From positions 105,611-169,610 of the forward strand of contig JAGAKS010000001.1 in assembly GCA_017625465.1 (NCBI GenBank): a stretch of DNA of 64,000 nucleotides, read 5' to 3'. This stretch comes from Clostridia bacterium (GTDB taxonomy: Bacteria > Bacillota > Clostridia > TANB77 > CAG-508). The position numbers were made by a program, and so were the translations under genes. This document shows positions 1-64,000 of this stretch, in pieces. Below the pieces are notes generated by a model. The model saw only the letters and a list, made by a program, of their open reading frames with translations, was not told the DNA's origin and did not search any database. Position 1 is the stretch's first letter, and each line of letters begins with the position of its first letter.

Positions 1-322
1 TTTGATTTTCTGTTGTAACATCATTTATAATTTTAGTAATATATGATGCATAAGTTAATTTATCTAAATCAGTTCTAATATTGTAAAACATTTCAATTGT
101 TTCACAAGAATTTATTTTATATGTATCTGAGCCTTTAAAAAGCTGATAATCTCCAAAGCATAAAAATTGAGTGCCGCTGAGCAAGAGGCTTTTAGACCTT
201 CTTGCTCCTCTAGCACTACATGAAATTTTTCCTAAATTTGGCGTAAGTAAAGTAACCATTTTATCGTAATCGCCCATATTATTTTCTGCAATTATTACTC
301 CACTAACTTTTAATTGTTTCAT
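1..322 (-). CDS. recO: DNA repair protein RecO, N-terminal part (gene runs off the left edge)
   Basis: RecO works with RecF and RecR to load RecA onto SSB-coated single-stranded DNA in recombinational repair. About 107 residues are visible. They begin MKQLKVSGVIIAENN and contain the typical OB-fold N-terminus (MGDYDKMVTLLTPNLGK, then a basic SARGARRSKS stretch). The C-terminal part lies outside the window. The start overlaps the end of the small yqzL gene by 20 bases, so the two are probably translationally coupled. The order era-yqzL-recO is the conserved Firmicutes arrangement, which supports the call. Fairly sure. Confidence 0.88.
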   Translation of the reverse strand, partial: MKQLKVSGVIIAENNMGDYDKMVTLLTPNLGKISCSARGARRSKSLLLSGTQFLCFGDYQLFKGSDTYKINSCETIEMFYNIRTDLDKLTYASYITKIINDVTTENQ

Positions 323-431
323 CCAAAACTACCTTCATTTTTTCTTCTATATTTTTTACTTCCTTAAATTCTAGATATGTTTTTATATCTCCTGTTTCCT
401 TAAATGTATTCCATGCTAACTGTTTAATCAT
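303..431 (-). CDS. yqzL: YqzL family small protein
   Basis: A 42-residue protein of unknown function, beginning MIKQLAWNTFKETGDI and continuing KTYLEFKEVKN. This matches the YqzL family, which sits between era and recO in many Bacilli and Clostridia. I chose the ATG at 431 because a good ribosome-binding site (AAAGGAG) lies nine bases upstream. An ATG at 440 is only two bases from that site and is unlikely to be used. The gene ends inside recO. Identification rests on the short W-x3-K-x-TG-x-I-x2-Y-L-x-FK pattern plus position. The molecular role is not known. Confidence 0.8.
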   Translation of the reverse strand: MIKQLAWNTFKETGDIKTYLEFKEVKNIEEKMKVVLDETIKS

Positions 432-488
432 ATAAATCATCTCCTTTAAGGTTTATCTTTTGTAAAATTTAGAAGATTTATACTGGAA

Positions 489-1394
489 TTATTTTAATTT
501 AAATTTATTTACTATATTATCTTTTTCTTGCCAATCTTCTTTAACTTTAACCCATACTTTTAGGTTAACTTTTGTTCCAAGCATATTTTCAGCATCTTGT
601 CTTGCATAAGTAGAAATTTTCTTTAGCATTGTCCCACCTTTTCCAATTATTATTCCTTTGTGAGACTCTCTTAAACAATAAATCGTTGCTTCAATATCAT
701 AAATATCTTCGCCTTTTGAAGTTTGTCTAAAAGCAAATTTTTCTACTTCAACATATATGCCATGCGGAACTTCTTCGTTTAAAAATTTTAAAGCTTTTTC
801 TCTAATAAGCTCTTCTACCAATTGTCTAGAGGTTTGATCTGTATATTCATCTTCCTCATAATATTTTGGCCCAACTGGTAATATTTTTTCAATTTCAGAA
901 ATTAGCTCTTCTGTTCCTTTAGCTTTATAAGCTGAAATTGGAACTACTGCCGTAAAATTATATTCTTTACTATATAATGCAATAACCTTTGCAAGTTCTT
1001 CTTTTTTTATTAAATCAATTTTGTTGATAACTAATATACAAGGCTTTCCTGCTTCTTTAATTTTTTCTAAAATTCTGGTATCGCCTCTACCTATTTCAGT
1101 AGATGTAGCATCTATTAAAAACAATATGCAATCTACTTCGGTAATCATAGAAAATGCTGTTTCTATCATAGTTTCACCTAGCTTATTTTTAGGCTTGTGA
1201 ATACCAGGAGTATCTGTAATTATTATTTGATGATTTTCATTAGTTATTATTGCTTTTATTGCTGTTCTTGTTGTTTGAGTCTTGTTAGTAGTTATTGCGA
1301 TTTTCTCTTTTGCTAAAGCATTTAGCAAAGTTGATTTTCCAACATTAGTTCTTCCAACAAGGCTTACAAAACCTGACTTAAATTCTTTATTCAT
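489..1394 (-). CDS. era: GTPase Era
   Basis: Era is an essential GTPase that binds the 3' end of 16S rRNA and helps 30S subunit maturation. The 301-residue product has the G1 loop GRTNVGKST near residue 14, G3 DTPGIH near residue 60, G4 NKID near residue 124, and a C-terminal KH domain with the IIGKGG RNA-binding loop near residue 245. Length is normal for the family. A longer reading starts with TTG at 1412, but the ATG at 1394 has GGAAG five bases upstream and gives the expected N-terminus. The gene follows the DUF3048 gene and precedes yqzL and recO. Confidence 0.97.
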   Translation of the reverse strand: MNKEFKSGFVSLVGRTNVGKSTLLNALAKEKIAITTNKTQTTRTAIKAIITNENHQIIITDTPGIHKPKNKLGETMIETAFSMITEVDCILFLIDATSTEIGRGDTRILEKIKEAGKPCILVINKIDLIKKEELAKVIALYSKEYNFTAVVPISAYKAKGTEELISEIEKILPVGPKYYEEDEYTDQTSRQLVEELIREKALKFLNEEVPHGIYVEVEKFAFRQTSKGEDIYDIEATIYCLRESHKGIIIGKGGTMLKKISTYARQDAENMLGTKVNLKVWVKVKEDWQEKDNIVNKFKLK

Positions 1395-1404
1395 TTTACT
1401 TCCT

Positions 1405-2481
1405 TTATTCAAAAACTATTTCTGCATCTATTGGAACAATATTTATAAATGTGTTTCCATCATTAACTTCGATTTCTGTGCCATCATGATATAAATATTT
1501 TGTTTGAGAAGTTCTAGTATCTTTTTTGCATAATATTGGAGATGCTTTACCATTAGTAATATAGTAACCATTTGCTTGACCAACATTATTTAAAGTTTGT
1601 CTACCTTTATCTTCTCCATCATCTAAAGTATAGTTATATACTAAACTTATTATAATATTTTTTGTTGTAATATCTTCTCCAGTTGATTCATCTTTTTGAA
1701 GTTTACCTTTTGAATATCTAGTATATCTTCCAGTTTCACTATCATAAACATATTTTACTTTATGATTTGAAGCATAAGGAATTGTAATTGTATTTGCTAC
1801 AGTTTCACTTTCAAGATTAACTTCTTTTTCAACATAATTTAAAACACTATCTTCTGTTGATGTAAGTTCAAAACCTTTTTGCTTTGCTATTTGTTTTAAA
1901 CTACCAATACTTGTATAAGCATTATGTGGTGCTTTTTTATGAGACTCTCTCCAGAAAAGTGATGTAGCAGTTCTTGCTTTTCCTGTATCATAATCTTGTC
2001 CATTTATGTCATCCATTTTAAAGGTTTTTATATCACTTTGTGCTTGAGGACTTTGTCCTAAATGGCTACAAATAGCATCGTTTTCATTCATATAATCTAT
2101 GTAATAGTGTCTAACACTACGAACTGGTCCTACAACCAAATCATCACTAACGCCTTTAAATACTGGCATAAGTCTTGTTTCTAGACCTTCAACAATAATT
2201 TCATATACAACATAAGCAGAATTTATTCCAGATTGAGGTTGTGCATTAACATTATTATCTACCATAAGTGCAATAGGTCTATCATTTCCTGAATATATTT
2301 TTATATCTTTTTTAGTTTCTGTTACAGCTTCTTTTTCATTATTTTCAACTTTTCCACTTTGATTTGAATTAGAAACTTCTCCAGAAGTTTCTACAGAATT
2401 TGTTTTAAAAATAAACACTCCTGTACAAATTGCTACTATAATAACTACGATAGCAATTCCAATAATTACTTTCTTATCCAT
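1405..2481 (-). CDS. DUF3048 (YerB-like) surface protein
   Basis: A 358-residue exported protein of the DUF3048/YerB family. An N-terminal hydrophobic segment (residues about 4-26, IIGIAIVVIIVAICTGVFIF) is followed by a Ser/Asn/Glu-rich linker. The two-part DUF3048 domain starts near residue 60 (IYSGNDRPIALMVDNN, then PVRSVRHYYIDYMNE and HLGQSPQAQ). There is no convincing lipobox, since the Cys at 19 is preceded by Ile, so it is probably held by an uncleaved anchor. The biochemical function is unknown; YerB is sometimes listed as a lipoprotein. The start has a strong GGAGG site. The stop is 10 bases before the era start, so the two are probably co-transcribed. Confidence 0.85.
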   Translation of the reverse strand: MDKKVIIGIAIVVIIVAICTGVFIFKTNSVETSGEVSNSNQSGKVENNEKEAVTETKKDIKIYSGNDRPIALMVDNNVNAQPQSGINSAYVVYEIIVEGLETRLMPVFKGVSDDLVVGPVRSVRHYYIDYMNENDAICSHLGQSPQAQSDIKTFKMDDINGQDYDTGKARTATSLFWRESHKKAPHNAYTSIGSLKQIAKQKGFELTSTEDSVLNYVEKEVNLESETVANTITIPYASNHKVKYVYDSETGRYTRYSKGKLQKDESTGEDITTKNIIISLVYNYTLDDGEDKGRQTLNNVGQANGYYITNGKASPILCKKDTRTSQTKYLYHDGTEIEVNDGNTFINIVPIDAEIVFE

Positions 2482-2498
2482 AATTCCTCCTATACTTG

Positions 2499-2879
2499 CT
2501 ATTTTATTAACGCAAGTATTTTATCTAAATATATTATTAATCCCATACAAATTGCATTTATTGCTGAGATTAATACTGCACCAGCAGCCACATCCTTAGC
2601 AATTTTTGCTTTTTTGTTATACTCTTCCGTTATTAAATCTATAACGGTTTCAACAGCTGTATTAATCATTTCCGCAAAAATCACAAACATTATAGTAAAT
2701 ATTATTACTATCCACTCTATTTTAGAGATTTCTAAAAAGGCTCCCAAAAAAATTGCTAAAACTGCAAAACATAATTGAATAATTATATTTCTTTGAGTTT
2801 TCATTCCATATACTATACCAGATATAGCATATTTAAACGATTTTACAAAATTTTCTGTTTGCCATTTTCTTTTTTCCAT
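2499..2879 (-). CDS. dgkA: Diacylglycerol/undecaprenol kinase (DgkA family)
   Basis: A 126-residue integral membrane lipid kinase. Gram-positive DgkA enzymes mainly phosphorylate undecaprenol to recycle the cell-wall lipid carrier. Three membrane helices are visible (about residues 32-52, 55-75 and 100-122). The family signature is EMINTAVETVIDL with the following DVAAGAVLISA stretch, which carries the catalytic and nucleotide-binding Glu residues. The start codon lies directly at the end of ybeY, in the conserved ybeY-dgkA-era neighbourhood. Confidence is high for the family; lipid substrate is inferred from Firmicutes relatives. Confidence 0.93.
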   Translation of the reverse strand: MEKRKWQTENFVKSFKYAISGIVYGMKTQRNIIIQLCFAVLAIFLGAFLEISKIEWIVIIFTIMFVIFAEMINTAVETVIDLITEEYNKKAKIAKDVAAGAVLISAINAICMGLIIYLDKILALIK

Positions 2880-2880
2880 A

Positions 2881-3360
2881 TTATTCCCTCGTAATATCTA
2901 ATAACTTAAGAACTTTCTCTTCTTTTTCTCTCATTTGTACTCTGTCTTCTTCTTCTATATGGTCTTCCCCCATTAAATGATAAAAACCATGAACTACCAT
3001 ATAAGCAAGCTCTCTTTCGAAGCTATGTCCATAATCTTCAGCTTGTTCTTTAACTCTTTCAATAGAAATAATTATATCTCCAAGTGCTTCTTCAAATAGA
3101 GCTTCTTCTTTTCTAAAATGTTCAATCTCATTTTTTTCAAACATTGGAAAAGAAAGTACATCAGTTTCTTTGTCTATTTGTCTATATTCTTTATTTATTC
3201 TTCTGATATTATTAGGAGTTGTTAGAGTAATAGAAATATATAATTTTGATTTTAATAACTTTTCTACTTCAAAACATTTTTCCACAACTCTTTTTATTAA
3301 CTCTGCATATGTATTATTTTCTTCAATATCTAAAAATTCTATTTCTGTAAAATTTTCCAT
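2881..3360 (-). CDS. ybeY: Endoribonuclease YbeY (rRNA maturation factor)
   Basis: YbeY is a zinc-dependent RNase involved in 16S rRNA 3'-end processing and ribosome quality control. The 159-residue product carries the metal-binding motif HGFYHLMGEDH near residue 125, with all three histidines present, and the conserved INKEYRQIDKETDVLSFP stretch near residue 52. Usual bacterial motifs read HGxLHLxGYDH; the Tyr and Glu substitutions here are not at the metal ligands. It overlaps or abuts both neighbours (an unknown gene upstream and dgkA downstream), so it is part of a tight operon. Confidence 0.96.
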   Translation of the reverse strand: MENFTEIEFLDIEENNTYAELIKRVVEKCFEVEKLLKSKLYISITLTTPNNIRRINKEYRQIDKETDVLSFPMFEKNEIEHFRKEEALFEEALGDIIISIERVKEQAEDYGHSFERELAYMVVHGFYHLMGEDHIEEEDRVQMREKEEKVLKLLDITRE

Positions 3361-4539
3361 TTATTTCTTTATATATCTTCCTTCTAATGATTTGCAAGTA
3401 TTTGGCATAGCACGCATCTCGCCGAATTCAACTAATTTGCCTCTATAAAACTTACGAATTGGCTCCCATTTTGCTTCGCCATTATTTAATTCATATAGTT
3501 CTCTTTTAAGTGATAAAATTTCTTTTTCTTCTGAAGAATTAGATTTACTATAAGCACCCCAGAATTTTTTATATGCTTCTCTTTCTTCTGGCTTGTCCCA
3601 ATATACCTTAGTTGAAAGAAGTTTAACATTGTAATCTTCAACTAATTTCAAAAGCATTCTATAAGCTTCTTCTCTTTTTCTCTCTGTTTTTACATTTATA
3701 ATTAAATTTCTTGTATCTCTTAAAAGTTTTTCATAGCATTGCTCTGCTGCTACAAGTGGTAAACTATGTGTAAATAGAGAACGACTTAAGCCAAGTAAAA
3801 TCATATTTTTTTCTAAGAATTCTTTTTCATCTAATTTACCAACTGTATATTTATCGAATTCTTCATATTCTTGAATAATTTTTGAATAGCTATTATTTTT
3901 ATCTATTTCAATTTTTATTGGTAAAACATTTTTTATGTATTCTTCTAATGTTGAAAAAATATTTTTGTATATCTCAACATTTTCAGTTCTTTTAGCTTTT
4001 TGACCATCTGCTAATTTTACAGAATAGTTTTTTAATATACCTTTATATAAACCATCTATTTTTTCTATGTATAGACTTTTATATCTTTCAACATTTTTTT
4101 CTTTACCAGAATTAATAAGCCCTTCATAATCTAACTCTAATAAGAATTTTTGCTTTCTATATTTATATTCTAAATATTCGTTATCTTTTAGGCTAACAAT
4201 AGTGTAATATGTAGATAAAGCATTTTTTTCAAAAGTTGTTGCACTACCATTTTTTACTTTTTTATAAACAGAATCCATAATAAATTTATCAATAGATTCT
4301 AAGTATAGTGCATAACTTTCTTCATAACGTTGTGCTAAAGCTTCTTTTTTATCAATTTCTCCATTTTTTTCTGCTTCTTTATATAATTCGTAACTTTTAA
4401 GTGTGCTATTTCTTTTAATTGTTATCATTACACCATTTAATCCAATTTTTGTTGGAATAAGCAATTTGGTTAAAGTATTTGACAATTTGTTAAAAAACGT
4501 TGTCTCTGCTGGCAATACTTTTAAACTTCTCTCCTCCAT
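3361..4539 (-). CDS. Unknown cytoplasmic protein in the usual phoH position
   Basis: A 392-residue, charged and mostly helical protein that I do not recognise. It has no signal peptide, no membrane segment and no Walker motif. Tyr, Lys and Glu are abundant and several stretches look like paired helices (for example ESYALYLESIDKFIMD). The ATG at 4539 is preceded by GAGAGGGTG; a longer version starting at 4590 would overlap yqfD. In Bacilli and Clostridia the order is normally yqfC-yqfD-phoH-(yqfF)-ybeY. Here the PhoH ATPase and YqfF are missing and this protein fills the gap between yqfD and ybeY. It ends one base before ybeY begins. No function is proposed. Confidence 0.7.
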   Translation of the reverse strand: MEERSLKVLPAETTFFNKLSNTLTKLLIPTKIGLNGVMITIKRNSTLKSYELYKEAEKNGEIDKKEALAQRYEESYALYLESIDKFIMDSVYKKVKNGSATTFEKNALSTYYTIVSLKDNEYLEYKYRKQKFLLELDYEGLINSGKEKNVERYKSLYIEKIDGLYKGILKNYSVKLADGQKAKRTENVEIYKNIFSTLEEYIKNVLPIKIEIDKNNSYSKIIQEYEEFDKYTVGKLDEKEFLEKNMILLGLSRSLFTHSLPLVAAEQCYEKLLRDTRNLIINVKTERKREEAYRMLLKLVEDYNVKLLSTKVYWDKPEEREAYKKFWGAYSKSNSSEEKEILSLKRELYELNNGEAKWEPIRKFYRGKLVEFGEMRAMPNTCKSLEGRYIKK

Positions 4540-4558
4540 AAATTCCACACCCTCTCTA

Positions 4559-5740
4559 TTATAAAACTTCTTTTGTACCGATTTTTTCATACATAATATA
4601 AATGAGTTTTACATAAACCTCCTGTCCTTCAACATTTACTTCTACATTTTTCTCAACATTATCAGCGTTTTCAAGACCAAGTTCTTCATTTAGTTTTTGC
4701 TCTAACTCTAATTTAATTTTATCTGTAAGTTCCGGCACTGTATATTCTTTCTGCTCTAAATTTTTCTCTAAATACGTTATTTTTGATACTTCAATTGGCA
4801 AATAATAATTAGAAAAAAACTTTAATTTTTTAGTTGTCTTTATTGTATCATATTTTTCAAATTTTGAAAGCCTTTTATTGAAATTTATTTTAAATTTATG
4901 AAATTTTATTTCTAGATTTTTTTCCTCATTTCCAGTTTTTGTTTCAATTTGTTGCACCAGATTTTGTTTTTCTTCTTTTTCAGCATATTTTTTTACTTCT
5001 ATATCAGCCATTGCATGCACCTGTCTTATCCCAGTATATTTTCCTTCCATAACTCCTTCTACTAGAAGATCTCCTTTTTTTACTTTATCTCCAACTGCTA
5101 CTCTCGCTGTTCCTTGCTTCACAATTAGTTTTGAAATTTCTCCATCTTTATCGGCTACAATATTGCAAACTTCATTTACATCTATTACTTCAGGTGATTT
5201 ATCGGCCTCGTTTATATTTACAATTAAGTTAGTTCCTTTAATGTCTATTCCAATCCATGATATATCTTCTCTTTGCATACGAATTTTATTTATTGCTTTG
5301 TCTAAATTAAATTCACTCTTTCTTTTGCCAATTTCAATTCCACTTTCTGCAAGTAAAGTTTTTATTTCTTCCTCATTAATATTGTTTCCACCTACTATAT
5401 CAATATTCCAGATAAATCGTGTCAAAACAAAAATAAAAATTGCAATAACCAATATTGCAATTGCTAAAATTTTTCTTTTTCTATATTTATGTATTAAAAT
5501 TGGTAGTCCCTTTTTATTAGAAATTTTTACCTTGCATTTTGTAGCTCTTGCAATTTTCTTTATCTTTTTAAAATCTTTAACACTAATTTTAACTCTAAAA
5601 AACGAACTATTTTCTCTTTGTAAATCCCATAGAAATATAGCATTCGAAAAACAGCTATTTATAAATCGTTCTGTAAAAAATCCTTCTACTGTAATATTTA
5701 CAAAACCAGTAAAATACATATATAAATTTCTAATGTTCAA
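4559..5740 (-). CDS. yqfD: Sporulation protein YqfD
   Basis: A 393-residue membrane protein of the YqfD family, which in B. subtilis belongs to the sigma-E mother-cell regulon. The N-terminus (GFVNITVEGFFTERFINSC) and the region before a single transmembrane helix (about residues 92-112, ILAIAILVIAIFIFVLTRF) match the family. A WNIDIVGGNNINEEEI segment follows, which looks like a POTRA/FtsQ-like fold. The rest would lie outside the mother-cell cytoplasm. It follows yqfC by 14 bases, the usual order. The exact biochemical role in spore formation is not known. Confidence 0.9.
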   Translation of the reverse strand: MNIRNLYMYFTGFVNITVEGFFTERFINSCFSNAIFLWDLQRENSSFFRVKISVKDFKKIKKIARATKCKVKISNKKGLPILIHKYRKRKILAIAILVIAIFIFVLTRFIWNIDIVGGNNINEEEIKTLLAESGIEIGKRKSEFNLDKAINKIRMQREDISWIGIDIKGTNLIVNINEADKSPEVIDVNEVCNIVADKDGEISKLIVKQGTARVAVGDKVKKGDLLVEGVMEGKYTGIRQVHAMADIEVKKYAEKEEKQNLVQQIETKTGNEEKNLEIKFHKFKINFNKRLSKFEKYDTIKTTKKLKFFSNYYLPIEVSKITYLEKNLEQKEYTVPELTDKIKLELEQKLNEELGLENADNVEKNVEVNVEGQEVYVKLIYIMYEKIGTKEVL

Positions 5741-5754
5741 AGTACAAACTCCTC

Positions 5755-6015
5755 CTATTGTTTACTCTCGAAGTCAATATTTTCAATTTTTCCTGTAACT
5801 AAAATATCATCTTCTGTCATTTGATTTAATTTTAAATTAAAGCCATTTATATTTATTACTCCTATATGTGTATTTATTCTTGCAAAAAAATCTTCATATT
5901 CTAAAATGCCTTTAAAATTCTCTATTAAAATTTCTTCAAATCCAGTAATAGTGATTTTAGGTGTTTTACTCCAAACCTCTTCTGGAATATCAAAAATATC
6001 ATTTATTTTTCTCAT
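5755..6015 (-). CDS. yqfC: Sporulation protein YqfC (YabP/YqfC family)
   Basis: A small 86-residue protein of the YabP/YqfC family, expressed in the mother cell under sigma-E in B. subtilis. The PKITITGFEEILIENFKGIL pattern and the later NGFNLKLNQMTEDDILVTG are typical; the YqfC partner YqfD follows immediately. The Shine-Dalgarno (GGGAG) lies in the 3' arm of a hairpin that also looks like the terminator of the upstream gene (6019-6063), so initiation may depend on how that structure folds. Function in the cell is not established. Confidence 0.88.
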   Translation of the reverse strand: MRKINDIFDIPEEVWSKTPKITITGFEEILIENFKGILEYEDFFARINTHIGVININGFNLKLNQMTEDDILVTGKIENIDFESKQ

Positions 6016-6018
6016 AAA

Positions 6019-6063
6019 AAAACTCCCTTTCTTTAAGATTTATATTCAAAAGAAAGGGGTTTT
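6019..6063 (-). terminator. Terminator-like hairpin overlapping the yqfC ribosome-binding site
   Basis: On the minus strand an AACCCCTTTCTTT arm pairs with AAAGAAAGGGAGTT (one bulged A), followed by seven Ts and then directly the ATG of yqfC. It begins a few bases after the stop of the DUF4116 gene, so it reads as that gene's intrinsic terminator. The GGGAG in the 3' arm is also the only ribosome-binding site for yqfC. Confidence 0.7.
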
Positions 6064-6067
6064 ATTA

Positions 6068-6598
6068 TTATAAATTTAATATTTCTTCATCTTTTTGAAG
6101 CTCTGGCGTTAAATAAGAAATGACATTTTGCTTTTCTTTAGTAGCTTTAGAAACAGCTAGTTTAGCAATTTCTTTATTGCCTCTTAATCTTAAACTTGCA
6201 TATTTTATAATAAGTGGTTTATTAGTAACGGCTGTTCTAACAACATCTTCATCATCTCTTAGACGTTCACTGGCATAATATAAAATTTGTCCATCATGCT
6301 CTACTGCAGTTAGCATAACTTCCTTATCATCTCTTAAACGCTCACTGGCATAACAACCTGTCCAACCAGCTTGAGTTACCGCAGCAATTAGTACATCTTT
6401 ATCATTTTTTAAATTATTGCTTGCAAATTCCAAAGCTCCACCATCTACTTTAACAGCTGTTAACAAAACTTCTTTATTATCTCTTATTTCATCATTTGCC
6501 CACTCAATTAAAAGTGGCATTGTCTTTACTCGCTCTTTAAAAAATTCTAAATCATTGCTTTTTTCTTGTGCTTCTATTACTTCTTTAGGTATTGGCAT
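6068..6598 (-). CDS. DUF4116 repeat protein
   Basis: A roughly 176-residue protein made of about four tandem DUF4116-type helical repeats of 32-33 residues. The recurring pattern is 'LRDDKEVMLTAV...G..L.YASERLRDDEDV'. The repeats begin near residue 40 and run almost to the end. DUF4116 proteins occur in gut bacteria, protists and giant viruses and have no assigned biochemical function; the repeats probably form a superhelical binding surface. The ATG at 6598 was chosen because GAGGAGG lies just upstream. A TTG-initiated version (6619) would place that site inside the gene. A terminator-like hairpin follows. Confidence 0.85.
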   Translation of the reverse strand: MPIPKEVIEAQEKSNDLEFFKERVKTMPLLIEWANDEIRDNKEVLLTAVKVDGGALEFASNNLKNDKDVLIAAVTQAGWTGCYASERLRDDKEVMLTAVEHDGQILYYASERLRDDEDVVRTAVTNKPLIIKYASLRLRGNKEIAKLAVSKATKEKQNVISYLTPELQKDEEILNL

Positions 6599-6655
6599 TT
6601 TGTTAAATTTCCTCCTCAAACTATTATACCGAATATTTTGGAGTTTGAACTTCTA

Positions 6656-9256
6656 TTAAATTTCTTTTATTCCTAACTCTTTTTTCTCTTCATCATAGTA
6701 AACTTGAATTAATGAACCTGGTTTGATTTCATTTGCAATAATTTTTCTACTTACCAAAGTTTCTATTTCACTTTGAATTGTTCTTTTAAGTGGTCTTGCA
6801 CCAAAATTAATATCATATCCAATTTCTATTATATAATTAATTGCATCTGATGAAACACTTAAATCAAAACCTTGAAGTGAAAGTCTATTACGTAAATCTG
6901 CAAGCATAAGTTCAACAATTCCGTAAACTTGTTTTTTATCTAGCGCTTTGAAATAAACAATATCATCTAATCTGTTTAAAAATTCTGGTCTAAAATGATT
7001 TTTTAAAGCCAAATCAATTTGCTCTTTTGCTTCATCTGTAATTTTTTTATGTTTTTCAATACTTTCTAGTATAACATGTGCGCCTAAATTTGATGTTAAA
7101 ATTATGATACTGTTTTTAAAATCTACAGTTCTTCCTTTGCTATCTGTAACTCTACCATCATCTAATATTTGTAAGAAAATATTAAATACATCTGGATGAG
7201 CTTTTTCAACTTCATCAAAAAGAATAACTGAATATGGCTTTCTTCTAACTGCTTCTGTAAGTTGTCCACCTTCTTCGTAGCCTACATATCCCGGAGGTGC
7301 ACCTATAAGTCTTGTAACACTGAATTTTTCCATATATTCAGACATATCAAATCTTATCATATTTTTTTCATCATCAAATAAGTTTTTAGCAAGTGTTTTA
7401 GCAAGTTCTGTCTTACCAACACCAGTAGGTCCTAAAAATAGGAAAGAACCTATTGGTCTATTTGGATTTGCTATACCTGCTCTTGAACGAAGAATAGCTT
7501 CGCTAACTTTTTTTACTGCTTCATCTTGTCCTACAACATTTTTATGAAGTGTATCTTCAAGTTCTAGTAATTTCTTTCTTTCACCTTCAACAAGTTTTGT
7601 AACAGGAATACCTGTCCATTTTGCTACAACTTGTGAAATTTCTTCTGCCGTAACTTTATTTCTAAGTAATCTATTTTTACCTTGGCTTTTTTCAACTGCT
7701 TTTTCTTCTTGTGCTAATACTTGTTGCAATTGTGGAAGTGTAGAATATTTAAGTTCAGCAGCTTTATTAAGGTCATAAACTCTTTCTGCTTGTGCAATTT
7801 GTGCATTTACTTCATCTATTTTTGTCTTTAATTTTTGCACTTTTAAAATAGCTTTCTTTTCTTCTTCCCATTTTAGTTTCATTTCTTTGAATTTATCTCT
7901 AAGAATGCTTAATTCTTTTTGTACTTTTTCTAATCTCTCTTTTGATTTTTCATCTTCTTCTCTAGCTAAAGCTGCTTCTTCTATTTCATGTTGCATAATT
8001 TTTCTAGAAATTTCATCAACTTCTGTTGGCATAGATTCCATCTCTGTTCTAATCATAGCACAAGCTTCATCTATTAAATCTATTGCTTTATCTGGCAAAT
8101 ATCTATCTGTAATATATCTATCTGAAAGTGTTGCAGCTTGAATTAAAGCTTGATCTTGGATTTTAACACCGTGGAAAATTTCAAATTTTTCTTGAATACC
8201 ACGAAGTATTGTAATTGTATCTTCAACAGTAGGTTCTTCTACTAATACTGATTGAAAACGTCTAGCTAATGCTGGATCTTTTTCTATATATTCTCTATAT
8301 TCATCAAGAGTAGTAGCACCCATACAGTGCAATTCCCCTCTTGCAAGCTTTGGTTTAAGCAAATTACTTGCATCCATTGCTCCATCAGTTTTTCCTGCAC
8401 CTACTAATTGATGTACCTCATCTATAAATAAAAGTATATTACCATCTGCGGCTTCTATTTCATCTAAAATACTTTTTAATCTTTCTTCAAACTCTCCTCT
8501 ATATTTAGCACCTGCAATAAGCAAACCTAAATCTAAAGAATATATCGTTTTTCCTTTTAAACTTGTAGGAACATCTCCTCTAACAATTCTTTGTGCTAAA
8601 CCTTCGACAATAGCAGTTTTACCTACACCAGGTTCACCAATAAGACAAGGATTATTCTTAGTTTTACGAGTTAAAATTCTCATAACATTTCTAATTTCAT
8701 CATCTCTACCAATTACTGGGTCTAGTCTGTTTTGTCTAGCTAAAGCTGTAACATCTTTACCAAATTTATTTAAAACATCATAGCTATTTTCAGGAGTATC
8801 AGAACTTACTTTTACATTTCCTCTAACTTCTTTCAAAGCTAATAAGAAAGAATTTTTTGAAATTCTAAAAATTTTAAAAATCTTTGTTAAATTAGGACTT
8901 GATTTATCTATTAATGCAAGCATAATATGTTCAACAGAAACAAATTCATCCTTCATACTTGCCGCTTGTTTTTCGGCATAGTTAAGAATTTCATCTGTAG
9001 TTTCTGAAAAACGCATTGCAATTGCACCTGTAACTTTTGGTTCTTTATCAATTTGTTCTTGAACCAAAACTTTCATATTATCAATATTTACATTCATGTG
9101 TGAAGTTAATAATTGATAAATTAAATTTTGTTGATTTTCAATCATTGATAAAAATAAATGAAAATCTGTAATTTCTGCATTTTGATTTTGCACTGCTATA
9201 TTACTAGCATTTGCAATTACATCTTTTGATTTTTCAGTAAATTTCTGTATATTCAT
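6656..9256 (-). CDS. clpB: ATP-dependent disaggregase ClpB
   Basis: An 866-residue Hsp100 chaperone that extracts polypeptides from aggregates together with DnaK. Domains in order: Clp N domain (1-150), AAA+ module 1 with Walker [11 protein letters not shown] near residue 207 and Walker B LLFIDE, a coiled-coil middle domain (about 410-530) rich in Lys and Glu, then AAA+ module 2 with [10 protein letters not shown] near residue 605 and Walker [13 protein letters not shown]. The middle domain and the absence of a ClpP-binding IGF loop in the form seen in ClpA/X favour ClpB over a protease partner. Two adjacent ATGs are possible; the second (9256) has the better spacing from GGAGG. Confidence 0.96.
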
Positions 9257-9274
9257 CATTTGTCCTCCTATATT

Positions 9275-10666
9275 TTAAACATTTATGTGAGAAATATATA
9301 TAAATGCTAAAGATACTATATATTGTACCATTGATGACCATGCTACAATATTATATACCTTTGTTTTAGTTTTCTTTTCTGCTTTTTTAATAAACTCTTG
9401 CCAAATTAAAAGTGTACAAATTAAGCAAGCAAATTCCAAGAAAATGCAAGTTCTGTTTGTAGAAACAAATATTGTTGGTGAAAATCCCATAACAAGTCTT
9501 GTAACTAATCCACATCCAAATACATAAAATGCCATATTGTTTTTTACTTTTTTAAATATTAAAAGTAATGATATAAATATACAAACAATAACAGCAATTG
9601 AGATTAAGAATTCCACATAACTTCCCAAATATGTGTAATTTGTAGAATTAAGTATGTTTGTTTCTTTAACAAAAGCTTCTCTAATCCATGTAATTGTAAC
9701 AGAAAGATTTTCGGTTATAGGGCTTGCAAATCCTAATACTATTGCACTTGTAAATGGAACTGCTGAAATACCTCTAATTAACCTATCTTTATAATTTGTC
9801 CAGACAAAAATTAATATCATAAGAGTAAATATTGCAAAAGTTAAAGAATATTTTACTAGCATTTCTCCCATTGTTGTTGTAACACCTAATACCATTTTTT
9901 CTATAAATGTCATATCTGCAAACTCTGGGAAATACGTAACAATTTCTTCACTTTTTCTAATTGCATTTCCTGGTGTTGTTAATATAAATATCAAACTTAC
10001 AATTGTAATAATAGTTTGTAAATACATAAACGGACTAACTTTTCTTTTATCTCTAATTGTAAGGATTATTGTAAATAAAAGATAAGTTACAAGCAATATA
10101 ATGCACATTTGCTCTTGATTGCATGCATACAAGGTTGCTAAAACAAATAAAATTCCTTGAAATATTTTAATTTTTTCTTTATCATAAGCTTTTCTTATTG
10201 ATATTAAAGAATAAAGCCCAAAAGCAAGTGGCCAAATATAATTTACTGTGGTGGCTGCCCAACCAGCACTTGACATTCTTTCAATTGGATATAATAATAC
10301 TAGCCAAAGTACCATCATAATTAATTCTTTTTTATTTTCTTTTTTTACAAACAATCTTGAAATTGAATAACCAATTAAAGTCATACAAATTATAGTTCCA
10401 AAAGTCCATATATATTTTGAAAATCTAAAAATAAAACCAAGTGTTGCTTCTATTATAACTCTTGAAGTCCAAGCTTTATATCTTGAAAATACAAAGCTAA
10501 GAATTGGAACACCTGTAATGGATTCTATATAAAATGCATCATCATATCTAATTGGTTTTATAGTAATAAATAGAATAAATTGTAGAATAAATAAAATTGC
10601 AATTCCTCTATAATTACCTTCAAACAAATCTTTAATTTTCTTTTTTACACTATCTATAAATTTCAT
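9275..10666 (-). CDS. Polytopic membrane protein (DUF6056-like, possible glycan-related)
   Basis: A 463-residue protein with about eleven predicted membrane helices spread through the whole length and a short basic N-terminus. Its early PIRYDDAFYIESI segment resembles the DUF6056 group of polytopic proteins, which look like GT-C-type glycosyltransferases or polymer assembly proteins with an acidic motif after the first helix. This is a weak match from memory. It follows a one-helix extracellular protein (10685-11194) and precedes clpB, and may be co-transcribed with the former. Envelope polymer assembly is a guess only. Confidence 0.55.
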   Translation of the reverse strand: MKFIDSVKKKIKDLFEGNYRGIAILFILQFILFITIKPIRYDDAFYIESITGVPILSFVFSRYKAWTSRVIIEATLGFIFRFSKYIWTFGTIICMTLIGYSISRLFVKKENKKELIMMVLWLVLLYPIERMSSAGWAATTVNYIWPLAFGLYSLISIRKAYDKEKIKIFQGILFVLATLYACNQEQMCIILLVTYLLFTIILTIRDKRKVSPFMYLQTIITIVSLIFILTTPGNAIRKSEEIVTYFPEFADMTFIEKMVLGVTTTMGEMLVKYSLTFAIFTLMILIFVWTNYKDRLIRGISAVPFTSAIVLGFASPITENLSVTITWIREAFVKETNILNSTNYTYLGSYVEFLISIAVIVCIFISLLLIFKKVKNNMAFYVFGCGLVTRLVMGFSPTIFVSTNRTCIFLEFACLICTLLIWQEFIKKAEKKTKTKVYNIVAWSSMVQYIVSLAFIYISHINV

Positions 10667-10684
10667 ATTTTAATACCCCATTTG

Positions 10685-11194
10685 TTATTGTCCATAATTA
10701 AATAAAATTCCTGTATCAAATAATATATTTTCATCATCACTTTGATACTCTATAAAGATTTGGTATAGTCCTTTTTTTAGTCCTATAGCTAATCCTTTTG
10801 CATACATACCAGCACGTCTACAATCATACTGTCCATCTATAGAAAAGAATTCATCTACTATTGTCATTTCTGTATTTAGAACTTTGTATTTTTGCGTTTC
10901 TTCATTTCTAATAACAAATCTATTATCAAAATATCCTAGATTTTGTCCTTTTTTATATGCCCAGCCAGTTATTTCAACGTATTTTCTACTAGTTGAAATA
11001 CTGTCTATTCTGTATTCTACTTTACCATCATTTTTAGTAATAGCATCTTTTGGTATTGTATAATTTGGCATAAATCCAAAATTAAGAAATACAATTAGTA
11101 AAACAATCAAAATAATTAGTAATCCAACTATAACTATTCTTTTAAAGTATTTTTCTTCTAGTTCTGCATCAATTATTTTATCTAAAACTTTCAT
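10685..11194 (-). CDS. Membrane-anchored extracytoplasmic protein of unknown function
   Basis: A 169-residue protein with a short charged cytoplasmic N-terminus, one transmembrane helix at about residues 20-41 (VIVGLLIILIVLLIVFLNF), and a soluble beta-rich domain outside (YVEITGWAYKKGQNLG). The outer domain looks like a small Ig or jelly-roll fold. It sits 18 bases upstream of the polytopic membrane gene, so the two are likely expressed together. I do not recognise the family. Confidence 0.6.
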   Translation of the reverse strand: MKVLDKIIDAELEEKYFKRIVIVGLLIILIVLLIVFLNFGFMPNYTIPKDAITKNDGKVEYRIDSISTSRKYVEITGWAYKKGQNLGYFDNRFVIRNEETQKYKVLNTEMTIVDEFFSIDGQYDCRRAGMYAKGLAIGLKKGLYQIFIEYQSDDENILFDTGILFNYGQ

Positions 11195-11288
11195 AGTTTA
11201 TCCCCTTTTATAATTTTACTCGTTTATTCTATCATATTTTTTCAAAATACTCAATATAATAGTATCAATAATTTTACGGAGGTTTTTT

Positions 11289-12065
11289 ATGAATAGTAAA
11301 ATGAAGAAAATATTATATATTTCTATTGTTATCTTATCAATTTTGATGCTGTTTTCTCTATCTACTTTTGCTAAAACCAATGATGAAAAATACGCTTGGG
11401 GTTTTAGTCGTGGCAAAGATCACGAACAACCTAATTTAGACAGTAAACCCTTAAAAGTTTTAGAAAAATATGGTGGAATAGCCATGGGTAGTAAAGACAG
11501 CAAAAAAATTTATCTTACTTTTGATGCTGGATATGAAGCTGGTTTTACTGAAAACATTTTAGATATTTTAAAGAAAAACAATGTACCAGCTACATTTTTC
11601 ATAACTGCACATTATCTAAATACTGCTGAAGATTTAGTTATGCGAATGGTAAAAGAAGGTCATGCAGTTGGAAATCATACAGTAAACCATAAAGATATAA
11701 CTTCTCTTTCAGAAGAAGATTTGAAGAAAGAAATTATGGATTTGCACATAGCGGTTCAAGAAAAAACAGGTTATGAAATGAAATATTTTAGACCTCCTAA
11801 GGGTGAATTTAATGATAGTTCAATAAGTTTTGCAAAAAATTTAGGATACACCTCAGTACTTTGGTCAAATGCTTATGATGACTGGAATACATCAAATCAA
11901 GGTAGAGCTGAATATGGTAAGAAAAAACTTTTAGATAATCTTCATAATGGCGCTGTAATATTAGTACATTCTACTTCAAAAGATAATTTAGTTTTGTTAG
12001 AAGACTTTATAAAAGAAGCAAGAAGCATGGGATATAGTTTTGAAAGTCTAGATAATTTTGAATAA
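11289..12065 (+). CDS. Polysaccharide deacetylase, PdaA-like (spore cortex muramic delta-lactam formation)
   Basis: A 258-residue exported enzyme of the NodB/CE4 superfamily. A signal peptide or anchor (residues 4-27) precedes the catalytic domain. Catalytic TFDAGYEAG (first Asp) lies near residue 77, metal-binding GNHTVNH near 128, the RPPKGEFN motif near 172 and LVHSTSKDN near 230. The DAGYE form and the short spacing match PdaA, which removes acetyl from MurNAc during cortex synthesis, better than vegetative deacetylases. In a spore former this is the likely role, though substrate is inferred. It is one of the few plus-strand genes, has GGAGG upstream and a shared terminator downstream. 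Confidence 0.83.
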   Translation: MNSKMKKILYISIVILSILMLFSLSTFAKTNDEKYAWGFSRGKDHEQPNLDSKPLKVLEKYGGIAMGSKDSKKIYLTFDAGYEAGFTENILDILKKNNVPATFFITAHYLNTAEDLVMRMVKEGHAVGNHTVNHKDITSLSEEDLKKEIMDLHIAVQEKTGYEMKYFRPPKGEFNDSSISFAKNLGYTSVLWSNAYDDWNTSNQGRAEYGKKKLLDNLHNGAVILVHSTSKDNLVLLEDFIKEARSMGYSFESLDNFE

Positions 12066-12068
12066 TAT

Positions 12069-12101
12069 ATAAGACCTCAATAATTTTGAGGTCTTAAAAC
12101 T
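12069..12101. terminator. Bidirectional terminator between the pdaA-like gene and the glycosyltransferase gene
   Basis: The inverted repeat AAGACCTCA/TGAGGTCTT with a short AT loop is flanked by A- and T-rich tracts on both sides and lies between two convergent stop codons. It can serve both strands. Confidence 0.8.
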
Positions 12102-12102
12102 T

Positions 12103-13044
12103 TTATTTGTTTTCATTATCAATTTTATCTCTAATAATATACTTTGGTCTATTTTTTATTTCCATATACATCTTAGAAATATATTCGCTAAGTATGCCTA
12201 TACATAATAATTGTATTGCGCCCATAAATAGAACAGATACAATAGTTGATGCATAACCAGGTACATCTTTTCCCATAATTAAAGTTTGAATAACTATGGT
12301 AAATGCAAAGATTGTTGAAACTATAAATACAAACATTCCTATAAATGTAGCAATTTTAAGTGGTGCAGTAGTAAAAGATGTTATTCCTTCCATAGCATAC
12401 CTCCATAAAGAAGAAAAACTCCATTTTGTTTTACCAGCTGCTCTTTTTACATTTTCTATTTCAATATATTTACATTTAAAACCAACCCAATTAAATATAC
12501 CTTTTGAAAATCTATTATATTCATTTAATGAAAGAATAGCATCTACTACATTTCTTTTCATCATTCTAAAATCTTGTGAGCCTTCTTCAAGCTTTACTTC
12601 CATAAATTTATTTATCAATTTATAGAACATTCTAGCACAAAAGCTTTTAATTATAGGTTCACCTTTTCTATTTTTTCTTCTGGTTGTAACTGTGTCATAA
12701 CCTTCTTCAATGTATTTTAGCATTTCTAAAATCATTTCTGGCGGATGTTGCATATCTGCATCCATAACAACTGTTAGTTCTCCAGTGCTGTTACTAAGTC
12801 CAGCATGAATTCCAGCCTCTTTACCAAAATTTCTAGAAAAACTAATAATTTTAATTTTACTATTTTTTTCTCTTAAAGCTTTCATTTTAGAAAATGTCTC
12901 ATCTTGACTACCATCATCTACAAATATAACTTCATAATCATATTTATCTGAAATTTTTGCAGTTATTTCCATAAGTTTATTATAGAAAATTTCGATAACA
13001 GTCTCTTCATTATAACAAGGCACTACAATAGATAATTTTTCCAT
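12103..13044 (-). CDS. Family 2 glycosyltransferase (polyprenyl-phosphate sugar transferase type)
   Basis: A 313-residue GtrB/DPM1-like enzyme that would move a sugar from a nucleotide donor to a polyprenyl phosphate. The GT-A fold starts at residue 1 (LSIVVPCYNEE). It contains the DDGS motif near residue 43, the metal-binding DADMQHPPEM near residue 95, and an acceptor-side QDFRMM near residue 160. Two C-terminal membrane helices lie at about 230-255 and 265-290. The architecture is typical of enzymes that feed cell-surface glycan modification; donor sugar is not evident. It starts 11 bases after the coiled-coil gene ends, so it is probably in the same transcript. Confidence 0.88.
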   Translation of the reverse strand: MEKLSIVVPCYNEETVIEIFYNKLMEITAKISDKYDYEVIFVDDGSQDETFSKMKALREKNSKIKIISFSRNFGKEAGIHAGLSNSTGELTVVMDADMQHPPEMILEMLKYIEEGYDTVTTRRKNRKGEPIIKSFCARMFYKLINKFMEVKLEEGSQDFRMMKRNVVDAILSLNEYNRFSKGIFNWVGFKCKYIEIENVKRAAGKTKWSFSSLWRYAMEGITSFTTAPLKIATFIGMFVFIVSTIFAFTIVIQTLIMGKDVPGYASTIVSVLFMGAIQLLCIGILSEYISKMYMEIKNRPKYIIRDKIDNENK

Positions 13045-13054
13045 TTTACTCTCC

Positions 13055-15013
13055 CTAATTTGCTGCTACTTTTTTCTTATCTTTTGAGTTTAACTTCATA
13101 ATATTTTTAAGCAAACCTTTTTTCTTTGGCTTGTCTGCTTTTTTCTTAGTTTTTTTACTAAGCTTTTCATCTATTTTCTTTAAGTTAAGTTCTTCATAAT
13201 CATCATTATCAATATTTTCAAAAATAGATTCTTCTTCAAAAGGAATATCCTCATCTTCATAAGGCATATCTTCATTTAGCTCTGCTTCTGTTGGTGTATC
13301 TAATTCTTCAAGTAAATCTACATTAGACAATTTTTCTTCTTCCTCTAATACTATGTTATCTAAATCATCTAACTCAGCAATTTGCTTATCTATATCTTTG
13401 TACTTTTCTCCAAAAATATCTTGTTCTGTTTCTACTTCAATTTCATCAAATAAATCATCAAGAGATATTTCTTCTTGTGTAGCAGAAACTTCTTTTGATA
13501 TAGCTACTTCTTCAAGCTTAGCATCTTCGTTAACTGTAACTGCTGAAATAATATTTTCTTTTGAAGATTTTTTTCTTGTATATCTTTTAATTTTTTTAGC
13601 CTTTTTCTTTTTTGGTGCTTCTTTTTCTTCTACTTGTAGTTCTTCAAATGCTTCCTCAACTATTGGCTTAGCTGACTCTTCAATTACTTCTGCTTGCTCT
13701 GGTTCTTCAATTGCCACTTCTTCAATGTTTGGAAGTACAGGTGCTTCTTCTGAGATTGAGTCTACTATATTTTCTTCTACTTTTTGAACTGGAATTTCCT
13801 CGTTTTCATTTTCTTCTAAATCATCTTGTTCTTTTGGTACTTCAAATTCATCAAGTGTTTTTCCAAATACTTCAACTACATTTTTATAAAATACTGTATA
13901 AATATTTTTTATACCTTCTATTCTCCAATAGTTTGTATTCATAATTGTTGCAGTTGATAAATTGATTTTGTTCTTTTCTTTTTTGAATTTTTCATCATTT
14001 TCTTCAATGCTAAGCAAGTATGATTTATTATATAATTCTTTATAAGCTTTTTTAGTAGATTTATTAGTAATTTCTCTAATTAACAAAGCATATAAATTAT
14101 CGATTTGAACAATATCTGTATTAAAGTTTTCACAAGCTTCTAGCATTAAATTTCTATGCATTCTTTTACCATGTATAACCATTATTCTTTCATAGTCTAA
14201 AAATTGAACTAAATACTCTTTTTCTGCATTTAAGAAATCAATTTTTACATTTATATTTCTAATAGTTTTATCATGCAATTCTATGCTAACAGCACCTTCT
14301 AAAAGCTCTTTAATTAATTTATTAGTTTTATTATATGCATCAACATATATTTCAATAAATCTTTTTTGTATATCAAAAGATACTTTGACAGCATTTCTAA
14401 CTACTGCATTATTAAATGGAATTTTCTCATCTTTTCCGTTATCTAGCATTGTATCTATAAGTTCTTCTTGTTTTTCAATAGCAGAAAATTCTTTAGCGGT
14501 CTCTATGTATTCTTCTGGAATATTTTCAATATTTTGCTTTGTCATTTCAAAAATAGAATTATATTCTGCTTCAGCTTCTCTTCTAGCTTTTTTGCTTTTT
14601 GATAAAGCTGATTTTTTTTCATTATAATTTCTAACACTTTCAACAAATTTTTCTCTTAAAGTAATTAACGAATTTTGAGTTTTTGCAATGTCTGCTTCTA
14701 TCTTTTCCATACATTTTTCAATGTCATCTGGCTTTTGCGAAATATCATTAAAGATTAAATCTCTATTATATTCATATTTTGCATTTTTCTTATATAATTT
14801 TTCTTCTTGAGATTGAATATCTTCAATAGCTTGTTCTGCAGCTTGAAATTCTTCTAAAGCAGCAAATTCTTCGTTATTAGCTTCTTGAAATTTATTAAAT
14901 TTTTCAAACAATTCGCAATAATTTTTATAGTTTTGTACTAAATTATTAGGCTTTTTAAATCCAAATAAATTTTCAAAATATCTCTCTAAAACAATTGCGC
15001 TTCTTTCATACAT
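13055..15013 (-). CDS. Large acidic coiled-coil protein of unknown function
   Basis: A 652-residue cytoplasmic protein with no signal or membrane segment. Residues about 45-180 form strong coiled coils (AKTQNSLITLREKF), residues 180-390 look helical and globular, and the second half (about 395-610) is highly acidic and repetitive in Glu, Val and Ala (for example EEAPVLPNIEEVAIEEPEQ). A Lys-rich stretch (KKAKKIKRYTRKK) interrupts it near 480 and a basic tail (KKTKKKADKPKKKG) closes the protein. This suggests a scaffold or cytoskeleton-like role, but I do not recognise the family. A -10/-35 pair lies at 15050-15078 and the start has GGAGG. Confidence 0.65.
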   Translation of the reverse strand: MYERSAIVLERYFENLFGFKKPNNLVQNYKNYCELFEKFNKFQEANNEEFAALEEFQAAEQAIEDIQSQEEKLYKKNAKYEYNRDLIFNDISQKPDDIEKCMEKIEADIAKTQNSLITLREKFVESVRNYNEKKSALSKSKKARREAEAEYNSIFEMTKQNIENIPEEYIETAKEFSAIEKQEELIDTMLDNGKDEKIPFNNAVVRNAVKVSFDIQKRFIEIYVDAYNKTNKLIKELLEGAVSIELHDKTIRNINVKIDFLNAEKEYLVQFLDYERIMVIHGKRMHRNLMLEACENFNTDIVQIDNLYALLIREITNKSTKKAYKELYNKSYLLSIEENDEKFKKEKNKINLSTATIMNTNYWRIEGIKNIYTVFYKNVVEVFGKTLDEFEVPKEQDDLEENENEEIPVQKVEENIVDSISEEAPVLPNIEEVAIEEPEQAEVIEESAKPIVEEAFEELQVEEKEAPKKKKAKKIKRYTRKKSSKENIISAVTVNEDAKLEEVAISKEVSATQEEISLDDLFDEIEVETEQDIFGEKYKDIDKQIAELDDLDNIVLEEEEKLSNVDLLEELDTPTEAELNEDMPYEDEDIPFEEESIFENIDNDDYEELNLKKIDEKLSKKTKKKADKPKKKGLLKNIMKLNSKDKKKVAAN

Positions 15014-15049
15014 AAGAAAATTCCTCCATAATTCGACCTACTTTAGCAT

Positions 15050-15078
15050 ATTATATATAAAAAACAAATAAAAGTCTA
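15050..15078 (-). promoter_or_regulatory. Probable sigma-A promoter for the coiled-coil gene
   Basis: On the minus strand TAGACT (15073-15078), 17 bases, TATAAT (15050-15055). The -35 is imperfect and touches the stop of the upstream recombinase gene. Confidence 0.5.
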
Positions 15079-16002
15079 TAATTTTTGAAGAAATTTTTTC
15101 TTTATTTTATCTGATGAATGTACATATTTATTTAATGTAATATTAACATTGGAATGTCCTAAAATTTCACTTAAAGATTTAGGATCCATTCCAACTTTTA
15201 TACAGTTCGTTGCGAACGTATGTCGTAATATATGAAAATTATAATCTCTTAATCCTGCATCTTTTAATATTTTATTAAAAGTGTATTGATATCTTCTTGG
15301 TTCGATATATTTTTTATTTCCACTCAAGAAAAAATCTTGCTCTTTATTTTTATTCTTTTGAAATTTTAATATTTCATAAACTTTATCATTCATTGGGATC
15401 TTACGGATAGAATTAACGGATTTTGGACTATCAATTAGAATGGCGGTCTTGCTTTTAGCTAAATAGATTCTTTGTAGAGTTTTTGTAACTAAAATTCTTT
15501 TATTTCTTAAATCAATGTTTTCCCAAGTTAAGGCACATAATTCGCCTATTCTTAAACCAGTATATAAAGCTAAAACAATTCCTATATATCGATTATCATT
15601 ATGTTTTAAACAAAATTCTTCTAACTTAATTTGCTCTCTTAAAGAAAGCACTTGCAAATCATAGATTTGTGGTTTAGGCATTGCAATTGGTTCTAAAAGA
15701 AATCTTATTTTATACTTTTCTTCTGCATAATTTAAAATCGATATAAAAACTGAAATTATGCCTTTGACTGTCTTTGGCGACAATCTTTCAGACAATTCTA
15801 AAATCATCTGATTAACATTAAAACGTATAAACTCTTCAATTGTGTACTTTTGAAACCTCTCACTTAAATAAGTATTTACCAGATACTTGTAATTATAATA
15901 CGTGGACGTTTTTACAGTTAGCTTTTTATATATAAGCCAACTATTTGCCATGTCTTCAAAATAAATTCTTTTCTTTTGTACAAGTTTCTGTGTCATTAAC
16001 AT
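15076..16002 (-). CDS. Tyrosine recombinase (phage-type integrase)
   Basis: A 308-residue site-specific recombinase. An N-terminal SAM-like core-binding domain (residues about 15-100, YFEDMANSWLIYKK) precedes the catalytic domain. The catalytic set is visible: Arg in GLRIGELCALTW near 150, Lys in the beta-hairpin, HILRHTF near 255, His in LGHSN near 285 and the nucleophile Tyr in NKYVHSS near 293. It is closer to orphan Int/Tn916-like recombinases than to XerC/XerD by the region before Arg. No prophage, transposon genes, excisionase or att-like repeats are visible beside it. A perfect-consensus promoter lies upstream, and the start codon is in a short hairpin (15997-16031). Confidence 0.92.
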   Translation of the reverse strand: MLMTQKLVQKKRIYFEDMANSWLIYKKLTVKTSTYYNYKYLVNTYLSERFQKYTIEEFIRFNVNQMILELSERLSPKTVKGIISVFISILNYAEEKYKIRFLLEPIAMPKPQIYDLQVLSLREQIKLEEFCLKHNDNRYIGIVLALYTGLRIGELCALTWENIDLRNKRILVTKTLQRIYLAKSKTAILIDSPKSVNSIRKIPMNDKVYEILKFQKNKNKEQDFFLSGNKKYIEPRRYQYTFNKILKDAGLRDYNFHILRHTFATNCIKVGMDPKSLSEILGHSNVNITLNKYVHSSDKIKKKFLQKL

Positions 16003-16031
16003 TATAAATACCCTCCTTTAAATTAATGTTA
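15997..16031 (-). promoter_or_regulatory. Inverted repeat enclosing the recombinase ribosome-binding site
   Basis: On the minus strand TAACATTA (16024-16031) can pair with TAATGTTA (15997-16004). The GGAGG lies in the loop and the ATG (16000-16002) lies in the 3' arm, so folding would hide the start codon. Eight base pairs only, in AT-rich DNA. Confidence 0.4.
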
Positions 16032-16038
16032 GAGGTTA

Positions 16039-16067
16039 ATTATATAATGCAAATATAATTATGTCAA
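16039..16067 (-). promoter_or_regulatory. Consensus sigma-A promoter for the recombinase
   Basis: TTGACA at 16062-16067, a 17-base spacer and TATAAT at 16039-16044, both hexamers exact. The start codon at 16002 is about 30 bases from the expected transcription start. Confidence 0.8.
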
Positions 16068-16124
16068 CTTCGCTAATGCTGATTTTTCCTTTATTTCTAG
16101 GCTTTTTTCAATCTTTTTCAATCT

Positions 16125-16355
16125 TCAGTCTTTCAAATAGTTTCGAATTTCTTTCATCAAATAAGAAAATTTTGCCTCTTCTGCTTTTATTTGATAAGTA
16201 TAGTAATCTATCAAATTACCAGAGGCAAAATTTAAATTCTCATAATATGCTTTTAACTTTTTCTTAGAGACTTCAATTTCTTGATACAAATCCATTTCTT
16301 TTTCTTCTTCAGATTTATCAACAATTTTCGTCTCTTTAATAAATTCTTCTCGCAT
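16125..16355 (-). CDS. DUF2508 (YaaL-like) small protein
   Basis: A 76-residue, helical, charged protein. The spacing of IEVSKKKLKAYYENLNFA, then LIDYYTYQIKAEEAKFSYL and MKEIRN matches the DUF2508/YaaL family, whose members contain an 'L-D-Y-x-I-Y-x-L-K-A-x-E' core. B. subtilis yaaL lies near recR and bofA and its role is unclear. Here it follows engB by about 40 bases, and GGGTG precedes the ATG at 16355. No function is assigned. Confidence 0.6.
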   Translation of the reverse strand: MREEFIKETKIVDKSEEEKEMDLYQEIEVSKKKLKAYYENLNFASGNLIDYYTYQIKAEEAKFSYLMKEIRNYLKD

Positions 16356-16398
16356 AAAATCACCCTTTCTATTTTATACGAGAAGAACTTTAATTATT

Positions 16399-16983
16399 CT
16401 ATAAACTTAAAAATTTTTCTATATTTTCCCATGCTGTATCTGTGTATATTTTTCGCTCTGCTGAAAATGGAATAATAGTGCTAAATGAAATGCCTAAGTA
16501 TTTCTTAATTTCATCTACTGCTGCTTGAACCTTAGTAACCGCAATTTTATCTGCTTTATTTGTAACTACCATAAATGGTAAATTAGAGCTTGCAATAAAT
16601 TTGTACATAAGCAAGTCATCTTCTGTTGGTTTATGTCTTATGTCTAAAACAAGAACAATAAGAGCAATATTTTCTCTAGTCGCTAAATATTCTTCTATAA
16701 ATCTTCCTGATGTAACTTTTTCTTCTTTAGACATTTTACTAAAACCATACCCTGGCAAATCTACTAAATAAAATTTTTCATCTATATTATAGAAATTTAT
16801 TTGTCTTGTTTTTCCCGGTGTATTACTAGTTCGAGCTAAATTTTTTCTATTACACATTGTGTTTACAAAAGAAGATTTACCAACATTAGATTTTCCTACT
16901 AATACTACCTCAGGCAAATTCCCTTTCGGATATTGTTTTGGGCCTACTGCTGAAATTTCAAATTTTGCATTTTTTACTATCAT
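16399..16983 (-). CDS. engB: Ribosome biogenesis GTPase EngB (YsxC)
   Basis: A 194-residue single-domain GTPase that takes part in late 50S subunit assembly and is essential in B. subtilis. Motifs: P-loop GKSNVGKSSFVN near residue 31, switch I TPGKTRQINFY near 61, G3 DLPGYG near 76, and G4 TNKAD near 142. Length and motif spacing are standard. It lies 19 bases downstream of the serS stop and probably belongs to the T-box-DUF1653-serS transcript, an arrangement that would tie a ribosome assembly factor to serine supply. This last point is inference. Confidence 0.96.
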   Translation of the reverse strand: MIVKNAKFEISAVGPKQYPKGNLPEVVLVGKSNVGKSSFVNTMCNRKNLARTSNTPGKTRQINFYNIDEKFYLVDLPGYGFSKMSKEEKVTSGRFIEEYLATRENIALIVLVLDIRHKPTEDDLLMYKFIASSNLPFMVVTNKADKIAVTKVQAAVDEIKKYLGISFSTIIPFSAERKIYTDTAWENIEKFLSL

Positions 16984-17002
16984 TTTTACTCGGTCTCCTT
17001 AT

Positions 17003-18289
17003 TTATTTTTTGGGAGAAATTACTTTCTTACCACCCATATATGGCCATAACACCTCTGGAATTTTTACACTTCCATCTTCTTGATAATTATTTTCAAGTA
17101 CAGCAATTAATCCACGAGGGCTTGCAACTACTGTATTATTTAAAGTAGCCACTAAATAATTTCCTTTTTCACCCTTGGCACGAATAGATAATCTCCTTGC
17201 TTGAGCTGTTCCTAAAGTAGAGCAACTTCCAACTTCAAAATATTTTTGTTGACGTGGACTCCAAGCTTCAACATCACAAGATTTTACTTTTAAATCTGCT
17301 AAATCTCCACTACAACATTCTAAAGTTCTAACTGGAACATCTAAATTTCTAAAGAAATCTACAGTGATTTTCCACATTTTGTTATACCAATCCATTGCAT
17401 CTTCTTCTTTGCAAAGAACTATCATTTCTTCTTTTTCAAATTGGTGTACTCTATACAAACCTCTTTCTTCTAATCCATGAGAACCAACTTCTTTTCTAAA
17501 ACATGGAGAATATGAAGTCATACAAATAGGTAATTCTTCTTCTTTTACAATTTGACCTTTGAATTTTCCTATCATTGAATGTTCACTAGTACCAATTAAA
17601 TATAAATCTTCTCCTTCGATTTTATACATCATAGCTTCTAATTCTTCAAAGCTCATAACACCATTTACAACATCAGATCTAATCATAAAAGGTGGTATGG
17701 CATAAGTAAAACCTTTATCAATCATAAAATCTCTAGCATAGGCAATCATAGCCTCATGAAGTCTTGCTACATCTCCTATTAGATAATAGAAGCCATTTCC
17801 AGAAGTTCTTCCAGCGCTTTCTTTATCTAAACCACTTAATTTTTCAATAATATCTGCATGATATGGAATTTCGTAACTTGGAACAACTGGCTCTCCAAAT
17901 TTTTCATTTTCAACATTTTCGCTGTCATCTTTTCCTATTGGAACTGAAGCATCCATAATATTAGGTATTTTCATCATTCTTTCTTTTATTTGCTCTTTTA
18001 ATTCGTTTTCTCTTCCTTCATTTGCTTCAAGTTTTGCATTTATTTCTGATACTTCAGCTTTAATTTTTTCAGCTTCTTCTTTTTTACCTTGTCCCATTAA
18101 ATTTCCAATTTCTTTGCTCTTACTATTTCTTTGCATACGAAGGTCATCACACATAACTGTAAGTTCTCTGCTTTCTTTATCTAAAGCAATAACTTCATCT
18201 ACTAAAATCAATTTATGGTCTTGAAATTTTTTCTTTATATTCTCTTTTACTAATTCTGGATTTTCTCTAATAATTTTTATATCTATCAT
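17003..18289 (-). CDS. serS: Seryl-tRNA synthetase
   Basis: A 428-residue class II synthetase that charges tRNA-Ser and, through it, supplies selenocysteine synthesis where present. The N-terminal antiparallel coiled-coil arm that grips the long variable arm of tRNA-Ser spans about residues 30-105. Motif 2 (TSYSPCFRKEVGSHGLEERG) lies near 258 and motif 3 (NNTVVASPRGLIAVLENN) near 383. The ATG at 18289 has GAGAGG upstream. A serine-specific T-box riboswitch lies upstream of the preceding DUF1653 gene, so the pair is expected to be induced when uncharged tRNA-Ser accumulates. Confidence 0.97.
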   Translation of the reverse strand: MIDIKIIRENPELVKENIKKKFQDHKLILVDEVIALDKESRELTVMCDDLRMQRNSKSKEIGNLMGQGKKEEAEKIKAEVSEINAKLEANEGRENELKEQIKERMMKIPNIMDASVPIGKDDSENVENEKFGEPVVPSYEIPYHADIIEKLSGLDKESAGRTSGNGFYYLIGDVARLHEAMIAYARDFMIDKGFTYAIPPFMIRSDVVNGVMSFEELEAMMYKIEGEDLYLIGTSEHSMIGKFKGQIVKEEELPICMTSYSPCFRKEVGSHGLEERGLYRVHQFEKEEMIVLCKEEDAMDWYNKMWKITVDFFRNLDVPVRTLECCSGDLADLKVKSCDVEAWSPRQQKYFEVGSCSTLGTAQARRLSIRAKGEKGNYLVATLNNTVVASPRGLIAVLENNYQEDGSVKIPEVLWPYMGGKKVISPKK

Positions 18290-18322
18290 AATATTTTTCC
18301 TCTCAATCTTTTTTATTATATA

Positions 18323-18580
18323 TTATTTTGTAAAGTCTTTAGAAAGCTCTTCATATAGTTCAAAACGAAGTTTTTGACCTGTTAAATTATCTTTTCTTTC
18401 CTTTGGTACTTCTTCAAAAAACATTTTTTCTGGTCTTACCCAAACTTTACTATCTTGTCTTTCATATAATGGTCTATACACAACCATTCTTTCTTTAGTT
18501 TCCGAGTCTAATGCTACCTCTTGAATATAGTAATAGTTTCCTTTAAAGTGTCTGTAAACTTTACCAACTTGAATTTCCAT
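18323..18580 (-). CDS. DUF1653 family protein
   Basis: An 85-residue protein of the DUF1653 family. It opens with QVGKVYRHFKGNYYYIQEVA and continues VVYRPLYERQDSKVWVRPEKMF, the usual pattern of this small SH3-like barrel of unknown role. It is the first gene behind the serine T-box and ends 33 bases before serS, so both share serine-dependent control. DUF1653 proteins are common single-domain proteins or fusions in many bacteria; the link to serS here may only reflect operon structure. Confidence 0.85.
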   Translation of the reverse strand: MEIQVGKVYRHFKGNYYYIQEVALDSETKERMVVYRPLYERQDSKVWVRPEKMFFEEVPKERKDNLTGQKLRFELYEELSKDFTK

Positions 18581-18626
18581 ATATTTACCTCCATTTTAAT
18601 ATTTTCATTATTTGCCTATAAAGCAT

Positions 18627-18850
18627 AAAAAAACCCTTATGATGTTTTCATAAGGGCGAATTTTCGCGTTACCACCTTGATTTATATCTTATCTTATTGC
18701 TATAACCTGCAACGACTCGGTCTAGTTTTCTAGATAACTCTTAAGAATAGATTTCGTAAAAACTTTTATCTATTTTCAGCAACCATAGACTCTCTACAAA
18801 AAGTATTTTTACTACTTAGTTCTTAATCAAACGTTAAATAATATTATGCT
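18627..18850 (-). ncRNA. T-box riboswitch with serine (UCU) specifier
   Basis: Minus-strand leader with all core T-box parts. Stem I base TTAAGAA/TTCTTAA; a specifier bulge with an AGTA/GAA loop-E motif and the codon TCT (18749-18751) followed by A; apical AGAGAG and GGTTGCTG. The T-box proper AAGGTGGTAACGCG lies at 18665-18678. The alternative terminator is CCCTTATGA/TCATAAGGG (18634-18656) followed by seven Ts. UCU is a serine codon and serS is the second gene downstream. Uncharged tRNA-Ser should stabilise the antiterminator and allow transcription. Confidence 0.93.
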
Positions 18851-18853
18851 AAT

Positions 18854-18881
18854 ATTATAACACAATTTAAAAATTTGTAAA
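18854..18881 (-). promoter_or_regulatory. Promoter for the T-box-DUF1653-serS transcript
   Basis: TTTACA (18876-18881), a 16-base spacer, TATAAT (18854-18859), directly upstream of the T-box leader. Confidence 0.6.
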
Positions 18882-18911
18882 GTATTTATTTTAGCACACA
18901 GCAAAGTTGCA

Positions 18912-19088
18912 TTAATTAATTTTTGTTACTATTGCTTTTAAAGCTTTTTCACGCGGCAACACAATTACATGAGAACAACCTAAACATTTTAGTTTGAAAT
19001 CTACTCCCACTCTTGTAATTTCCCATTCTTTTGAACCACAAGGATGTGCTTTTTTAGTTTTTACTATATCTCCAATTTGATAATTCAT
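18912..19088 (-). CDS. DUF951 family protein
   Basis: A 58-residue protein, MNYQIGDIVKTKKAHPCGS at the start, then KEWEITRVGVDFKLKCLGCS and VIVLPREKALK. This is the full DUF951 pattern (HPCG, EWE, R-x-G-x-D, K-C-x-G-C, LPR), a small beta-barrel with conserved cysteines that may bind metal or nucleic acid; the family is commonly found near ychF, spo0J or gltX in Firmicutes. It begins two bases before the gltX stop region ends, so it is presumably translated from the gltX message. Function unknown. Confidence 0.88.
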   Translation of the reverse strand: MNYQIGDIVKTKKAHPCGSKEWEITRVGVDFKLKCLGCSHVIVLPREKALKAIVTKIN

Positions 19089-19090
19089 AT

Positions 19091-20719
19091 TTATACTCTT
19101 TTCATTATACGTTCTTTTCCAAGTATTTTTAATATTTCATATAAGTCAGGTGTATTGCATCTTCCTGTAACTTTTACACGAATTACTGTACTTATATCTC
19201 CAACATGTCCTTTGTAAGCTTCTGGATTAGCTTTAAATTCTTTGACTTCTCTAGCATAACCAAAGGCTTCTGCTAAGTCTTTCATTTTATTAAACCAAGT
19301 CTCTTTGTCATCTTCTTCGTTATAATATTTATCAAAATATTCTTTTACAATGCTATTAATTTCTGCTTCGTCATTTATTTTTTGATATTCAAAATTTTCT
19401 GTTTTAGCAAATTTATCATCATACATATAGTAAATAGAATCTTTTACATCTGACCATTTTGCTATATCTTTTCTTGGTTTTACATTTCCTCTTTCAATAC
19501 CTAAAACTTTAAGTGCATATTCTTTATCTTCTAGCATTTCTTTTAATTCTGCATCATAACTTTCTGCCCATTTATAGCTTTCGTTATAAACCTCTTCTGC
19601 TGAAAATTTAGAAATAACATTTTTAGATACATCAAGCATTTTAACCATATCAAATAATGCACCACTAACGCCCATTTTATTTAATTGTAAATCAAATTCT
19701 TCCATAGCTTTATCTGGATTTTGTTTTCTCCAAATTTCAAAATTTGAGTTAGCTATATTCATAAGATATTCTTTAACAGCTTGTTTTGGAATTCCCTCTT
19801 CTGTATAGTAAGAAACTGCTGCTTCTGGGTCTTTTCTTTTACTTAATTTTCTTTTTCCTTCTCCATCTACTTTCATCATAGGAGCAATATGTGCATATTT
19901 TGGTGCTTTAAAACCTAACATATAGAAAAGTTGTAAATGAAGTGGAACTGATGGAAGCCATTCATCTCCTCTTATAACATGTGTTGTGCCCATTAAATGG
20001 TCATCAACAGCATGAGCAAAATGATATGTTGGAAGTCCATCTGATTTAATAATAACAATGTCTTGGTCATTTTCTGGCATATCTACATTGCCTTTTATAA
20101 CATCTCTATGCTTAATTTTTTTATCTGGATTTCCTGGTGATTTTAATCTTACAATATAGCTTTCACCATTTTTTATTTTATCAGCTGCCATATCTATTGG
20201 CATATTTCTACATTTTGTCCATTTACCATAGTAACCAGTTCTTTCTTTTGCTTTTTCTTGATCTTCTCTAATTGCATTTAAAGTTTCTGGTGTACAAAAG
20301 CATGGATAAGCCATTCCTTTTTCAATTAAACTCTTAGCATAAGCTTGATAAATATCTTTTCTTAAGCTTTGTTTATATGGTCCATATTCTCCAATATCTT
20401 TGCCATCTATAATTGTTTCATCTGGCATTAAATCATAATCTTTTAAAGCTTCAATAATTTGGTTTGCCCCATCTTCGATTTCTCTTTTTTGATCTGTATC
20501 TTCTATTCTTACAAAAAATACACCATTTGTTTGGTTTGCTAATTTTCTTGCAATCTCTGCTTGATATAAACCACCTATGTGAACGAACCCAGTAGGACTT
20601 GGAGCAAATCTTGTAACTATTGCTCCTTCTGGCAATTCTCTTGCTTTGTATTTTTCTTCATAATAAGATACATCTTTTGCATCTGGAAAAATTAAATTTG
20701 CTAATTCTTTACTATCCAT
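19091..20719 (-). CDS. gltX: Glutamyl-tRNA synthetase (clostridial long form)
   Basis: A 542-residue class I synthetase charging tRNA-Glu, and probably tRNA-Gln for later amidation since no glutaminyl enzyme is expected in Clostridia. The HIGH-type motif appears as FAPSPTGFVHIGG near residue 40, and the KMSKS-type as KRKLSKRKDPEA near residue 294. The protein starts with an extra 35-residue segment before the catalytic core, as in clostridial GltX of about 550 residues. The anticodon-binding region covers about 350-542. It precedes DUF951. The short spacing to rnj suggests a separate transcript or read-through. Confidence 0.93.
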   Translation of the reverse strand: MDSKELANLIFPDAKDVSYYEEKYKARELPEGAIVTRFAPSPTGFVHIGGLYQAEIARKLANQTNGVFFVRIEDTDQKREIEDGANQIIEALKDYDLMPDETIIDGKDIGEYGPYKQSLRKDIYQAYAKSLIEKGMAYPCFCTPETLNAIREDQEKAKERTGYYGKWTKCRNMPIDMAADKIKNGESYIVRLKSPGNPDKKIKHRDVIKGNVDMPENDQDIVIIKSDGLPTYHFAHAVDDHLMGTTHVIRGDEWLPSVPLHLQLFYMLGFKAPKYAHIAPMMKVDGEGKRKLSKRKDPEAAVSYYTEEGIPKQAVKEYLMNIANSNFEIWRKQNPDKAMEEFDLQLNKMGVSGALFDMVKMLDVSKNVISKFSAEEVYNESYKWAESYDAELKEMLEDKEYALKVLGIERGNVKPRKDIAKWSDVKDSIYYMYDDKFAKTENFEYQKINDEAEINSIVKEYFDKYYNEEDDKETWFNKMKDLAEAFGYAREVKEFKANPEAYKGHVGDISTVIRVKVTGRCNTPDLYEILKILGKERIMKRV

Positions 20720-20795
20720 CTCTTCTCCTCATTTCCGACTATAAATTATTGTTATCAATAATATCATACTTCTTTATTTTTTTCAACGAATCGTT

Positions 20796-22601
20796 TTATA
20801 CTTCCATAATAATTGGTAAAATCATTGGATTACGTTTTGTTTCTCTATAAATATAATCTCTTAAATTGTCTTTAATAATAGATTTAAGAGTTGCCCAATC
20901 TGAAATTCCATTGTTTACACATTCATTAATTTTAAGAGCTATTAATGCTTTTACATCATCCATTAAATTTTCAGATTCACGCACATAAACGAAACCTCTT
21001 GAAATCATATCTGGTCCAGCAATTACTTCTCCAGTAGATGAATCCATTGTAAGAACAACAATTATTAAACCATCTTGTGATAAATGTTGTCTATCACGAA
21101 GTACAATATTTCCTACATCTCCAACACCTAAACCATCAACCATTACTTTACCAAAAGGAACTGTTGTAGTAAGTTTTGCTTCGTTCTCATTAAGCTCTAA
21201 CACTCTACCGTTTGTCATTAAGAATATATCTTTTGAATCATACCCTAATTTTTTAGCAGTTTCTTTATGAGCAACAAGTTGTCTATATTCACCATGGACA
21301 GGGATAAAGAATTTTGGTTTTACAAGTGTAAGCATTAGTTTTTGTTCTTCTTGACAAGCATGTCCTGAAACGTGAATATCTGCTAAAGAACTATATATTA
21401 CCTCACTACCAATTTGCATTAATTCATCTATAACTCTTGAAATATATTTTTCATTTCCTGGAATTGGGTTAGCAGAAATAATAACTAAATCATTTGCTGT
21501 TAAAGTTACTTTTTTGTGCTCACCATTTGCCATTCTAGTTAATGCAGACATTGGTTCACCTTGACTTCCTGTTGTAATAATAACAAGCTGTTCATCAGTA
21601 TAATTTTTTATCATATCAATATCAATAAAGACATTTTTTGGTACATCTATATAACCAAGTTCAATAGCTGTTTCTATAACTTTAATCATACTTCTTCCAC
21701 AAACAGCAATTTTTCTTTTATTTTTTACTGCTAAATCCACAATTTGTTGAATTCTGTGGACATTTGAAGCAAAAGTTGCAACTATAATTCTTTTTGTACA
21801 ATTAAAGAATAGTTTTTCAAAAACTTCTCCAACAGAGCTCTCTGACATTGTAAAACCTTTTCTTTCAGCATTTGTACTATCGGAAAGTAAAGCTAAAACA
21901 CCTTTATTTCCAAGTTCTGCAAGTCTTCCTAAGTTGTTTGGTTCTTCACCTATTGGTGTATAATCAATTTTAAAATCTCCTGTATGAACTACAGTACCAA
22001 CTGGTGTGTGAATTGCTAAAGCTACTGAATCAGGAATACTATGGCAACTTCTAATAAATTCAACTCTCATTTTTCCAAGTACAATAGTTTTTCCTTGTTT
22101 TACAATATTTAGTTGTGTGCTTTCTTTTAAGTGATGCTCTTCTAATTTGTTTTCAATTAAACCAGCTGTTAATTTTGTAGCATATATTGGAACATTAATT
22201 TCTTTTAATAAATACGGTATAGAACCAATATGATCCTCATGTCCATGAGTTACTACTAAACCTCTAATTTTTTCTTTATTTTTTACCAAATAAGTAAAAT
22301 CTGGTATAACTAAATCAATACCAAGCATTTCATCTTCTGGGAAAGCTACACCACAGTCTACAAGTACGATATCGTTTCCATACTCAAATACTGTAATATT
22401 TTTTCCAATTTCATGAAGACCACCTAATGGTATAATTTTTAAATTTTCTTTTTTAAATTGAAATTCTTCTTTTTTCTCAGCTTTTACAGCTAAACTTTTT
22501 GCTGGCATTTGCTTTGGCTTTCTTCTTTTTTTGCTTTTCATTTCTTTTGCAAAGCTGTTTTCTGCCATTATCTTAGCTTTTGTTTCTTTTTTGTTTTCCA
22601 T
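20796..22601 (-). CDS. rnj: Ribonuclease J
   Basis: A 601-residue metallo-beta-lactamase/beta-CASP RNase with endonuclease and 5'-to-3' exonuclease activity, central to mRNA decay and rRNA maturation in Firmicutes. A basic N-terminal tail (about 50 residues) precedes the catalytic core: HGHEDHIG near residue 119, further metal ligands HSIPDS and HTGDFKID, the beta-CASP part with the NPIPGNE and DIHVSGHA motifs, and the C-terminal domain (ISRGFVYVRE). A perfect promoter lies 180 bases upstream, leaving a long leader with a strong hairpin (22642-22675). I cannot tell J1 from J2 by eye. Confidence 0.95.
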   Translation of the reverse strand: MENKKETKAKIMAENSFAKEMKSKKRRKPKQMPAKSLAVKAEKKEEFQFKKENLKIIPLGGLHEIGKNITVFEYGNDIVLVDCGVAFPEDEMLGIDLVIPDFTYLVKNKEKIRGLVVTHGHEDHIGSIPYLLKEINVPIYATKLTAGLIENKLEEHHLKESTQLNIVKQGKTIVLGKMRVEFIRSCHSIPDSVALAIHTPVGTVVHTGDFKIDYTPIGEEPNNLGRLAELGNKGVLALLSDSTNAERKGFTMSESSVGEVFEKLFFNCTKRIIVATFASNVHRIQQIVDLAVKNKRKIAVCGRSMIKVIETAIELGYIDVPKNVFIDIDMIKNYTDEQLVIITTGSQGEPMSALTRMANGEHKKVTLTANDLVIISANPIPGNEKYISRVIDELMQIGSEVIYSSLADIHVSGHACQEEQKLMLTLVKPKFFIPVHGEYRQLVAHKETAKKLGYDSKDIFLMTNGRVLELNENEAKLTTTVPFGKVMVDGLGVGDVGNIVLRDRQHLSQDGLIIVVLTMDSSTGEVIAGPDMISRGFVYVRESENLMDDVKALIALKINECVNNGISDWATLKSIIKDNLRDYIYRETKRNPMILPIIMEV

Positions 22602-22641
22602 AAAATCTCCTTTTCTATAATTTTACATACAAGAAAAGTGC

Positions 22642-22675
22642 CTTACATATTTTTGAAAACGCAAAAATATGTAAG
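22642..22675 (-). promoter_or_regulatory. 14-bp perfect hairpin in the RNase J leader
   Basis: CTTACATATTTTTG and CAAAAATATGTAAG form a perfect 14-base-pair stem around a six-base loop. It lies in the about 175-nt leader of rnj, about 40 bases before the start codon. No T-run follows on either strand, so it is not an intrinsic terminator. It may stabilise the message or serve as a site for self-control. Confidence 0.6.
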
Positions 22676-22785
22676 AATGTTCATTCCTACTTAAACTACT
22701 ATATTAAATTTTTTCCGATCTCTTTTTAATTTAATTTTCCGAACACTTTTTACTTATATATAAAAATCTCATTAATAACATAATT

Positions 22786-22814
22786 ATTATACACGAAATT
22801 TACATAAATGTCAA
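22786..22814 (-). promoter_or_regulatory. Consensus sigma-A promoter for rnj
   Basis: TTGACA at 22809-22814, a 17-base spacer and TATAAT at 22786-22791, both exact. It predicts a transcription start near 22779 and a leader of about 177 nt. Confidence 0.88.
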
Positions 22815-22836
22815 TGAGTACCATTAGAAGTATATA

Positions 22837-22865
22837 AAAAAAGAAGAACAAAATATTCTTCTTTT
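22837..22865 (-). terminator. Intrinsic terminator after the ROK kinase gene
   Basis: Minus-strand AAAAGAAGAA/TTCTTCTTTT stem with a seven-base loop followed by a T-run, immediately after the stop codon at 22866. Confidence 0.75.
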
Positions 22866-23786
22866 CTACATAAGTGTTGCTCCTATAATTCCTGCATCAT
22901 TTTTAAAAGTTGCTGCAACTATTTTTGGTTTTATTCCCTCATTAAAGGTTGTTTTTGGAGCATTTATTTTATCAATCAACATTTGAAAAATTGGATTTTT
23001 CTCATAATATGAGAAACTTCCCCCAAGCACTACAATTTCTGGTTCGAAAATATCTATATAATTACAAATTCCAGTTTGCAAATAATCTAAAAAAGTTTCT
23101 AAATCTTGAATTACAGCTTCGTTATGCTTTTCAAAAACTTCCTCTTTTAAAATAACCTCTCTTAAGTATTCACCTGATATATCACTATCTATGTCTAATG
23201 TTTCTGTAACTTTCATTTTTAATGCCTTTATTGAAGCATAGGTTTCAAAACACCCTCTTTTTCCACAAGTACATAATCTACCGCCTTTATTTAAAATCAT
23301 GTGTCCCATTTCAAAACCTGAGTATCTCTTTGGCTCAAGCAATTTGCCATTCATAAAAACTGCTCCACCAATTCCAGTTCCTAAGCATAAAAACACAGCA
23401 TCACTATAATTTTTCATTGTACCATATACTTTTTCTGCCATTGCTGCGCATTTGGCATCATTTCTAATTATGATGGTATTATTAAATACTTTTTTTAATT
23501 CTCTGACTAAATCAAAATCTTTTACACCAAGATTTCCAGCTTTTACTATTTTCCCATTTGAGATAGTTCCAGGAGAAGCTATACCTATAATTTCTAAATC
23601 TTCCTCTTTTACATTATTTTCTTTGCATAATTCTTTAATCATTGAAACAATTTCTTTTACAATTGTTTCTTTAATATTTACTCTGTCTTCTCTTGTTAAT
23701 ATTTTATCTTTTGAAGCTATAATATTACTATCTTCTATTAAACCAACTCCTATATGACTTCCACCTAAATCTATACCTATTTTCAT
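22866..23786 (-). CDS. ROK family glucokinase
   Basis: A 306-residue sugar kinase of the ROK family, most likely ATP-dependent glucokinase feeding glycolysis. N-terminal phosphate-binding loop IGIDLGGSHIGVG, sugar-binding GTGIGGAVF near 137, substrate ligand region YSGFEMGHMI near 155-164, and the zinc-binding CTCGKRGCFE near 173-182 with all three Cys plus the His of GHM. Lack of a DNA-binding domain excludes a ROK repressor. Other hexoses or N-acetyl sugars are possible. It is flanked by terminators on both sides, so it is monocistronic. Confidence 0.87.
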   Translation of the reverse strand: MKIGIDLGGSHIGVGLIEDSNIIASKDKILTREDRVNIKETIVKEIVSMIKELCKENNVKEEDLEIIGIASPGTISNGKIVKAGNLGVKDFDLVRELKKVFNNTIIIRNDAKCAAMAEKVYGTMKNYSDAVFLCLGTGIGGAVFMNGKLLEPKRYSGFEMGHMILNKGGRLCTCGKRGCFETYASIKALKMKVTETLDIDSDISGEYLREVILKEEVFEKHNEAVIQDLETFLDYLQTGICNYIDIFEPEIVVLGGSFSYYEKNPIFQMLIDKINAPKTTFNEGIKPKIVAATFKNDAGIIGATLM

Positions 23787-23828
23787 AAAATTCTCCTTTA
23801 ATTAGTTAAGCAATCTTTCATATATACA

Positions 23829-23856
23829 AAAGAGCACTTTTTAAAAAGTGCTCTTA
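23829..23856 (-). terminator. Intrinsic terminator after pilC
   Basis: AGAGCACTTTTT/AAAAAGTGCTCT perfect inverted repeat followed by TTTT on the minus strand, right after the pilC stop. It closes the type IV pilus operon. Confidence 0.8.
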
Positions 23857-23861
23857 ATTTG

Positions 23862-25211
23862 TTAAACTCCATAAGCATCAAATAAGAAGTTACCCATGTA
23901 CATTTGAATACAAGGTACAAGAACTACTACAACGAAGAAGATTAATACGATACCAACCAATAGGTAAGATATCTCTGGTAAAACCTTCATAATCTTTTCC
24001 ATAGTGTTGTCTATATCTTGATCCATATATTCCAATAATTTTGCAATCATTTCTGTTAAGTCTGTTTGCATACCAATTTTTAACATCTCAGTTGTCATAG
24101 CACTTGAAAGTTTTGCATTTTCAAAAGGCTCAATCCAAGATTGTCCAACGAAAATATTGTTTATTGATGTTTCTATCATAGATAGCATAACTGTATTTTT
24201 TATAACGTTTTTACTAACTTCTAAGGCATCTTGAATTCTCATACCATTTTGAAGATTTAATAAAACCGCTTTCATTAGTCTTGAAAAATCTAATAAGTAT
24301 ATAAGTTTTCCAAATACTGGCATTGTATATTTAAAGTAGTCAAAATTGTATCTACCACGCGGAGTATTTATATATGTAACAAAAGCAAATGCAATTGCTG
24401 CTACAACACCCGTAGGTATATACCAATACTGAATCAGTAAATCAACAAAATCTGCAAACCAAAGTGTTATTGCAGGTAATTGTGCATCTGTTCCTAATTG
24501 TTCGAATACTCCTTCTAGCATTGGAACACCAAATATAACCGCAACAAATAGCATAACTATAATACCAATAAACATAAATAAGTTTGGTAATAATATCTTT
24601 TTAAGCTTTTTATTCAAAGCATCTGTATCATCTAGGTATTTTACACCTTGTTGAAGTGAATTTTCCAAAGAACCTGAAAGCTCGCCTACTTTTATCATAT
24701 TTATATATATGTATGGGAATACATTATCATAATATTCCATTGTAGTGTACATAAATTCACCAGATTCTACACCAGCTAAAACATCTTCCAAAATAGCTTT
24801 TAATTTTGGATTTTCGGTTGTTTCAATAACTGTAGATAGTGCATGAATATTATTAAAGTTAGCTTTTTTTAGTAAATAAAAGTTTTGTGAAAATACTCTT
24901 ATATCTCTATATGTAATTTTTTCTGTTGAAACTAAAGCTTTATCTAACTTAGCAATTATAGATTGCTTCTCTTCCTTTTTTGCTTGTACTCTTGCTGTTG
25001 TTTCATATTTCGGCTTTTCAACTTTTTTAGTGTTGTTGTTATGTCTAGACTTAGGACTTCCCTTTGTAATTGACATAGTTTGAGAAACACTTATCGGTGT
25101 TAAGCCATTTCTTTTTAGTTTCCTCACACAACTTAATTTTGAAGCATCATCCATTTTAGACTTTATTATTTGTCCTTGTGGAGTAATTGCCTTATATATA
25201 AAAGTTGGCAT
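23862..25211 (-). CDS. pilC: Type IV pilus inner-membrane platform protein PilC
   Basis: A 449-residue GspF/PilC family protein that forms the membrane platform under the pilus ATPase. The N-terminal FIYKAITPQGQIIKSKM matches the family; after a charged linker (45-90) come two T2SSF repeats. Each carries a cytoplasmic four-helix bundle (first one with a MIKVGELSGSLENSL signature near 170, second SSAMTTEMLKIGMQTDL near 375). Membrane helices lie near 205-230, 255-278 and 418-440. The ATG at 25211 has GGAGG upstream. It is the last gene of the pilus operon, 15 bases after pilT. Confidence 0.93.
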   Translation of the reverse strand: MPTFIYKAITPQGQIIKSKMDDASKLSCVRKLKRNGLTPISVSQTMSITKGSPKSRHNNNTKKVEKPKYETTARVQAKKEEKQSIIAKLDKALVSTEKITYRDIRVFSQNFYLLKKANFNNIHALSTVIETTENPKLKAILEDVLAGVESGEFMYTTMEYYDNVFPYIYINMIKVGELSGSLENSLQQGVKYLDDTDALNKKLKKILLPNLFMFIGIIVMLFVAVIFGVPMLEGVFEQLGTDAQLPAITLWFADFVDLLIQYWYIPTGVVAAIAFAFVTYINTPRGRYNFDYFKYTMPVFGKLIYLLDFSRLMKAVLLNLQNGMRIQDALEVSKNVIKNTVMLSMIETSINNIFVGQSWIEPFENAKLSSAMTTEMLKIGMQTDLTEMIAKLLEYMDQDIDNTMEKIMKVLPEISYLLVGIVLIFFVVVVLVPCIQMYMGNFLFDAYGV

Positions 25212-25226
25212 CACTTACCTCCATTT

Positions 25227-26348
25227 TTATTTTATTACTGGACCTCCAGCACTTTTCTTAAGATTTAATTGCATTATTGTTCTATTTAAAGTTTCATAAT
25301 TCTTTTCTTCAATTTGAGATTTTACTTGCTCTAAAGATAGTTTTCCAGAAACATATAAATTTGCTAGTGAATTTATTAATCCTATACTTCCTTTATCTAA
25401 ATTTCCTTGAATAGCATCTTCAATCTCAGATACACTAAATTTATCTTTTCTAATACAAGCTGCAACTGTATTATCAACTACCATTATTTCAGGTACTAAA
25501 ACTAGTGAATCATTAGTTGCTGATTTTAATAATCTTTGAGAAACAACTAGTTTTAAAAGTGATGATAATAAGTTTTTAACTGTAGCTTGATCTCTAACTT
25601 CATAGAAGTTAATAATTCTATCGATAGTCTCTGCACAAGACTTTGTATGTAATGTTCCTACAACTAAATGTCCTGATTCTGCCATATCAATAGCAGCTTC
25701 CATAGTAGTTTTGTCCCTAATCTCTCCTATTACTAGTATATCACAGTCTTCACGAAGAGCATTCTTTGAACCTTCACTAAAAGTTAAAGAATCTTTACCA
25801 GGACCAATTTCTTTTTGAACTATTATAGATTTTTTACTAGTATGTTTATACTCGACTGGGCTTTCAAGTGTAAGAATTTTTTTGTTTTGTCTTCTATTTA
25901 CTTCATCTATTAAACAGTTTAAAGTTGTTGATTTACCAGAGTTTGTTTTACCAGTAACCAATATTAAACCTTGAGGTTGATATGTCATAGCTTTTACTAT
26001 TTCTGGTAATCCTAAATCTTCATAATTTGGAAGTTCATTCTTGATAATACGCATTGTAAATACTGGAACATCATCTGCATAAGAACAGTTTACCCTCAAA
26101 CGAATATCATCATATACAAGAGATGTATCTAGTTTTCTTTCTTCTTTGTACATTGTATCTTTCTCTACATTTCCACGAACAATGTAATCATATATATCAT
26201 ATAATTCTGATTCATCAAGTGGATCATCATCAGGTATTTCAACTAATGCTCTGTTTATTCTTAAAATTGGTTTTAACCCTCTCATTAAATGAATATCTGA
26301 AGCACCTCTTAAAATAGCTTCTTTTATAATACTTTCAATTAATAACAT
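25227..26348 (-). CDS. pilT: Pilus retraction ATPase PilT
   Basis: A 373-residue hexameric ATPase expected to drive pilus retraction and twitching. N-terminal PAS-like domain begins GASDIHLMRGLKPILRIN; Walker A is TGKTNSGKST near residue 129 (Asn in place of the more common Gly), the Asp box follows (PVEYKH), Walker B is DILVIGEIRD near 199, and the His box is GHLVVGTLHT near 221. The retraction-type AIRNLIRE-like C-terminal signature is not obvious, so a role in retraction is inferred from the PilT-like length and lack of a zinc motif. It follows pilB by 25 bases. Confidence 0.9.
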   Translation of the reverse strand: MLLIESIIKEAILRGASDIHLMRGLKPILRINRALVEIPDDDPLDESELYDIYDYIVRGNVEKDTMYKEERKLDTSLVYDDIRLRVNCSYADDVPVFTMRIIKNELPNYEDLGLPEIVKAMTYQPQGLILVTGKTNSGKSTTLNCLIDEVNRRQNKKILTLESPVEYKHTSKKSIIVQKEIGPGKDSLTFSEGSKNALREDCDILVIGEIRDKTTMEAAIDMAESGHLVVGTLHTKSCAETIDRIINFYEVRDQATVKNLLSSLLKLVVSQRLLKSATNDSLVLVPEIMVVDNTVAACIRKDKFSVSEIEDAIQGNLDKGSIGLINSLANLYVSGKLSLEQVKSQIEEKNYETLNRTIMQLNLKKSAGGPVIK

Positions 26349-26373
26349 ATTCTTTCCCTCACTTTTGCTTTTA

Positions 26374-28005
26374 TCATTGGAATAAAACTAATTTTTTATT
26401 AACTTCTTCAAGTGTAACTTTTCCATCAACAACTTTTTGAAGTGCGTCCATAGCTAATGGTCTATAACCTTCTTTTAAAGCTTGTTCTCTAACTTTTAAA
26501 CTTGATGCACCTTCAGAAATTAATTCTCTAATTGGTTCTGTAATTTCTAAAATTTCAAATGCTGCAATTCTGCTTAAGTAACCTGTATAGTTACATTCTT
26601 TACAGCCTTTTGTATCATAAGTGTATTTGTCTGTAAAATCAAATGTGTCTCCATATTTTTCAGCAAATTTGTTCATAATATTTTTTTCTTGTTGTGTAAA
26701 TTTTCTCTTAACTGCACAATGTGGACAAATTCTTCTAATTAATCTTTGTGAAATTGCAGTAGCAAGTGTACTTGAAATATCATAATCTGAAATACCCATT
26801 TTACGAAGTCTTGTAATAACCTCAACTGCATTTATTGTATGTATTGTAGACAAAACATAATGTCCTGTTTGACCTGCTTGAAGAGCAATCTCGGCTGTTT
26901 CTAAATCACGAATCTCTCCTAAAAGGATAATATCAGGGTCTTGTCTTAATATTGTTCTTAATGATGATGCGAAAGTAGCTTTAGCATCAACTTCAATTTG
27001 GTTGATTCCAGAAACACGAATTTCAACTGGGTCTTCAACTGTTGTAACATTTATTTCTGGTTTATTTAAGTAATCTAAAACACTATACAAAGTTGTAGTT
27101 TTACCTTCACCAGTAGGTGCTGCAATAACTGTAATACTATTTCTTTTATCAAAGCTTTTTTTAAGAATACCTTCATCATTAGGGAAACCTAAATCAAAAA
27201 TATTTCTAATTCCTGCATTCTTTTTAAGTAAACGCAAACAGAACTTTTCACCATTTATTGTTTTTTGTGAAGATACACGAATGTTATAGTCATTGTATAA
27301 CAAAATTCTACCATCTTGTGATTCTTGTTTTTCTTGGTGCATATTAGAAATAGCTTTTAATCTACCTACAACTTGTGTAAGTCTTTGTTTTTCGATACTT
27401 GCTACTGTAACTAACTCACCATCTATTCTATATCTAACTCTAATAGTATTTTCAAGTGGCTCTATATGGATATCGCTGGCTCTTTTTTCCATACCAGTTT
27501 TTATAATTGTATCAATTAAACCTGTAACATCTCCAGATGCAGTAATGTTTCCATCAGCTTTTCCTTCTAAAGATTCAATTACTGTTTCGATAGAAGACTC
27601 GAAAGTAAGAAATTTTTCCATTACTAAACCACGGTTTAATAAGATTAATCTTACTTGCTCTATTGCTCTTTTATTAGCTGTATCAGCAAAGCAAACTTTT
27701 GCCTTTCCACCTAACACATCAAAAACAACAGCTTTACAAGCTCTACAAACATCTATTGACATATAGTCACTAACATTAACATTTATAGAATCTACTCTTA
27801 AAACCATTACTTTTTCGCCTAGGATTTCTCCCATAGCTCTAATTAAGTCCCTTTGTGGACACAAGTTTAATATATTTAAAATATCACCGATTTTTTTATC
27901 TGGATGTTCTTTTTGGTATTCAATAGCGGCTTGAATATCGTTTTCAGTAACGACACCCCTTTTAACTAATTCCACACCAATTGGTGCTTTTCCGTTTAAT
28001 GCCAT
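26374..28005 (-). CDS. pilB: Pilus assembly ATPase PilB (GspE family)
   Basis: A 543-residue extension ATPase. It starts with an N-terminal GSPII_E domain (LVKRGVVTENDIQAAIEYQ) and contains SDIHIEPLENTIRVRYRIDG near 170, Walker A APTGEGKTTT near 300 (Ala and Glu deviate from GPTGSGKT), Walker B DIILLGEIRD near 365, and the zinc-binding pair CPHC/CKEC near 435 and 475 that separates PilB from PilT. The start at 28005 was chosen for AAAGGAG eight bases upstream; an ATG at 28026 lacks a site. It heads the pilB-pilT-pilC part of the locus. Confidence 0.94.
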   Translation of the reverse strand: MALNGKAPIGVELVKRGVVTENDIQAAIEYQKEHPDKKIGDILNILNLCPQRDLIRAMGEILGEKVMVLRVDSINVNVSDYMSIDVCRACKAVVFDVLGGKAKVCFADTANKRAIEQVRLILLNRGLVMEKFLTFESSIETVIESLEGKADGNITASGDVTGLIDTIIKTGMEKRASDIHIEPLENTIRVRYRIDGELVTVASIEKQRLTQVVGRLKAISNMHQEKQESQDGRILLYNDYNIRVSSQKTINGEKFCLRLLKKNAGIRNIFDLGFPNDEGILKKSFDKRNSITVIAAPTGEGKTTTLYSVLDYLNKPEINVTTVEDPVEIRVSGINQIEVDAKATFASSLRTILRQDPDIILLGEIRDLETAEIALQAGQTGHYVLSTIHTINAVEVITRLRKMGISDYDISSTLATAISQRLIRRICPHCAVKRKFTQQEKNIMNKFAEKYGDTFDFTDKYTYDTKGCKECNYTGYLSRIAAFEILEITEPIRELISEGASSLKVREQALKEGYRPLAMDALQKVVDGKVTLEEVNKKLVLFQ

Positions 28006-28131
28006 TTGAATTACTCCTTTCATCATTAGTTCAACTATATCTATTATATATCATTTATTCTACAAAATAAATAGTTTTTATAAAGTTACAAAAACTTAAC
28101 ATATTTGTAAAATAATGTAATTTTTTGCTAT

Positions 28132-29205
28132 TTAATGCATAGTACAAGGTCCGTATTGTGAACCATTTAAAGCAGGAACAAAAGTATCTGAAGTATTTAA
28201 TGTATTATCTGCTTTTACTAAAGTCCATCTACCTGTTTGTGTATCTGAAAAATAATTAACATCTACATTATTCCAACCGCTTGGTTGGTCAATTACTTTA
28301 TAATAATTAAGAGTTGCACCACTTGCAGTTAATGTTGCGGATTGAATTGCTTTATCTTTAGCTTCATTATTTTTTGCGTTAAATGCAAAAAGCACATTTT
28401 TATTTGATGAAGTTCCGTTTGTAAAATATCTTGGTACCCATACTGCTTTTTGAGTATATGCTGTGTTGCCAGTTGTTGTATTAATTGTTCCTATAAATTT
28501 TCCATTTGGATCAAATATTTCATTTTCATTCTTTCTTGAAATAATTACAGTTGCCCACTCCTTGTTTGTATAATTATACCATTCTGGGTCATCTTCTGTA
28601 GTTTTTAAATAAGCATTTATGCTTGAAACATATTTAATGGGATAATAATTCATGCCTTTTTGTAAAAATCCGTTACGTAAATCGCCCGTTGCTGGAGCAT
28701 TGCATTCACTTATCATTTCTCTTTGTTTTACAGTACTAAAATTAACTTGTTCTGTAGTTTTTCCAACATCATAACTTACTATAACTTCTACTTGTCTTAC
28801 TAAATCAAACTTTTCTTGAGCAACGGTATGGCTTCCATAAACTAGTGGAGCTTTTATAGTTACAGCAAAACCTGTTGGAATTTTAGTATTAAATATTTGC
28901 TCTGAAGAAGCATAAGTTGCATTAACACCCGTTTTAGTGCCAACTTTATCAACTGTTACTTCAGTAGAACCAACAGCAAAAACTCCTAAAAATTCTTCGT
29001 AAGACATTGCATCAATATTTTCTATTAAATTTGTTGCAATTCTAGTAGCACCTGAAGTTCTAGTTATATTCTTAGATTGAATTGATGTGTTTACATATAG
29101 CATAGATACAATTCCTACCGCAAGAACAATCATTGCTGCTGCAATAAGTACATCTGTACCAGTAGCACCTTTTTGGCTTTTCAATTTCTTCAACATTTCT
29201 TTCAT
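28132..29205 (-). CDS. Pilin-like protein with large C-terminal domain
   Basis: A 357-residue protein with a class III-like prepilin N-terminus: a basic leader ending LKSQKG, then ATGTDVLIAAAMIVLAVGIV as the hydrophobic helix. The residue at mature position 5 is Asp instead of the usual Glu. The rest (about 310 residues) is a beta-rich Thr/Asn-rich domain with VWVPRYF and ATLNYYKVIDQPSGW stretches. It is likely a minor pilin or tip adhesin, because it is much longer than the major pilins next to it and lies behind the prepilin peptidase. It is separated from pilB by 126 bases of AT-rich DNA. Confidence 0.65.
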   Translation of the reverse strand: MKEMLKKLKSQKGATGTDVLIAAAMIVLAVGIVSMLYVNTSIQSKNITRTSGATRIATNLIENIDAMSYEEFLGVFAVGSTEVTVDKVGTKTGVNATYASSEQIFNTKIPTGFAVTIKAPLVYGSHTVAQEKFDLVRQVEVIVSYDVGKTTEQVNFSTVKQREMISECNAPATGDLRNGFLQKGMNYYPIKYVSSINAYLKTTEDDPEWYNYTNKEWATVIISRKNENEIFDPNGKFIGTINTTTGNTAYTQKAVWVPRYFTNGTSSNKNVLFAFNAKNNEAKDKAIQSATLTASGATLNYYKVIDQPSGWNNVDVNYFSDTQTGRWTLVKADNTLNTSDTFVPALNGSQYGPCTMH

Positions 29206-29218
29206 AGCTATTCCTCAT

Positions 29219-30031
29219 TTACATATATGTTATATAAGTTTCTAATATAGTTACAGCAATGGTTGCTATTCCTAAAAAGAAACCGATTCTAACTTTTGGT
29301 AATTCATTATCTTGCAAAATGTCCGGTTTATCTTTAAACATTTTTTTCATTTTTTGATAAATTTGATTTAAAACAATTAAAATTCCTGCTAATACTGCTA
29401 TTAATAATAATAGCTCTGGTTCTAAACATGCGCCAATATATGAGCATAACATTAAACACTCTATAAAGTATTTGCTTTCACCTAATTTTTTTATAGAAAC
29501 TGTATTTATTATGTATAATAAAATCATCATAAATAAATACATACCATATCTATATATAATAGTGCCTTCAACTATATATAGATATAAAATATATAAGCCT
29601 TCCATTATAAAGCCAAATATTATTAATCCAACATTTACTTTTCTGTATTCTTTATCTATTCCACAAATTATAGCAATAGTGACATAGGTAAAAATAAACG
29701 CAACAAATAATGCAATTTTTCCAATTTCTAAATTTGGAAAATGCATATTTAAAGCTAAATATTCGGTTAAAAATACTAGACCAGATAATACCTCTAAAAT
29801 AAGATATCTTATTCTTATTTTTTCTCCACAATATCTGCATTTACCTCTAAAAGCTATATAACTTAAAACTGGTATCATATCCCAAAAACCTAGTTTATGA
29901 TTACAAGTTGGGCAAAAAGACCTTTCATGTGTTATATCTTTTTTTAAAGGAATTCTATAAACAGCTAAAGTGAAAAAACTTCCAAATACTGTTCCCATTA
30001 TAAATATCATTATGTAATAAAAAATGTCCAC
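29219..30031 (-). CDS. pilD: Prepilin peptidase (PilD family), with Asp-to-Glu at a catalytic position
   Basis: A 270-residue membrane aspartyl protease that removes prepilin leader peptides. GSFFTLAVYRIPL near residue 15 and the zinc-type CPTC/CRYC motif near residues 37 and 60 are present, with seven or more membrane helices. The first catalytic Asp is in the ICGIDKEYRK segment. In place of the second GxGDxK motif the protein has KLGESKY, so Glu replaces the catalytic Asp. I chose a GTG start at 30031, five bases after AAAGGGG; a longer upstream version has no ribosome-binding site. It lies directly after the three pilin genes. Confidence 0.85.
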   Translation of the reverse strand: MDIFYYIMIFIMGTVFGSFFTLAVYRIPLKKDITHERSFCPTCNHKLGFWDMIPVLSYIAFRGKCRYCGEKIRIRYLILEVLSGLVFLTEYLALNMHFPNLEIGKIALFVAFIFTYVTIAIICGIDKEYRKVNVGLIIFGFIMEGLYILYLYIVEGTIIYRYGMYLFMMILLYIINTVSIKKLGESKYFIECLMLCSYIGACLEPELLLLIAVLAGILIVLNQIYQKMKKMFKDKPDILQDNELPKVRIGFFLGIATIAVTILETYITYM

Positions 30032-30052
30032 GTTTTCCCCTTTATTCAATAA

Positions 30053-30082
30053 TAGGCATATACCCATATTTGTATATGCCTA
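30053..30082 (-). promoter_or_regulatory. Intergenic hairpin between the last pilin gene and pilD
   Basis: TAGGCATATAC and GTATATGCCTA form a perfect 11-bp stem with an eight-base loop. No T-run follows on the minus strand, so it is unlikely to terminate transcription fully. Such hairpins often protect the upstream message, which would favour pilin over peptidase synthesis. Confidence 0.6.
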
Positions 30083-30106
30083 ATTATTTGTGTTATTTAA
30101 TTAAAA

Positions 30107-30568
30107 TTAAACGTTACTTACTACTTTAAAATTACCATTATCTTTTACTTCTACTTTTGTCCAAGTAATCTTTCCAGTATTATCTATTGTAAATGTTAAT
30201 CTAACTTCATCTGTTCCTTTTGTAATAGTTAATTCATTTGCTCCCATCAAACTAGCTTTAGAATCTTTAGCATCAACAGTATAACTAGTTCCTAATTCAG
30301 TACTTAAATTTGTTACTGTATATACAGAAGCTCTAGTTGTTGCTTGATTACCTGTCCATTGTGTAAAGTATTCTGTTTCTAAAGCATTTATTGCAAGTGA
30401 AACAGCTTCTTTTGTAGCAGCAGCTTTTTGTGCCATTACAGAATTTGTTGCTTTTCCTAGAACACCATTTTGTCCTACTACTAGTGAAATTGATACACCA
30501 GCTAAGATTAATAGCACGATAATTGTAATTACTAATGCTACTAATGTAATACCTTTTTGATTTTTCAT
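30107..30568 (-). CDS. Type IV pilin-like protein (third of three tandem copies)
   Basis: A 153-residue prepilin. Leader MKNQKG, cleavage expected after Gly6, then the hydrophobic helix ITLVALVITIIVLLILAGVS and GQNGVLGKATN. Mature residue 5 is Ala where classical pilins have Glu. The C-terminal domain (about 95 residues) is beta-rich and shares TEYFTQWTGNQATTRASVYT with the first copy (31078-31575), so the two are close paralogues. It may be a major pilus subunit. GGGAG lies about ten bases before the ATG. The DNA over the first 115 bases is nearly identical in all three copies. Confidence 0.82.
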   Translation of the reverse strand: MKNQKGITLVALVITIIVLLILAGVSISLVVGQNGVLGKATNSVMAQKAAATKEAVSLAINALETEYFTQWTGNQATTRASVYTVTNLSTELGTSYTVDAKDSKASLMGANELTITKGTDEVRLTFTIDNTGKITWTKVEVKDNGNFKVVSNV

Positions 30569-31563
30569 TTCTAATTTTCTCCCTCTATTTTAATTATTTG
30601 TTGGTCCAGAAATATATATTAAATTTTCTGGATTTTGTATATTAAACTTATATGTGTAATACACATTCGATTTTGTTTTATATTTAATTGTTATCTCACC
30701 AGAATTAGAATCATTATTAACTCCTGATCCTAATTCTATGATTATTCCATTGGTAGCCGAACTTATACAATTATTTTTATAATAATCTATAGAACCAAAA
30801 AATTTTCCTTTACCTACAGATTGATTAGTTGTCCAAGCAACATAATATGCCATTTGAGCATCTTCTATTGATAATTTTATCTCTTGTTCTACAATGGCTT
30901 TTTCATTTGCATTTACCGCATTAGTGGCTTTCCCTAAAACACCATTTTGTCCTACTACTAATGAAATTGATACACCAGCTAAGATTAATAACACAATAAT
31001 TGTAATTACTAATGCTACTAGCGTGATACCTTTTGAATTTTTCGTTTTTCAATTCTCCTTTGTATTTTTGATTAACATTAAATATTATTTACAGTTACAT
31101 AAGATCCATTGTCTTTTATTTGTACAGTCCAAGCTGAAACATCACCATTGGCTGTTACAGTAATTGCTATTTGTAATAAATCACTATCCTTTTTTAAATA
31201 TAGTGTTACTGGCGCAGCAGGGTCTGATATTAATGAAGTAGTAGCAGTTGTTTTAGCTCCTCCTTCAGCATCTGATAATGTATATCCAGATTTTTCTAAT
31301 TCATTTGCTAAAGCTGCTTTTGTATATACAGTAGCTCTTGTTACAGCTTGATTTCCTGTCCATTGAGCATAATATTCTGTGCTTAAAGAATTTAAAGCCA
31401 TTCCAACAGCTTCTTTAGCTGCAGCAGCCTTTTGTGCTTTTACAGAGTTTGTAGCCTTTCCTAGAACACCATTTTGTCCTACTACTAATGAGATTGATAC
31501 ACCAGCTAAGATTAATAACACGATAATTGTGATTACTAATGCTACTAATGTAATACCTTTTTG
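30442..31563 (-). repeat. Three near-identical pilin 5' coding segments (about 115 bp each)
   Basis: Copies at about 30442-30556, 30921-31035 and 31448-31563 share long runs such as ACACCATTTTGTCCTACTAC on the plus strand and encode the pilin transmembrane helix through GVLGKATN. Downstream parts diverge. The even similarity at the DNA level suggests recent duplication or gene conversion. Confidence 0.8.
30590..31045 (-). CDS. Type IV pilin-like protein with a non-canonical ACG start (or broken start codon)
   Basis: Reading from ACG at 31043-31045 gives a complete prepilin: (M)KNSKGITLVALVITII and on, a 151-residue protein colinear with its two neighbours. A GGAG site lies nine bases upstream, correct for ACG. 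An in-frame TGA lies only two codons upstream, so no other ATG, GTG or TTG can give the leader. The first standard start is GTG at 30994, inside the helix, which would lack the cleavage site. The C-terminal domain (about 100 residues) differs from the neighbours. So the gene either initiates weakly at ACG or was inactivated by an ATG-to-ACG change. Confidence 0.75.
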   Translation of the reverse strand, partial: TKNSKGITLVALVITIIVLLILAGVSISLVVGQNGVLGKATNAVNANEKAIVEQEIKLSIEDAQMAYYVAWTTNQSVGKGKFFGSIDYYKNNCISSATNGIIIELGSGVNNDSNSGEITIKYKTKSNVYYTYKFNIQNPENLIYISGPTNN

Positions 31564-31575
31564 TGATTTAAACAT
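31078..31575 (-). CDS. Type IV pilin-like protein (first of three tandem copies)
   Basis: A 165-residue prepilin starting MFKSQKG, then ITLVALVITIIVLLILAGVS. Cleavage is expected after Gly7, and mature position 5 is Ala. After the helix comes AAAKEAVGMALNSLSTEYYAQWTGNQAVTRATVYT, shared with the third copy, then a beta-rich end with no cysteine pair. A strong AAAGGAGG site precedes it, the best of the three, which suggests it is the major subunit. It is transcribed with the pilM-pilO genes upstream. Confidence 0.84.
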   Translation of the reverse strand: MFKSQKGITLVALVITIIVLLILAGVSISLVVGQNGVLGKATNSVKAQKAAAAKEAVGMALNSLSTEYYAQWTGNQAVTRATVYTKAALANELEKSGYTLSDAEGGAKTTATTSLISDPAAPVTLYLKKDSDLLQIAITVTANGDVSAWTVQIKDNGSYVTVNNI

Positions 31576-31635
31576 AATTTTTTCCTCCTTTGTTTAAATA
31601 AAATTTTTTGTATATATTTTTATTTTAAATATATC

Positions 31636-32079
31636 CTATTTTGAATTAGAACTTTCAAAGAAAGTTCCTGTACTACTAGAATTAGAACTATTTCCTTGTG
31701 TAGTAGTTGTTGTAGTTGTGTTTGTATCAGTGGTATTTCCATTTGTAGTACTTGTTGTTCCTGTATATTCAGCAAATGGATCTGTTTTTCCACTTGTATA
31801 AGATTGTTTTGAAGCTGCTGTTGATAATTCTTTTGAGCCTATACTATAAGATTTTATAATACTTTGTGTTTCAATGCTATCACTACTTGAAGAAGTGTCA
31901 CTTGCAGTAGCAGCAATTTCTTGAAGAACTGCTGTAGTTGTGCTAGCAGTTGAATATGTTATTGGCTCTGGAACTGTTTTATTGTTTGGCATATATTCAT
32001 AAAATATTATACCAACCATAAAAACAACTATCATTATTAGCAACGCCATTATAAATAATTCTTTTGATAAAGACTTCAT
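31636..32079 (-). CDS. Membrane-anchored Ser/Thr-rich protein of the pilus locus
   Basis: A 147-residue protein with one N-terminal membrane helix (about residues 8-28, FIMALLIMIVVFMVGIIFY). The rest lies outside and is low complexity, rich in Ser, Thr and Asn. Its position after pilO fits a PilP-like linker protein, but there is no sequence resemblance that I can name. The tail (TDTNTTTTTTTQGNS) resembles the tails of the pilO-like protein and SecE in this window. Function unknown. Confidence 0.6.
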   Translation of the reverse strand: MKSLSKELFIMALLIMIVVFMVGIIFYEYMPNNKTVPEPITYSTASTTTAVLQEIAATASDTSSSSDSIETQSIIKSYSIGSKELSTAASKQSYTSGKTDPFAEYTGTTSTTNGNTTDTNTTTTTTTQGNSSNSSSTGTFFESSNSK

Positions 32080-32093
32080 TTATTTTTCCTTTC

Positions 32094-32873
32094 CTAGTAA
32101 TTTACAGTATTGTTATTGTCCATTGTATTATTTGTTGTAGTTGTATCAGAACTGAAATTTGTATAACCTGCGTTTGGATCAGTCATAGTTCCATTAGGAT
32201 CTATTGTATTTGTTGTATTTGTTGTATTTGTTGTATTTGTATCAACAGAAGTTTGTAATTCTGTTAAGTTAGCATTATTAATTGGAACTCCTTTTACTGT
32301 GAAAGTAGCTTGAAGGTTGTCCCCTCCTTTTGCTATTTCAAAGTCTGAAATTTCAAATCCTAATTTGTTATCATCTTCTATATGATATATAAATTCTGTA
32401 ATTGGAATATAATCTCCTGAAACAGTAAATTTCAAATCACACATTGTGTAATCTGTTGAAGAAGATGTTGCTGATGTACTTTGTGTAACATCAAATTTTA
32501 ATGCAATTCCTTCTTCTGTACCATAGTTTCCTATAACTGTCCATAAGAAATCTACGTCATATATATCTACCATGCTGATATCAATTTCATCATCATCATT
32601 GCTTTCTATAATTGATGCCATATCTTCGTATTCTTCTTTAGCATCTTTGTAGGCTTTTATTGCTGTTTCTAAGCTTGTTTGTTTTGATTTGTATTCTATA
32701 TCGTTTACATTAACTAATTGACTAATTAATGTATCAACTTGTTTACTAGCATCTTCTACTTCTTTAAAATTTGATATTTTAAAATTTTCGCCAAGCTCTA
32801 CACCATTTGCAACAACTGTATAACATAGGAAAATTGAAAGTGCTAAAATTACTATTAATATTATCTTTCTCAT
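32094..32873 (-). CDS. PilO-like pilus alignment protein with Thr/Asn-rich tail
   Basis: A 259-residue protein with one N-terminal membrane helix (about residues 4-22), a coiled coil (about 35-85, KQTSLETAIKAYKDAKEEY) and a ferredoxin-like domain (FTVSGDYIPITEFIYHIED near 150). This is the order of PilO/GspM. Its start overlaps the pilMN stop by four bases, which fits the pilM-N-O gene order. The C-terminal 50 residues are low complexity (TNTTNTTNT). That tail is encoded by four exact 9-bp repeats and may vary in length. Confidence 0.75.
   Translation of the reverse strand: MRKIILIVILALSIFLCYTVVANGVELGENFKISNFKEVEDASKQVDTLISQLVNVNDIEYKSKQTSLETAIKAYKDAKEEYEDMASIIESNDDDEIDISMVDIYDVDFLWTVIGNYGTEEGIALKFDVTQSTSATSSSTDYTMCDLKFTVSGDYIPITEFIYHIEDDNKLGFEISDFEIAKGGDNLQATFTVKGVPINNANLTELQTSVDTNTTNTTNTTNTIDPNGTMTDPNAGYTNFSSDTTTTNNTMDNNNTVNY
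32204..32239. repeat. Four exact 9-bp tandem repeats inside the pilO-like gene
   Basis: TTGTATTTG occurs four times in a row (plus-strand reading) and encodes the repeating Thr-Asn-Thr tail. Nine bases keep the reading frame, so slippage would change tail length only. Confidence 0.85.
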
Positions 32874-34489
32874 GGCATATCTCCTTCTATTGTAACTTTA
32901 ACAACTCCGCCATCTTTCATTCCACTTGTTGATTTAACATTTTCTAATATGCCTTTTTCATCAAGTACAGCTTTAAAATATCCAAGTTGTTCGTATTTCT
33001 CTGATTGTGCTTCTATTGCAACATGAACACCACTAGTATTCTTTATAGAAGTAACTTTAACTTTTTGCGGAATTACAAACATTATTCTATTTAATAAATT
33101 TGGTACTGCATCTTTTGGAACTACTCTACTTTCAGTAACCTCCTCAGTAGTTTCGCTCAAATCATTAACACTATTTATAAGTGAAGTATATTGACTAGTT
33201 TTTGAACTAATTTGTGAATACTCACTATCCATTTTACTAATTTGACTTCTTGCTACACCTAATGCATCATTTACTTCTGTAGTTTTTGCTGTAATTTGTT
33301 TCATTGTAGTACTTGAAAATGCTGTGTACATAAGTGTACCCATCAATGTTACCGCTACTAAACGAAGTAACATTTTTTCTACTACATCTAGTGGACCGGT
33401 CATTTTTAGATTCATACCGCCAGCTTTACCTGGTTTGAATTTTAATAAATTTTTAAAATCTATATTTCCGCCACTTATAGCTTTTGCATTGGCAAAATTT
33501 AATTCTTTGTTTTCAAAACCTAAACCATTCATTGCAAGCGCAATTGCTGAGTTTACCTCAATATAATCTTTAACTGCTATTTTTACTGAAGAACTCTCAA
33601 CAAAATATGGTTTTAATATTTCGCATTTTACATTCACCATATATTCTTGGAAATATAAATCTATATTATTTATTGCTGTTCCAAGACCTGTTATATATAC
33701 TTTTGATAAGTTTGCAAAAGTGCCATCTATTATTTTTTTACTTTCAGTAGCTATTTTATAAAGTGTAGGCATTACATCTTCTAAATGCTCACTTTCCTCT
33801 GATTGTAAAGTTTGTGTTTCTTGAGTATATATTGTTATATTTTTACAAACCTCATAAGATTTTTGCATTGAATTTTCTGTTTTGTTAATATTATCAAGGA
33901 TTTCACCCATACCAGCTTCAATTGTATCAACTCTACTTATTTGGCCTTCTATTATGGTTGTAATCTTTGTTTCATTTTCTATATTTATAATAGCAATATT
34001 ATCTTTAGGATTAACATCTACTATATTTGTAATACTTGTAGAAATTGGAGACAAAGAATGTACTTTGTAGCTTCCCATAGCTTGCATCTTTTTATTAATA
34101 TCGGTTTTATTTACTGCTATATGAAGTGCTTTTACTTTTTCAGAGTCTTCTTTATTAGTCATTAAAATATATCTTGTTTCTAAAGAATTTCTGTTATAAT
34201 TTTTCTCATTACAAAGCATTTCAAATTCGATATCTATTGATTTTTTGATATCGCTTTTGTTCAACATAGCAAATATGTCATAATAGTTATAAAGTTCATT
34301 TGAAACATTGATACATATAGGAATTTTAAAACTATATGTTTCACTTATTATTTTTTCAACAGTTTCAGCTAGATTGTTTTCATAGAACACAACATTAAAA
34401 GCTTCAACCTTTATTGAATCTTTTTCTTTTACTACTTTTGCATATTTTATTAGGTTGTTTTCGATATAAATCCCTAAACTGCTTGGCAT
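32870..34489 (-). CDS. PilM-PilN fusion protein
   Basis: A 539-residue protein. Residues 1-340 form an actin-like PilM domain (SSLGIYIENNLIKYAKV at the start; EAGMGEILDNINKT near 205 and KVYITGLGTAINNID near 270). A membrane helix at about 373-392 (LLRLVAVTLMGTLMYTAFSS), a coiled coil and a PilN-type ferredoxin-like end (VTSIKNTSGVHVAIEAQS) follow. In most pilus systems PilM and PilN are separate and interact through the PilN N-terminus, so a fusion keeps the pair together. The ATG at 34489 has GGAG eight bases upstream; a TTG at 34513 would be too early. It is the first gene of the pilus operon. Confidence 0.82.
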   Translation of the reverse strand: MPSSLGIYIENNLIKYAKVVKEKDSIKVEAFNVVFYENNLAETVEKIISETYSFKIPICINVSNELYNYYDIFAMLNKSDIKKSIDIEFEMLCNEKNYNRNSLETRYILMTNKEDSEKVKALHIAVNKTDINKKMQAMGSYKVHSLSPISTSITNIVDVNPKDNIAIINIENETKITTIIEGQISRVDTIEAGMGEILDNINKTENSMQKSYEVCKNITIYTQETQTLQSEESEHLEDVMPTLYKIATESKKIIDGTFANLSKVYITGLGTAINNIDLYFQEYMVNVKCEILKPYFVESSSVKIAVKDYIEVNSAIALAMNGLGFENKELNFANAKAISGGNIDFKNLLKFKPGKAGGMNLKMTGPLDVVEKMLLRLVAVTLMGTLMYTAFSSTTMKQITAKTTEVNDALGVARSQISKMDSEYSQISSKTSQYTSLINSVNDLSETTEEVTESRVVPKDAVPNLLNRIMFVIPQKVKVTSIKNTSGVHVAIEAQSEKYEQLGYFKAVLDEKGILENVKSTSGMKDGGVVKVTIEGDMP

Positions 34490-34546
34490 TCCTATTTCTC
34501 CTTCGTTATTCAAATTGCCATAAATATGGAAATTTACTATACAATA

Positions 34547-34575
34547 GTTATATATTTTTTTAGTAAAAAGGTCAA
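34547..34575 (-). promoter_or_regulatory. Promoter of the type IV pilus operon
   Basis: TTGACC (34570-34575), 17 bases, TATAAC (34547-34552), with the pilMN start about 60 bases downstream. Confidence 0.7.
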
Positions 34576-34620
34576 TAGGTTTTACTCAATAGTAATTCAA
34601 ATGTAACATTATTGTAACGT

Positions 34621-36579
34621 TTACATTTTTTCCTTGATAATACCCTCTCTATACGCTGCCAATAACTGTTTTAAATCTGCAATTTCATTTTGCAATTTTT
34701 TACCATTATCAGTATCAAAAACTCTCTTTCTTTTTTCGACATGTTCTTGCAATATTATTTCGCTTTTTATGTCACTACCTTCTTCTATTGCTTTCTGTTT
34801 AGATTCAAAAGGTTCATTTACAGCAAGAACTAATCCATTTGAATTATAGCTTAAAGTATATCCTGCAATTCCAGTTGTTGGTTGATATGCTTTTGAAAAT
34901 CCTCCATCTATTACAATATATTTTCCACCAGCTCTTATTGGTGATTCTCCGTCTTTTGCTTTAACTGGCATGTGTCCATTTATTATATGACCTTCTTTTA
35001 TATCAGCTCCAAAATTTTCTAATATTTTATTACATATTTCTTCACTTTCTATATGCTTATAATATGGATTTTTATTTTCTTTATGCAAAGCTTTTTCTTC
35101 CAAAAAATACCTTTCAAAAGTTGCTGCTTTATCTTTTCCAAATAAAGGAGATTTTGCACCACACCAAAAATACCACATTAAATCTACTGCTTCACCATTT
35201 TCATCTTTATTTTCAAAAAATGCCTTATGTGCAATATTTTCAATATTATCCATTAATTCTTTTCCTTTGAATTTTTTACCCATAAGTTCAACTGTTTCAA
35301 ATTCTCCGTCTTCTGTCATAGGAATACAACCATGGAAAAGTACGTTATTATTATAGTTTTCATACATTCCTCCTTGTGAATACAAGAAATTAACATGTTG
35401 TGCTAATTTTTCGCTATGTACAAAAGAACTCTTTAATCTTTCCATTATTTCTTTTTCTTCATCAGTTAATTTATATGGATTTTTTGGATCTACTGTTGGA
35501 AAATTAGAATCTTTTAATTTGTATTCTGTTCCAGCAATAGTTACAGTTTTACTTTCAAAATTTATTTTATCTAATAAAAGTCTATCTTTCATTTTAAATT
35601 CTGGGTGTTTTTTTATAAGTGCACCTTCTACTTTAAATTGTATAATAGAAATAGCTTTATGTATTTTAGACATTGCAATCTTATCGCTGTTACTATATCT
35701 GCTTGAAGACTCTTTGTTTTTTGGATAAAACAAAGTACAGTCATCATCTTTATAAATTCTGCTAGCAAACATAGATAATGGTCTTATATTTATTCCATAT
35801 TGTTCTTCCAAAGTTGCTAAATTATCATATCTACTACAAATTCTGATAACATTTGCAATGCAAGATTCATTTCCACAAGCAGCACCCATCCATAATATAT
35901 CATGATTTCCCCATTCTATATCCAAACTGTGGAAATTCATAAGTTTATCCATAATAATTGGTGCACCTGGACCTCTGTCATAAATATCACCTATAATATG
36001 AAGATGGTCTATTGCCATTCTTTTTATAAATTCTGACATAACAAATATAAATTCATCTGCTTTTTTTAAATCTATTATACTTTCAATAATTTGCTTATTA
36101 TATTCTTCTTTATTACTATCATCACCTTGCATGTGTAAAAGCTCATCTATAATATAATCAAAACCCTTTGGAATTGCTTTTCTAACCTTAGAACGAGTAT
36201 ATTTTGAGCTTACTGCTCTACCTACTTGAATTAATCTATACAACGTTATTTTATAAAATTCTTCTATATTTTTAACTTCAGATTTTATAGCTTTTAATTT
36301 TTCTTCTGGATAGTAAATTAATGTTGCTAAGTTTTTTCTTTCCTCTTCTGTAAGCGCATTTTTATAAATATCTTCTATTTTATTTTTTATAATTCCTGAG
36401 CCATTATTCAAAATATGAATAAAAGCTTCATATTCTCCATGTATATCACTTAAAAATAATTCTGTTCCTTTTGGCAAATTTAAAATTGCTTGAAGGTTAA
36501 TTATTTCTTCAGCAACCTCCTGTGTATTTCTATAATTCTTACTTAAAAGTTCTAAATACTTTTGCTTTTCTGCGTTCAT
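34621..36579 (-). CDS. fbp: Fructose-1,6-bisphosphatase, class III
   Basis: A 652-residue gluconeogenic phosphatase (Fbp, YydE-like) typical of Firmicutes, unrelated to class I enzymes. The calcineurin-like metallophosphatase motifs are visible: FLSDIHGEYEAF near residue 43, GDIYDRGPGAP near 196, WGNHDILWMGA near 222 and NGHMPVKAKDGESP near 535. Mn-dependent activity and activation by PEP are known in B. subtilis. The ATG at 36579 has AAGGAGG directly upstream; the longer reading from 36603 places the site inside the gene. It stands alone, transcribed away from the spoVA operon. Confidence 0.95.
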   Translation of the reverse strand: MNAEKQKYLELLSKNYRNTQEVAEEIINLQAILNLPKGTELFLSDIHGEYEAFIHILNNGSGIIKNKIEDIYKNALTEEERKNLATLIYYPEEKLKAIKSEVKNIEEFYKITLYRLIQVGRAVSSKYTRSKVRKAIPKGFDYIIDELLHMQGDDSNKEEYNKQIIESIIDLKKADEFIFVMSEFIKRMAIDHLHIIGDIYDRGPGAPIIMDKLMNFHSLDIEWGNHDILWMGAACGNESCIANVIRICSRYDNLATLEEQYGINIRPLSMFASRIYKDDDCTLFYPKNKESSSRYSNSDKIAMSKIHKAISIIQFKVEGALIKKHPEFKMKDRLLLDKINFESKTVTIAGTEYKLKDSNFPTVDPKNPYKLTDEEKEIMERLKSSFVHSEKLAQHVNFLYSQGGMYENYNNNVLFHGCIPMTEDGEFETVELMGKKFKGKELMDNIENIAHKAFFENKDENGEAVDLMWYFWCGAKSPLFGKDKAATFERYFLEEKALHKENKNPYYKHIESEEICNKILENFGADIKEGHIINGHMPVKAKDGESPIRAGGKYIVIDGGFSKAYQPTTGIAGYTLSYNSNGLVLAVNEPFESKQKAIEEGSDIKSEIILQEHVEKRKRVFDTDNGKKLQNEIADLKQLLAAYREGIIKEKM

Positions 36580-36700
36580 AAATTCCTCCTTAAAATTATT
36601 CATTATTATTCTATTTGCTATTTGTGTATTTTATATGAATAAATTATGTTTTTTCGGGAAAATTACATATAAACAAAATTTTACATTTAAGGAGGTTTTT

Positions 36701-36946
36701 ATGAAATCTGAAAAACATATAAAAATTACTGGATATTCAAATTTATCTTGGAAAGATGCTATTGTAAAAACAATTGAAGAAGCATCTAAAACTTTAAGTC
36801 ATTTAACTAATATCACAGTAGTAAAGCAACGTGCTACTATTCAAAACGATAAAATTACAGAATATCTTGTAGATTTAGACATTGCATTTCAAATAGAAAG
36901 TGTTCCAAATTTAATTCAAAATAATGATGAACAAGATAGTTTATAG
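36701..36946 (+). CDS. Dodecin family flavin-binding protein
   Basis: An 81-residue dodecin, a small protein that forms hollow dodecamers storing flavin or CoA. The pattern GYSNLSWKDAIVKTIEEASKTLSHLTNITVVKQRATI matches the family's 'S-x-S-W-x-D-A' helix start and later beta strand (VDLDIAFQIE). The residue that stacks on flavin (Trp in SWKDA) is present. The start has AAGGAGG. Eight bases later the spoVAC start follows, so it is the first gene of a dodecin-spoVAC-D-E operon. That suggests expression in the forespore and, speculatively, a role in storing cofactor in the spore. Confidence 0.8.
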   Translation: MKSEKHIKITGYSNLSWKDAIVKTIEEASKTLSHLTNITVVKQRATIQNDKITEYLVDLDIAFQIESVPNLIQNNDEQDSL

Positions 36947-36954
36947 GAGGAATT

Positions 36955-37407
36955 ATGAACAAAGAAGATTATCAAAAAGTTGTAGAAGATAAATCACCTA
37001 ATTCGCCCATTATAAAAAACTGCTTTAATGCCTTTTGGGTTGGTGGTTTAATCTGTGCTATCGGACAAATTTTATTCGAATTTTTTAAATATCGTGGATT
37101 AGAAGAAAAACTTTGCTATACAAGTGTTTCTATGTCACTAATATTCTTAAGTGCTTTTTTAACAGCTTTAAACGTTTTTAATCGTATTGGAAAATTTGCT
37201 GGCGCTGGTTCACTTATTCCTATTACAGGTTTTGCAAACTCTATCGTATCACCTGCTATGGAATATAAATCTGAAGGTTATGTTATGGGTGTAGGTTCAA
37301 AAATGTTTACAGTTGCAGGTCCAGTTCTTGTTTATGGAATTTCTGCAAGTATCATTGTTGGATTAATTTATATGCTATTTAACACTCAAAGTATAACTTT
37401 AATTTAA
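36955..37407 (+). CDS. spoVAC: Stage V sporulation protein AC
   Basis: SpoVAC is a membrane subunit of the channel that loads Ca-dipicolinic acid into the forespore and releases it at germination. The 150-residue product has about five membrane helices and the family signatures FWVGGLICAIGQILFEFF, GAGSLIPITGFANSIVSPAMEYKSEGY and GPVLVYG. The start has GGAGG, and spoVAD follows ten bases later. Length is standard. Confidence 0.95.
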   Translation: MNKEDYQKVVEDKSPNSPIIKNCFNAFWVGGLICAIGQILFEFFKYRGLEEKLCYTSVSMSLIFLSAFLTALNVFNRIGKFAGAGSLIPITGFANSIVSPAMEYKSEGYVMGVGSKMFTVAGPVLVYGISASIIVGLIYMLFNTQSITLI

Positions 37408-37417
37408 GGAGGAAAAT

Positions 37418-38422
37418 ATGAAAAAAGTTGGAAAACAAAGTTATACCTTAACAAACCCTGTAAATATAACTTCTACTGCATCTATTGTTGGTCCAAAAGA
37501 GAAAGCCGGACCTTTATATAAGTATTTTGATCAAACTTTAGAAGATGAATTTTGGGGTGAAAACTCTTGGGAAAAAGCTGAAAGTAAAATTATAAAAGAA
37601 ACTGTTAATATGGCAATATCAAAATCTGGAATTGCAAGTAGCGATATAGACTTTTGTTTTGCAGGAGATTTATTAAATCAATGTATTTCCTCTTCTTTTG
37701 GACTTAGAGAAACCAATATACCTTTTTTTGGTGTATTTGGAGCTTGTTCAACCTTTGTAGAAAGTAGTATATTAGCTTCTATTGCTATTGATGGAGGATT
37801 TGCAACCAATGTAGTATGTGCAAGTTCTAGCCATTTTTGTAGTGCTGAAAAACAATTTCGTTTTCCATTAGAGCTTGGTAATCAAAGGACTCCTACTAGT
37901 CAATGGACTGTTACAGGTTCTGGCAGTATGGTATTAACATCTTCTGGAACTGGGCCTTTCATAACTACTTTTACTCCAGGAAAAATTGTTGATATGGGAA
38001 TAAAAGATGCAAACAATATGGGGGCTGCTATGGCAGGCGCTGCAGAAGATACTATTGTAACACACTTTAAAGACTTAGGTAGAGATGAAACCTATTATGA
38101 TGCTATTTTTACTGGCGATTTAGGTTATGTTGGCAAAGATTTACTATTAGATTTAGTCAAAGGTGATGGTTATAATATAAAAAATATTTATAACGATTGC
38201 GGTGTTCTTATTTTTGATAAAGATGCACAAGATACACACGCTGGTGGCTCTGGTTGTGGTTGTATTGCCTCTGTATTTTCTGGCTATATTTATAAAATGC
38301 TTCAAGAACAAAAATTAAAAAAAGTTTTACTTGTTGCAACTGGAGCTTTAATGAACTCTACTTCAATGCAACAAGGTGAATCTATTCCTGGTATTGCACA
38401 CGCTATAAGTATCGAGATTTAA
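37418..38422 (+). CDS. spoVAD: Stage V sporulation protein AD
   Basis: SpoVAD is the dipicolinic-acid-binding subunit of the SpoVA channel and has a thiolase-like (KAS) fold. The 334-residue product shows DFCFAGDLLNQCISSSFGLRE near 82, the thiolase-like GACSTFVES near 112, FPLELGNQRTPTSQWTVTGSG near 148 and a C-terminal GSGCGCIASV. The catalytic cysteine of thiolases corresponds here to GACST, though SpoVAD is considered non-enzymatic. GGAGG precedes the start. It is intact, unlike the following spoVAE. Confidence 0.95.
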   Translation: MKKVGKQSYTLTNPVNITSTASIVGPKEKAGPLYKYFDQTLEDEFWGENSWEKAESKIIKETVNMAISKSGIASSDIDFCFAGDLLNQCISSSFGLRETNIPFFGVFGACSTFVESSILASIAIDGGFATNVVCASSSHFCSAEKQFRFPLELGNQRTPTSQWTVTGSGSMVLTSSGTGPFITTFTPGKIVDMGIKDANNMGAAMAGAAEDTIVTHFKDLGRDETYYDAIFTGDLGYVGKDLLLDLVKGDGYNIKNIYNDCGVLIFDKDAQDTHAGGSGCGCIASVFSGYIYKMLQEQKLKKVLLVATGALMNSTSMQQGESIPGIAHAISIEI

Positions 38423-38432
38423 GGAGGAATAT

Positions 38433-38808
38433 ATGAATATTGATTGGATGATGATATTAAGAGCTTTTATAGTAGGTGGTTTATTATGTATTATAGCTCA
38501 AATATTAATTGACAAAACTAAAATAACTCCAGCAAGAATTCTTGTTACTTATGTAACTGCTGGTGCTATACTTGGGCGGTCTTGGATGGTATAAGTATTT
38601 GATAGATTTTGCTGGTTGTGGTGCTACTGTTCCACTTACAGGTTTTGGAAATCTATTATCTACTGGTGCAATAGAAGCAATAAAAGAACACGGCTTTATT
38701 GGCGCATTCACAGGTGGAACTACCGCTGCTGCTGGCGGAATTGCTTCTGCAATTTTCTTTGGATACATTGCTTCACTTGTATCAAAACCACATATAAAAA
38801 AGCAATAA
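38433..38808 (+). pseudogene. spoVAE: Stage V sporulation protein AE, interrupted by a +1 frameshift
   Basis: The first part from the ATG at 38433 (GGAGG upstream) reads FIVGGLLCIIAQILIDKTK and onward to TAGAILG, then runs into a stop at 38591-38593 after a change of frame. The rest of SpoVAE (LGWYKYLIDFAGCGATVPLTG and onward) continues in another frame up to 38808. Removing one G from the GGG at 38574-38576 restores a full-length protein of about 124 residues with the expected membrane helices. It is therefore either a real one-base insertion, a sequencing error, or a site of slippage. SpoVAE is one of the core SpoVAC-D-E(b) channel subunits. Confidence 0.87.
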
Positions 38809-38831
38809 AAAACGGGCAATGCCCGTTTTTT
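38807..38831. terminator. Bidirectional terminator between spoVAE and leuS
   Basis: AAAAAACGGGCA/TGCCCGTTTTTT inverted repeat between convergent genes. Strong GC core with A and T tracts on both sides. Confidence 0.9.
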
Positions 38832-41258
38832 CTATTTTACAACTATATTATAAATTTTTCCTTTTACATAAATTTCTTTTACAACTGTTTTATCAGCAAT
38901 TGCTTTTTGTACAAGTTCGCTATTATGAGCTTTTTCTTTAACTTCATCTTCACTTGCATCTTTGGAAACTAGTACAACATCTTTTACTTTTCCATTAATT
39001 TGAACTGGAATTTCAATTTCATCATCAATTGTTTTAGCTTCATCATACTTAGGCCAAGGTGTTTCATTTATTGTTTTTGCTTCACCTAAAATTTGATATA
39101 ATTCTTCTGTCATGTGTGGTGCAAATGGATTTAACAATTGTAAGAATGTTTTATATTCAGCTTTGTTTATTTCTTTATCTTTGTAAAATTCGTTTGTCAT
39201 TGTCATAAATGTAGCAACAGCTGTATTAAATTTCATATCTTCAATATCTGAAGAAACTTTTTTAATAGCTTTGTGCATCATTTTTTCATGTTTAGCAGAA
39301 TATTCTTCTCCATCTACTAGAATATCTTGCATATTCCATACTCTGTCTAAGAATTTACCGCAACCACGAATACTTTCCATAGACCAAGGTGCAGTTTGGT
39401 CGAATGGTCCCATAAACATTTCATATACTCTAAATGTATCTGCTCCAAATTCTTTAACTATATCATCTGGGTTAACAACATTACCTTTAGATTTAGACAT
39501 TTTCTCACCATTTGAACCAAGTATCATTCCGTGTGAAGTACGTTTTTGATATGGCTCTTTTGTAGGGACAACTCCTATATCATATAAGAATTTATGCCAA
39601 AATCTTGAATATAACAAGTGAAGTGTTGTATGCTCCATTCCGCCATTATACCAATCTACTGGTCCCCAGTATTCCATTGCTTCTTTAGATGCTAACTCGT
39701 TATCATTATGAGCATCCATATATCTTAAGAAATACCATGAAGAACCAGCCCATTGAGGCATTGTATCTGTTTCTCTTCTTGCATCTTTTCCACAACATGG
39801 ACATTTTGTTTTAATCCATTCTGTTTGTTTTGCAAGTGGAGATTCTCCATTTTCACCTGGTTCATAATCTTCTATTTCTGGTAATTTAAGTGGTAATTCT
39901 GTTTCTGAAATTGGGTTCCATCCGCAGTCTTCACAATATACCATTGGTATTGGTTCTCCCCAATATCTTTGGCGAGAAAATACCCAATCACGAAGTTTAT
40001 AATTTACTTTTCTTGTTCCTAATTTATGTTCTTCAATATATTCTATTGCTTTTTGTATAGCTTCTTTGCTATTTAAACCATCTAAGAAACCTGAATTTAC
40101 TGCTACACCATTTTCAACATCTGTAAATGCTTCTGTTAGCTCAGTTTCGACTTGGTCTTGACCTTTTGCTTTAATAACAGTTTTTATAGGTAAACCAAAT
40201 TTTGTAGCAAACTCAAAATCTCTGTCATCATGTGCTGGAACAGCCATAATAGCACCAGTTCCATAAGTAATTAAAACATAATCTGAAATCCATACTGGAA
40301 TTTCTTCTTTTGTTAAAGGATTAATTGCTTTAATACCTTTAATTTCAACACCAGTTTTTTCCTTATTCATTTCAGCTCTTTCAAAATCTGATTTTAGAGC
40401 TGCTTTTTCTTTATATGCTTTAACTTCGTCTAGGTTAGTAATTTTATCAGCATATTTTTCAATTAAAGGATGTTCTGGTGCTACAACCATATATGTTGCA
40501 CCAAACATTGTATCTGGTCTTGTTGTATAAATTTGTAAGCTATCATTTAAACCTGAAAGCTCAAAATTTACTTCTGCTCCTTCGCTTCTACCAATCCAAT
40601 GTTTTTGTTGTGCTTTTATTTTTTCTAAGAAATCTATATCATCTAAATCATCTATCAATCTTTGTGCATATTTTGTAATTCCAAGCATCCATTGTGATTT
40701 TTCTTTTTGAACAACTGGACTTCCACATCTTTCGCAAACACCATTAACAACTTCTTCATTAGCCAAACCAACTTTACAACCTGTACAGAAATTGATAGGC
40801 ATTGTAGCTTTATATGCTAAGCCATGTTTATATAGTTGAATAAAAATCCATTGTGTCCATTTATAATAATCTGGATCTGTTGTATTTACTTCTCTTGACC
40901 AATCAAAAGAAAAACCTAAAGATTTTAATTGTTCTCTAAAATGATTTACATTGTTTTCTGTTGTAATTTTTGGATGAACATGATTTTTTATAGCATAATT
41001 TTCAGCAGGGAGTCCGAATGCATCAAAACCAATTGGATATAAAACATTATATCCTTCCATTCTTTTCTTTCTTGCAACAATATCAAGAGCCGTATAACTT
41101 CTTGGATGTCCAACGTGTAATCCTTGACCTGATGGATATGGAAATTCTATAAGACCATACCATTTTTTCATTGTGTAATCATTTTTGGCATTGAAAGTTC
41201 CTTCTCTATACCATTTTTCTTGCCATTTCTTTTCTACTTCTTTAAAATTGTAACTCAT
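38832..41258 (-). CDS. leuS: Leucyl-tRNA synthetase
   Basis: An 808-residue class I synthetase. HIGH-type motif [16 protein letters not shown] near residue 41, a zinc ribbon with CTGC/CERC near 155-180, the CP1 editing domain about 215-410, KMSKS at [14 protein letters not shown] near 575, and the anticodon-binding and C-terminal domains. The ATG at 41258 is preceded by GGGAGAGA; a TTG start at 41285 would include this site. Length fits bacterial LeuS. No T-box is visible in the 160 bases upstream. Confidence 0.97.
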
Positions 41259-41364
41259 AAATGCATCTCTCCCTTTTATTTTCAATTGATTTTTATATTA
41301 TATACTGTTTTGAAAACTTTTGCAAGTGTAGAAATTAAACTTTGAATTATAACTTTAAAATATA

Positions 41365-41396
41365 AAAAGAAAGTAGACTTTTGTATCTACTTTCTT
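41365..41396 (-). terminator. Intrinsic terminator after the FGE-like gene
   Basis: Minus-strand AGAAAGTAGA/TCTACTTTCT stem with an eight-base loop and then a T-run. Confidence 0.8.
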
Positions 41397-41420
41397 AACA
41401 TTTTCTTTTTAAAATTAATT

Positions 41421-42572
41421 TTATGTGTTTTCATATAAAACCATTCTAAATCCCCAATATTCATCAGTTAAATCTTCTGGATAACCATTTCTACTATTAG
41501 CAATTTTATTTAAGTTAGCACTTCCTCCACGAACAACTCTATTTCTAACTGTATCTGTTGAGTTATTTTTCTTTGTTGTAGTTTTTTTACCGGTATTTGA
41601 ATTGATTGGCGCATATTCTTCAGTTGTCCATTCTCTAACATTTCCAGCTAAATCGCAAATATAATTCATTTGATCACTTTCTGTTGAACCTGTTGGATAT
41701 ATTGTTCCAGAATAATTTCCATAACTTGTATTTGTTGAATAATTTGGAACTGATTTATTAATCCATTCAAGTGTTGTGTCCCATGCATAACTATTTACTA
41801 AAGCAGTAGCAACATTTTCATAACCAAAAGCTTCAGCTGATGATGTTGCAGCTTCTTCTGCTTCTCTGAAATTTATGCCTGTCCATGGCATCTTTTCTGC
41901 CAAACTAGCTGCGACTTTTCTTCCATCTATTTCATAAGAACTTGATTCAAATCTAGCTATATAGAAACCATAATTTTTAGCAACACTATTTACTAAAGCT
42001 GTTGCAGAAGAATTTGATTCTTCATAATCTGTGCTCATCATATTAGAACGTGTTAAAATTCCGGTTGGAACTGGAACCCAAACATATTGATTACCAAATT
42101 TATCTTGTATAACATAACCAGTATCTACTTCTCCACCTATACATTCGAATCCTGTTGGAATGTATGGATTATTAGCTGATATTTCTCTAATATTAGTTAC
42201 TTCTATTGATAAAGTGCTTTCTGCTCCATTTACACCAACAGCTTTAAAACTATATTCTCCATTTTCTGTAACTGGATATTCATGAGTTTCAGCAAAAATT
42301 TTAGTTTTATCTGGCAATTGAATATAATCTATACCCTCTTCATCATCAGTAGATGCCACAACAATAATTTTAACTTCACTTTGTTCTTCTTCCATAGTAT
42401 CTAAACTTAGATCTATTACTGGTGCAATAAGATCATCTACATTAGAATTAGCTCCGCCTGGTTTATCACTACTGTTATCTTTTTTTAATATAGAAAATCC
42501 AAATACAACTATTGCTATTAAAAGTATGCATAATCCAACAACTATTATTGGAAAAAATTTATTATCTTTCAT
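41421..42572 (-). CDS. Membrane-anchored FGE/SUMF1-like protein
   Basis: A 383-residue exported protein. A helix at residues 6-27 anchors it, followed by a short Ser/Asn linker, an Ig-like region (about 45-130) and a C-terminal formylglycine-generating-enzyme-like (SUMF1) lectin fold beginning YVWVPVPTG near 160. Family landmarks are FYIARFESSSYE, MPWTGINFREAEEAA, ICDLAGNVREWT, RVVRGGSAN and YWGFRMV. The two catalytic cysteines expected in true FGE are not seen in the C-terminal part, so it is more likely a binding protein than a sulfatase activator. No target is evident. It has its own terminator. Confidence 0.72.
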   Translation of the reverse strand: MKDNKFFPIIVVGLCILLIAIVVFGFSILKKDNSSDKPGGANSNVDDLIAPVIDLSLDTMEEEQSEVKIIVVASTDDEEGIDYIQLPDKTKIFAETHEYPVTENGEYSFKAVGVNGAESTLSIEVTNIREISANNPYIPTGFECIGGEVDTGYVIQDKFGNQYVWVPVPTGILTRSNMMSTDYEESNSSATALVNSVAKNYGFYIARFESSSYEIDGRKVAASLAEKMPWTGINFREAEEAATSSAEAFGYENVATALVNSYAWDTTLEWINKSVPNYSTNTSYGNYSGTIYPTGSTESDQMNYICDLAGNVREWTTEEYAPINSNTGKKTTTKKNNSTDTVRNRVVRGGSANLNKIANSRNGYPEDLTDEYWGFRMVLYENT

Positions 42573-42644
42573 ATTTTCCTCCCAAAAAAGGTTTTATTAT
42601 ATACATATTAAAACATATCAAAATATTTTTTTCAATATAAAAAA

Positions 42645-42675
42645 TAAAAAACTTTTAGAATTTCTAAAAGTTTTC
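42645..42675 (-). terminator. Intrinsic terminator after rpmA
   Basis: AAAACTTTTAGAA/TTCTAAAAGTTTT on the minus strand followed by T-rich sequence. Confidence 0.75.
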
Positions 42676-42697
42676 TATCATATATTTATTCTTCACC

Positions 42698-42955
42698 TTA
42701 TTCAGCTGGATATACGCTAACTTGTTTTTTATCTTTTCCTTTTCTTTCAAATTTAACTTTTCCATCTGTTAAAGCAAATAAAGTGTCATCACTACCGATT
42801 CCTACATTATTTCCTGGATGTACGTTTGTTCCTCTTTGTCTAATTATAATATTTCCGGCTCTTACGATTTGTCCATCAGATTTTTTTACACCAAGTCTCT
42901 TTGACTCACTGTCTCTTCCGTTCTTAACACTACCTTGACCTTTTTTATGTGCCAT
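42698..42955 (-). CDS. rpmA: 50S ribosomal protein L27, short form without the cleaved N-terminal extension
   Basis: An 85-residue L27 starting [20 protein letters not shown], with [18 protein letters not shown] in the core. Its basic N-terminus reaches the peptidyl-transferase centre. Most Firmicutes make L27 with an extra segment ending in FFA that the cysteine protease Prp removes. Here the ATG at 42955 has AGGAG upstream, there is no upstream in-frame start, and no such segment exists. The prp gene normally between rplU and rpmA is also missing (46-bp gap). So this L27 needs no processing apart from Met removal. Confidence 0.95.
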
Positions 42956-43001
42956 TAAAGATTCACTCCTCTCGCTTTATTATTTATATTCTCATTTTTA
43001 A

Positions 43002-43406
43002 TTAAGCTTCTACTTTTTCTGCTTTTGCTGATTTTGTAGTTTTTGTAGCTTTTTCTGTTTTTTCAGTGCTTTCAGCTTTTTCAGCTTTTTTTGCAGCTGT
43101 TTTAATAGATGTAATTTCTACTTTAGTATAATCTTGTCTATGCCCAATAGTTTTTCTTTCATTCTTTTTAGCTTTATATTTGAAAACTAAAATTTTCTTT
43201 CCTCTACCATTAGAAACTACTTTTCCTTCTACTTTTGCTCCGGCAATAACAGGGCTTCCAACTTCTACTTTACCATCATTAGAAACTAATATTACTTTAT
43301 CAAAAGTAACTTTTTTTCCTTCTTCAACATCTAATTTTTCGAAGTAAACTGTCATCCCTTCTTCTACTTTGTATTGTCTACCACATGCTTCGATAATTGC
43401 GTACAT
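43002..43406 (-). CDS. rplU: 50S ribosomal protein L21 with a basic/acidic C-terminal tail
   Basis: A 134-residue L21. Its N-terminus is [18 protein letters not shown]; the core ends with [19 protein letters not shown] near residue 102, and a tail of about 30 residues rich in Lys, Ala, Glu and Thr follows, which is longer than usual (about 103 residues). The ATG at 43406 has GGAAGG upstream. A longer reading from 43478 would translate the L21 leader and is rejected. It lies between rplT and rpmA. Confidence 0.94.
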
Positions 43407-43500
43407 TAATTGCACCTTCCTTTCATAATACTCGCTAACTCTCATACTTGGTAGCCATATCTGGCATTTATGAACCAATGTTATGCAGTTTATGCTATTT
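43407..43500 (-). ncRNA. Ribosomal protein L21 leader RNA
   Basis: The region directly upstream of rplU contains AAATGCCAGATATGGCTACC followed by GTATGAGAGTTAGCGA, which I recognise from the L21 leader family of Firmicutes. L21 leaders are thought to bind L21 and reduce translation of rplU. It starts right after the rplT stop. Ends are approximate. Confidence 0.65.
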
Positions 43501-43509
43501 TTATTTTAC

Positions 43510-43860
43510 TTAAGCTTTTTTAGCTATTTCTGCAAGTTCTGTAAATGCTTTGCTATCAGATACTGCTAGTTCTGCAAGCATTTTTCTGTTGATAGTAACA
43601 TTTGCTTTTTTTAATCCAGCGATTAATTTGCTGTATGTTAAACCATTCATTCTTGCTGCTGCATTAATTCTTACTATCCATAATTTTCTGAAATTGCTTT
43701 TTTTATCTTTTCTTCCTACATAAGCATACATACCAGATTTCATAACTGCTTGTTTAGCATTTCTATATCTGTAATGTTTTGCTCCATAGTAACCTTTTGC
43801 TTGTTTTAAAACTTTTTTATGTCTTGCTCTTGTTGTTCTAGCTGTTTTTACTCTTGCCAT
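43510..43860 (-). CDS. rplT: 50S ribosomal protein L20
   Basis: A 116-residue L20, essential for early 50S assembly and, in Firmicutes, the repressor that acts on the infC leader. [20 protein letters not shown] at the N-terminus and [19 protein letters not shown], then [18 protein letters not shown] are family hallmarks. It follows rpmI by about 35 bases and completes the infC-rpmI-rplT operon. Confidence 0.98.
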
Positions 43861-43894
43861 TAATTTTCACTCCTTTTTCCCTTAAATTTTAATT

Positions 43895-44098
43895 CTAGTT
43901 ACCATAAGGTAATAATCTTTTGATTTGTGCTTCACATGTTTTGTCAGCCATTCCATCCTGTACTCTAGCTGTCATTCTAACTCTCTTTGTTTTTGTAGCT
44001 AAACGATGTCTTCTATTAGCTTTTGTTCTTTTTACTTTTCCTGTTGCAGTATAAGAATATCTTTTCTTTGCTGCTTTGTTTGTCTTTAATTTTGGCAT
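43895..44098 (-). CDS. rpmI: 50S ribosomal protein L35
   Basis: A 67-residue, very basic L35 (MPKLKTNKAAKKRYSYTATG, KVKRTKANRRH, then KTCEAQIKRLLPY). It is the middle gene of infC-rpmI-rplT; 21 bases separate it from infC. Standard length. Confidence 0.97.
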   Translation of the reverse strand: MPKLKTNKAAKKRYSYTATGKVKRTKANRRHRLATKTKRVRMTARVQDGMADKTCEAQIKRLLPYGN

Positions 44099-44119
44099 TT
44101 TTCCTAGCTCCCTTCATAT

Positions 44120-44632
44120 TTATACTTTTTTGGTTAATATTACAAACATTGTCTTACCTTCCAAAAATGGTTTCTTTTCAACTGTAGCAATGTCCTCTAA
44201 AGACTCTGCAAACTTATTTAAAATATTTTCGCCTGCTTTTACGTTATTTAGCTCTCTACCTCTGAATCTTAAAGTAAATTTTACTTTATTTCCGCTTTCT
44301 AAAAAGCTTCTTGCGTTTTTGCTTTTGAAATTAAAATCATGTTCTCCAATATTACTTGAAACTCTGATTTCTTTAACTTCTACAGCTTTTTGATTTTTTC
44401 TAGATTCTTTTTCTTTTTTAGCTTGATCAAATTTATACTTACCATAGTCCATTATTTTACAAACTACTGGTGTAGCATTTGGTGCAACTAAAACTAAATC
44501 TAAATCTTTTTCTTCAGCTAAAGCTATTGCTTTGTCAATTGCTAACACTCCTATTTTTTCGCCATTTTCATCAATAACTTGAACTTCTTTTTCTCTAATT
44601 TGTCTGTTAATAGGCAATTCTTGTTTTATAAT
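44120..44632 (-). CDS. infC: Translation initiation factor IF-3, AUU start
   Basis: A 170-residue IF-3, which binds the 30S subunit and checks start-codon fidelity. N-terminal domain INRQIREKEVQVIDENGEKI, linker and C-terminal domain (VKFTLRFRGRELNNVKAGE). I chose ATT at 44630-44632: GGAGG lies six bases upstream, while the first standard start (TTG, 44617) is 21 bases away from that site. The next codon is ATA, another rare start. A non-AUG start that IF-3 itself discriminates against is classical autoregulation in E. coli. An L20 leader lies upstream. No ATG, GTG or TTG occurs between. Confidence 0.93.
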   Translation of the reverse strand: MIKQELPINRQIREKEVQVIDENGEKIGVLAIDKAIALAEEKDLDLVLVAPNATPVVCKIMDYGKYKFDQAKKEKESRKNQKAVEVKEIRVSSNIGEHDFNFKSKNARSFLESGNKVKFTLRFRGRELNNVKAGENILNKFAESLEDIATVEKKPFLEGKTMFVILTKKV

Positions 44633-44643
44633 AAAACACCTCC

Positions 44644-44776
44644 AAAAAAAAATTTGACTTATTTTAAAAAGTCAAATCCACATAAATATCTTATAAATAT
44701 TTGCATAAATAATGATATTTTCAACCTTATAATCTGCATGACATAAGGTGAGAAGTGGATACTTCTTCTTAAAACA
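44644..44776 (-). ncRNA. L20 leader (infC-rpmI-rplT attenuator)
   Basis: The minus-strand transcript carries AAGTATCCACTTCTCACCTTA and later GGTTG and GTGGATTTGAC, then a terminator stem AAATTTGACTT/AAGTCAAATTT followed by nine Ts and the infC GGAGG. The CCACTTCTCACCTTATG segment with its distal partner is characteristic of the L20 leader family, in which L20 binding promotes termination. A consensus promoter lies upstream. Confidence 0.85.
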
Positions 44777-44781
44777 TATAT

Positions 44782-44810
44782 ATTTTACTACGAAATTGCA
44801 GTGGTGTCAA
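44782..44810 (-). promoter_or_regulatory. Promoter of the infC operon
   Basis: TTGACA (44805-44810), 17 bases, TAAAAT (44782-44787). It places the transcription start at the beginning of the L20 leader. Confidence 0.85.
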
Positions 44811-44880
44811 GCATTTTTTTACTTTTTTATCATTATTTTTTATATTAAGTGCAAAGTATAATATAAAATAAACATTACAC

Positions 44881-45357
44881 TTATTTATTTTTATTAAGTA
44901 AAATATTTTTCATTTCTATAATATCATAAAAAGGTATACTTATTCCTTTTTGCGCTAGTTTTATAACAGTCATTGAAGTATTTATAATTTCATTCTTTAA
45001 ACTTTCTGTTATTTCAACATCTTGCTTTTTATTTTGATATTTACTTTCTATGTATTCTTCTGTGGTAGGAAATATATTTTGTATTAAAAATGTTTTTTCT
45101 TTTCCTAAAACTTTGCCAAAAACAAAATTATATACTCTCTTTTTTGATTTCTTTTTGTGTTCATATATAGTTTTGTATTTATCTGTTTTACTTGAAATTG
45201 GTACAAACCAAATTATTCTTTCATTATCTGGATCATTAAAACAAAAATAGCAAGGTCTTTTATTACCATTTTCCTTGTTTTCCATCAATTTATATCCTTT
45301 AAATAATTCAAAAAAATTATCTTTTATAAAATAAAACTTTCCATTTTCTACTCTCAT
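44881..45357 (-). CDS. Type III toxin (ToxN/CptN/TenpN-like endoribonuclease)
   Basis: A 158-residue protein, probably the endoribonuclease toxin of a type III toxin-antitoxin pair. It begins MRVENGKFYFIKDNFFELF. Near residue 50 it has IIWFVPISSK, then KYKTIYEHKKK and near residue 88 KVLGKEKTFLIQNIFPTTEEY; a helical end follows. The VPISSK stretch followed by basic residues resembles the PLTSPK-type active-site region of ToxN, and the FLIQN-FP segment fits what I remember of CptN relatives. The assignment rests mainly on context: the gene directly follows a tandem-repeat RNA gene and its terminator. GAGG lies before the ATG. It sits between coaX and the infC promoter with no other gene. Closest family (CptN versus ToxN) is uncertain. 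Confidence 0.78.
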   Translation of the reverse strand: MRVENGKFYFIKDNFFELFKGYKLMENKENGNKRPCYFCFNDPDNERIIWFVPISSKTDKYKTIYEHKKKSKKRVYNFVFGKVLGKEKTFLIQNIFPTTEEYIESKYQNKKQDVEITESLKNEIINTSMTVIKLAQKGISIPFYDIIEMKNILLNKNK

Positions 45358-45375
45358 TATTACCTCATTTCTAAC

Positions 45376-45407
45376 AAAAAATCTACCTTCGAAAAGGTAG
45401 ATTTTTT
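45376..45407 (-). terminator. Terminator between antitoxin RNA and toxin gene
   Basis: AAAAAATCTACCT/AGGTAGATTTTTT, a 13-bp stem with a six-base loop and a T-run at the end on the minus strand. In type III systems a terminator at this place sets the high ratio of RNA antitoxin to toxin message. Confidence 0.88.
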
Positions 45408-45552
45408 ATACATTTGTCCACCTACGCATTTATTTGTCGCAAGTAGGGTTGCGAGTAACATTTGCTCACCTATGCATTTATACCCCGCAAATAGGGTTGC
45501 GGCTAACATTTGATTTTGGACAAGATACTATTTATCAAGTATCTTTACTATT
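45376..45552 (-). ncRNA. Type III antitoxin RNA: two 48-nt pseudoknot repeats plus the start of a third
   Basis: Repeat units lie at 45465-45512 and 45417-45464, exactly 48 bases each, and a third copy begins at 45416 (CAAATGT). Each unit opens with CAAATGTTA and has a hairpin: CCGCAA-CCCTAT-TTGCGG in unit A (45485-45502) and TCGCAA-CCCTAC-TTGCGA in unit B (45437-45454). The loop then pairs with a downstream ATAGG (A) or GTAGG (B), giving an H-type pseudoknot. Both the stem end (C-G to U-A) and the loop pairing (U-A to C-G) change in a compensating way, so the structure is conserved. The promoter lies upstream and the terminator downstream. This fits a ToxI/CptI-like RNA that the toxin itself cuts into single units. 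Confidence 0.87.
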
Positions 45553-45558
45553 ATATTT

Positions 45559-45588
45559 ATTATAATATGTTTTTATGCATAAAGTCAA
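45559..45588 (-). promoter_or_regulatory. Promoter of the type III toxin-antitoxin locus
   Basis: TTGACT (45583-45588), 18 bases, TATAAT (45559-45564). Transcription would start near 45552, just before the first repeat. Confidence 0.82.
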
Positions 45589-45614
45589 TACTTCTATATC
45601 AAATAATATAACTA

Positions 45615-46373
45615 TTATTTTTGTTTGTACAATTCTTTCAAACCTTCAAAAATTAAGTTCTTATCTTGGATAATATCTTTGGCTACGTATTTTGCAACAT
45701 AGTCTGAATTTCCTCCAGTAAGAACCACTGTATATTTTTCTCCAGTTTCCTCTTCTACTTTTTTTCTAAGTCCGTTTATCATGCTACTGTGTCCAAAAAT
45801 TGCACCTGCATTTATACACTCTGCTGTATCTAAACCTACAACTTGTTTTGGATTACCCAAAGTAAAATTTGAAAGTTGAGAAGCTTTTCCAATAAGAGCA
45901 TCTACACTAGTTTTTAAACCTGGGCATATCATTCCACCCATAAATTTACCTTCTTTATTTATAACACTACAAGTTGTAGCAGTTCCCATATCAAATACAA
46001 TTATTGGAGTTTTATATTTTGATATTGCCCCTGTACTATCTGCAATTAAATCAGCTCCTAAGGCTCTTACACATTCCTCACTCATATGAAAGGTTTTAGG
46101 TATATCTCTTTTTACAAGAATTGTATTTAATCCAGTAATATTGTATAAAGCTTTTTCAACCTCGTTTGTTATTTCTGGTACAACAGAAGCCATAATTATA
46201 TCTGTTATTTCTTTTATACTAGTATTTTCTTCTAATACATTTTTAATAATTACAGTGTATTCATCTGCTGTTCTTGCTTTTTCTGTACTAATTCTAAATG
46301 TTTTTTCTATTTTTTCATCATTTATTATTCCAAAATAAATTGTTGTATTTCCAATATCTACTCCTAATAACAT
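45615..46373 (-). CDS. coaX: Type III pantothenate kinase
   Basis: A 252-residue ASKHA-fold kinase that makes 4'-phosphopantothenate, the first step to CoA. LLGVDIGNTTIYFGI at the N-terminus (phosphate loop), GADLIADSTGAI near 107, VFDMGTATTCSVIN near 127, GGMICPGLKTSVDALIGKASQL near 148 and LTGGNSDYVA near 220 are all typical. Length and motifs are standard. Eighteen bases separate it from the TIGR01440 gene upstream. The toxin-antitoxin promoter lies just downstream of its stop. Confidence 0.96.
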   Translation of the reverse strand: MLLGVDIGNTTIYFGIINDEKIEKTFRISTEKARTADEYTVIIKNVLEENTSIKEITDIIMASVVPEITNEVEKALYNITGLNTILVKRDIPKTFHMSEECVRALGADLIADSTGAISKYKTPIIVFDMGTATTCSVINKEGKFMGGMICPGLKTSVDALIGKASQLSNFTLGNPKQVVGLDTAECINAGAIFGHSSMINGLRKKVEEETGEKYTVVLTGGNSDYVAKYVAKDIIQDKNLIFEGLKELYKQK

Positions 46374-46390
46374 AAATCTTCTCCCATATT

Positions 46391-46942
46391 TTATTCATAT
46401 TTTGCTCTTTCTCCGCCTATATATTTAGGTCTTGTATATGCACATATAATGTTTGCTTTGTATAATTTATTAACCGATAATCGAATAGGCACTGTAACTC
46501 TTTTCAAATGCATTCCTATTAAAGTTTCGCCAATATCTAATCCATAGTCTGCCTTAACTTCTTCTACTAAAACAGGCTCTTTCATATTTTTGTATGTTAC
46601 TGTTGCAAAAGAACCACCTGCATGAATTTGTGGAACTGCACATACAATTTCATAGCCCATTTTTTCGGCAACACTTTTTTCTACTACTAAGCATCTATTT
46701 AGATGTTCACAGCATTGTGCTGCTAAGTTTACTCGTCTTTTGTCTAATTCTTCTTTTATTCCATTATATATAGCTTTTGCAACATCTTCACTTGAATTTT
46801 TACCAATGTTTCCGCCAAGTACTTCACTAGTTGAACAACCTACTACTAACAAAGAACCTTCTTTTATTTTAGCTTTTTCTTCTATCTTTTCAAATAATTC
46901 TTTTATAATTATTTTACTTTCTTTTTCTATTTCTGCTAACAT
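46391..46942 (-). CDS. TIGR01440/UPF0340 family protein
   Basis: A 183-residue protein of the TIGR01440 (YwlG-like) family. LLVVGCSTSEVLGGNIGKNSS near 36, LAAQCCEHLNRCLVVEK near 80, VPQIHAGGSFATVTY near 112 and ADYGLDIGETLIGMHLK near 140 are characteristic. The fold is related to sugar-phosphate-binding proteins; the reaction is unknown. It sits directly upstream of coaX and probably shares a message. Confidence 0.88.
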   Translation of the reverse strand: MLAEIEKESKIIIKELFEKIEEKAKIKEGSLLVVGCSTSEVLGGNIGKNSSEDVAKAIYNGIKEELDKRRVNLAAQCCEHLNRCLVVEKSVAEKMGYEIVCAVPQIHAGGSFATVTYKNMKEPVLVEEVKADYGLDIGETLIGMHLKRVTVPIRLSVNKLYKANIICAYTRPKYIGGERAKYE

Positions 46943-47003
46943 AAATATCTCCTATTAAAAATATATATTGATTATAGCTCTATCACTATAAAAAAGCAAC
47001 AAA

Positions 47004-47030
47004 AAACTCGAAAGTAAAACTTTCGAGTTT
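47004..47030 (-). terminator. Intrinsic terminator after rpsI
   Basis: AAACTCGAAAGT/ACTTTCGAGTTT perfect stem with a short loop followed by TTTTTT on the minus strand, ten bases after the rpsI stop. Confidence 0.85.
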
Positions 47031-47039
47031 GATATTTGA

Positions 47040-47444
47040 TTAACGTTTGCTGAATTGTGGAGCTTTTCTAGCTTTTTTAAGACCGTATTTCTTTCTTTCT
47101 TTCATTCTTGGATCTCTTGTTAAGAATCCGTTTTGTTTTAAAGCTGGTCTAAATTCGCTATTTGCTTGTAATAAAGCTCTTGCAATACCGTGTCTGATAG
47201 CACCTGCTTGACCTGTGTATCCTCCACCTGTAACTTTAACTATTACATCATATTTTCCAACTGTATTTGTAACTGCAAATGGTTGGTTAACGATAACTTT
47301 TAATATTTCTGTTCCAAAATATTCATCTAATTTTTTTCCATTAACAACTATTTCACCTTTACCTGCTGTTAATCTAACTCTAGCTATTGATTCTTTTCTT
47401 CTTCCTGTTCCAAGGAATACTATATTTTCAGATTTCTTTGCCAT
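47040..47444 (-). CDS. rpsI: 30S ribosomal protein S9
   Basis: A 134-residue S9 whose basic C-terminus ([17 protein letters not shown]) reaches the P-site t[19 protein letters not shown] at the start and [18 protein letters not shown] near 70 are typical. The ATG at 47444 is used; a TTG at 47462 would lie on top of the GGGAGG site. It is three bases behind rplM, the universal rplM-rpsI pair. Confidence 0.97.
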
Positions 47445-47446
47445 AA

Positions 47447-47884
47447 TTATTTTACCTCCCAAACTTCTGGTTTTTGAGCTGCGTTTTCATGTTCGCTTCC
47501 TGCATATACTCTTAATTTTTTAATCATTTGTCTTCCTAATCTGTTGTGTGGAAGCATTCCTTTAACTGCAAGCATCATAGCTTTTTCAGGAGTTTTTTCC
47601 ATCATTACTCTAGCAGAAGTTTCTTTCATTCCACCAATATATCCTGAATGATGTCTGTAAACTTTTTGATCTAATTTATGTCCAGTTAAAACTGCATCTT
47701 TACAATTTACTATAATTACAAAATCACCTGTATCAACGTTTGTTGAAAAAGTTGGTTTGTGTTTTCCTCTTAATAATTTTGCTGCTTCAGTTGCAACTCT
47801 ACCTAAAGATTTGTCTGTAGCATCTAATATATACCATTTTCTTTCGATTTCAGCTTTTTTAGGGCTATATGTAGTATTATTCAT
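47447..47884 (-). CDS. rplM: 50S ribosomal protein L13
   Basis: A 145-residue L13. [24 protein letters not shown] near residue 15, then [18 protein letters not shown] and [18 protein letters not shown] are diagnostic. GGAGG precedes the ATG. An L13 leader lies upstream, so self-control by L13 is likely. Confidence 0.98.
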
Positions 47885-47904
47885 GGTAATCCTCCATTCT
47901 AAAA

Positions 47905-47995
47905 TTCATATATTCTTTTATCTATATACAAATTCAGCATTTCAAGTTACCGGGGAGAAACTTTATCTACCGAATTTACATATTACGTTATAATG
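47905..47995 (-). ncRNA. Ribosomal protein L13 leader RNA
   Basis: Between promoter and rplM the transcript contains CGGTAGATAAAGTTTCTCC, CCGGTAACTTGAAATGCTGA and AATTTGTAT, which match my memory of the Firmicutes L13 leader (short stems around a CCGGUAA core). Boundaries are approximate. Confidence 0.65.
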
Positions 47996-48002
47996 CTATA
48001 TT

Positions 48003-48032
48003 ATTATAATACAACCCCACTTAAAAAGTCAA
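48003..48032 (-). promoter_or_regulatory. Promoter of rplM-rpsI
   Basis: TTGACT (48027-48032), 18 bases, TATAAT (48003-48008), just upstream of the L13 leader. Confidence 0.75.
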
Positions 48033-48059
48033 GCTTTTTTTGAAATTTCTTTAAATCTT

Positions 48060-48738
48060 TTAATTTGTATCTAAAACATCATCTTGCAATATGTCATCAT
48101 AGTAATAGTAGGTTTCTGGAACTTTACCTACAATAATACTTTCTGTAAGTAAAACTCTGCTATCATATTCATTTCTTATAACATTAAATGGTGTTAAAAT
48201 ACTAGCCTTAGTTTTTATGTCAAGATATATTCTATGTAAAGTTTGGTTAATTCCGAACAGACGTAAATTCAGAATTAACTTTAGCAGTTACCCCACCTGA
48301 GGCTTCCATCTTTATATGAAATTTTGGTCCTATTGCAGAAAGACCTGAAAAACCTGTAATTGCTCCCATATTTATTGCTACTACTACCTGTTCTTTTTTA
48401 TCTATTTCATTTTTAATATTTGCAGTTATTTTAGAAACCATCTCATTTATCGGTACTATTTTTGCCTTTACCATAGTTATATTTCCATCTGAACTTTTTT
48501 GAAGTTCAACAAAATCTTCATACTCATAATCTCTCATTACTTTATTTACTTCTTCTGATGAAACATTTATCGCTATACTAGATGCTTTATTTTTGCAAGA
48601 AGATTCAAAAATTGGATATGCTGCTAAAATAAAACTTATTATACAAAAAAGAATAATAACTATTATTATAAAAAGAAAGATTTTAAACTTATTAATCTTT
48701 GGAATTTTTATTCTTGGTCTTGAATATATTTTTTCCAT
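48060..48738 (-). pseudogene. yunB: Sporulation protein YunB, interrupted by a one-base insertion
   Basis: YunB is a sigma-E-controlled membrane protein required for normal spore formation in B. subtilis. The first 163 residues are in frame (membrane helix about 20-42, then CKNKASSIAINVSSEEVN) and stop at 48247 after EFTSVRN. If one base near 48255 is removed, reading continues GINQTLHRIYLDIKTKASIL and on to YYYYDDILQ, giving the complete family C-terminus and a stop at 48060. About 228 residues would result. Either a true frameshift or a sequencing error. It follows sipL by 12 bases. Confidence 0.85.
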
Positions 48739-48750
48739 TTAATTCCTCTT

Positions 48751-49899
48751 CTATTTTACAATATACAATTTTTCTCCAACATTTATTCTATCTGGGTTTT
48801 CCAAATTATTTGCTTGTATAATAGAATCCATTGTAACTTTAAACATTTTAGCAATTTTCCAAACAGTATCATGAGGTTTCACAAAATATACCACCATGCT
48901 ATATTCATTTTTCTTTTCTAAATCTTTTTCTTCTATTTCTTCGATAAAGCTTATATTCTTTTCCACACCATCAACACACATTTCGACATCACTTTTCTTT
49001 AATTCTATTTCTCTGTCTAAGCCATACATATCTTGAATTACAGATATTTCTTCTTGTTCATACATTTCTAAATTAATATCAATATCTACTTCAAAAGTTA
49101 ATTTGCTACTTATAACAGAATCTACTTTAAAAAGCATATTTCTAATAATAAAATCACTTTCACATACATTGTCTTCTTTTGCATTTTCCATATCTATAAA
49201 ACTTGTAATTGGATATGATGCGGTTATACTTTCTTCTTTTAATTCTTCAGTTTGATAAGTAATTTTTAAATTCAAATCAGCTTTTGAAAGAACTTTATTA
49301 AAACTAACCTTGTTTTCAACATTAGCTATTTCTAAATCCACTCTTGAAATTTCTGATATACTAGTTTGATTTTCTGTTTCTATACCCTCTCTTATAACAC
49401 TACTTCCTTTACCTTCTCCAACTATTTTCTTTATTTGGAAATTTTCTTCTCTTATTTGAATCTTTTCATCTTCTACACTTTTTATAAATTCAAATTCTTT
49501 TTTCTCAAAAAACTCTGCAGTTATTCCCAGTGTTGCAGTAACAGAAAGTTTTCTTTCATTTAAGATTTTAGCTTCTATGTTTTTTAAATTAACTTTCTCT
49601 CTTGCTTTAAAAGTTTCTTCTATACCATCATCTTCGACATTTTCTATAAAATCTAATGTAATTTCTAAGCTTCTACTTTCACCGCTTTCTGATAAATAAG
49701 TAACATATCCATCAACATTTCCATCTAATCTTAATTTACCTCTAGTTATTTCTTCTTTTCTAATGTAAACATTGGCATTTGTGCTTTTTATAGCTACCAT
49801 ATCTGGTTTTATGTCTGGAACTATTATATCAGCCCTTACTTCAAATTCTTTCTCCTTTTGCATTACTTTGCGATTTATTCTCATTTTCTGTTTTTCCAT
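48751..49899 (-). CDS. sipL: Spore coat morphogenesis protein SipL (DUF3794 plus LysM)
   Basis: A 382-residue protein. Residues 1-325 carry two DUF3794-type repeats (RADIIVPDIKPDMVAIKS near 23 is the hallmark), and residues about 332-382 form a LysM domain (VKPHDTVWKIAKMFKVT, NPDRINVGEKLYIVK). SipL (SpoVID/SafA counterpart in Clostridia) links the SpoIVA basement layer to the coat and acts in the mother cell. It is shorter than the about 500-residue C. difficile protein. The Shine-Dalgarno is in a hairpin (49908-49946). yunB follows directly. Confidence 0.87.
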   Translation of the reverse strand: MEKQKMRINRKVMQKEKEFEVRADIIVPDIKPDMVAIKSTNANVYIRKEEITRGKLRLDGNVDGYVTYLSESGESRSLEITLDFIENVEDDGIEETFKAREKVNLKNIEAKILNERKLSVTATLGITAEFFEKKEFEFIKSVEDEKIQIREENFQIKKIVGEGKGSSVIREGIETENQTSISEISRVDLEIANVENKVSFNKVLSKADLNLKITYQTEELKEESITASYPITSFIDMENAKEDNVCESDFIIRNMLFKVDSVISSKLTFEVDIDINLEMYEQEEISVIQDMYGLDREIELKKSDVEMCVDGVEKNISFIEEIEEKDLEKKNEYSMVVYFVKPHDTVWKIAKMFKVTMDSIIQANNLENPDRINVGEKLYIVK

Positions 49900-49907
49900 A
49901 AAAAATC

Positions 49908-49946
49908 CTCCATAAAAATATATTTGTTTATATTATTTATATGGAG
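49908..49946 (-). promoter_or_regulatory. Hairpin sequestering the sipL ribosome-binding site
   Basis: CTCCATA (49940-49946 in RNA order) and TATGGAG (49908-49914) pair with a 25-base AT loop. The 3' arm contains the GGAG used for sipL, whose ATG lies nine bases further. Confidence 0.45.
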
Positions 49947-49956
49947 AAAAAAAAGA

Positions 49957-49980
49957 AAAATTCCTAAAATTAGGAATTTT
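49957..49980 (-). terminator. Intrinsic terminator of veg
   Basis: AAAATTCCTAA/TTAGGAATTTT stem followed by a T-rich run on the minus strand; it overlaps the last codons of veg. Confidence 0.7.
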
Positions 49981-50290
49981 CTAAATATGCTTCTTGTTTA
50001 ATATGTTTCTTTAATTCGACATGATTTTGTAAAACTGGAGCAACTGGATTGCCATCACAGAATTTTACTTCAACTGTCTTAGTAAATAAATCAGTATAAT
50101 TATAAGAACCAACTCTATCTACATCTTCAAACTTTACTCTAAAATATTTAGGATAAGTATTTTCAATTGTAGCTACTTTCTCTTGTGGTTTACTTCTCTT
50201 TCCTGGTGATTCTTTAACAATTATCTTTTTTCCTATGTTATCTTCTAAATTTTTTCTTAAGTCTGCAATTTCAGATCTGTAAATTCCCAT
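49970..50290 (-). CDS. veg: Veg family protein
   Basis: A 106-residue protein of the Veg family, a small SH3-like protein made abundantly in growing Firmicutes; B. subtilis Veg affects biofilm formation. EIADLRKNLEDNIGKKIIVK at the start and FRVKFEDVDRVGSYNYTDLFTKTVEV fit. The C-terminus is longer than the about 86-residue B. subtilis protein. The ATG at 50290 has AGGTGG upstream. A strong promoter lies at 50338-50366, as for the classical veg promoter. Confidence 0.82.
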   Translation of the reverse strand: MGIYRSEIADLRKNLEDNIGKKIIVKESPGKRSKPQEKVATIENTYPKYFRVKFEDVDRVGSYNYTDLFTKTVEVKFCDGNPVAPVLQNHVELKKHIKQEAYLENS

Positions 50291-50337
50291 AAATACCACC
50301 TACTAATCCTTCATATATTTGCTTTTTCAATAAGTAA

Positions 50338-50366
50338 TTTATATCACGGTTTAGTAGCAATGTCAA
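50338..50366 (-). promoter_or_regulatory. Strong sigma-A promoter of veg
   Basis: TTGACA (50361-50366), 17 bases, TATAAA (50338-50343), with the start codon about 45 bases from the expected transcription start. Confidence 0.85.
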
Positions 50367-50447
50367 AGCACATTTTTAGCGCAAAAAATCTTGAAATCAG
50401 CTTATATCAACGATTCCACAGATTTGACTTTCAATGTGTTTTTTGTA

Positions 50448-50738
50448 TTACATTTTCATTTCATGTTTGTTACATTCTTCTTTTTCATGCTCTTTGATAT
50501 ATTTAAGTTTTGTTGCCTGACCTCCTCTAATATGCCTTTCTGCTTTATTCTCATCTAATACCTTTCTAACCTCCATTGCCAAATTATTATTTATATAAAG
50601 TAGTCTAAAAGCAATATCTTTATGTACAGTACTTTTGCTTATTCCAAATTTTTTAGCAGCTCCTCTTACTGTATCTTTTGTATCTATTATATATTCAGCA
50701 AGTTTTACTACTCTTTCTTCTATCGAAATTTCCTTCAT
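50448..50738 (-). CDS. spoIIID: Sporulation transcriptional regulator SpoIIID
   Basis: A 96-residue mother-cell transcription factor that adjusts the sigma-E regulon and switches on sigK. VVKLAEYIIDTKDTVRGAAKKFGISKSTVHKDI contains the helix-turn-helix, followed by RGGQATKLKYIKE and a basic end. The ATG at 50738 is used with GGGGG seven bases upstream; the longer reading from 50759 is rejected. The site lies in the 3' arm of a large hairpin (50745-50793) that is followed by seven Ts and then the ATG. A possible sigma-E -10 (AATACAAT) lies upstream, but I could not confirm a -35. Confidence 0.94.
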   Translation of the reverse strand: MKEISIEERVVKLAEYIIDTKDTVRGAAKKFGISKSTVHKDIAFRLLYINNNLAMEVRKVLDENKAERHIRGGQATKLKYIKEHEKEECNKHEMKM

Positions 50739-50744
50739 AAAAAA

Positions 50745-50793
50745 ACCCCCATACGTCAAATACTTTTGCTTAATTGTATTCGCGTATGTGGGT
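50745..50793 (-). promoter_or_regulatory. Hairpin with U-run directly in front of spoIIID, covering its ribosome-binding site
   Basis: In RNA order ACCCACATACG (50783-50793) pairs with CGTATGGGGGT (50745-50755; one G-U pair) around a 27-base loop. Seven Us and the start codon follow. It therefore looks like a terminator and a translation block at once. Confidence 0.55.
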
Positions 50794-50805
50794 TAATAGA
50801 ACATT

Positions 50806-51360
50806 TTAAATATCGAAAAAATATGTAGCTTCTAAGTCTGCTTCATGTAACAAAAGAGCCAAAGGATATTTTTTAAAGGCTAAACCCAAAGTAGTATATT
50901 GTTCTTTTGGTTCCGTAAATCCCATATGCCAACGTATTGCATATTTTTCTTCACTAGTTAATTTCATATATTCTGTAATCATCATAACAGATTTTTCTCC
51001 ATGTCCATAAGGAATGGTATCCTCTACTGTGTAATATGGAACTTTTTCCCATACACCTAATTCATTCTTTGCATTTCTGTAATCTACTTTATAAAAGTTT
51101 GCTTTACAAATATCATGAAGCAAAGCAACAATTTTTACTGTATCTTCTGAAACTTCAAGGTCTATTGGTGTATGCTTAACTTTTTCAGTTAATATTTCAT
51201 ATACCTTCATACTGTGTTCTACAAGACCACCTTCATAATCTCCATGAAATCTAGTGCTAGCCGGAGCCTTATAAAAATCTGTCTTATCTAAAAATTTTAA
51301 TAAATCTTCCATACCTTCTCTATTTATACTTTTTAATAAACTAATAAATTCTTCTTTCAT
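50806..51360 (-). CDS. HD-domain phosphohydrolase
   Basis: A 184-residue HD-superfamily protein. Metal ligands are visible as GLVEHSMKV near residue 46, LLHDICKANFYKV near 80 (the HD pair), GHGEKS near 119 and RWHMGFTE near 144. The N-terminal STRFHGDYEGGLVEHS pattern matches proteins that hydrolyse nucleotides or cyclic nucleotides in Firmicutes and phages; exact substrate is unknown. It lies upstream of spoIIID with its own AT-rich gap of about 70 bases. Confidence 0.85.
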   Translation of the reverse strand: MKEEFISLLKSINREGMEDLLKFLDKTDFYKAPASTRFHGDYEGGLVEHSMKVYEILTEKVKHTPIDLEVSEDTVKIVALLHDICKANFYKVDYRNAKNELGVWEKVPYYTVEDTIPYGHGEKSVMMITEYMKLTSEEKYAIRWHMGFTEPKEQYTTLGLAFKKYPLALLLHEADLEATYFFDI

Positions 51361-51369
51361 AATAACCTC

Positions 51370-51957
51370 TTATTTTTCTATATCTACGTTTTTACTTAAA
51401 TATTTTTCATCTGATTTATTCCATTTGCATTTTGTTAATCTAATATAAAATAAATTATTTAAGTGTGACAAATTTTTAAAATGTAAAATTCTACCATTTT
51501 CGAAATATATTTTTTCTAGATTTTTTAAAATTGATATATTTTTTAAATTCATAAATTTTATATTAGAAAATTTCACTACTTTTAATTTTTTTAATAGTGA
51601 AATATATTTAAAGCGAAGTCTTTTACAATTATCAAAAGTTATAATATGTATGTTTCCTTGAAGTCTAGATTTAGATTTCATAACACAATTTGAAAACTGT
51701 ATTCCTTCTAATTTTGGGCATCTATTCATTTCATTCGTTTGATAATTATTTATTACAAAATTTTGCAAACTGATGAATTGCAAATTTTTAAGTTTTTCAA
51801 AATCTCTAAAATCATAATTATTTTTAATGCCATTGGTATCAATGGCATTAAGTGAAACTTCTTTTACTGTATTTAATTCTTCTTCTGTAATTTCAGATAC
51901 ATTTAATTTTTTTAATAAATAATTCTCAAAATCATTACTCAAAAAATTAATTTTCAT
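51370..51957 (-). CDS. Leucine-rich-repeat protein (small)
   Basis: A 195-residue protein with irregular leucine-rich repeats (FEKLKNLQFISLQNF; KLEGIQFSNCVMK; LRFKYISLLKKLKVVKFSNIKFM; LKNLEKIYFENGRI). It has no signal peptide and is likely cytoplasmic. Its first codons overlap the end of the larger LRR gene by 11 bases, so the two are translated together. It may extend the repeat surface of the larger protein. No known family. Confidence 0.7.
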   Translation of the reverse strand: MKINFLSNDFENYLLKKLNVSEITEEELNTVKEVSLNAIDTNGIKNNYDFRDFEKLKNLQFISLQNFVINNYQTNEMNRCPKLEGIQFSNCVMKSKSRLQGNIHIITFDNCKRLRFKYISLLKKLKVVKFSNIKFMNLKNISILKNLEKIYFENGRILHFKNLSHLNNLFYIRLTKCKWNKSDEKYLSKNVDIEK

Positions 51958-53575
51958 TTTTCTTTTTATCTACCTCTTCTGCATGTTTTCCTACTGGAAG
52001 TGCTAGTTGTTTATTATATGCTAAAAGTGATTTTATTTTTGAAATAAAATTTTTAGCATATACCTTTATTATTGGCTCATTCTTGAAATAATGTGCAACT
52101 ATTTTTGAATTTATACTTTCTGGACAATACTCATGCTCAGAATTTGGCGTATGAGTTTTACTAAATTCCTTATCTCCTATTAAACAGTATACTGGTTTAG
52201 AATTAAATTTACTTGCATTTGACATTTTTTTACTATCTTGTGCTAAATCTACGTTATACCAAATACCATCAATTTTTACTTGGTTCCATATATGTTCTTT
52301 AGATATACCCGCATAGTTACCTCTAATAATTTTAGATTCGATATCTAGTATAGCTAAAGTATTTTTTAAAATTTCTGCAAAGCCACTATCTACACATTTT
52401 TTCTCTAACAAACCATTTTCAAGATTACTAGATTTATCTATATTGTTTTTAGAATATTCTTTTATTTCGCCTTCTAAAATATTATCATACATAATTGTTG
52501 TACCTAATATTTTATAAGCATTTAAAAACTTAGTTAATTGGTCTGATTCTGTATCTACATTTTCAAGTAGTTCTTCTATTGCTTTTCTTAGTTTTATATA
52601 AGTATCTATTTTATAGCAAAATCTGTTTTTCTCATATTGAAGCGCTCCATCAAAATCTATAATGTTTATGTTTTTTATTCCTAGCTTTTCTTTAAAATCT
52701 TTTGCTTCTTTAACAGTTAAACAAGAAATATCTTTTATAGCTATTGTAACTTTTCCTTTAACCCTTTTCAAAATATGAATAAATTTTCCTAGATTACAAT
52801 CTCCTGTGTCTATTATTAAAATATTGTTTACTTTATATAAATTGATTGCTTCAGTTAATTTCTCTAAGTCATACCCATTTACTGTAATTGAAACTGTTCC
52901 ATTTTCTTTAATTTCAATTGCGTTTGTAACAATACTTTTCTCATCTGATACTAATTCTGCTACTATTTCTTTATGGAATTTACCTTTAACTAAATTATTT
53001 ATTTCGTCAAATTTTAATACGTTGTCTTCTATATTTATTTTTTCTAAATTAGACATTTCTTCTAAAAATTGCAAATTATCTAATTTACAATTTAATACTT
53101 TAGTTAGATTTAAATATTTCAAATTCTTAAATTTTGAAACAATTTCAATAGAACTTTTTGCAAAATCAACTTGCTCAAAGTTTAAAGCTTCAATTTTATC
53201 TGGATTAACTATATCATTTAAACAATTTTTTACACTACAAAATCTAATATTGTTTAAAGACATCATTTTTAAATTTGTTAATTTTTTTAAAGAAAAATTA
53301 GATGGAAGTTTTACACTATCAAGAATTAAATTTTCAAGCAACTCAGGTTTACAAATGTTAGCAATTATAGAATTTACATTTGTTCGTTGGTCGCCTTCAA
53401 TTATAAGAGTTTTTACATTGATACAAAGACCAACTATATTTAGAAGTTTTGATTTTGGATCAATTTCACTAACAGTAAGTTCAGAAATTTGATCCAAGTG
53501 CTTTTCCATCAAGCTATCAAAATCTTCTAATACAGTATTATTAAGTTCGAATTTTCTTAAATTTTCCCCTACCAT
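51947..53575 (-). CDS. Leucine-rich-repeat protein with transglutaminase-like C-terminus
   Basis: A 542-residue protein. Leucine-rich repeats cover about residues 15-190 (FKNLKYLNLTKVLNCKLDN; MSNLEKINIED), followed by a middle domain (about 200-320). A transglutaminase-like region (about 385-470) contains KCVDSGFAEILKNTLAI with the candidate nucleophile Cys, GISKEHIWNQVKIDGIWYNVD with the candidate His, and Asp in NVDLAQD. The triad order Cys-His-Asp matches the family. No signal peptide is seen. Substrate unknown. Start at 53575 was chosen because GGAGAG lies just upstream. Possible role: protein modification or peptide hydrolysis guided by the LRR part. Confidence 0.68.
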   Translation of the reverse strand: MVGENLRKFELNNTVLEDFDSLMEKHLDQISELTVSEIDPKSKLLNIVGLCINVKTLIIEGDQRTNVNSIIANICKPELLENLILDSVKLPSNFSLKKLTNLKMMSLNNIRFCSVKNCLNDIVNPDKIEALNFEQVDFAKSSIEIVSKFKNLKYLNLTKVLNCKLDNLQFLEEMSNLEKINIEDNVLKFDEINNLVKGKFHKEIVAELVSDEKSIVTNAIEIKENGTVSITVNGYDLEKLTEAINLYKVNNILIIDTGDCNLGKFIHILKRVKGKVTIAIKDISCLTVKEAKDFKEKLGIKNINIIDFDGALQYEKNRFCYKIDTYIKLRKAIEELLENVDTESDQLTKFLNAYKILGTTIMYDNILEGEIKEYSKNNIDKSSNLENGLLEKKCVDSGFAEILKNTLAILDIESKIIRGNYAGISKEHIWNQVKIDGIWYNVDLAQDSKKMSNASKFNSKPVYCLIGDKEFSKTHTPNSEHEYCPESINSKIVAHYFKNEPIIKVYAKNFISKIKSLLAYNKQLALPVGKHAEEVDKKKNEN

Positions 53576-53642
53576 TTTTCTCTCCATTTAATAATCGTAA
53601 ATATTATATCATTAAATAAGGGATTTTAATATTTCATTTGTG

Positions 53643-54458
53643 TTAAATTTTTGCAATTTTGGTTGTTATATTTGTAATTAATAAAAGTAATAAATATACT
53701 GCTACAATTGCAGCGCCTGTTGGCATGTCCAAGAAAAATGATAACATCATTCCTAAAACAAAGCAAATCATAGAAATAGCTCCAGATAATATAACCAACC
53801 CCTTAAAGCTTACAGTAGTTTTTTTGGCAATAATTGCAGGAAAAACTATTAAACTAGATATTAATAGTGTTCCCATCATTCTCATACCTATTACTACTAT
53901 AAATGCTGTAAGAAGTGCTATTAAAAATTGATAAACAGTAACATTTATTCCAGATGCTTTTGCAAATTTTTCATCAAAGGTTATTAAAAATAATCTATTA
54001 TAAAATATAATATATATTCCTATTGATAGTAAAGTAAGAATTATACTAAGTATAACATCATTGGTTGTCATAGCTAAAACACTACCAAACATATAATTAT
54101 AACTATCTGCTCCAAAACCGCTTGTAAAAGCTGTAATTATAACACCTGTAGCTAATGCACCACTTGCAACTAATGCAATAGTAACATCTCCATTTTCACC
54201 TTTTTTTTGGCTTATAAGCATTATAATAATTGAAGCTATAATTACAATAGGAATAGAAACAGCTAGTGCTGGTAAATTAAGTGCCATAGCTAGTGCTAAA
54301 GCTGCAAATCCAACTTCTCCCAAGCCATGTCCTATCATAGAATAATTTTTTAAAACTAATATTACACCAATAAGTGCAGCAGAAAAAGACACTGCAATTC
54401 CGCAAATTAGCGCTCTTTGTATAAACGGATATGATAATAAACTAATTATTTCTTGCAT
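53643..54458 (-). CDS. znuB: Zinc/manganese ABC transporter permease
   Basis: A 271-residue ABC-3 family permease with about eight membrane helices. GIAVSFSAALIGVILVLKNYS near residue 20, the EVGFAALALAMAL coupling region and GMRMMGTLLISSLIVFPAI near 190 are typical. The ATG overlaps the znuC stop (TAATG), so translation is coupled. Zinc is more likely than manganese because the binding protein has a His-rich loop. Confidence 0.9.
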   Translation of the reverse strand: MQEIISLLSYPFIQRALICGIAVSFSAALIGVILVLKNYSMIGHGLGEVGFAALALAMALNLPALAVSIPIVIIASIIIMLISQKKGENGDVTIALVASGALATGVIITAFTSGFGADSYNYMFGSVLAMTTNDVILSIILTLLSIGIYIIFYNRLFLITFDEKFAKASGINVTVYQFLIALLTAFIVVIGMRMMGTLLISSLIVFPAIIAKKTTVSFKGLVILSGAISMICFVLGMMLSFFLDMPTGAAIVAVYLLLLLITNITTKIAKI

Positions 54459-55120
54459 TAAAATCCTTTCCACCCTTCCATTTCACCATCATATTTTACT
54501 GTCTTAGCTAAACAAATTATACGTGGTTTAATATGTTCTACTTCATCTAAATCATGTGTTGCCATAATTATTGTTGTTTTTTCTTCTTTATTTTGTTTTT
54601 CCAAAATTTCATATAGTTCTTGTGTTATATTATAGTCTAAACCAGTTGCTGGTTCATCTAAAATTAAAAGTTTTGGCTCTTTTACAAGTGCTCTCGCGAT
54701 AAGAACTCTTTGTTTTTGTCCACCTGATAAATCGCCTATTCTTTTATCTTGTATATCTTCTATTTTTAATTGCTTAATTACTTTTTTATAAATTTCTTTA
54801 TCTTGATTTGTATAAAAAGGTAATTTTCTATGTTTTTGTCTTCCAAGCATAATAACTTCTTTTGCAGTAGCTGGAAAATCTAAATCTTTCAAATTTGTTT
54901 GTGAAAGATAGGCAACTTCATCTAGTGGAATACCAATATTTACTTCGCCATCTTCTGGTTTAATAAGACCAACGATAGTTTTTATTAAAGTACTTTTTCC
55001 AGAACCATTTTCTCCCATCAAACAAACATACTCACCTGTTTCTATCTTGAAATTTATGTTTTCAATAGCAACATGATTTGAATATAATACTTTTAAATTT
55101 TTAACTTCTAAAATACTCAA
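54458..55120 (-). CDS. znuC: Zinc ABC transporter ATP-binding protein
   Basis: A 220-residue ATPase. Walker A MGENGSGKST near residue 34, Q-loop AYLSQ, signature LSGGQKQRVLIARAL near 128, Walker B LLILDEPATGLD near 149 and the switch His in MATHDLDEV. Short and complete. It lies between the binding-protein and permease genes. Confidence 0.93.
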   Translation of the reverse strand: MSILEVKNLKVLYSNHVAIENINFKIETGEYVCLMGENGSGKSTLIKTIVGLIKPEDGEVNIGIPLDEVAYLSQTNLKDLDFPATAKEVIMLGRQKHRKLPFYTNQDKEIYKKVIKQLKIEDIQDKRIGDLSGGQKQRVLIARALVKEPKLLILDEPATGLDYNITQELYEILEKQNKEEKTTIIMATHDLDEVEHIKPRIICLAKTVKYDGEMEGWKGF

Positions 55121-55134
55121 AATTTTTTCCTTTC

Positions 55135-56106
55135 TTAATTTAAAGCTTCTTTTAAATTTTCAAAATTTTTCTTCATTAAGCTTACATAGCTATCTTCTTG
55201 CACATTTGCATTATGAATAGTATAAAAAACTAAAGATTTTGCTGAGGTTTCATCACCTATCATTTTTGCAACTGTTCCTTCACTTAATTCTTCATAAAAT
55301 ACAACAGGCAAATTGTGATTATTTATATAATCAATAACAGATTTTACTTTTGCTATACTTGGATCTTCACCTTCCCCACAGTTGTTATATACACTCACAA
55401 AATTTAGATTGTATCTTTCAATAAAATATGAATATGAAAATTCACCAGCAAAGGCAACTTCTTTTCTTGTAGAATTTTGTATCATTTCTTCATATTGAGC
55501 ACTCAATTTCTTTATTTCTTCTTTATAACTGCTAGCATTAGCTTGATAATATTCCGCATTTTCTGAATCAATTTTACAAAGCTTAGCACATATATCATCA
55601 ATCATTATAATCGCATTGTCTGGATTTAACCATACATGACTATCATAACTACTTTCATCGTGATGACCTTCATGTTCTTCATGCTCTTCTTCAATTATTT
55701 CATCATTTTCATAATGTTCTTCAAATTCTTCTTTATTTATTAATTCAATATTTTTTGAAGTATCTACAACTTCAATTTGCGAATTTACACTTTCTAATAT
55801 ATCTTTTGCCCATGGCTCAAATTCATTTCCTGTGTAAATAAAAAGATTACATTTTTCTATATCTATCATATCTTTTGGAGTAGGTTCATAGGTATGACTT
55901 TCAACTCCTGATTTTAATAACAATTTAACCTCTACTTTATCTTTTCCTATTTGTTTTACAAAATCATAGTTAGGAAAAATTGTAGTAACAATTTGAATTT
56001 TGTCTTGTTTTGTAGCAGATATATCTGGTGAATATACACCAATTAATAAACACACTATAAAAATTAAAATTAATATATTTATAATAAATACTAGTTTTCT
56101 CTTCAT
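55135..56106 (-). CDS. znuA: Zinc ABC transporter substrate-binding protein
   Basis: A 323-residue cluster A-I metal-binding protein. N-terminal helix (about 5-25) without a Cys in a lipobox position. VVTTIFPNYDFVKQIG, then LLKSGVESHTYEPTPKDM with the first ligand His, a His/Glu-rich loop near 138-150 (EEEHEEHEGHHDE) typical of zinc systems, YDSHVWLNPDNA with the second His, and EFSYSYFIERY. A third ligand region (FYEELSEGTVAKMIG) follows. Expression is likely controlled through the palindrome at 56139-56152. Confidence 0.92.
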   Translation of the reverse strand: MKRKLVFIINILILIFIVCLLIGVYSPDISATKQDKIQIVTTIFPNYDFVKQIGKDKVEVKLLLKSGVESHTYEPTPKDMIDIEKCNLFIYTGNEFEPWAKDILESVNSQIEVVDTSKNIELINKEEFEEHYENDEIIEEEHEEHEGHHDESSYDSHVWLNPDNAIIMIDDICAKLCKIDSENAEYYQANASSYKEEIKKLSAQYEEMIQNSTRKEVAFAGEFSYSYFIERYNLNFVSVYNNCGEGEDPSIAKVKSVIDYINNHNLPVVFYEELSEGTVAKMIGDETSAKSLVFYTIHNANVQEDSYVSLMKKNFENLKEALN

Positions 56107-56138
56107 AAAAATCCTCGTTCCAATTTTATGTATACCAT

Positions 56139-56170
56139 AGTAGTTTACTACTTTTTTAGTATTTTGTCAA
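56139..56170 (-). promoter_or_regulatory. Promoter and palindromic operator of znuACB
   Basis: TTGACA (56165-56170), 17 bases, TAAACT (56142-56147). The -10 is fully inside the inverted repeat AGTAGT-NN-ACTACT (56139-56152). A repressor bound there would block the polymerase; a zinc-responsive repressor is expected but the motif is not the Zur/Fur box I know. Confidence 0.7.
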
Positions 56171-56173
56171 CCA

Positions 56174-56220
56174 AAAAGAGCTCACATTACTAAGTTTTGT
56201 CTAATAACGTGAGTTCTTTT
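56174..56220 (-). terminator. Intrinsic terminator after the alpha/beta hydrolase gene
   Basis: AGAACTCACGTTA pairs with TAATGTGAGCTCT (two mismatches) around an A-rich loop and is followed by TTTTT on the minus strand. Confidence 0.65.
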
Positions 56221-56223
56221 ATA

Positions 56224-57249
56224 TTAGTTCATTATAGCCTGTACTACTTCATCTGGGTTATCAAAAGAAAGATTTTGTCTTGCTCCTTCTATTGTAATAA
56301 TACTTTGATTAGCAGAATTTGTAATAAGTTCATTTGCATATTTATCTAAACTTACTTTTGTTTTATTTGTTTTTACCAAATCATTTACCTCTTGAGTATA
56401 TCCTGTTGAAAGCACTTGCACTACATTTAAATTATCTGGATATGTATAATTTTGCAAATTTTGCATGTTTGTTGATAATTCTTTTATTTCCCTTTTCATA
56501 GTTCCAGTATAATATCTATTAGCAATCATTTTTCTATAAAATTGTATATCTGTTTTAGAAAAATCAAGTTCTTGTATTTGGTCTATATGAAAAGTTGCTG
56601 GACTTAAATAACTTAATATTCTAGCATAACCTGTTAATTCTGCATAAAAAGTTATAGTTGCATTTGTTGTTAAGTCTTCAACATATTTTTTTACATAAGT
56701 ATCGTTTATAGAATTTGGATACACACCATCTACAACTACTAATTTTTGAACATCTTCTGGGTATAAATTTGTATATGTATAAGCATATAAGCTAGATGTA
56801 CCATTAGCAACAAATATATATGGACCAGTTATATTAGCAGCTAATAAAGCACCTTTTATTTCTTGTGCAAATTTAATATTAGTTCTATCTTCTTTACTAG
56901 ACAAACTATAACCATAACCAAAATATTCTATTGTTGCTACTTTATAATCTGCCGATAATCTATCAGAATATGTTTTATATCTAATTATTGGAGAGCTTTC
57001 TGCAAAGTCTGGCAATATGACAACTGCTTGAGCTCCATCTCCAACTACTCTCACATTCATTCTATTGTTATCTACTGATACTAAATTTTTATAACCCGTT
57101 TTATCTTCGGCATATATTTCTCTAATTTTAAGTACATTATGTATAATTGATGACAAAGCTAATATTATTGCCACACCTATTAATACAGCTAATAAAAAGC
57201 TTTTCAAATATTCCCACATAATGTTTATAAAAACTAAAAATTTCTTCAT
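56224..57249 (-). CDS. Membrane-anchored alpha/beta hydrolase-like protein
   Basis: A 341-residue protein with an N-terminal helix (about 14-36) and an extracytoplasmic alpha/beta-hydrolase fold. VVGDGAQAVVILPDFAESS near 74, then YFGYGYSLSS near 109 and the likely nucleophile in FVANGTSSLYAYT near 148 (G-T-S-S instead of G-x-S-x-G). The putative acid and His are not clear at the C-terminus, so it may be inactive or use another arrangement. It lies 12 bases after a pilin-like gene, suggesting a shared transcript. Confidence 0.65.
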   Translation of the reverse strand: MKKFLVFINIMWEYLKSFLLAVLIGVAIILALSSIIHNVLKIREIYAEDKTGYKNLVSVDNNRMNVRVVGDGAQAVVILPDFAESSPIIRYKTYSDRLSADYKVATIEYFGYGYSLSSKEDRTNIKFAQEIKGALLAANITGPYIFVANGTSSLYAYTYTNLYPEDVQKLVVVDGVYPNSINDTYVKKYVEDLTTNATITFYAELTGYARILSYLSPATFHIDQIQELDFSKTDIQFYRKMIANRYYTGTMKREIKELSTNMQNLQNYTYPDNLNVVQVLSTGYTQEVNDLVKTNKTKVSLDKYANELITNSANQSIITIEGARQNLSFDNPDEVVQAIMN

Positions 57250-57260
57250 ATAAAACTCCT

Positions 57261-57758
57261 TTATGAGCCAACTACATATTTTGTTTGAAATGCAGTACCA
57301 TCTATATTTATAAATACTTTAAGTATATCTTTTCCGCTAGTATTTGTAAGTTCCAATTGAAAATCTTCAACTTTATCAGCTAATTTTATTGAATTGTAAT
57401 ACAAATTCTTATTATCTTTATCATATATAAAAGAATTTTTATTTCCATTTGAATCTAAAAAAGTTATAAAGCTATTATTAGCTGGTACACCAGAAGCATT
57501 ATTTAATCTTGCCACCTCTGTAATTCCAGTTGGTCTAGCATCTTTTATAGCATATAGACTCACTCCTGCCTTTTTACACTCATTTACCATATATAAATTA
57601 AATTTATTATATGCACTATTGCTACCTATACTTGTATCCATAACTTTCATATTACTATAAAAAAACGTTGTAACTCCTGCAACAACTGCTGTTACAGCAA
57701 CAAAACTTGCAACGTATAGGATTAAACTAAGCATTGTAATACCTTTTTGTGATTTCAT
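57261..57758 (-). CDS. Minor pilin-like protein
   Basis: A 165-residue prepilin-like protein: leader MKSQKG, then ITMLSLILYVASFVAVTAVVA as the membrane helix. Mature residue 5 is Ser instead of Glu. The outer domain ends VEDFQLELTNTSGKDILKVF, which resembles PilW/GspJ-type minor pilins or competence pseudopilins. It is separate from the main pilus operon but shares the KSQKGIT leader with its proteins, so it is probably cleaved by the same peptidase. Confidence 0.72.
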   Translation of the reverse strand: MKSQKGITMLSLILYVASFVAVTAVVAGVTTFFYSNMKVMDTSIGSNSAYNKFNLYMVNECKKAGVSLYAIKDARPTGITEVARLNNASGVPANNSFITFLDSNGNKNSFIYDKDNKNLYYNSIKLADKVEDFQLELTNTSGKDILKVFINIDGTAFQTKYVVGS

Positions 57759-57824
57759 CTTTTTTCACCTCTATATTACTATGATAACTTATAATTTTGT
57801 TATGTGCAAGATTTTTATAAAAAA

Positions 57825-57853
57825 AACACGATACATTTTATATGTACCGTGTT
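57825..57853 (-). terminator. Intrinsic terminator after rplL
   Basis: AACACGGTACAT/ATGTATCGTGTT stem (one mismatch) with a five-base loop and a T-run on the minus strand, right after rplL. Confidence 0.85.
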
Positions 57854-57880
57854 TGAAGTGATATATGAATAACAATAAAA

Positions 57881-58249
57881 TTATTGTAATTCGATAACTG
57901 CTCCAGCTTCTGTGAATTTAGCTTTGATTTCTTCAGCTTCATCTTTAGAAGCACCTTCTTTAACTGTTTTAGGAGCTCCATCAACTAAATCTTTAGCTTC
58001 TTTTAATCCTAATCCTGTAACATCTCTAACAACTTTGATTACAGCTATTTTGTTTGCTCCAGCATCTTTTAATACAACATTAAATGAAGATTTTTCTTCA
58101 GCTGCTCCAGCTGCTGCTCCAGCTGCAGGTGCTGCAACTGCTGCTGCAGTTACTCCATATTTTTCTTCAATTCCTTTTACTAATTCTGATAATTCAACAA
58201 CTGTTAAAGCGTCGATTTCTTCTAACATTTTTTCTATTTTTTCACTCAT
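57881..58249 (-). CDS. rplL: 50S ribosomal protein L7/L12
   Basis: A 122-residue stalk protein that recruits translation factors. N-terminal dimerisation part ([20 protein letters not shown]), Ala-rich hinge near 40-50 ([12 protein letters not shown]) and C-terminal domain ([33 protein letters not shown]). Standard length. About 85 bases after rplJ, followed by a terminator. Confidence 0.98.
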
Positions 58250-58334
58250 TTTTAAATCCTCCTATTTATTTTTATATTTTGATAGTTTACTATCATTATT
58301 TTTAAGTGAATATTAGGTTTACTAACCTATAAAA

Positions 58335-58844
58335 TTATTTAGCTTCTTCAGCTTCTTTTTTAACTTTAACTGCATCAAGTGTAGCAGCAAGTTTTGAAAC
58401 GTTTGCAAGTAAGCATCCAGCAAGTTTTGCGATAAGCTCTTCTCTTGATGGAAGTTGTGCAAGAACTGTAAGTTCTTCTGCTGTAACTACTTTACCTTCT
58501 AGAACACCAGCTTTCATTTTGTAGAAATCTGTTGTTTTAGCATAAGAGTAAATAGCTTTAAGAACTGGTAAATATGTTTCATCAGCCATAATAACTGCTG
58601 TTGGTCCAACTAAAGATTCATCTAAATCTTCAATACCACATTCCTTTAAAGCTCTTCTTGTAATATTGTTTTTAATAACACAATATTCTCCATTGGCAGT
58701 TCTAACAGCTTTTCTTAAAGTTGTTACATCAGCTACGTTAATTCCTCTATAGTCTACTAAAAGTACTAAACTAGCATTTTTCATTTTTTCAGCTAATTTT
58801 TTTACTTCCTCTTCTTTTTGTTTGATTATTTTTTCACTAGCCAA
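58335..58844 (-). CDS. rplJ: 50S ribosomal protein L10 (TTG start)
   Basis: A 169-residue L10 that anchors L7/L12 to the ribosome. EEEVKKLAEKMKNASLVLLVDYRG and VADVTTLRKAVRTANGEYCVIKN are typical. The start is TTG at 58842-58844, with GGAGGTG eight bases upstream and no ATG in a suitable place. L10 leader precedes it, through which the L10-(L12)4 complex represses its own operon in other bacteria. Confidence 0.96.
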   Translation of the reverse strand: MASEKIIKQKEEEVKKLAEKMKNASLVLLVDYRGINVADVTTLRKAVRTANGEYCVIKNNITRRALKECGIEDLDESLVGPTAVIMADETYLPVLKAIYSYAKTTDFYKMKAGVLEGKVVTAEELTVLAQLPSREELIAKLAGCLLANVSKLAATLDAVKVKKEAEEAK

Positions 58845-58849
58845 TTTAT

Positions 58850-58986
58850 TTTCACCTCCGTATATAAATTTAAAAACTTTCTTTGATTTTAACCTACTAC
58901 GAGATAAATCAAAGAAAGTTTTATTTCCGCTCTCTTTATAAATTTACCTCGGTAGGATTTAATTTGTACCTACTGTCTTCGGTTCA
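58850..58986 (-). ncRNA. Ribosomal protein L10 leader RNA
   Basis: The spacer between rplA and rplJ contains CCGAAGACAGTAGGTAC and TCCTACCGAGGT, the conserved arms of the L10 leader. Another stem, AAACTTTCTTTGATTT against AAATCAAAGAAAGTTT, follows and could serve as attenuator before GGAGGTG. Both support the assignment. Confidence 0.92.
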
Positions 58987-58994
58987 TATTTTAA

Positions 58995-59678
58995 TTATTT
59001 TTGATTAATATATAAGCTTGGTCCCATTGTTGTTGCAACAGCAACGCTCTTAATATATTGTCCTTTTGCAGCAGCTGGTTTAGCTTTAATTATTGCTTCC
59101 ATAATTGTTTGATAGTTTTCAGCTAATTTTTCTGTTCCAAAAGATACTTTACCAATACCTAAGTGAATAATATTAGTTTTATCTAATCTGTATTCAACTT
59201 TACCAGATTTAATTTCTGATACGGCTTTAGTAACATCCATTGTAACTGTTCCTGATTTAGGGTTTGGCATTAATCCTTTTGGTCCTAATACTTTACCTAA
59301 TCTACCAATGATACCCATCATATCTGGTGTTGCAACGATAACATCGTAATCAAACCAGTTTTCTTTTTCAATTTTTGGAATTAATTCTTCTGCTCCAACG
59401 AAATCTGCTCCAGCAGCTTCAGCTTCTTTAGCTTTATCACCTTTAGCGAATACTAATACTCTTAAAGATTTACCAGTTCCGTGTGGTAATACTACTGTAC
59501 CTCTAACTTGTTGGTCAGCATGTTTTGAATCAACACCTAATTTAACGTGTAATTCAACTGTTTCATCAAATTTTGCTTTTGGCATTTTTTCAATAACATC
59601 AAAAGCTTCATTTGCATCATAAAGTTTTGAAGAATCTACTAATTTAGCAGCTTCTGCATATCTTTTTCCTTGTTTCAT
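58995..59678 (-). CDS. rplA: 50S ribosomal protein L1
   Basis: A 227-residue L1 of the mobile L1 stalk. [75 protein letters not shown] (around residues 115-145) are diagnostic. GGAGG precedes the ATG. Part of rplK-rplA-rplJ-rplL. Confidence 0.98.
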
Positions 59679-59731
59679 TTTTTCCTCCTTTGGTACAAAC
59701 GAGTGATATCACTCTCCCATTTTAATTTTTA

Positions 59732-60160
59732 TTAGTCTACTACAACTACACCCATTGATCTAGCTGTACCAGCAACCATGCTCATTGCAGCTTCTACTGA
59801 TGCTGCATTTAAATCTTCCATTTTTTGTTCTGCAATTGCTTTAACTTGTTCTTTAGTTATTTTAGCAACTTTATCTTTGTTTGGTTTACCAGAACCTTTT
59901 TGTAAACCGATTGCTTTTTTAATAAGAACTGCAACTGGTGGAACTTTTGTAACGAAAGTAAATGATTTATCTTTGTAAACAGTAATAACAACTGGGATTA
60001 TCATTCCAGGTTGGTTAGCTGTTCTATCATTGAATTCTTTAACGAATTGCATAATATTAACACCTGATGAACCTAAAGCTGGTCCTACTGGTGGTGCTGG
60101 AGTTGCTTTACCAGCTTCTATTTGTAATTTGATAACATTTACAACTTCTTTCTCTGCCAT
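59732..60160 (-). CDS. rplK: 50S ribosomal protein L11
   Basis: A 142-residue L11 at the GTPase-associated centre. [22 protein letters not shown] near residue 8 and [19 protein letters not shown] near 72, then [19 protein letters not shown] at the end. Standard. It follows nusG by about 15 bases. Confidence 0.98.
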
Positions 60161-60175
60161 TTCTTTTCGCCTCCT

Positions 60176-60706
60176 TTAATTTACTTTTTGAACTTGTGAA
60201 AATTCTAATTCTACTGGAGTTTCTCTTCCAAACATAGAAACTAAAACTTTTACTTTTTGTTTTTCTTTATTAATTTCCTGTACTGCACCAACAAAACCTT
60301 CTAATGGTCCGTTGATAACTTGTACAGTATCATTTACATCATAATCTACATTGACTGGAACTTCATCAAATCCCATATTTCTGATTTCTTCATCAGTAAG
60401 TGGAATAGGATCTGTACCTGAGCCAACAAAACCTGTAACACCTCTTGTATTTCTAACAATATACCAAGACTCTTCTGTTACTATCATTTTTATCAATACA
60501 TAACCAGGAAAAACTTTTTTTAGATTACTCTTTCTTTTTCCATCTTTTATTTCAACTTGTTCTTCCATTGGAACAACTATGTTAAAAAAGAAATCTTCAA
60601 GTTCTCTATTTTTTATAGTTTTCTCTAAATCTGTCTTAACTTTATTTTCATAACCAGAATATGTATGAACCACATACCATTTTGGTTCGTTAGCATATTG
60701 AGACAT
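60176..60706 (-). CDS. nusG: Transcription termination/antitermination factor NusG
   Basis: A 176-residue NusG that couples RNA polymerase to ribosomes or Rho. The NGN domain starts KWYVVHTYSGYENKVKTDL and includes KKVFPGYVLIKMI; the KOW domain (INGPLEGFVGAVQEI, VLVSMFGRETPVELE) ends the protein. Between secE and rplK, the universal order. Confidence 0.97.
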   Translation of the reverse strand: MSQYANEPKWYVVHTYSGYENKVKTDLEKTIKNRELEDFFFNIVVPMEEQVEIKDGKRKSNLKKVFPGYVLIKMIVTEESWYIVRNTRGVTGFVGSGTDPIPLTDEEIRNMGFDEVPVNVDYDVNDTVQVINGPLEGFVGAVQEINKEKQKVKVLVSMFGRETPVELEFSQVQKVN

Positions 60707-60764
60707 TTTTTAGCCCCCTTTATATATTTTCATTTAAAAGTATTATTGCTTAAGACTGTACTTC

Positions 60765-61154
60765 TTAATTTGCTGTATTTGTTTCTTCTATGCTTTCATT
60801 TGTAACTGTAGCATCAGCAGTATTTGTATCTTCAGTTGTATTTCCTGAATCTATAACTGTTGCACTATCTGTAGTGTTATCTACAGTTTCAGATGTGCTA
60901 GATGTAACCATGGCTTTTAGTTTTTCAACTCCGTAGTTATTCAATGTTTCAAAAACAACATCTAATACAAATACTATTGTAGCAGTAATTAAAACAATTA
61001 CTATAACAGCAGTTGTATTATTTACTAGTTGTTTTGGAGTTGGCCAACTAACTTTTTTTAATTCTGCTTTAAAATCTTTTGCGAAGCTTTTTTTGTCTTT
61101 TTCATTTTTTACTTTTTTATCTGTTTTCTTTTCTTTATTAACTTCTTTTGCCAT
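60765..61154 (-). CDS. secE: Preprotein translocase subunit SecE with long Thr/Asn-rich tail
   Basis: A 129-residue SecE. Lys-rich N-terminus, amphipathic helix FKAELKKVSWPTPKQL near 29 and one membrane helix at about 48-70 (AVIVIVLITATIVFVLDVVF). SecE normally ends soon after the helix; here about 45 more residues follow, rich in Thr, Ser, Asp and Asn (DSGNTTEDTNTADATV), which would lie outside the membrane. The tail is odd but the core is clear. It lies between rpmG and nusG. Confidence 0.92.
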   Translation of the reverse strand: MAKEVNKEKKTDKKVKNEKDKKSFAKDFKAELKKVSWPTPKQLVNNTTAVIVIVLITATIVFVLDVVFETLNNYGVEKLKAMVTSSTSETVDNTTDSATVIDSGNTTEDTNTADATVTNESIEETNTAN

Positions 61155-61179
61155 TTTTTATTCCTCCTAAAGGATTTTA

Positions 61180-61344
61180 CTATTTTGTCTCTTTATGAGT
61201 TGTACGTGTTTTGCAGAATTTGCAATACTTAACTACTTCTAGTCTTTCTGTATTGTTTCTTTTATTTTTTGATGTCATGTAATTTCTTCTTTTACATTCT
61301 GTACATTCTAAAGTAATATTTTCTCTTGGTCCTTTTGCTGCCAT
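61180..61344 (-). CDS. rpmG: 50S ribosomal protein L33
   Basis: A 54-residue L33 ([51 protein letters not shown]). Both CxxC pairs are present (CTEC, CKFC), so it is the zinc-binding form. GGAGG lies seven bases before the ATG. First gene of rpmG-secE-nusG, behind the promoter at 61424-61452. Confidence 0.95.
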
Positions 61345-61423
61345 TTTCTACACCTCCATTTTACTTTTAATGAATATTTTTAATTTAACGATGTGACTTA
61401 CATGTTTTTGTACATGCTATAAT

Positions 61424-61452
61424 ACTTTACCACAAATAAGTTTATAAGTCAA
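61424..61452 (-). promoter_or_regulatory. Promoter of rpmG-secE-nusG
   Basis: TTGACT (61447-61452), 17 bases, TAAAGT (61424-61429). About 70 bases of leader follow before the rpmG start. Confidence 0.75.
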
Positions 61453-61471
61453 TATTTTTAGTAATTTTTTC

Positions 61472-62041
61472 CTATTTTTTTTTATTTTTTTGTACTGAGA
61501 ATCCAAATTTACCTATTTTTTTGTCTAATCTGTAATATCCACCATTTGCATAAGCTATTAAATCACACTTACTAATATCAAAAGCACCATTTTCATCAAT
61601 GTATTTATCATCTGCATCTATTGATAAAACTTCTGCTAAAAACATTGTATGACTTCCATTATCTCTTTCTTCTATAACTTTACATTCTATTGAAACTGGA
61701 CTTTCTTTTATAAGCGGACATTTAACAAAATTTGCTTTTTCTTTTGTTAAATTCATTTCTTTAAATTTATCATACTGAGCACCACTTCTAACACCACACC
61801 AATCTGTTGCATAAGCTAATTTCTCAGTAGTTAGATTAATTGCAAATTCTTTGTTCTCTTTTATTAAATTATAAGAATACCTTTCTGGTCTTACTGATAT
61901 ATATACTAAAGCTGGATTTGTGTTTATAATACCAGTCCATGCAACTGTCATTATATTAGATTTCTCCATATCTCCTGATGTTACCATAACCGCTGGTATT
62001 GGATACACAAAAGTTCCCGGCTTCCACATAACTTTACTCAT
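61472..62041 (-). CDS. Flavin reductase-like / NADH-FMN oxidoreductase family protein
   Basis: A 189-residue protein of the flavin reductase-like (DIM6/NTAB) domain family, which binds FMN in a split barrel. MWKPGTFVYPIPAVMVTSGD at the start, NIMTVAWTGIINTNPALVYISVRPERYSYNLI near 28-58 and the later EFAINLTTEKLAYATDWCGVRSG are typical. The ATG at 62041 overlaps the end of the upstream gene and has GGGGAAG upstream; a longer reading from 62113 lies inside that gene. Physiological substrate unknown. Confidence 0.86.
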   Translation of the reverse strand: MSKVMWKPGTFVYPIPAVMVTSGDMEKSNIMTVAWTGIINTNPALVYISVRPERYSYNLIKENKEFAINLTTEKLAYATDWCGVRSGAQYDKFKEMNLTKEKANFVKCPLIKESPVSIECKVIEERDNGSHTMFLAEVLSIDADDKYIDENGAFDISKCDLIAYANGGYYRLDKKIGKFGFSVQKNKKK

Positions 62042-63554
62042 ATTCTTCTCTTCCCCTTTCATATACTCTAGAATATAATAGGTCTTCAAATGTTTTTTTA
62101 GTAGCATCTTCATATCTTCTTGAATATTTTGAATCTCTTTTATCTACTATTGTACCTGATACTCCATACTCAAATAATATTGCAGAAGCAATCTCATCTT
62201 GATTAAATTTATTTGATATGAAGTATTTTCTTTCACTAGATGGTGGAGCTTTTTCAATTGTACCTGCATAACCTCCATTAGTTTTAGCTAAACCTAATAC
62301 TATATCTGAAAAATATACATTTTTTAAGAACTCTAAATATTCTGGTCTTTCAGTACCAGTATATGTTAATGGAGAAAAAATTATGTTTTCACTTATTTTT
62401 CCATTATTATCCTGTTTCCTAACTCTTAGAATTTTGTTTGCAATTTCTTTGGTAGGATCATTTTGATAAAAATAGCTTCTTATAGTTTTTGGAGTGCTAT
62501 CTACTTCTTTTTTCTTCATTGTTAATTTAGAAAATATTCCTTTTCTTTTAGGAGTTTTAGTCCTTGCTATAGTAGCTTGTCTTTCTTGTACATATTTTCT
62601 TTTTCTAAATAAAGATTTTTCTGATATATAACCCAATAGTTCAACTGATAAAGTTCCTTTAAAAATTGGTGTATCAACAGGTTCGTTGCGAAGCATATAT
62701 GTTGGTTTTTGCAACACCATTCCCCAAGAATAATCATGGTCTTGATTTCTTGCAATTTGTAGTTTATCTTCTAATTCTGGATGTTCAAAAACTAATACTA
62801 ATTCTTCTAGATGTTTATTCGCATATTCTTTTTCTCTTTTTAATAAAGTTTTAACTCTTTCTGGTGAAATAGTAGTAAATTGATCCGAACGATACATTTG
62901 GCTTTTGATATATTCTTCTGGAATAAATTGCTTACGACCTTCTCTTGTTTTGATTTGTCTATAATTTTCTTCTAGTCTTTTATATTGTTCTAAATTTAAC
63001 AAAGTTTCCTTAAATTCTTGTTCTGTACATGCTATACCACGTTCACTTAAATTTTGTGCTAATATCTTTGCCATTTCGATAATTTTTTCTTTATATTTTA
63101 TCTCTATAAAAACATCCATTAATGGAGTTATATCACTTGGATTCTCTTTATATGCTTGTTTTGCTCTTTCTATTTTTCCTTTCATCTCCACAATTTCAAA
63201 AGACGATATAACATACATTTCTACTCTAATATCACTTCTTTTGTTATTACCATTAGCAACATTATCAACTTCATTTTTTTCTTTATCTAAACTTTTAACA
63301 AATTCTTTAACTTCATCTTTTCCTAGAACATCTTGATTTAAATCTAAGCCATAAACATATCTTTTACTTAATAAATCTTCTATTTTTTTATTACTAAAAC
63401 TTTTCATTCTATAAGAAAAGATTGATTTAAAAGAGTTTGCAATATAAGCTTCATTTAATTCAAGAATTTTGCTTAAATATACTTCTATAGCATCTTCTAT
63501 TTCTCTTCTTGTTATTAATGGATTTATTCCTAACACTGCAAATGGTTGTTTCAT
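62034..63554 (-). CDS. Unknown protein next to the rRNA operon
   Basis: A 506-residue cytoplasmic protein that I do not recognise. The N-terminus (FAVLGINPLITRREIEDAIEVYL) looks like a degenerate J-domain-type helix pair; the middle (about 110-250) is helical and charged; the C-terminal part (about 390-506) is more globular (SERKYFISNKFNQDEIASAIL). No membrane segments or nucleotide motifs. It has AAGGAG before the ATG, its own promoter (63584-63612), and overlaps the flavin reductase start by eight bases. Confidence 0.6.
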   Translation of the reverse strand: MKQPFAVLGINPLITRREIEDAIEVYLSKILELNEAYIANSFKSIFSYRMKSFSNKKIEDLLSKRYVYGLDLNQDVLGKDEVKEFVKSLDKEKNEVDNVANGNNKRSDIRVEMYVISSFEIVEMKGKIERAKQAYKENPSDITPLMDVFIEIKYKEKIIEMAKILAQNLSERGIACTEQEFKETLLNLEQYKRLEENYRQIKTREGRKQFIPEEYIKSQMYRSDQFTTISPERVKTLLKREKEYANKHLEELVLVFEHPELEDKLQIARNQDHDYSWGMVLQKPTYMLRNEPVDTPIFKGTLSVELLGYISEKSLFRKRKYVQERQATIARTKTPKRKGIFSKLTMKKKEVDSTPKTIRSYFYQNDPTKEIANKILRVRKQDNNGKISENIIFSPLTYTGTERPEYLEFLKNVYFSDIVLGLAKTNGGYAGTIEKAPPSSERKYFISNKFNQDEIASAILFEYGVSGTIVDKRDSKYSRRYEDATKKTFEDLLYSRVYERGREEYE

Positions 63555-63583
63555 AGATTTTCTCCTTGTTCTTTAATGCTTAT

Positions 63584-63612
63584 ATTATATATTAATAAAA
63601 AAAATATTTCAA
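63584..63612 (-). promoter_or_regulatory. Promoter of the unknown gene 62034-63554
   Basis: TTGAAA (63607-63612), 17 bases, TATAAT (63584-63589), 30 bases before the ATG. Confidence 0.65.
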
Positions 63613-63648
63613 TAAATTATATAAGTTTTATATAAAACTAAAAACACT

Positions 63649-63707
63649 AAAAAAAGATATATTAAGTTATACTTTTAAATAAATAAAAATATATCTTAAT
63701 ATATCTT
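63649..63707 (-). terminator. Terminator of the rRNA operon
   Basis: AAGATATATTAAG (63695-63707 in RNA order) and CTTAATATATCTT (63654-63666) form a perfect 13-bp stem with a 28-base AT loop, followed by seven Ts on the minus strand. Confidence 0.7.
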
Positions 63708-63721
63708 AAAAATATAAAAAA

Positions 63722-63839
63722 ATCTGGCGACTTCCTATTTTCCCAGCAAGGTAACTCGCAAGTATCTTCGGCACTAGAGAGCTTGACTTCCGTGTTCGGC
63801 ATGGGTACGGGTATTTCCTCTCCGTCATTATCACCAGAA
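63722..63839 (-). rRNA. 5S ribosomal RNA
   Basis: The minus strand reads TCTGGTGATAATGACGGAGA, then CCATGCCGAACACGGAAGTC and AAGCTCT, the conserved core of bacterial 5S rRNA, and closes with GCCAGA pairing to the 5' end. About 117 nt. It follows 23S rRNA in the normal 16S-23S-5S order. Confidence 0.96.
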
Positions 63840-63910
63840 AATTTTTGTATGCTTTCTTTAGCACACTCAAAAATACATAGATAAATACTTCTTTGAAGGC
63901 AAAACTTCTC

Positions 63911-64000
63911 GTGGTTAAGCCCTCGATCTATTAGTACTGGTTAGCTACATACATCACTGTACTTCCACCTCCAGCCTATCTACCAGGTCGTCTTCCTGGA
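63911..64000 (-). rRNA. 23S ribosomal RNA, 3' end only
   Basis: The minus strand contains GACGACCTGGTAGATAGGCT, GGAGGTGGAAGTACAGTGA, then GCTAACCAGTACTAATAGAT and CGAGGGCTTAACC, the typical 3' end of 23S rRNA. The gene continues beyond the right edge. The 71-base spacer to 5S holds no tRNA. Confidence 0.96.

Follow-up and report, generated by a model that had tools for sequence, protein, structure and literature searches.

Organization of the locus

The window, i.e. the whole 64,000-nt stretch of contig JAGAKS010000001.1 that was analyzed, carries on its minus strand (45588-44881) a promoter, tandem repeats, a terminator and a toxin gene, arranged in this order (as judged at the sequence level and, for the terminator, by its fold) and located exactly where the original prediction had placed them. 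The promoter, TTGACT-18-TATAAT (45588-45559; TTGACT at 45588-45583, an 18-nt spacer and TATAAT at 45564-45559), matches the consensus at 11 of 12 positions and is the top scorer of 13 promoter-like matches in 0.9 kb (shuffled sequence averages 7.2). A similar promoter precedes the arrays of many relatives.

The predicted pair of 48-nt repeats with the beginning of a third was recovered by Tandem Repeats Finder (45410-45512, period 48, 2.1 copies, score 136). The two CptI units, defined by tandem repetition and covariation, are R1 (45512-45465) and R2 (45464-45417), and R2 is followed by CAAATGTA (45416-45409), the start of a third unit, which presumably serves as the 3′ processing junction of R2. 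The motif AATGT begins at the identical position in all 60 units of the 30-locus alignment described below.

Between antitoxin and toxin lies a terminator-like hairpin of 16 pairs (45409-45374; -16.9 kcal/mol, z -6.3), and none of 200 shuffled sequences folded equally well. The intrinsic terminator proposed for this position is therefore supported by folding, but a simple terminator scanner called none in the 0.9 kb, this hairpin included, perhaps because the T run belongs to the stem. The sequence GAGG (45366-45363), which resembles a ribosome-binding site, is followed by cptN (45357-44881), an open reading frame with an ATG start, identified also by family matches, which encodes the expected 158-residue protein with the VPISSK motif.

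The upstream flank is occupied by a type III pantothenate kinase gene (PF03309; 45615-46373) and the downstream flank by a gene that we take, from its sequence, to be infC, both in the same orientation as cptN. The kinase gene is present in the own genome and in none of 55 relatives searched, so the stretch that contains it looks recently acquired. Among 30 infC loci examined (one of which, L085, offers just 222 bases upstream), cptN precedes infC at the window locus only; the stretch upstream of infC varies, and a clean empty site for the module was not demonstrable. The leader before infC (44640-44800) contains AGTATCCACTTCTCACC, which resembles a leader motif of infC-rpmI-rplT operons, and Rfam at gathering score gave no match there.

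The toxin is a member of the CptN family

The 158-aa protein matched the NCBIfam CptIN equivalog model NF047359 with 163.7 bits (cut-off 90; E 2.5e-48), and up to E 10 no second family was found, the ToxIN and TenpIN models included. A phmmer search of PDB identified CptN of Eubacterium rectale (4RMO; E 7e-18), followed by MazF (0.059); with a profile of 30 aligned proteins, the values were E 1.7e-53 for 4RMO and 0.69 for MazF. The type III toxin-antitoxin assignment of the original prediction was thus right, and of the three toxin families that it named (ToxN, CptN and TenpN) only CptN was matched. Its suggestion that the protein might be too divergent for annotation by homology did not hold, in view of the NCBIfam match far over the cut-off. 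PADLOC gave no match for the toxin, its ToxIN and TenpIN toxin models included, and the sole Pfam match (CTD9; E 0.021) was under the cut-off and was rejected.

In the phmmer alignment (counted by hand), S55, S56, K57 and Y107 face Ser51, Ser52, Arg53 and Tyr104 of CptN_Er, for which the Ser-Ser-Arg triad and Tyr104 have been named (PMC4627078). The two proteins are therefore alike in a Ser-Ser-basic motif and in the tyrosine; in the triad of the window toxin, Ser55-Ser56-Lys57, the basic residue is kept and Arg is replaced by Lys. In the 30 aligned proteins, position 55 is invariably Ser, position 56 is Ser or Thr, position 57 is nearly always Lys (in a minority Arg or Gln), and almost all have the tyrosine at 107. 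Asp81 and Ser85, the adenine contacts of CptN_Er (PMC4627078), have no conserved counterparts in the window toxin or across this alignment. This, together with Lys in place of the triad Arg, means that neither catalysis nor the cut site is assured; since the two serines, a basic residue and the tyrosine are kept, RNase activity of the window CptN is likely, and its cut preference may differ.

Covariation supports a pseudoknot in the antitoxin units

Each unit can be folded into a stem S1 (R1, 45502-45497 with 45490-45485, six pairs; R2, 45454-45449 with 45442-45437) and a knot stem S2 formed by its loop (R1, 45495-45491 with 45473-45469, five pairs; R2, 45447-45443 with 45425-45421). In R1, L1 is the single base 45496 and L2 is A-rich, with UAUAAAUG in common with the published E. 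rectale repeat (as given in a primer).

For comparison, related loci were taken from the genome collection (39) and from 15 places in 12 of 56 genomes (the own genome included; some are fragments). Two units each were obtained from 38 loci. The final alignment of 30 loci contains that of the window; nine of the 38 were left out as near-duplicates or as being of another unit type (L004, L007, L021, L023, L024, L028, L029, L032 and L033). The covariation set comprised 44 distinct unit rows and 11 pairs (six of S1 and five of S2). Paired cells reached 98.3% (88.4% in shuffles), double-changed cells numbered 65 (23.5 in shuffles) and seven of the 11 pairs were changed on both sides; none of 500 shuffles was as high in any of these measures. 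Further pair types, one of five measures, were not above chance (8 vs 9.1 in shuffles). When the partner strand was slid by 1-3 columns, pairing fell to 27.5-50.1%. The clearest covariation was CGCAA..TTGCG versus CGGAG..CTCCG in S1 and U-A versus C-G in S2.

The covariation of both stems supports the six-pair hairpin and the five-base loop pairing, for which selection had been proposed from two compensating differences between R1 and R2; these differences are real (the first stem pair changes from C-G to U-A and the last loop pair from U-A to C-G). Knot-free folding did not return the proposed fold as the minimum for either unit (for R1, z 0.14 and a centroid with five S1 pairs; for R2, an alternative hairpin was preferred). 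Such folding cannot model pseudoknots, and it is the covariation that allows us to predict that the repeats form an H-type pseudoknot. No Rfam family matched the repeats at gathering score; nine weak matches in E-value mode, mainly on the hairpin, were read as chance.

The units resemble E. rectale CptI in the H-type pseudoknot, the one-base L1 and the A-rich L2 with UAUAAAUG (in R1), and differ from it in length (48 nt versus 45 nt) and otherwise in sequence (PMC4627078). In E. rectale CptI, the substitution A29U and the loss of U30 abolish antitoxicity (PMC4627078). At the position equivalent to A29, 28 of 30 R1 and all 30 R2 units have A; at that equivalent to U30, just 22 of 30 R1 units have U, versus 29 of 30 R2 units.

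A further contrast with E. rectale CptI is that R1 and R2 show constant differences from one another. The pair closing S2 is U-A in 30 of 30 R1 units and C-G in 30 of 30 R2 units. Across the 30 loci, R1 units share a mean identity of 0.83 and R2 units one of 0.89; the R1 and R2 of one locus average 0.74. In 27 of 30 loci R1 is nearer to the R1 found elsewhere than to the R2 beside it, and in 28 of 30 the R2 likewise resembles other R2 units more. Likeness between loci thus exceeds likeness within them, which argues that R1 and R2 are not homogenized.

Spread and decay of CptIN

At a threshold of E 0.001, and with the own genome counted, CptN was detected in 12 of 56 close relatives and in genome samples of the order (122 of 385) and of the class (15 of 391); of these, 9, 107 and 12, respectively, exceeded the cut-off. 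Relatives were found on 6 of 72,556 plasmids, each with <60% identity; GenBank phages contained none, and none was confirmed in the viral-contig scan. In six of the 38 two-unit loci (L007, L019, L036, L040, L044 and L049) the toxin frame is broken and the array still present, which suggests that the module decays often.

Interpretation of the window locus

We conclude with high confidence that the window carries a chromosomal CptIN type III toxin-antitoxin module, ordinary as to its kind, on the grounds of family membership, layout and the covariation of the pseudoknot. It resembles E. rectale CptIN in the protein family and in the succession of tandem units, terminator and toxin (4RMO; PMC4627078). 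From this organization we infer how the module would be transcribed and processed, and how it would act. The single promoter would drive an abundant short transcript that comprises two pseudoknot units and mostly ends at the hairpin, and partial read-through would supply the CptN endoribonuclease. CptN would cleave the precursor at CAAAUG junctions and be held by the released units, probably in a ring like that of E. rectale, with two proteins and two RNAs; two fixed, different units would suit such a ring. If the supply of RNA dropped, freed CptN would cut cellular RNA and growth would stop. The advantage is probably that the module, and with it neighbouring or co-resident DNA, is retained. 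A role in phage defence, raised in the original prediction, is so far unsupported for CptIN: the E. rectale system stabilized plasmids, and in E. coli it gave no protection against >200 coliphages (PMC4627078).

The general layout is shared with ToxIN and TenpIN, but membership in one of these families is scarcely credible, since among the NCBIfam models only that of CptIN was matched up to E 10, the only good match in PDB was CptN, with MazF next at 0.059 or 0.69, and the 48-nt units with a one-base L1 and a long A-rich L2 correspond to the description of CptI_Er (PMC4627078). A degenerate or silent module, a relic with a non-working toxin, is a more serious alternative, considering the Lys in place of the triad Arg, the broken toxin frames in 6 of 38 relatives and the common occurrence of arrays without a toxin (see below); we nevertheless regard it as unlikely, because the frame, promoter, units and hairpin of the window are all intact, and SSK is common to most aligned relatives with intact frames. 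It could also be supposed that the main function of the repeats is to decoy or regulate other CptN proteins, the linked toxin being secondary. Units of this type do occur without a toxin in many genomes and elements, but the toxin linked to the window array is intact and its subtype matches, which makes this explanation very improbable.

Arrays without a linked toxin

We surveyed the order with a covariance model of the window-type unit (S1 only; E 0.01). Array matches were present in 83 of 385 genomes, 20 of which had no CptN match according to two genome tables compared by hand (G020, G039, G045, G051, G447, G453, G494, G531, G540, G553, G591, G633, G645, G647, G662, G665, G666, G695, G761 and G762); in G453, G531 and G633 the arrays lie at contig ends, G662 and G761 have one weak match each, and the surveyed genomes are metagenome-assembled or draft, so that an absent toxin may be an assembly gap. 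Forty array regions were fetched, chosen because the toxin was not listed beside the array or as comparisons, i.e. not as a random sample: 32 lacked a CptN trace better than E 0.1, and eight had a full or partial trace (L190, L208, L210, L211, L212, L217, L218 and L219). No window-type units were found in viral contigs (four patterns) or in GenBank phages.

Two species of one genus have toxin-free arrays at the same place (L204:2097-2193 and L205:2119-2214), each with its promoter and hairpin, and the toxin has shrunk to a start codon and a few codons. The context of both is presumably a P-type ATPase gene, the array and rpmF.

Arrays in or near spoIIID

Thirty-six arrays from the 40 regions were tabulated. 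Thirteen of them, from 13 genomes of seven genera (L183, L185, L186, L187, L191, L192, L194, L195, L196, L213, L210, L211 and L212), consist of two units and start no more than 14 nt from the stop codon of a toxin-antitoxin-type gene. In ten of them the preceding genes encode a PIN-like protein together with a partner of about 66 aa (G645, G540, G447, G695, G591, G708, G553, G647, G535 and G604; in G553 only the end of the partner is on the contig, and in G708 and G647 the PIN-like gene is in two frames), and in three it is a CptN of a different type or subtype that precedes the array (G720, G609 and G768). In Pfam, PIN was over the cut-off in one of two copies scanned, and the partner had no family over the cut-off. 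Seven of the 13 genomes (G645, G540, G447, G695, G591, G553 and G647) have no CptN match anywhere.

In nine of the 13 cases a large serine recombinase gene, encoding resolvase and recombinase domains, begins 125-178 nt past the array (it is truncated by contig ends in G645, with 17 residues left, G535 and G540), and spoIIID sequence lies no more than 2.1 kb from the remaining four arrays. In the three elements visible from end to end (L223, L227 and L228), spoIIID is split at STVHKDV, with codons 1-45 at the left and codons 36 onwards where the recombinase gene ends. Both ends of these elements carry a similar 14-bp sequence, GTACAYAARGAYGT, with one or two differences between the ends, and their sizes are about 8.5, 5 and 8.5 kb, respectively. 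The spoIIID gene of the window itself (50448-50759) is intact. No relative of the recombinase was found in viral contigs.

The skin and gin elements likewise combine a serine recombinase, a split sporulation gene and short similar end sequences (Abe et al. 2017, PMC5595907); here the target is spoIIID, and the cargo of the elements, which measure about 5-8.5 kb, includes toxin-antitoxin genes and CptI arrays. In the literature searched, including passages of PMC5595907, we found no case of an intervening element that splits spoIIID. Judging from their sequences, these elements possibly represent a new class of sporulation-gene intervening elements.

The 26 units of the 13 arrays retain the fold, with 96.5% pairing and 38 double-changed cells. 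None of 500 shuffles was as high for pairing, double-changed cells or covariation; four were as high for the number of pairs with double changes, and 48 for further pair types. The first S2 pair is U-A in five of the 26 units (C-G in 43 and unpaired in one of the 44 cognate rows), and the pair closing S2 follows the rule for R1 (U-A in 13 of 13) and R2 (C-G in 12 of 13, one being U-G). In the second units of G591 and G708, S1 is broken, and some other units have one mismatch. Comparison of six elements (15 pairs) gave an identity of 0.87 for the array, 0.65 for the spacer behind it, 0.82 for the upstream gene pair and 0.89 for the start of the recombinase. For this group we reject the explanation of toxin-free arrays as mere remnants, because the array is conserved better than the spacer and covariation is kept; other toxin-free arrays, e.g. 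those of G035, G011 and G572 (contig 24), may be remnants.

Mixed arrays and units of the E. rectale type

Three of the 13 arrays (G708, G553 and G447; L192, L194 and L186) add a third unit, of the E. rectale type, after the two window-type units. In G708 and G553 its 34-nt core is identical to the published E. rectale repeat; in G447 there are two changes from this core and one S1 pair is lost. An E. rectale-type unit with an identical core also lies about 3.4 kb from the array of G647 (L231, minus strand, 11223 of the reverse complement).

Toxins linked to window-type and to E. rectale-type arrays, with types set by simple motifs that 33 of 94 toxin loci do not fit, are 31-46% identical to each other. 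This is close to the 35-44% at which the three CptIN systems of Rao et al. (2015) gave no cross-rescue (PMC4627078).

In the class, the E. rectale-type pattern (at most one mismatch) occurred in 4 of 391 genomes. Such units lie upstream of the genome's own CptN in G130 and G345 (two units each) and in G323 (one unit). A second unit of G323, on another contig (L249:1501-1526; one mismatch), is placed beside phage HNH and terminase genes with no CptN adjoining, and the single unit of G334 (L244:1501-1526) lies about 45 nt behind a RelB/ParE operon, in a genome with no CptN match.

The viral-contig scans revealed E. rectale-type units in two records, neither of which contains a CptN match up to E 1. 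The first, G773 (IMGVR_UViG_2910649936_000002; 150,785 bases), encodes a portal protein (E 2e-43), terminase, primase, DnaB, integrase and anti-repressor. Its single unit, with the published E. rectale core (L240:2262-2304; pattern at 94265-94296 of the record), lies within a tRNA cluster, directly against the 3′ end of tRNA-Asn and ahead of a tRNA-Met-like sequence, which was called by neither ARAGORN nor Rfam. The second, G774 (IMGVR_UViG_3300035520_001099; 5,347 bases), has a single unit with one S2 mismatch (L242:4786-4811), located right after a promoter-like TTGACT-17-TATGAT and ahead of two large serine recombinase genes. Blastn of the E. rectale unit against plasmids returned nothing, and the seven 25-nt matches obtained against GenBank phages (E 0.2) were taken as chance.

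Possible role of the toxin-free units

Toxin-free CptI arrays related to the window locus are real as sequence. That such units serve as decoy antitoxins, a natural RNA anti-toxin device of Clostridia mobile elements and phages, is a proposal to which we would give an even chance on the strength of the sequences. They would neutralize a foreign CptN, whether of an integrated rival, of a lost plasmid or element, or, in the case of a newcomer, of the host's CptIN. This is the simplest account, because the units keep the fold and the junction motif, combine types, and lie behind other toxin-antitoxin genes or among phage genes. The spoIIID elements would keep a window-type two-unit array behind their own toxin-antitoxin gene, in its 3′ untranslated region, the third unit, where present, would act against a second CptN type, and the element or its host would survive the loss of, or attack by, a rival's CptIN.

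An anti-addiction function, discussed for chromosomal toxin-antitoxin loci in PMC12548467, is favoured over anti-defence, since CptIN so far shows plasmid stabilization and not phage abortion. The nearest precedent for phage-borne, toxin-free antitoxin units is the pseudo-ToxI of phage phiTE, in which antitoxin-like repeats can come to neutralize the ToxIN of the Pectobacterium host; the wild-type phage has 1.5 repeats and no full unit, and escapes only after expansion or recombination (Blower et al. 2012, PMC3475682). The toxin-free units described here are of CptI, not ToxI, and differ from pseudo-ToxI in being whole, covarying, stable, present in many species and in some cases mixed. In the literature searched for orphan or decoy type III antitoxins, in which subscription papers lay mostly outside the scope, we found no report of toxin-free CptI units.

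The window locus adds a clean member to CptIN and, with its relatives, provides a covariation-supported RNA model that has no Rfam counterpart; it was this model that uncovered toxin-free units on integrative elements and phages. RNA decoys acting against CRISPR offer a comparison for such units. If toxin-free units do neutralize CptN, type III antitoxins would be weapons in their own right in the conflicts of mobile elements, and mixed arrays would cover several toxins. In the G773 phage, the unit placed between tRNA genes could be freed by tRNA processing.
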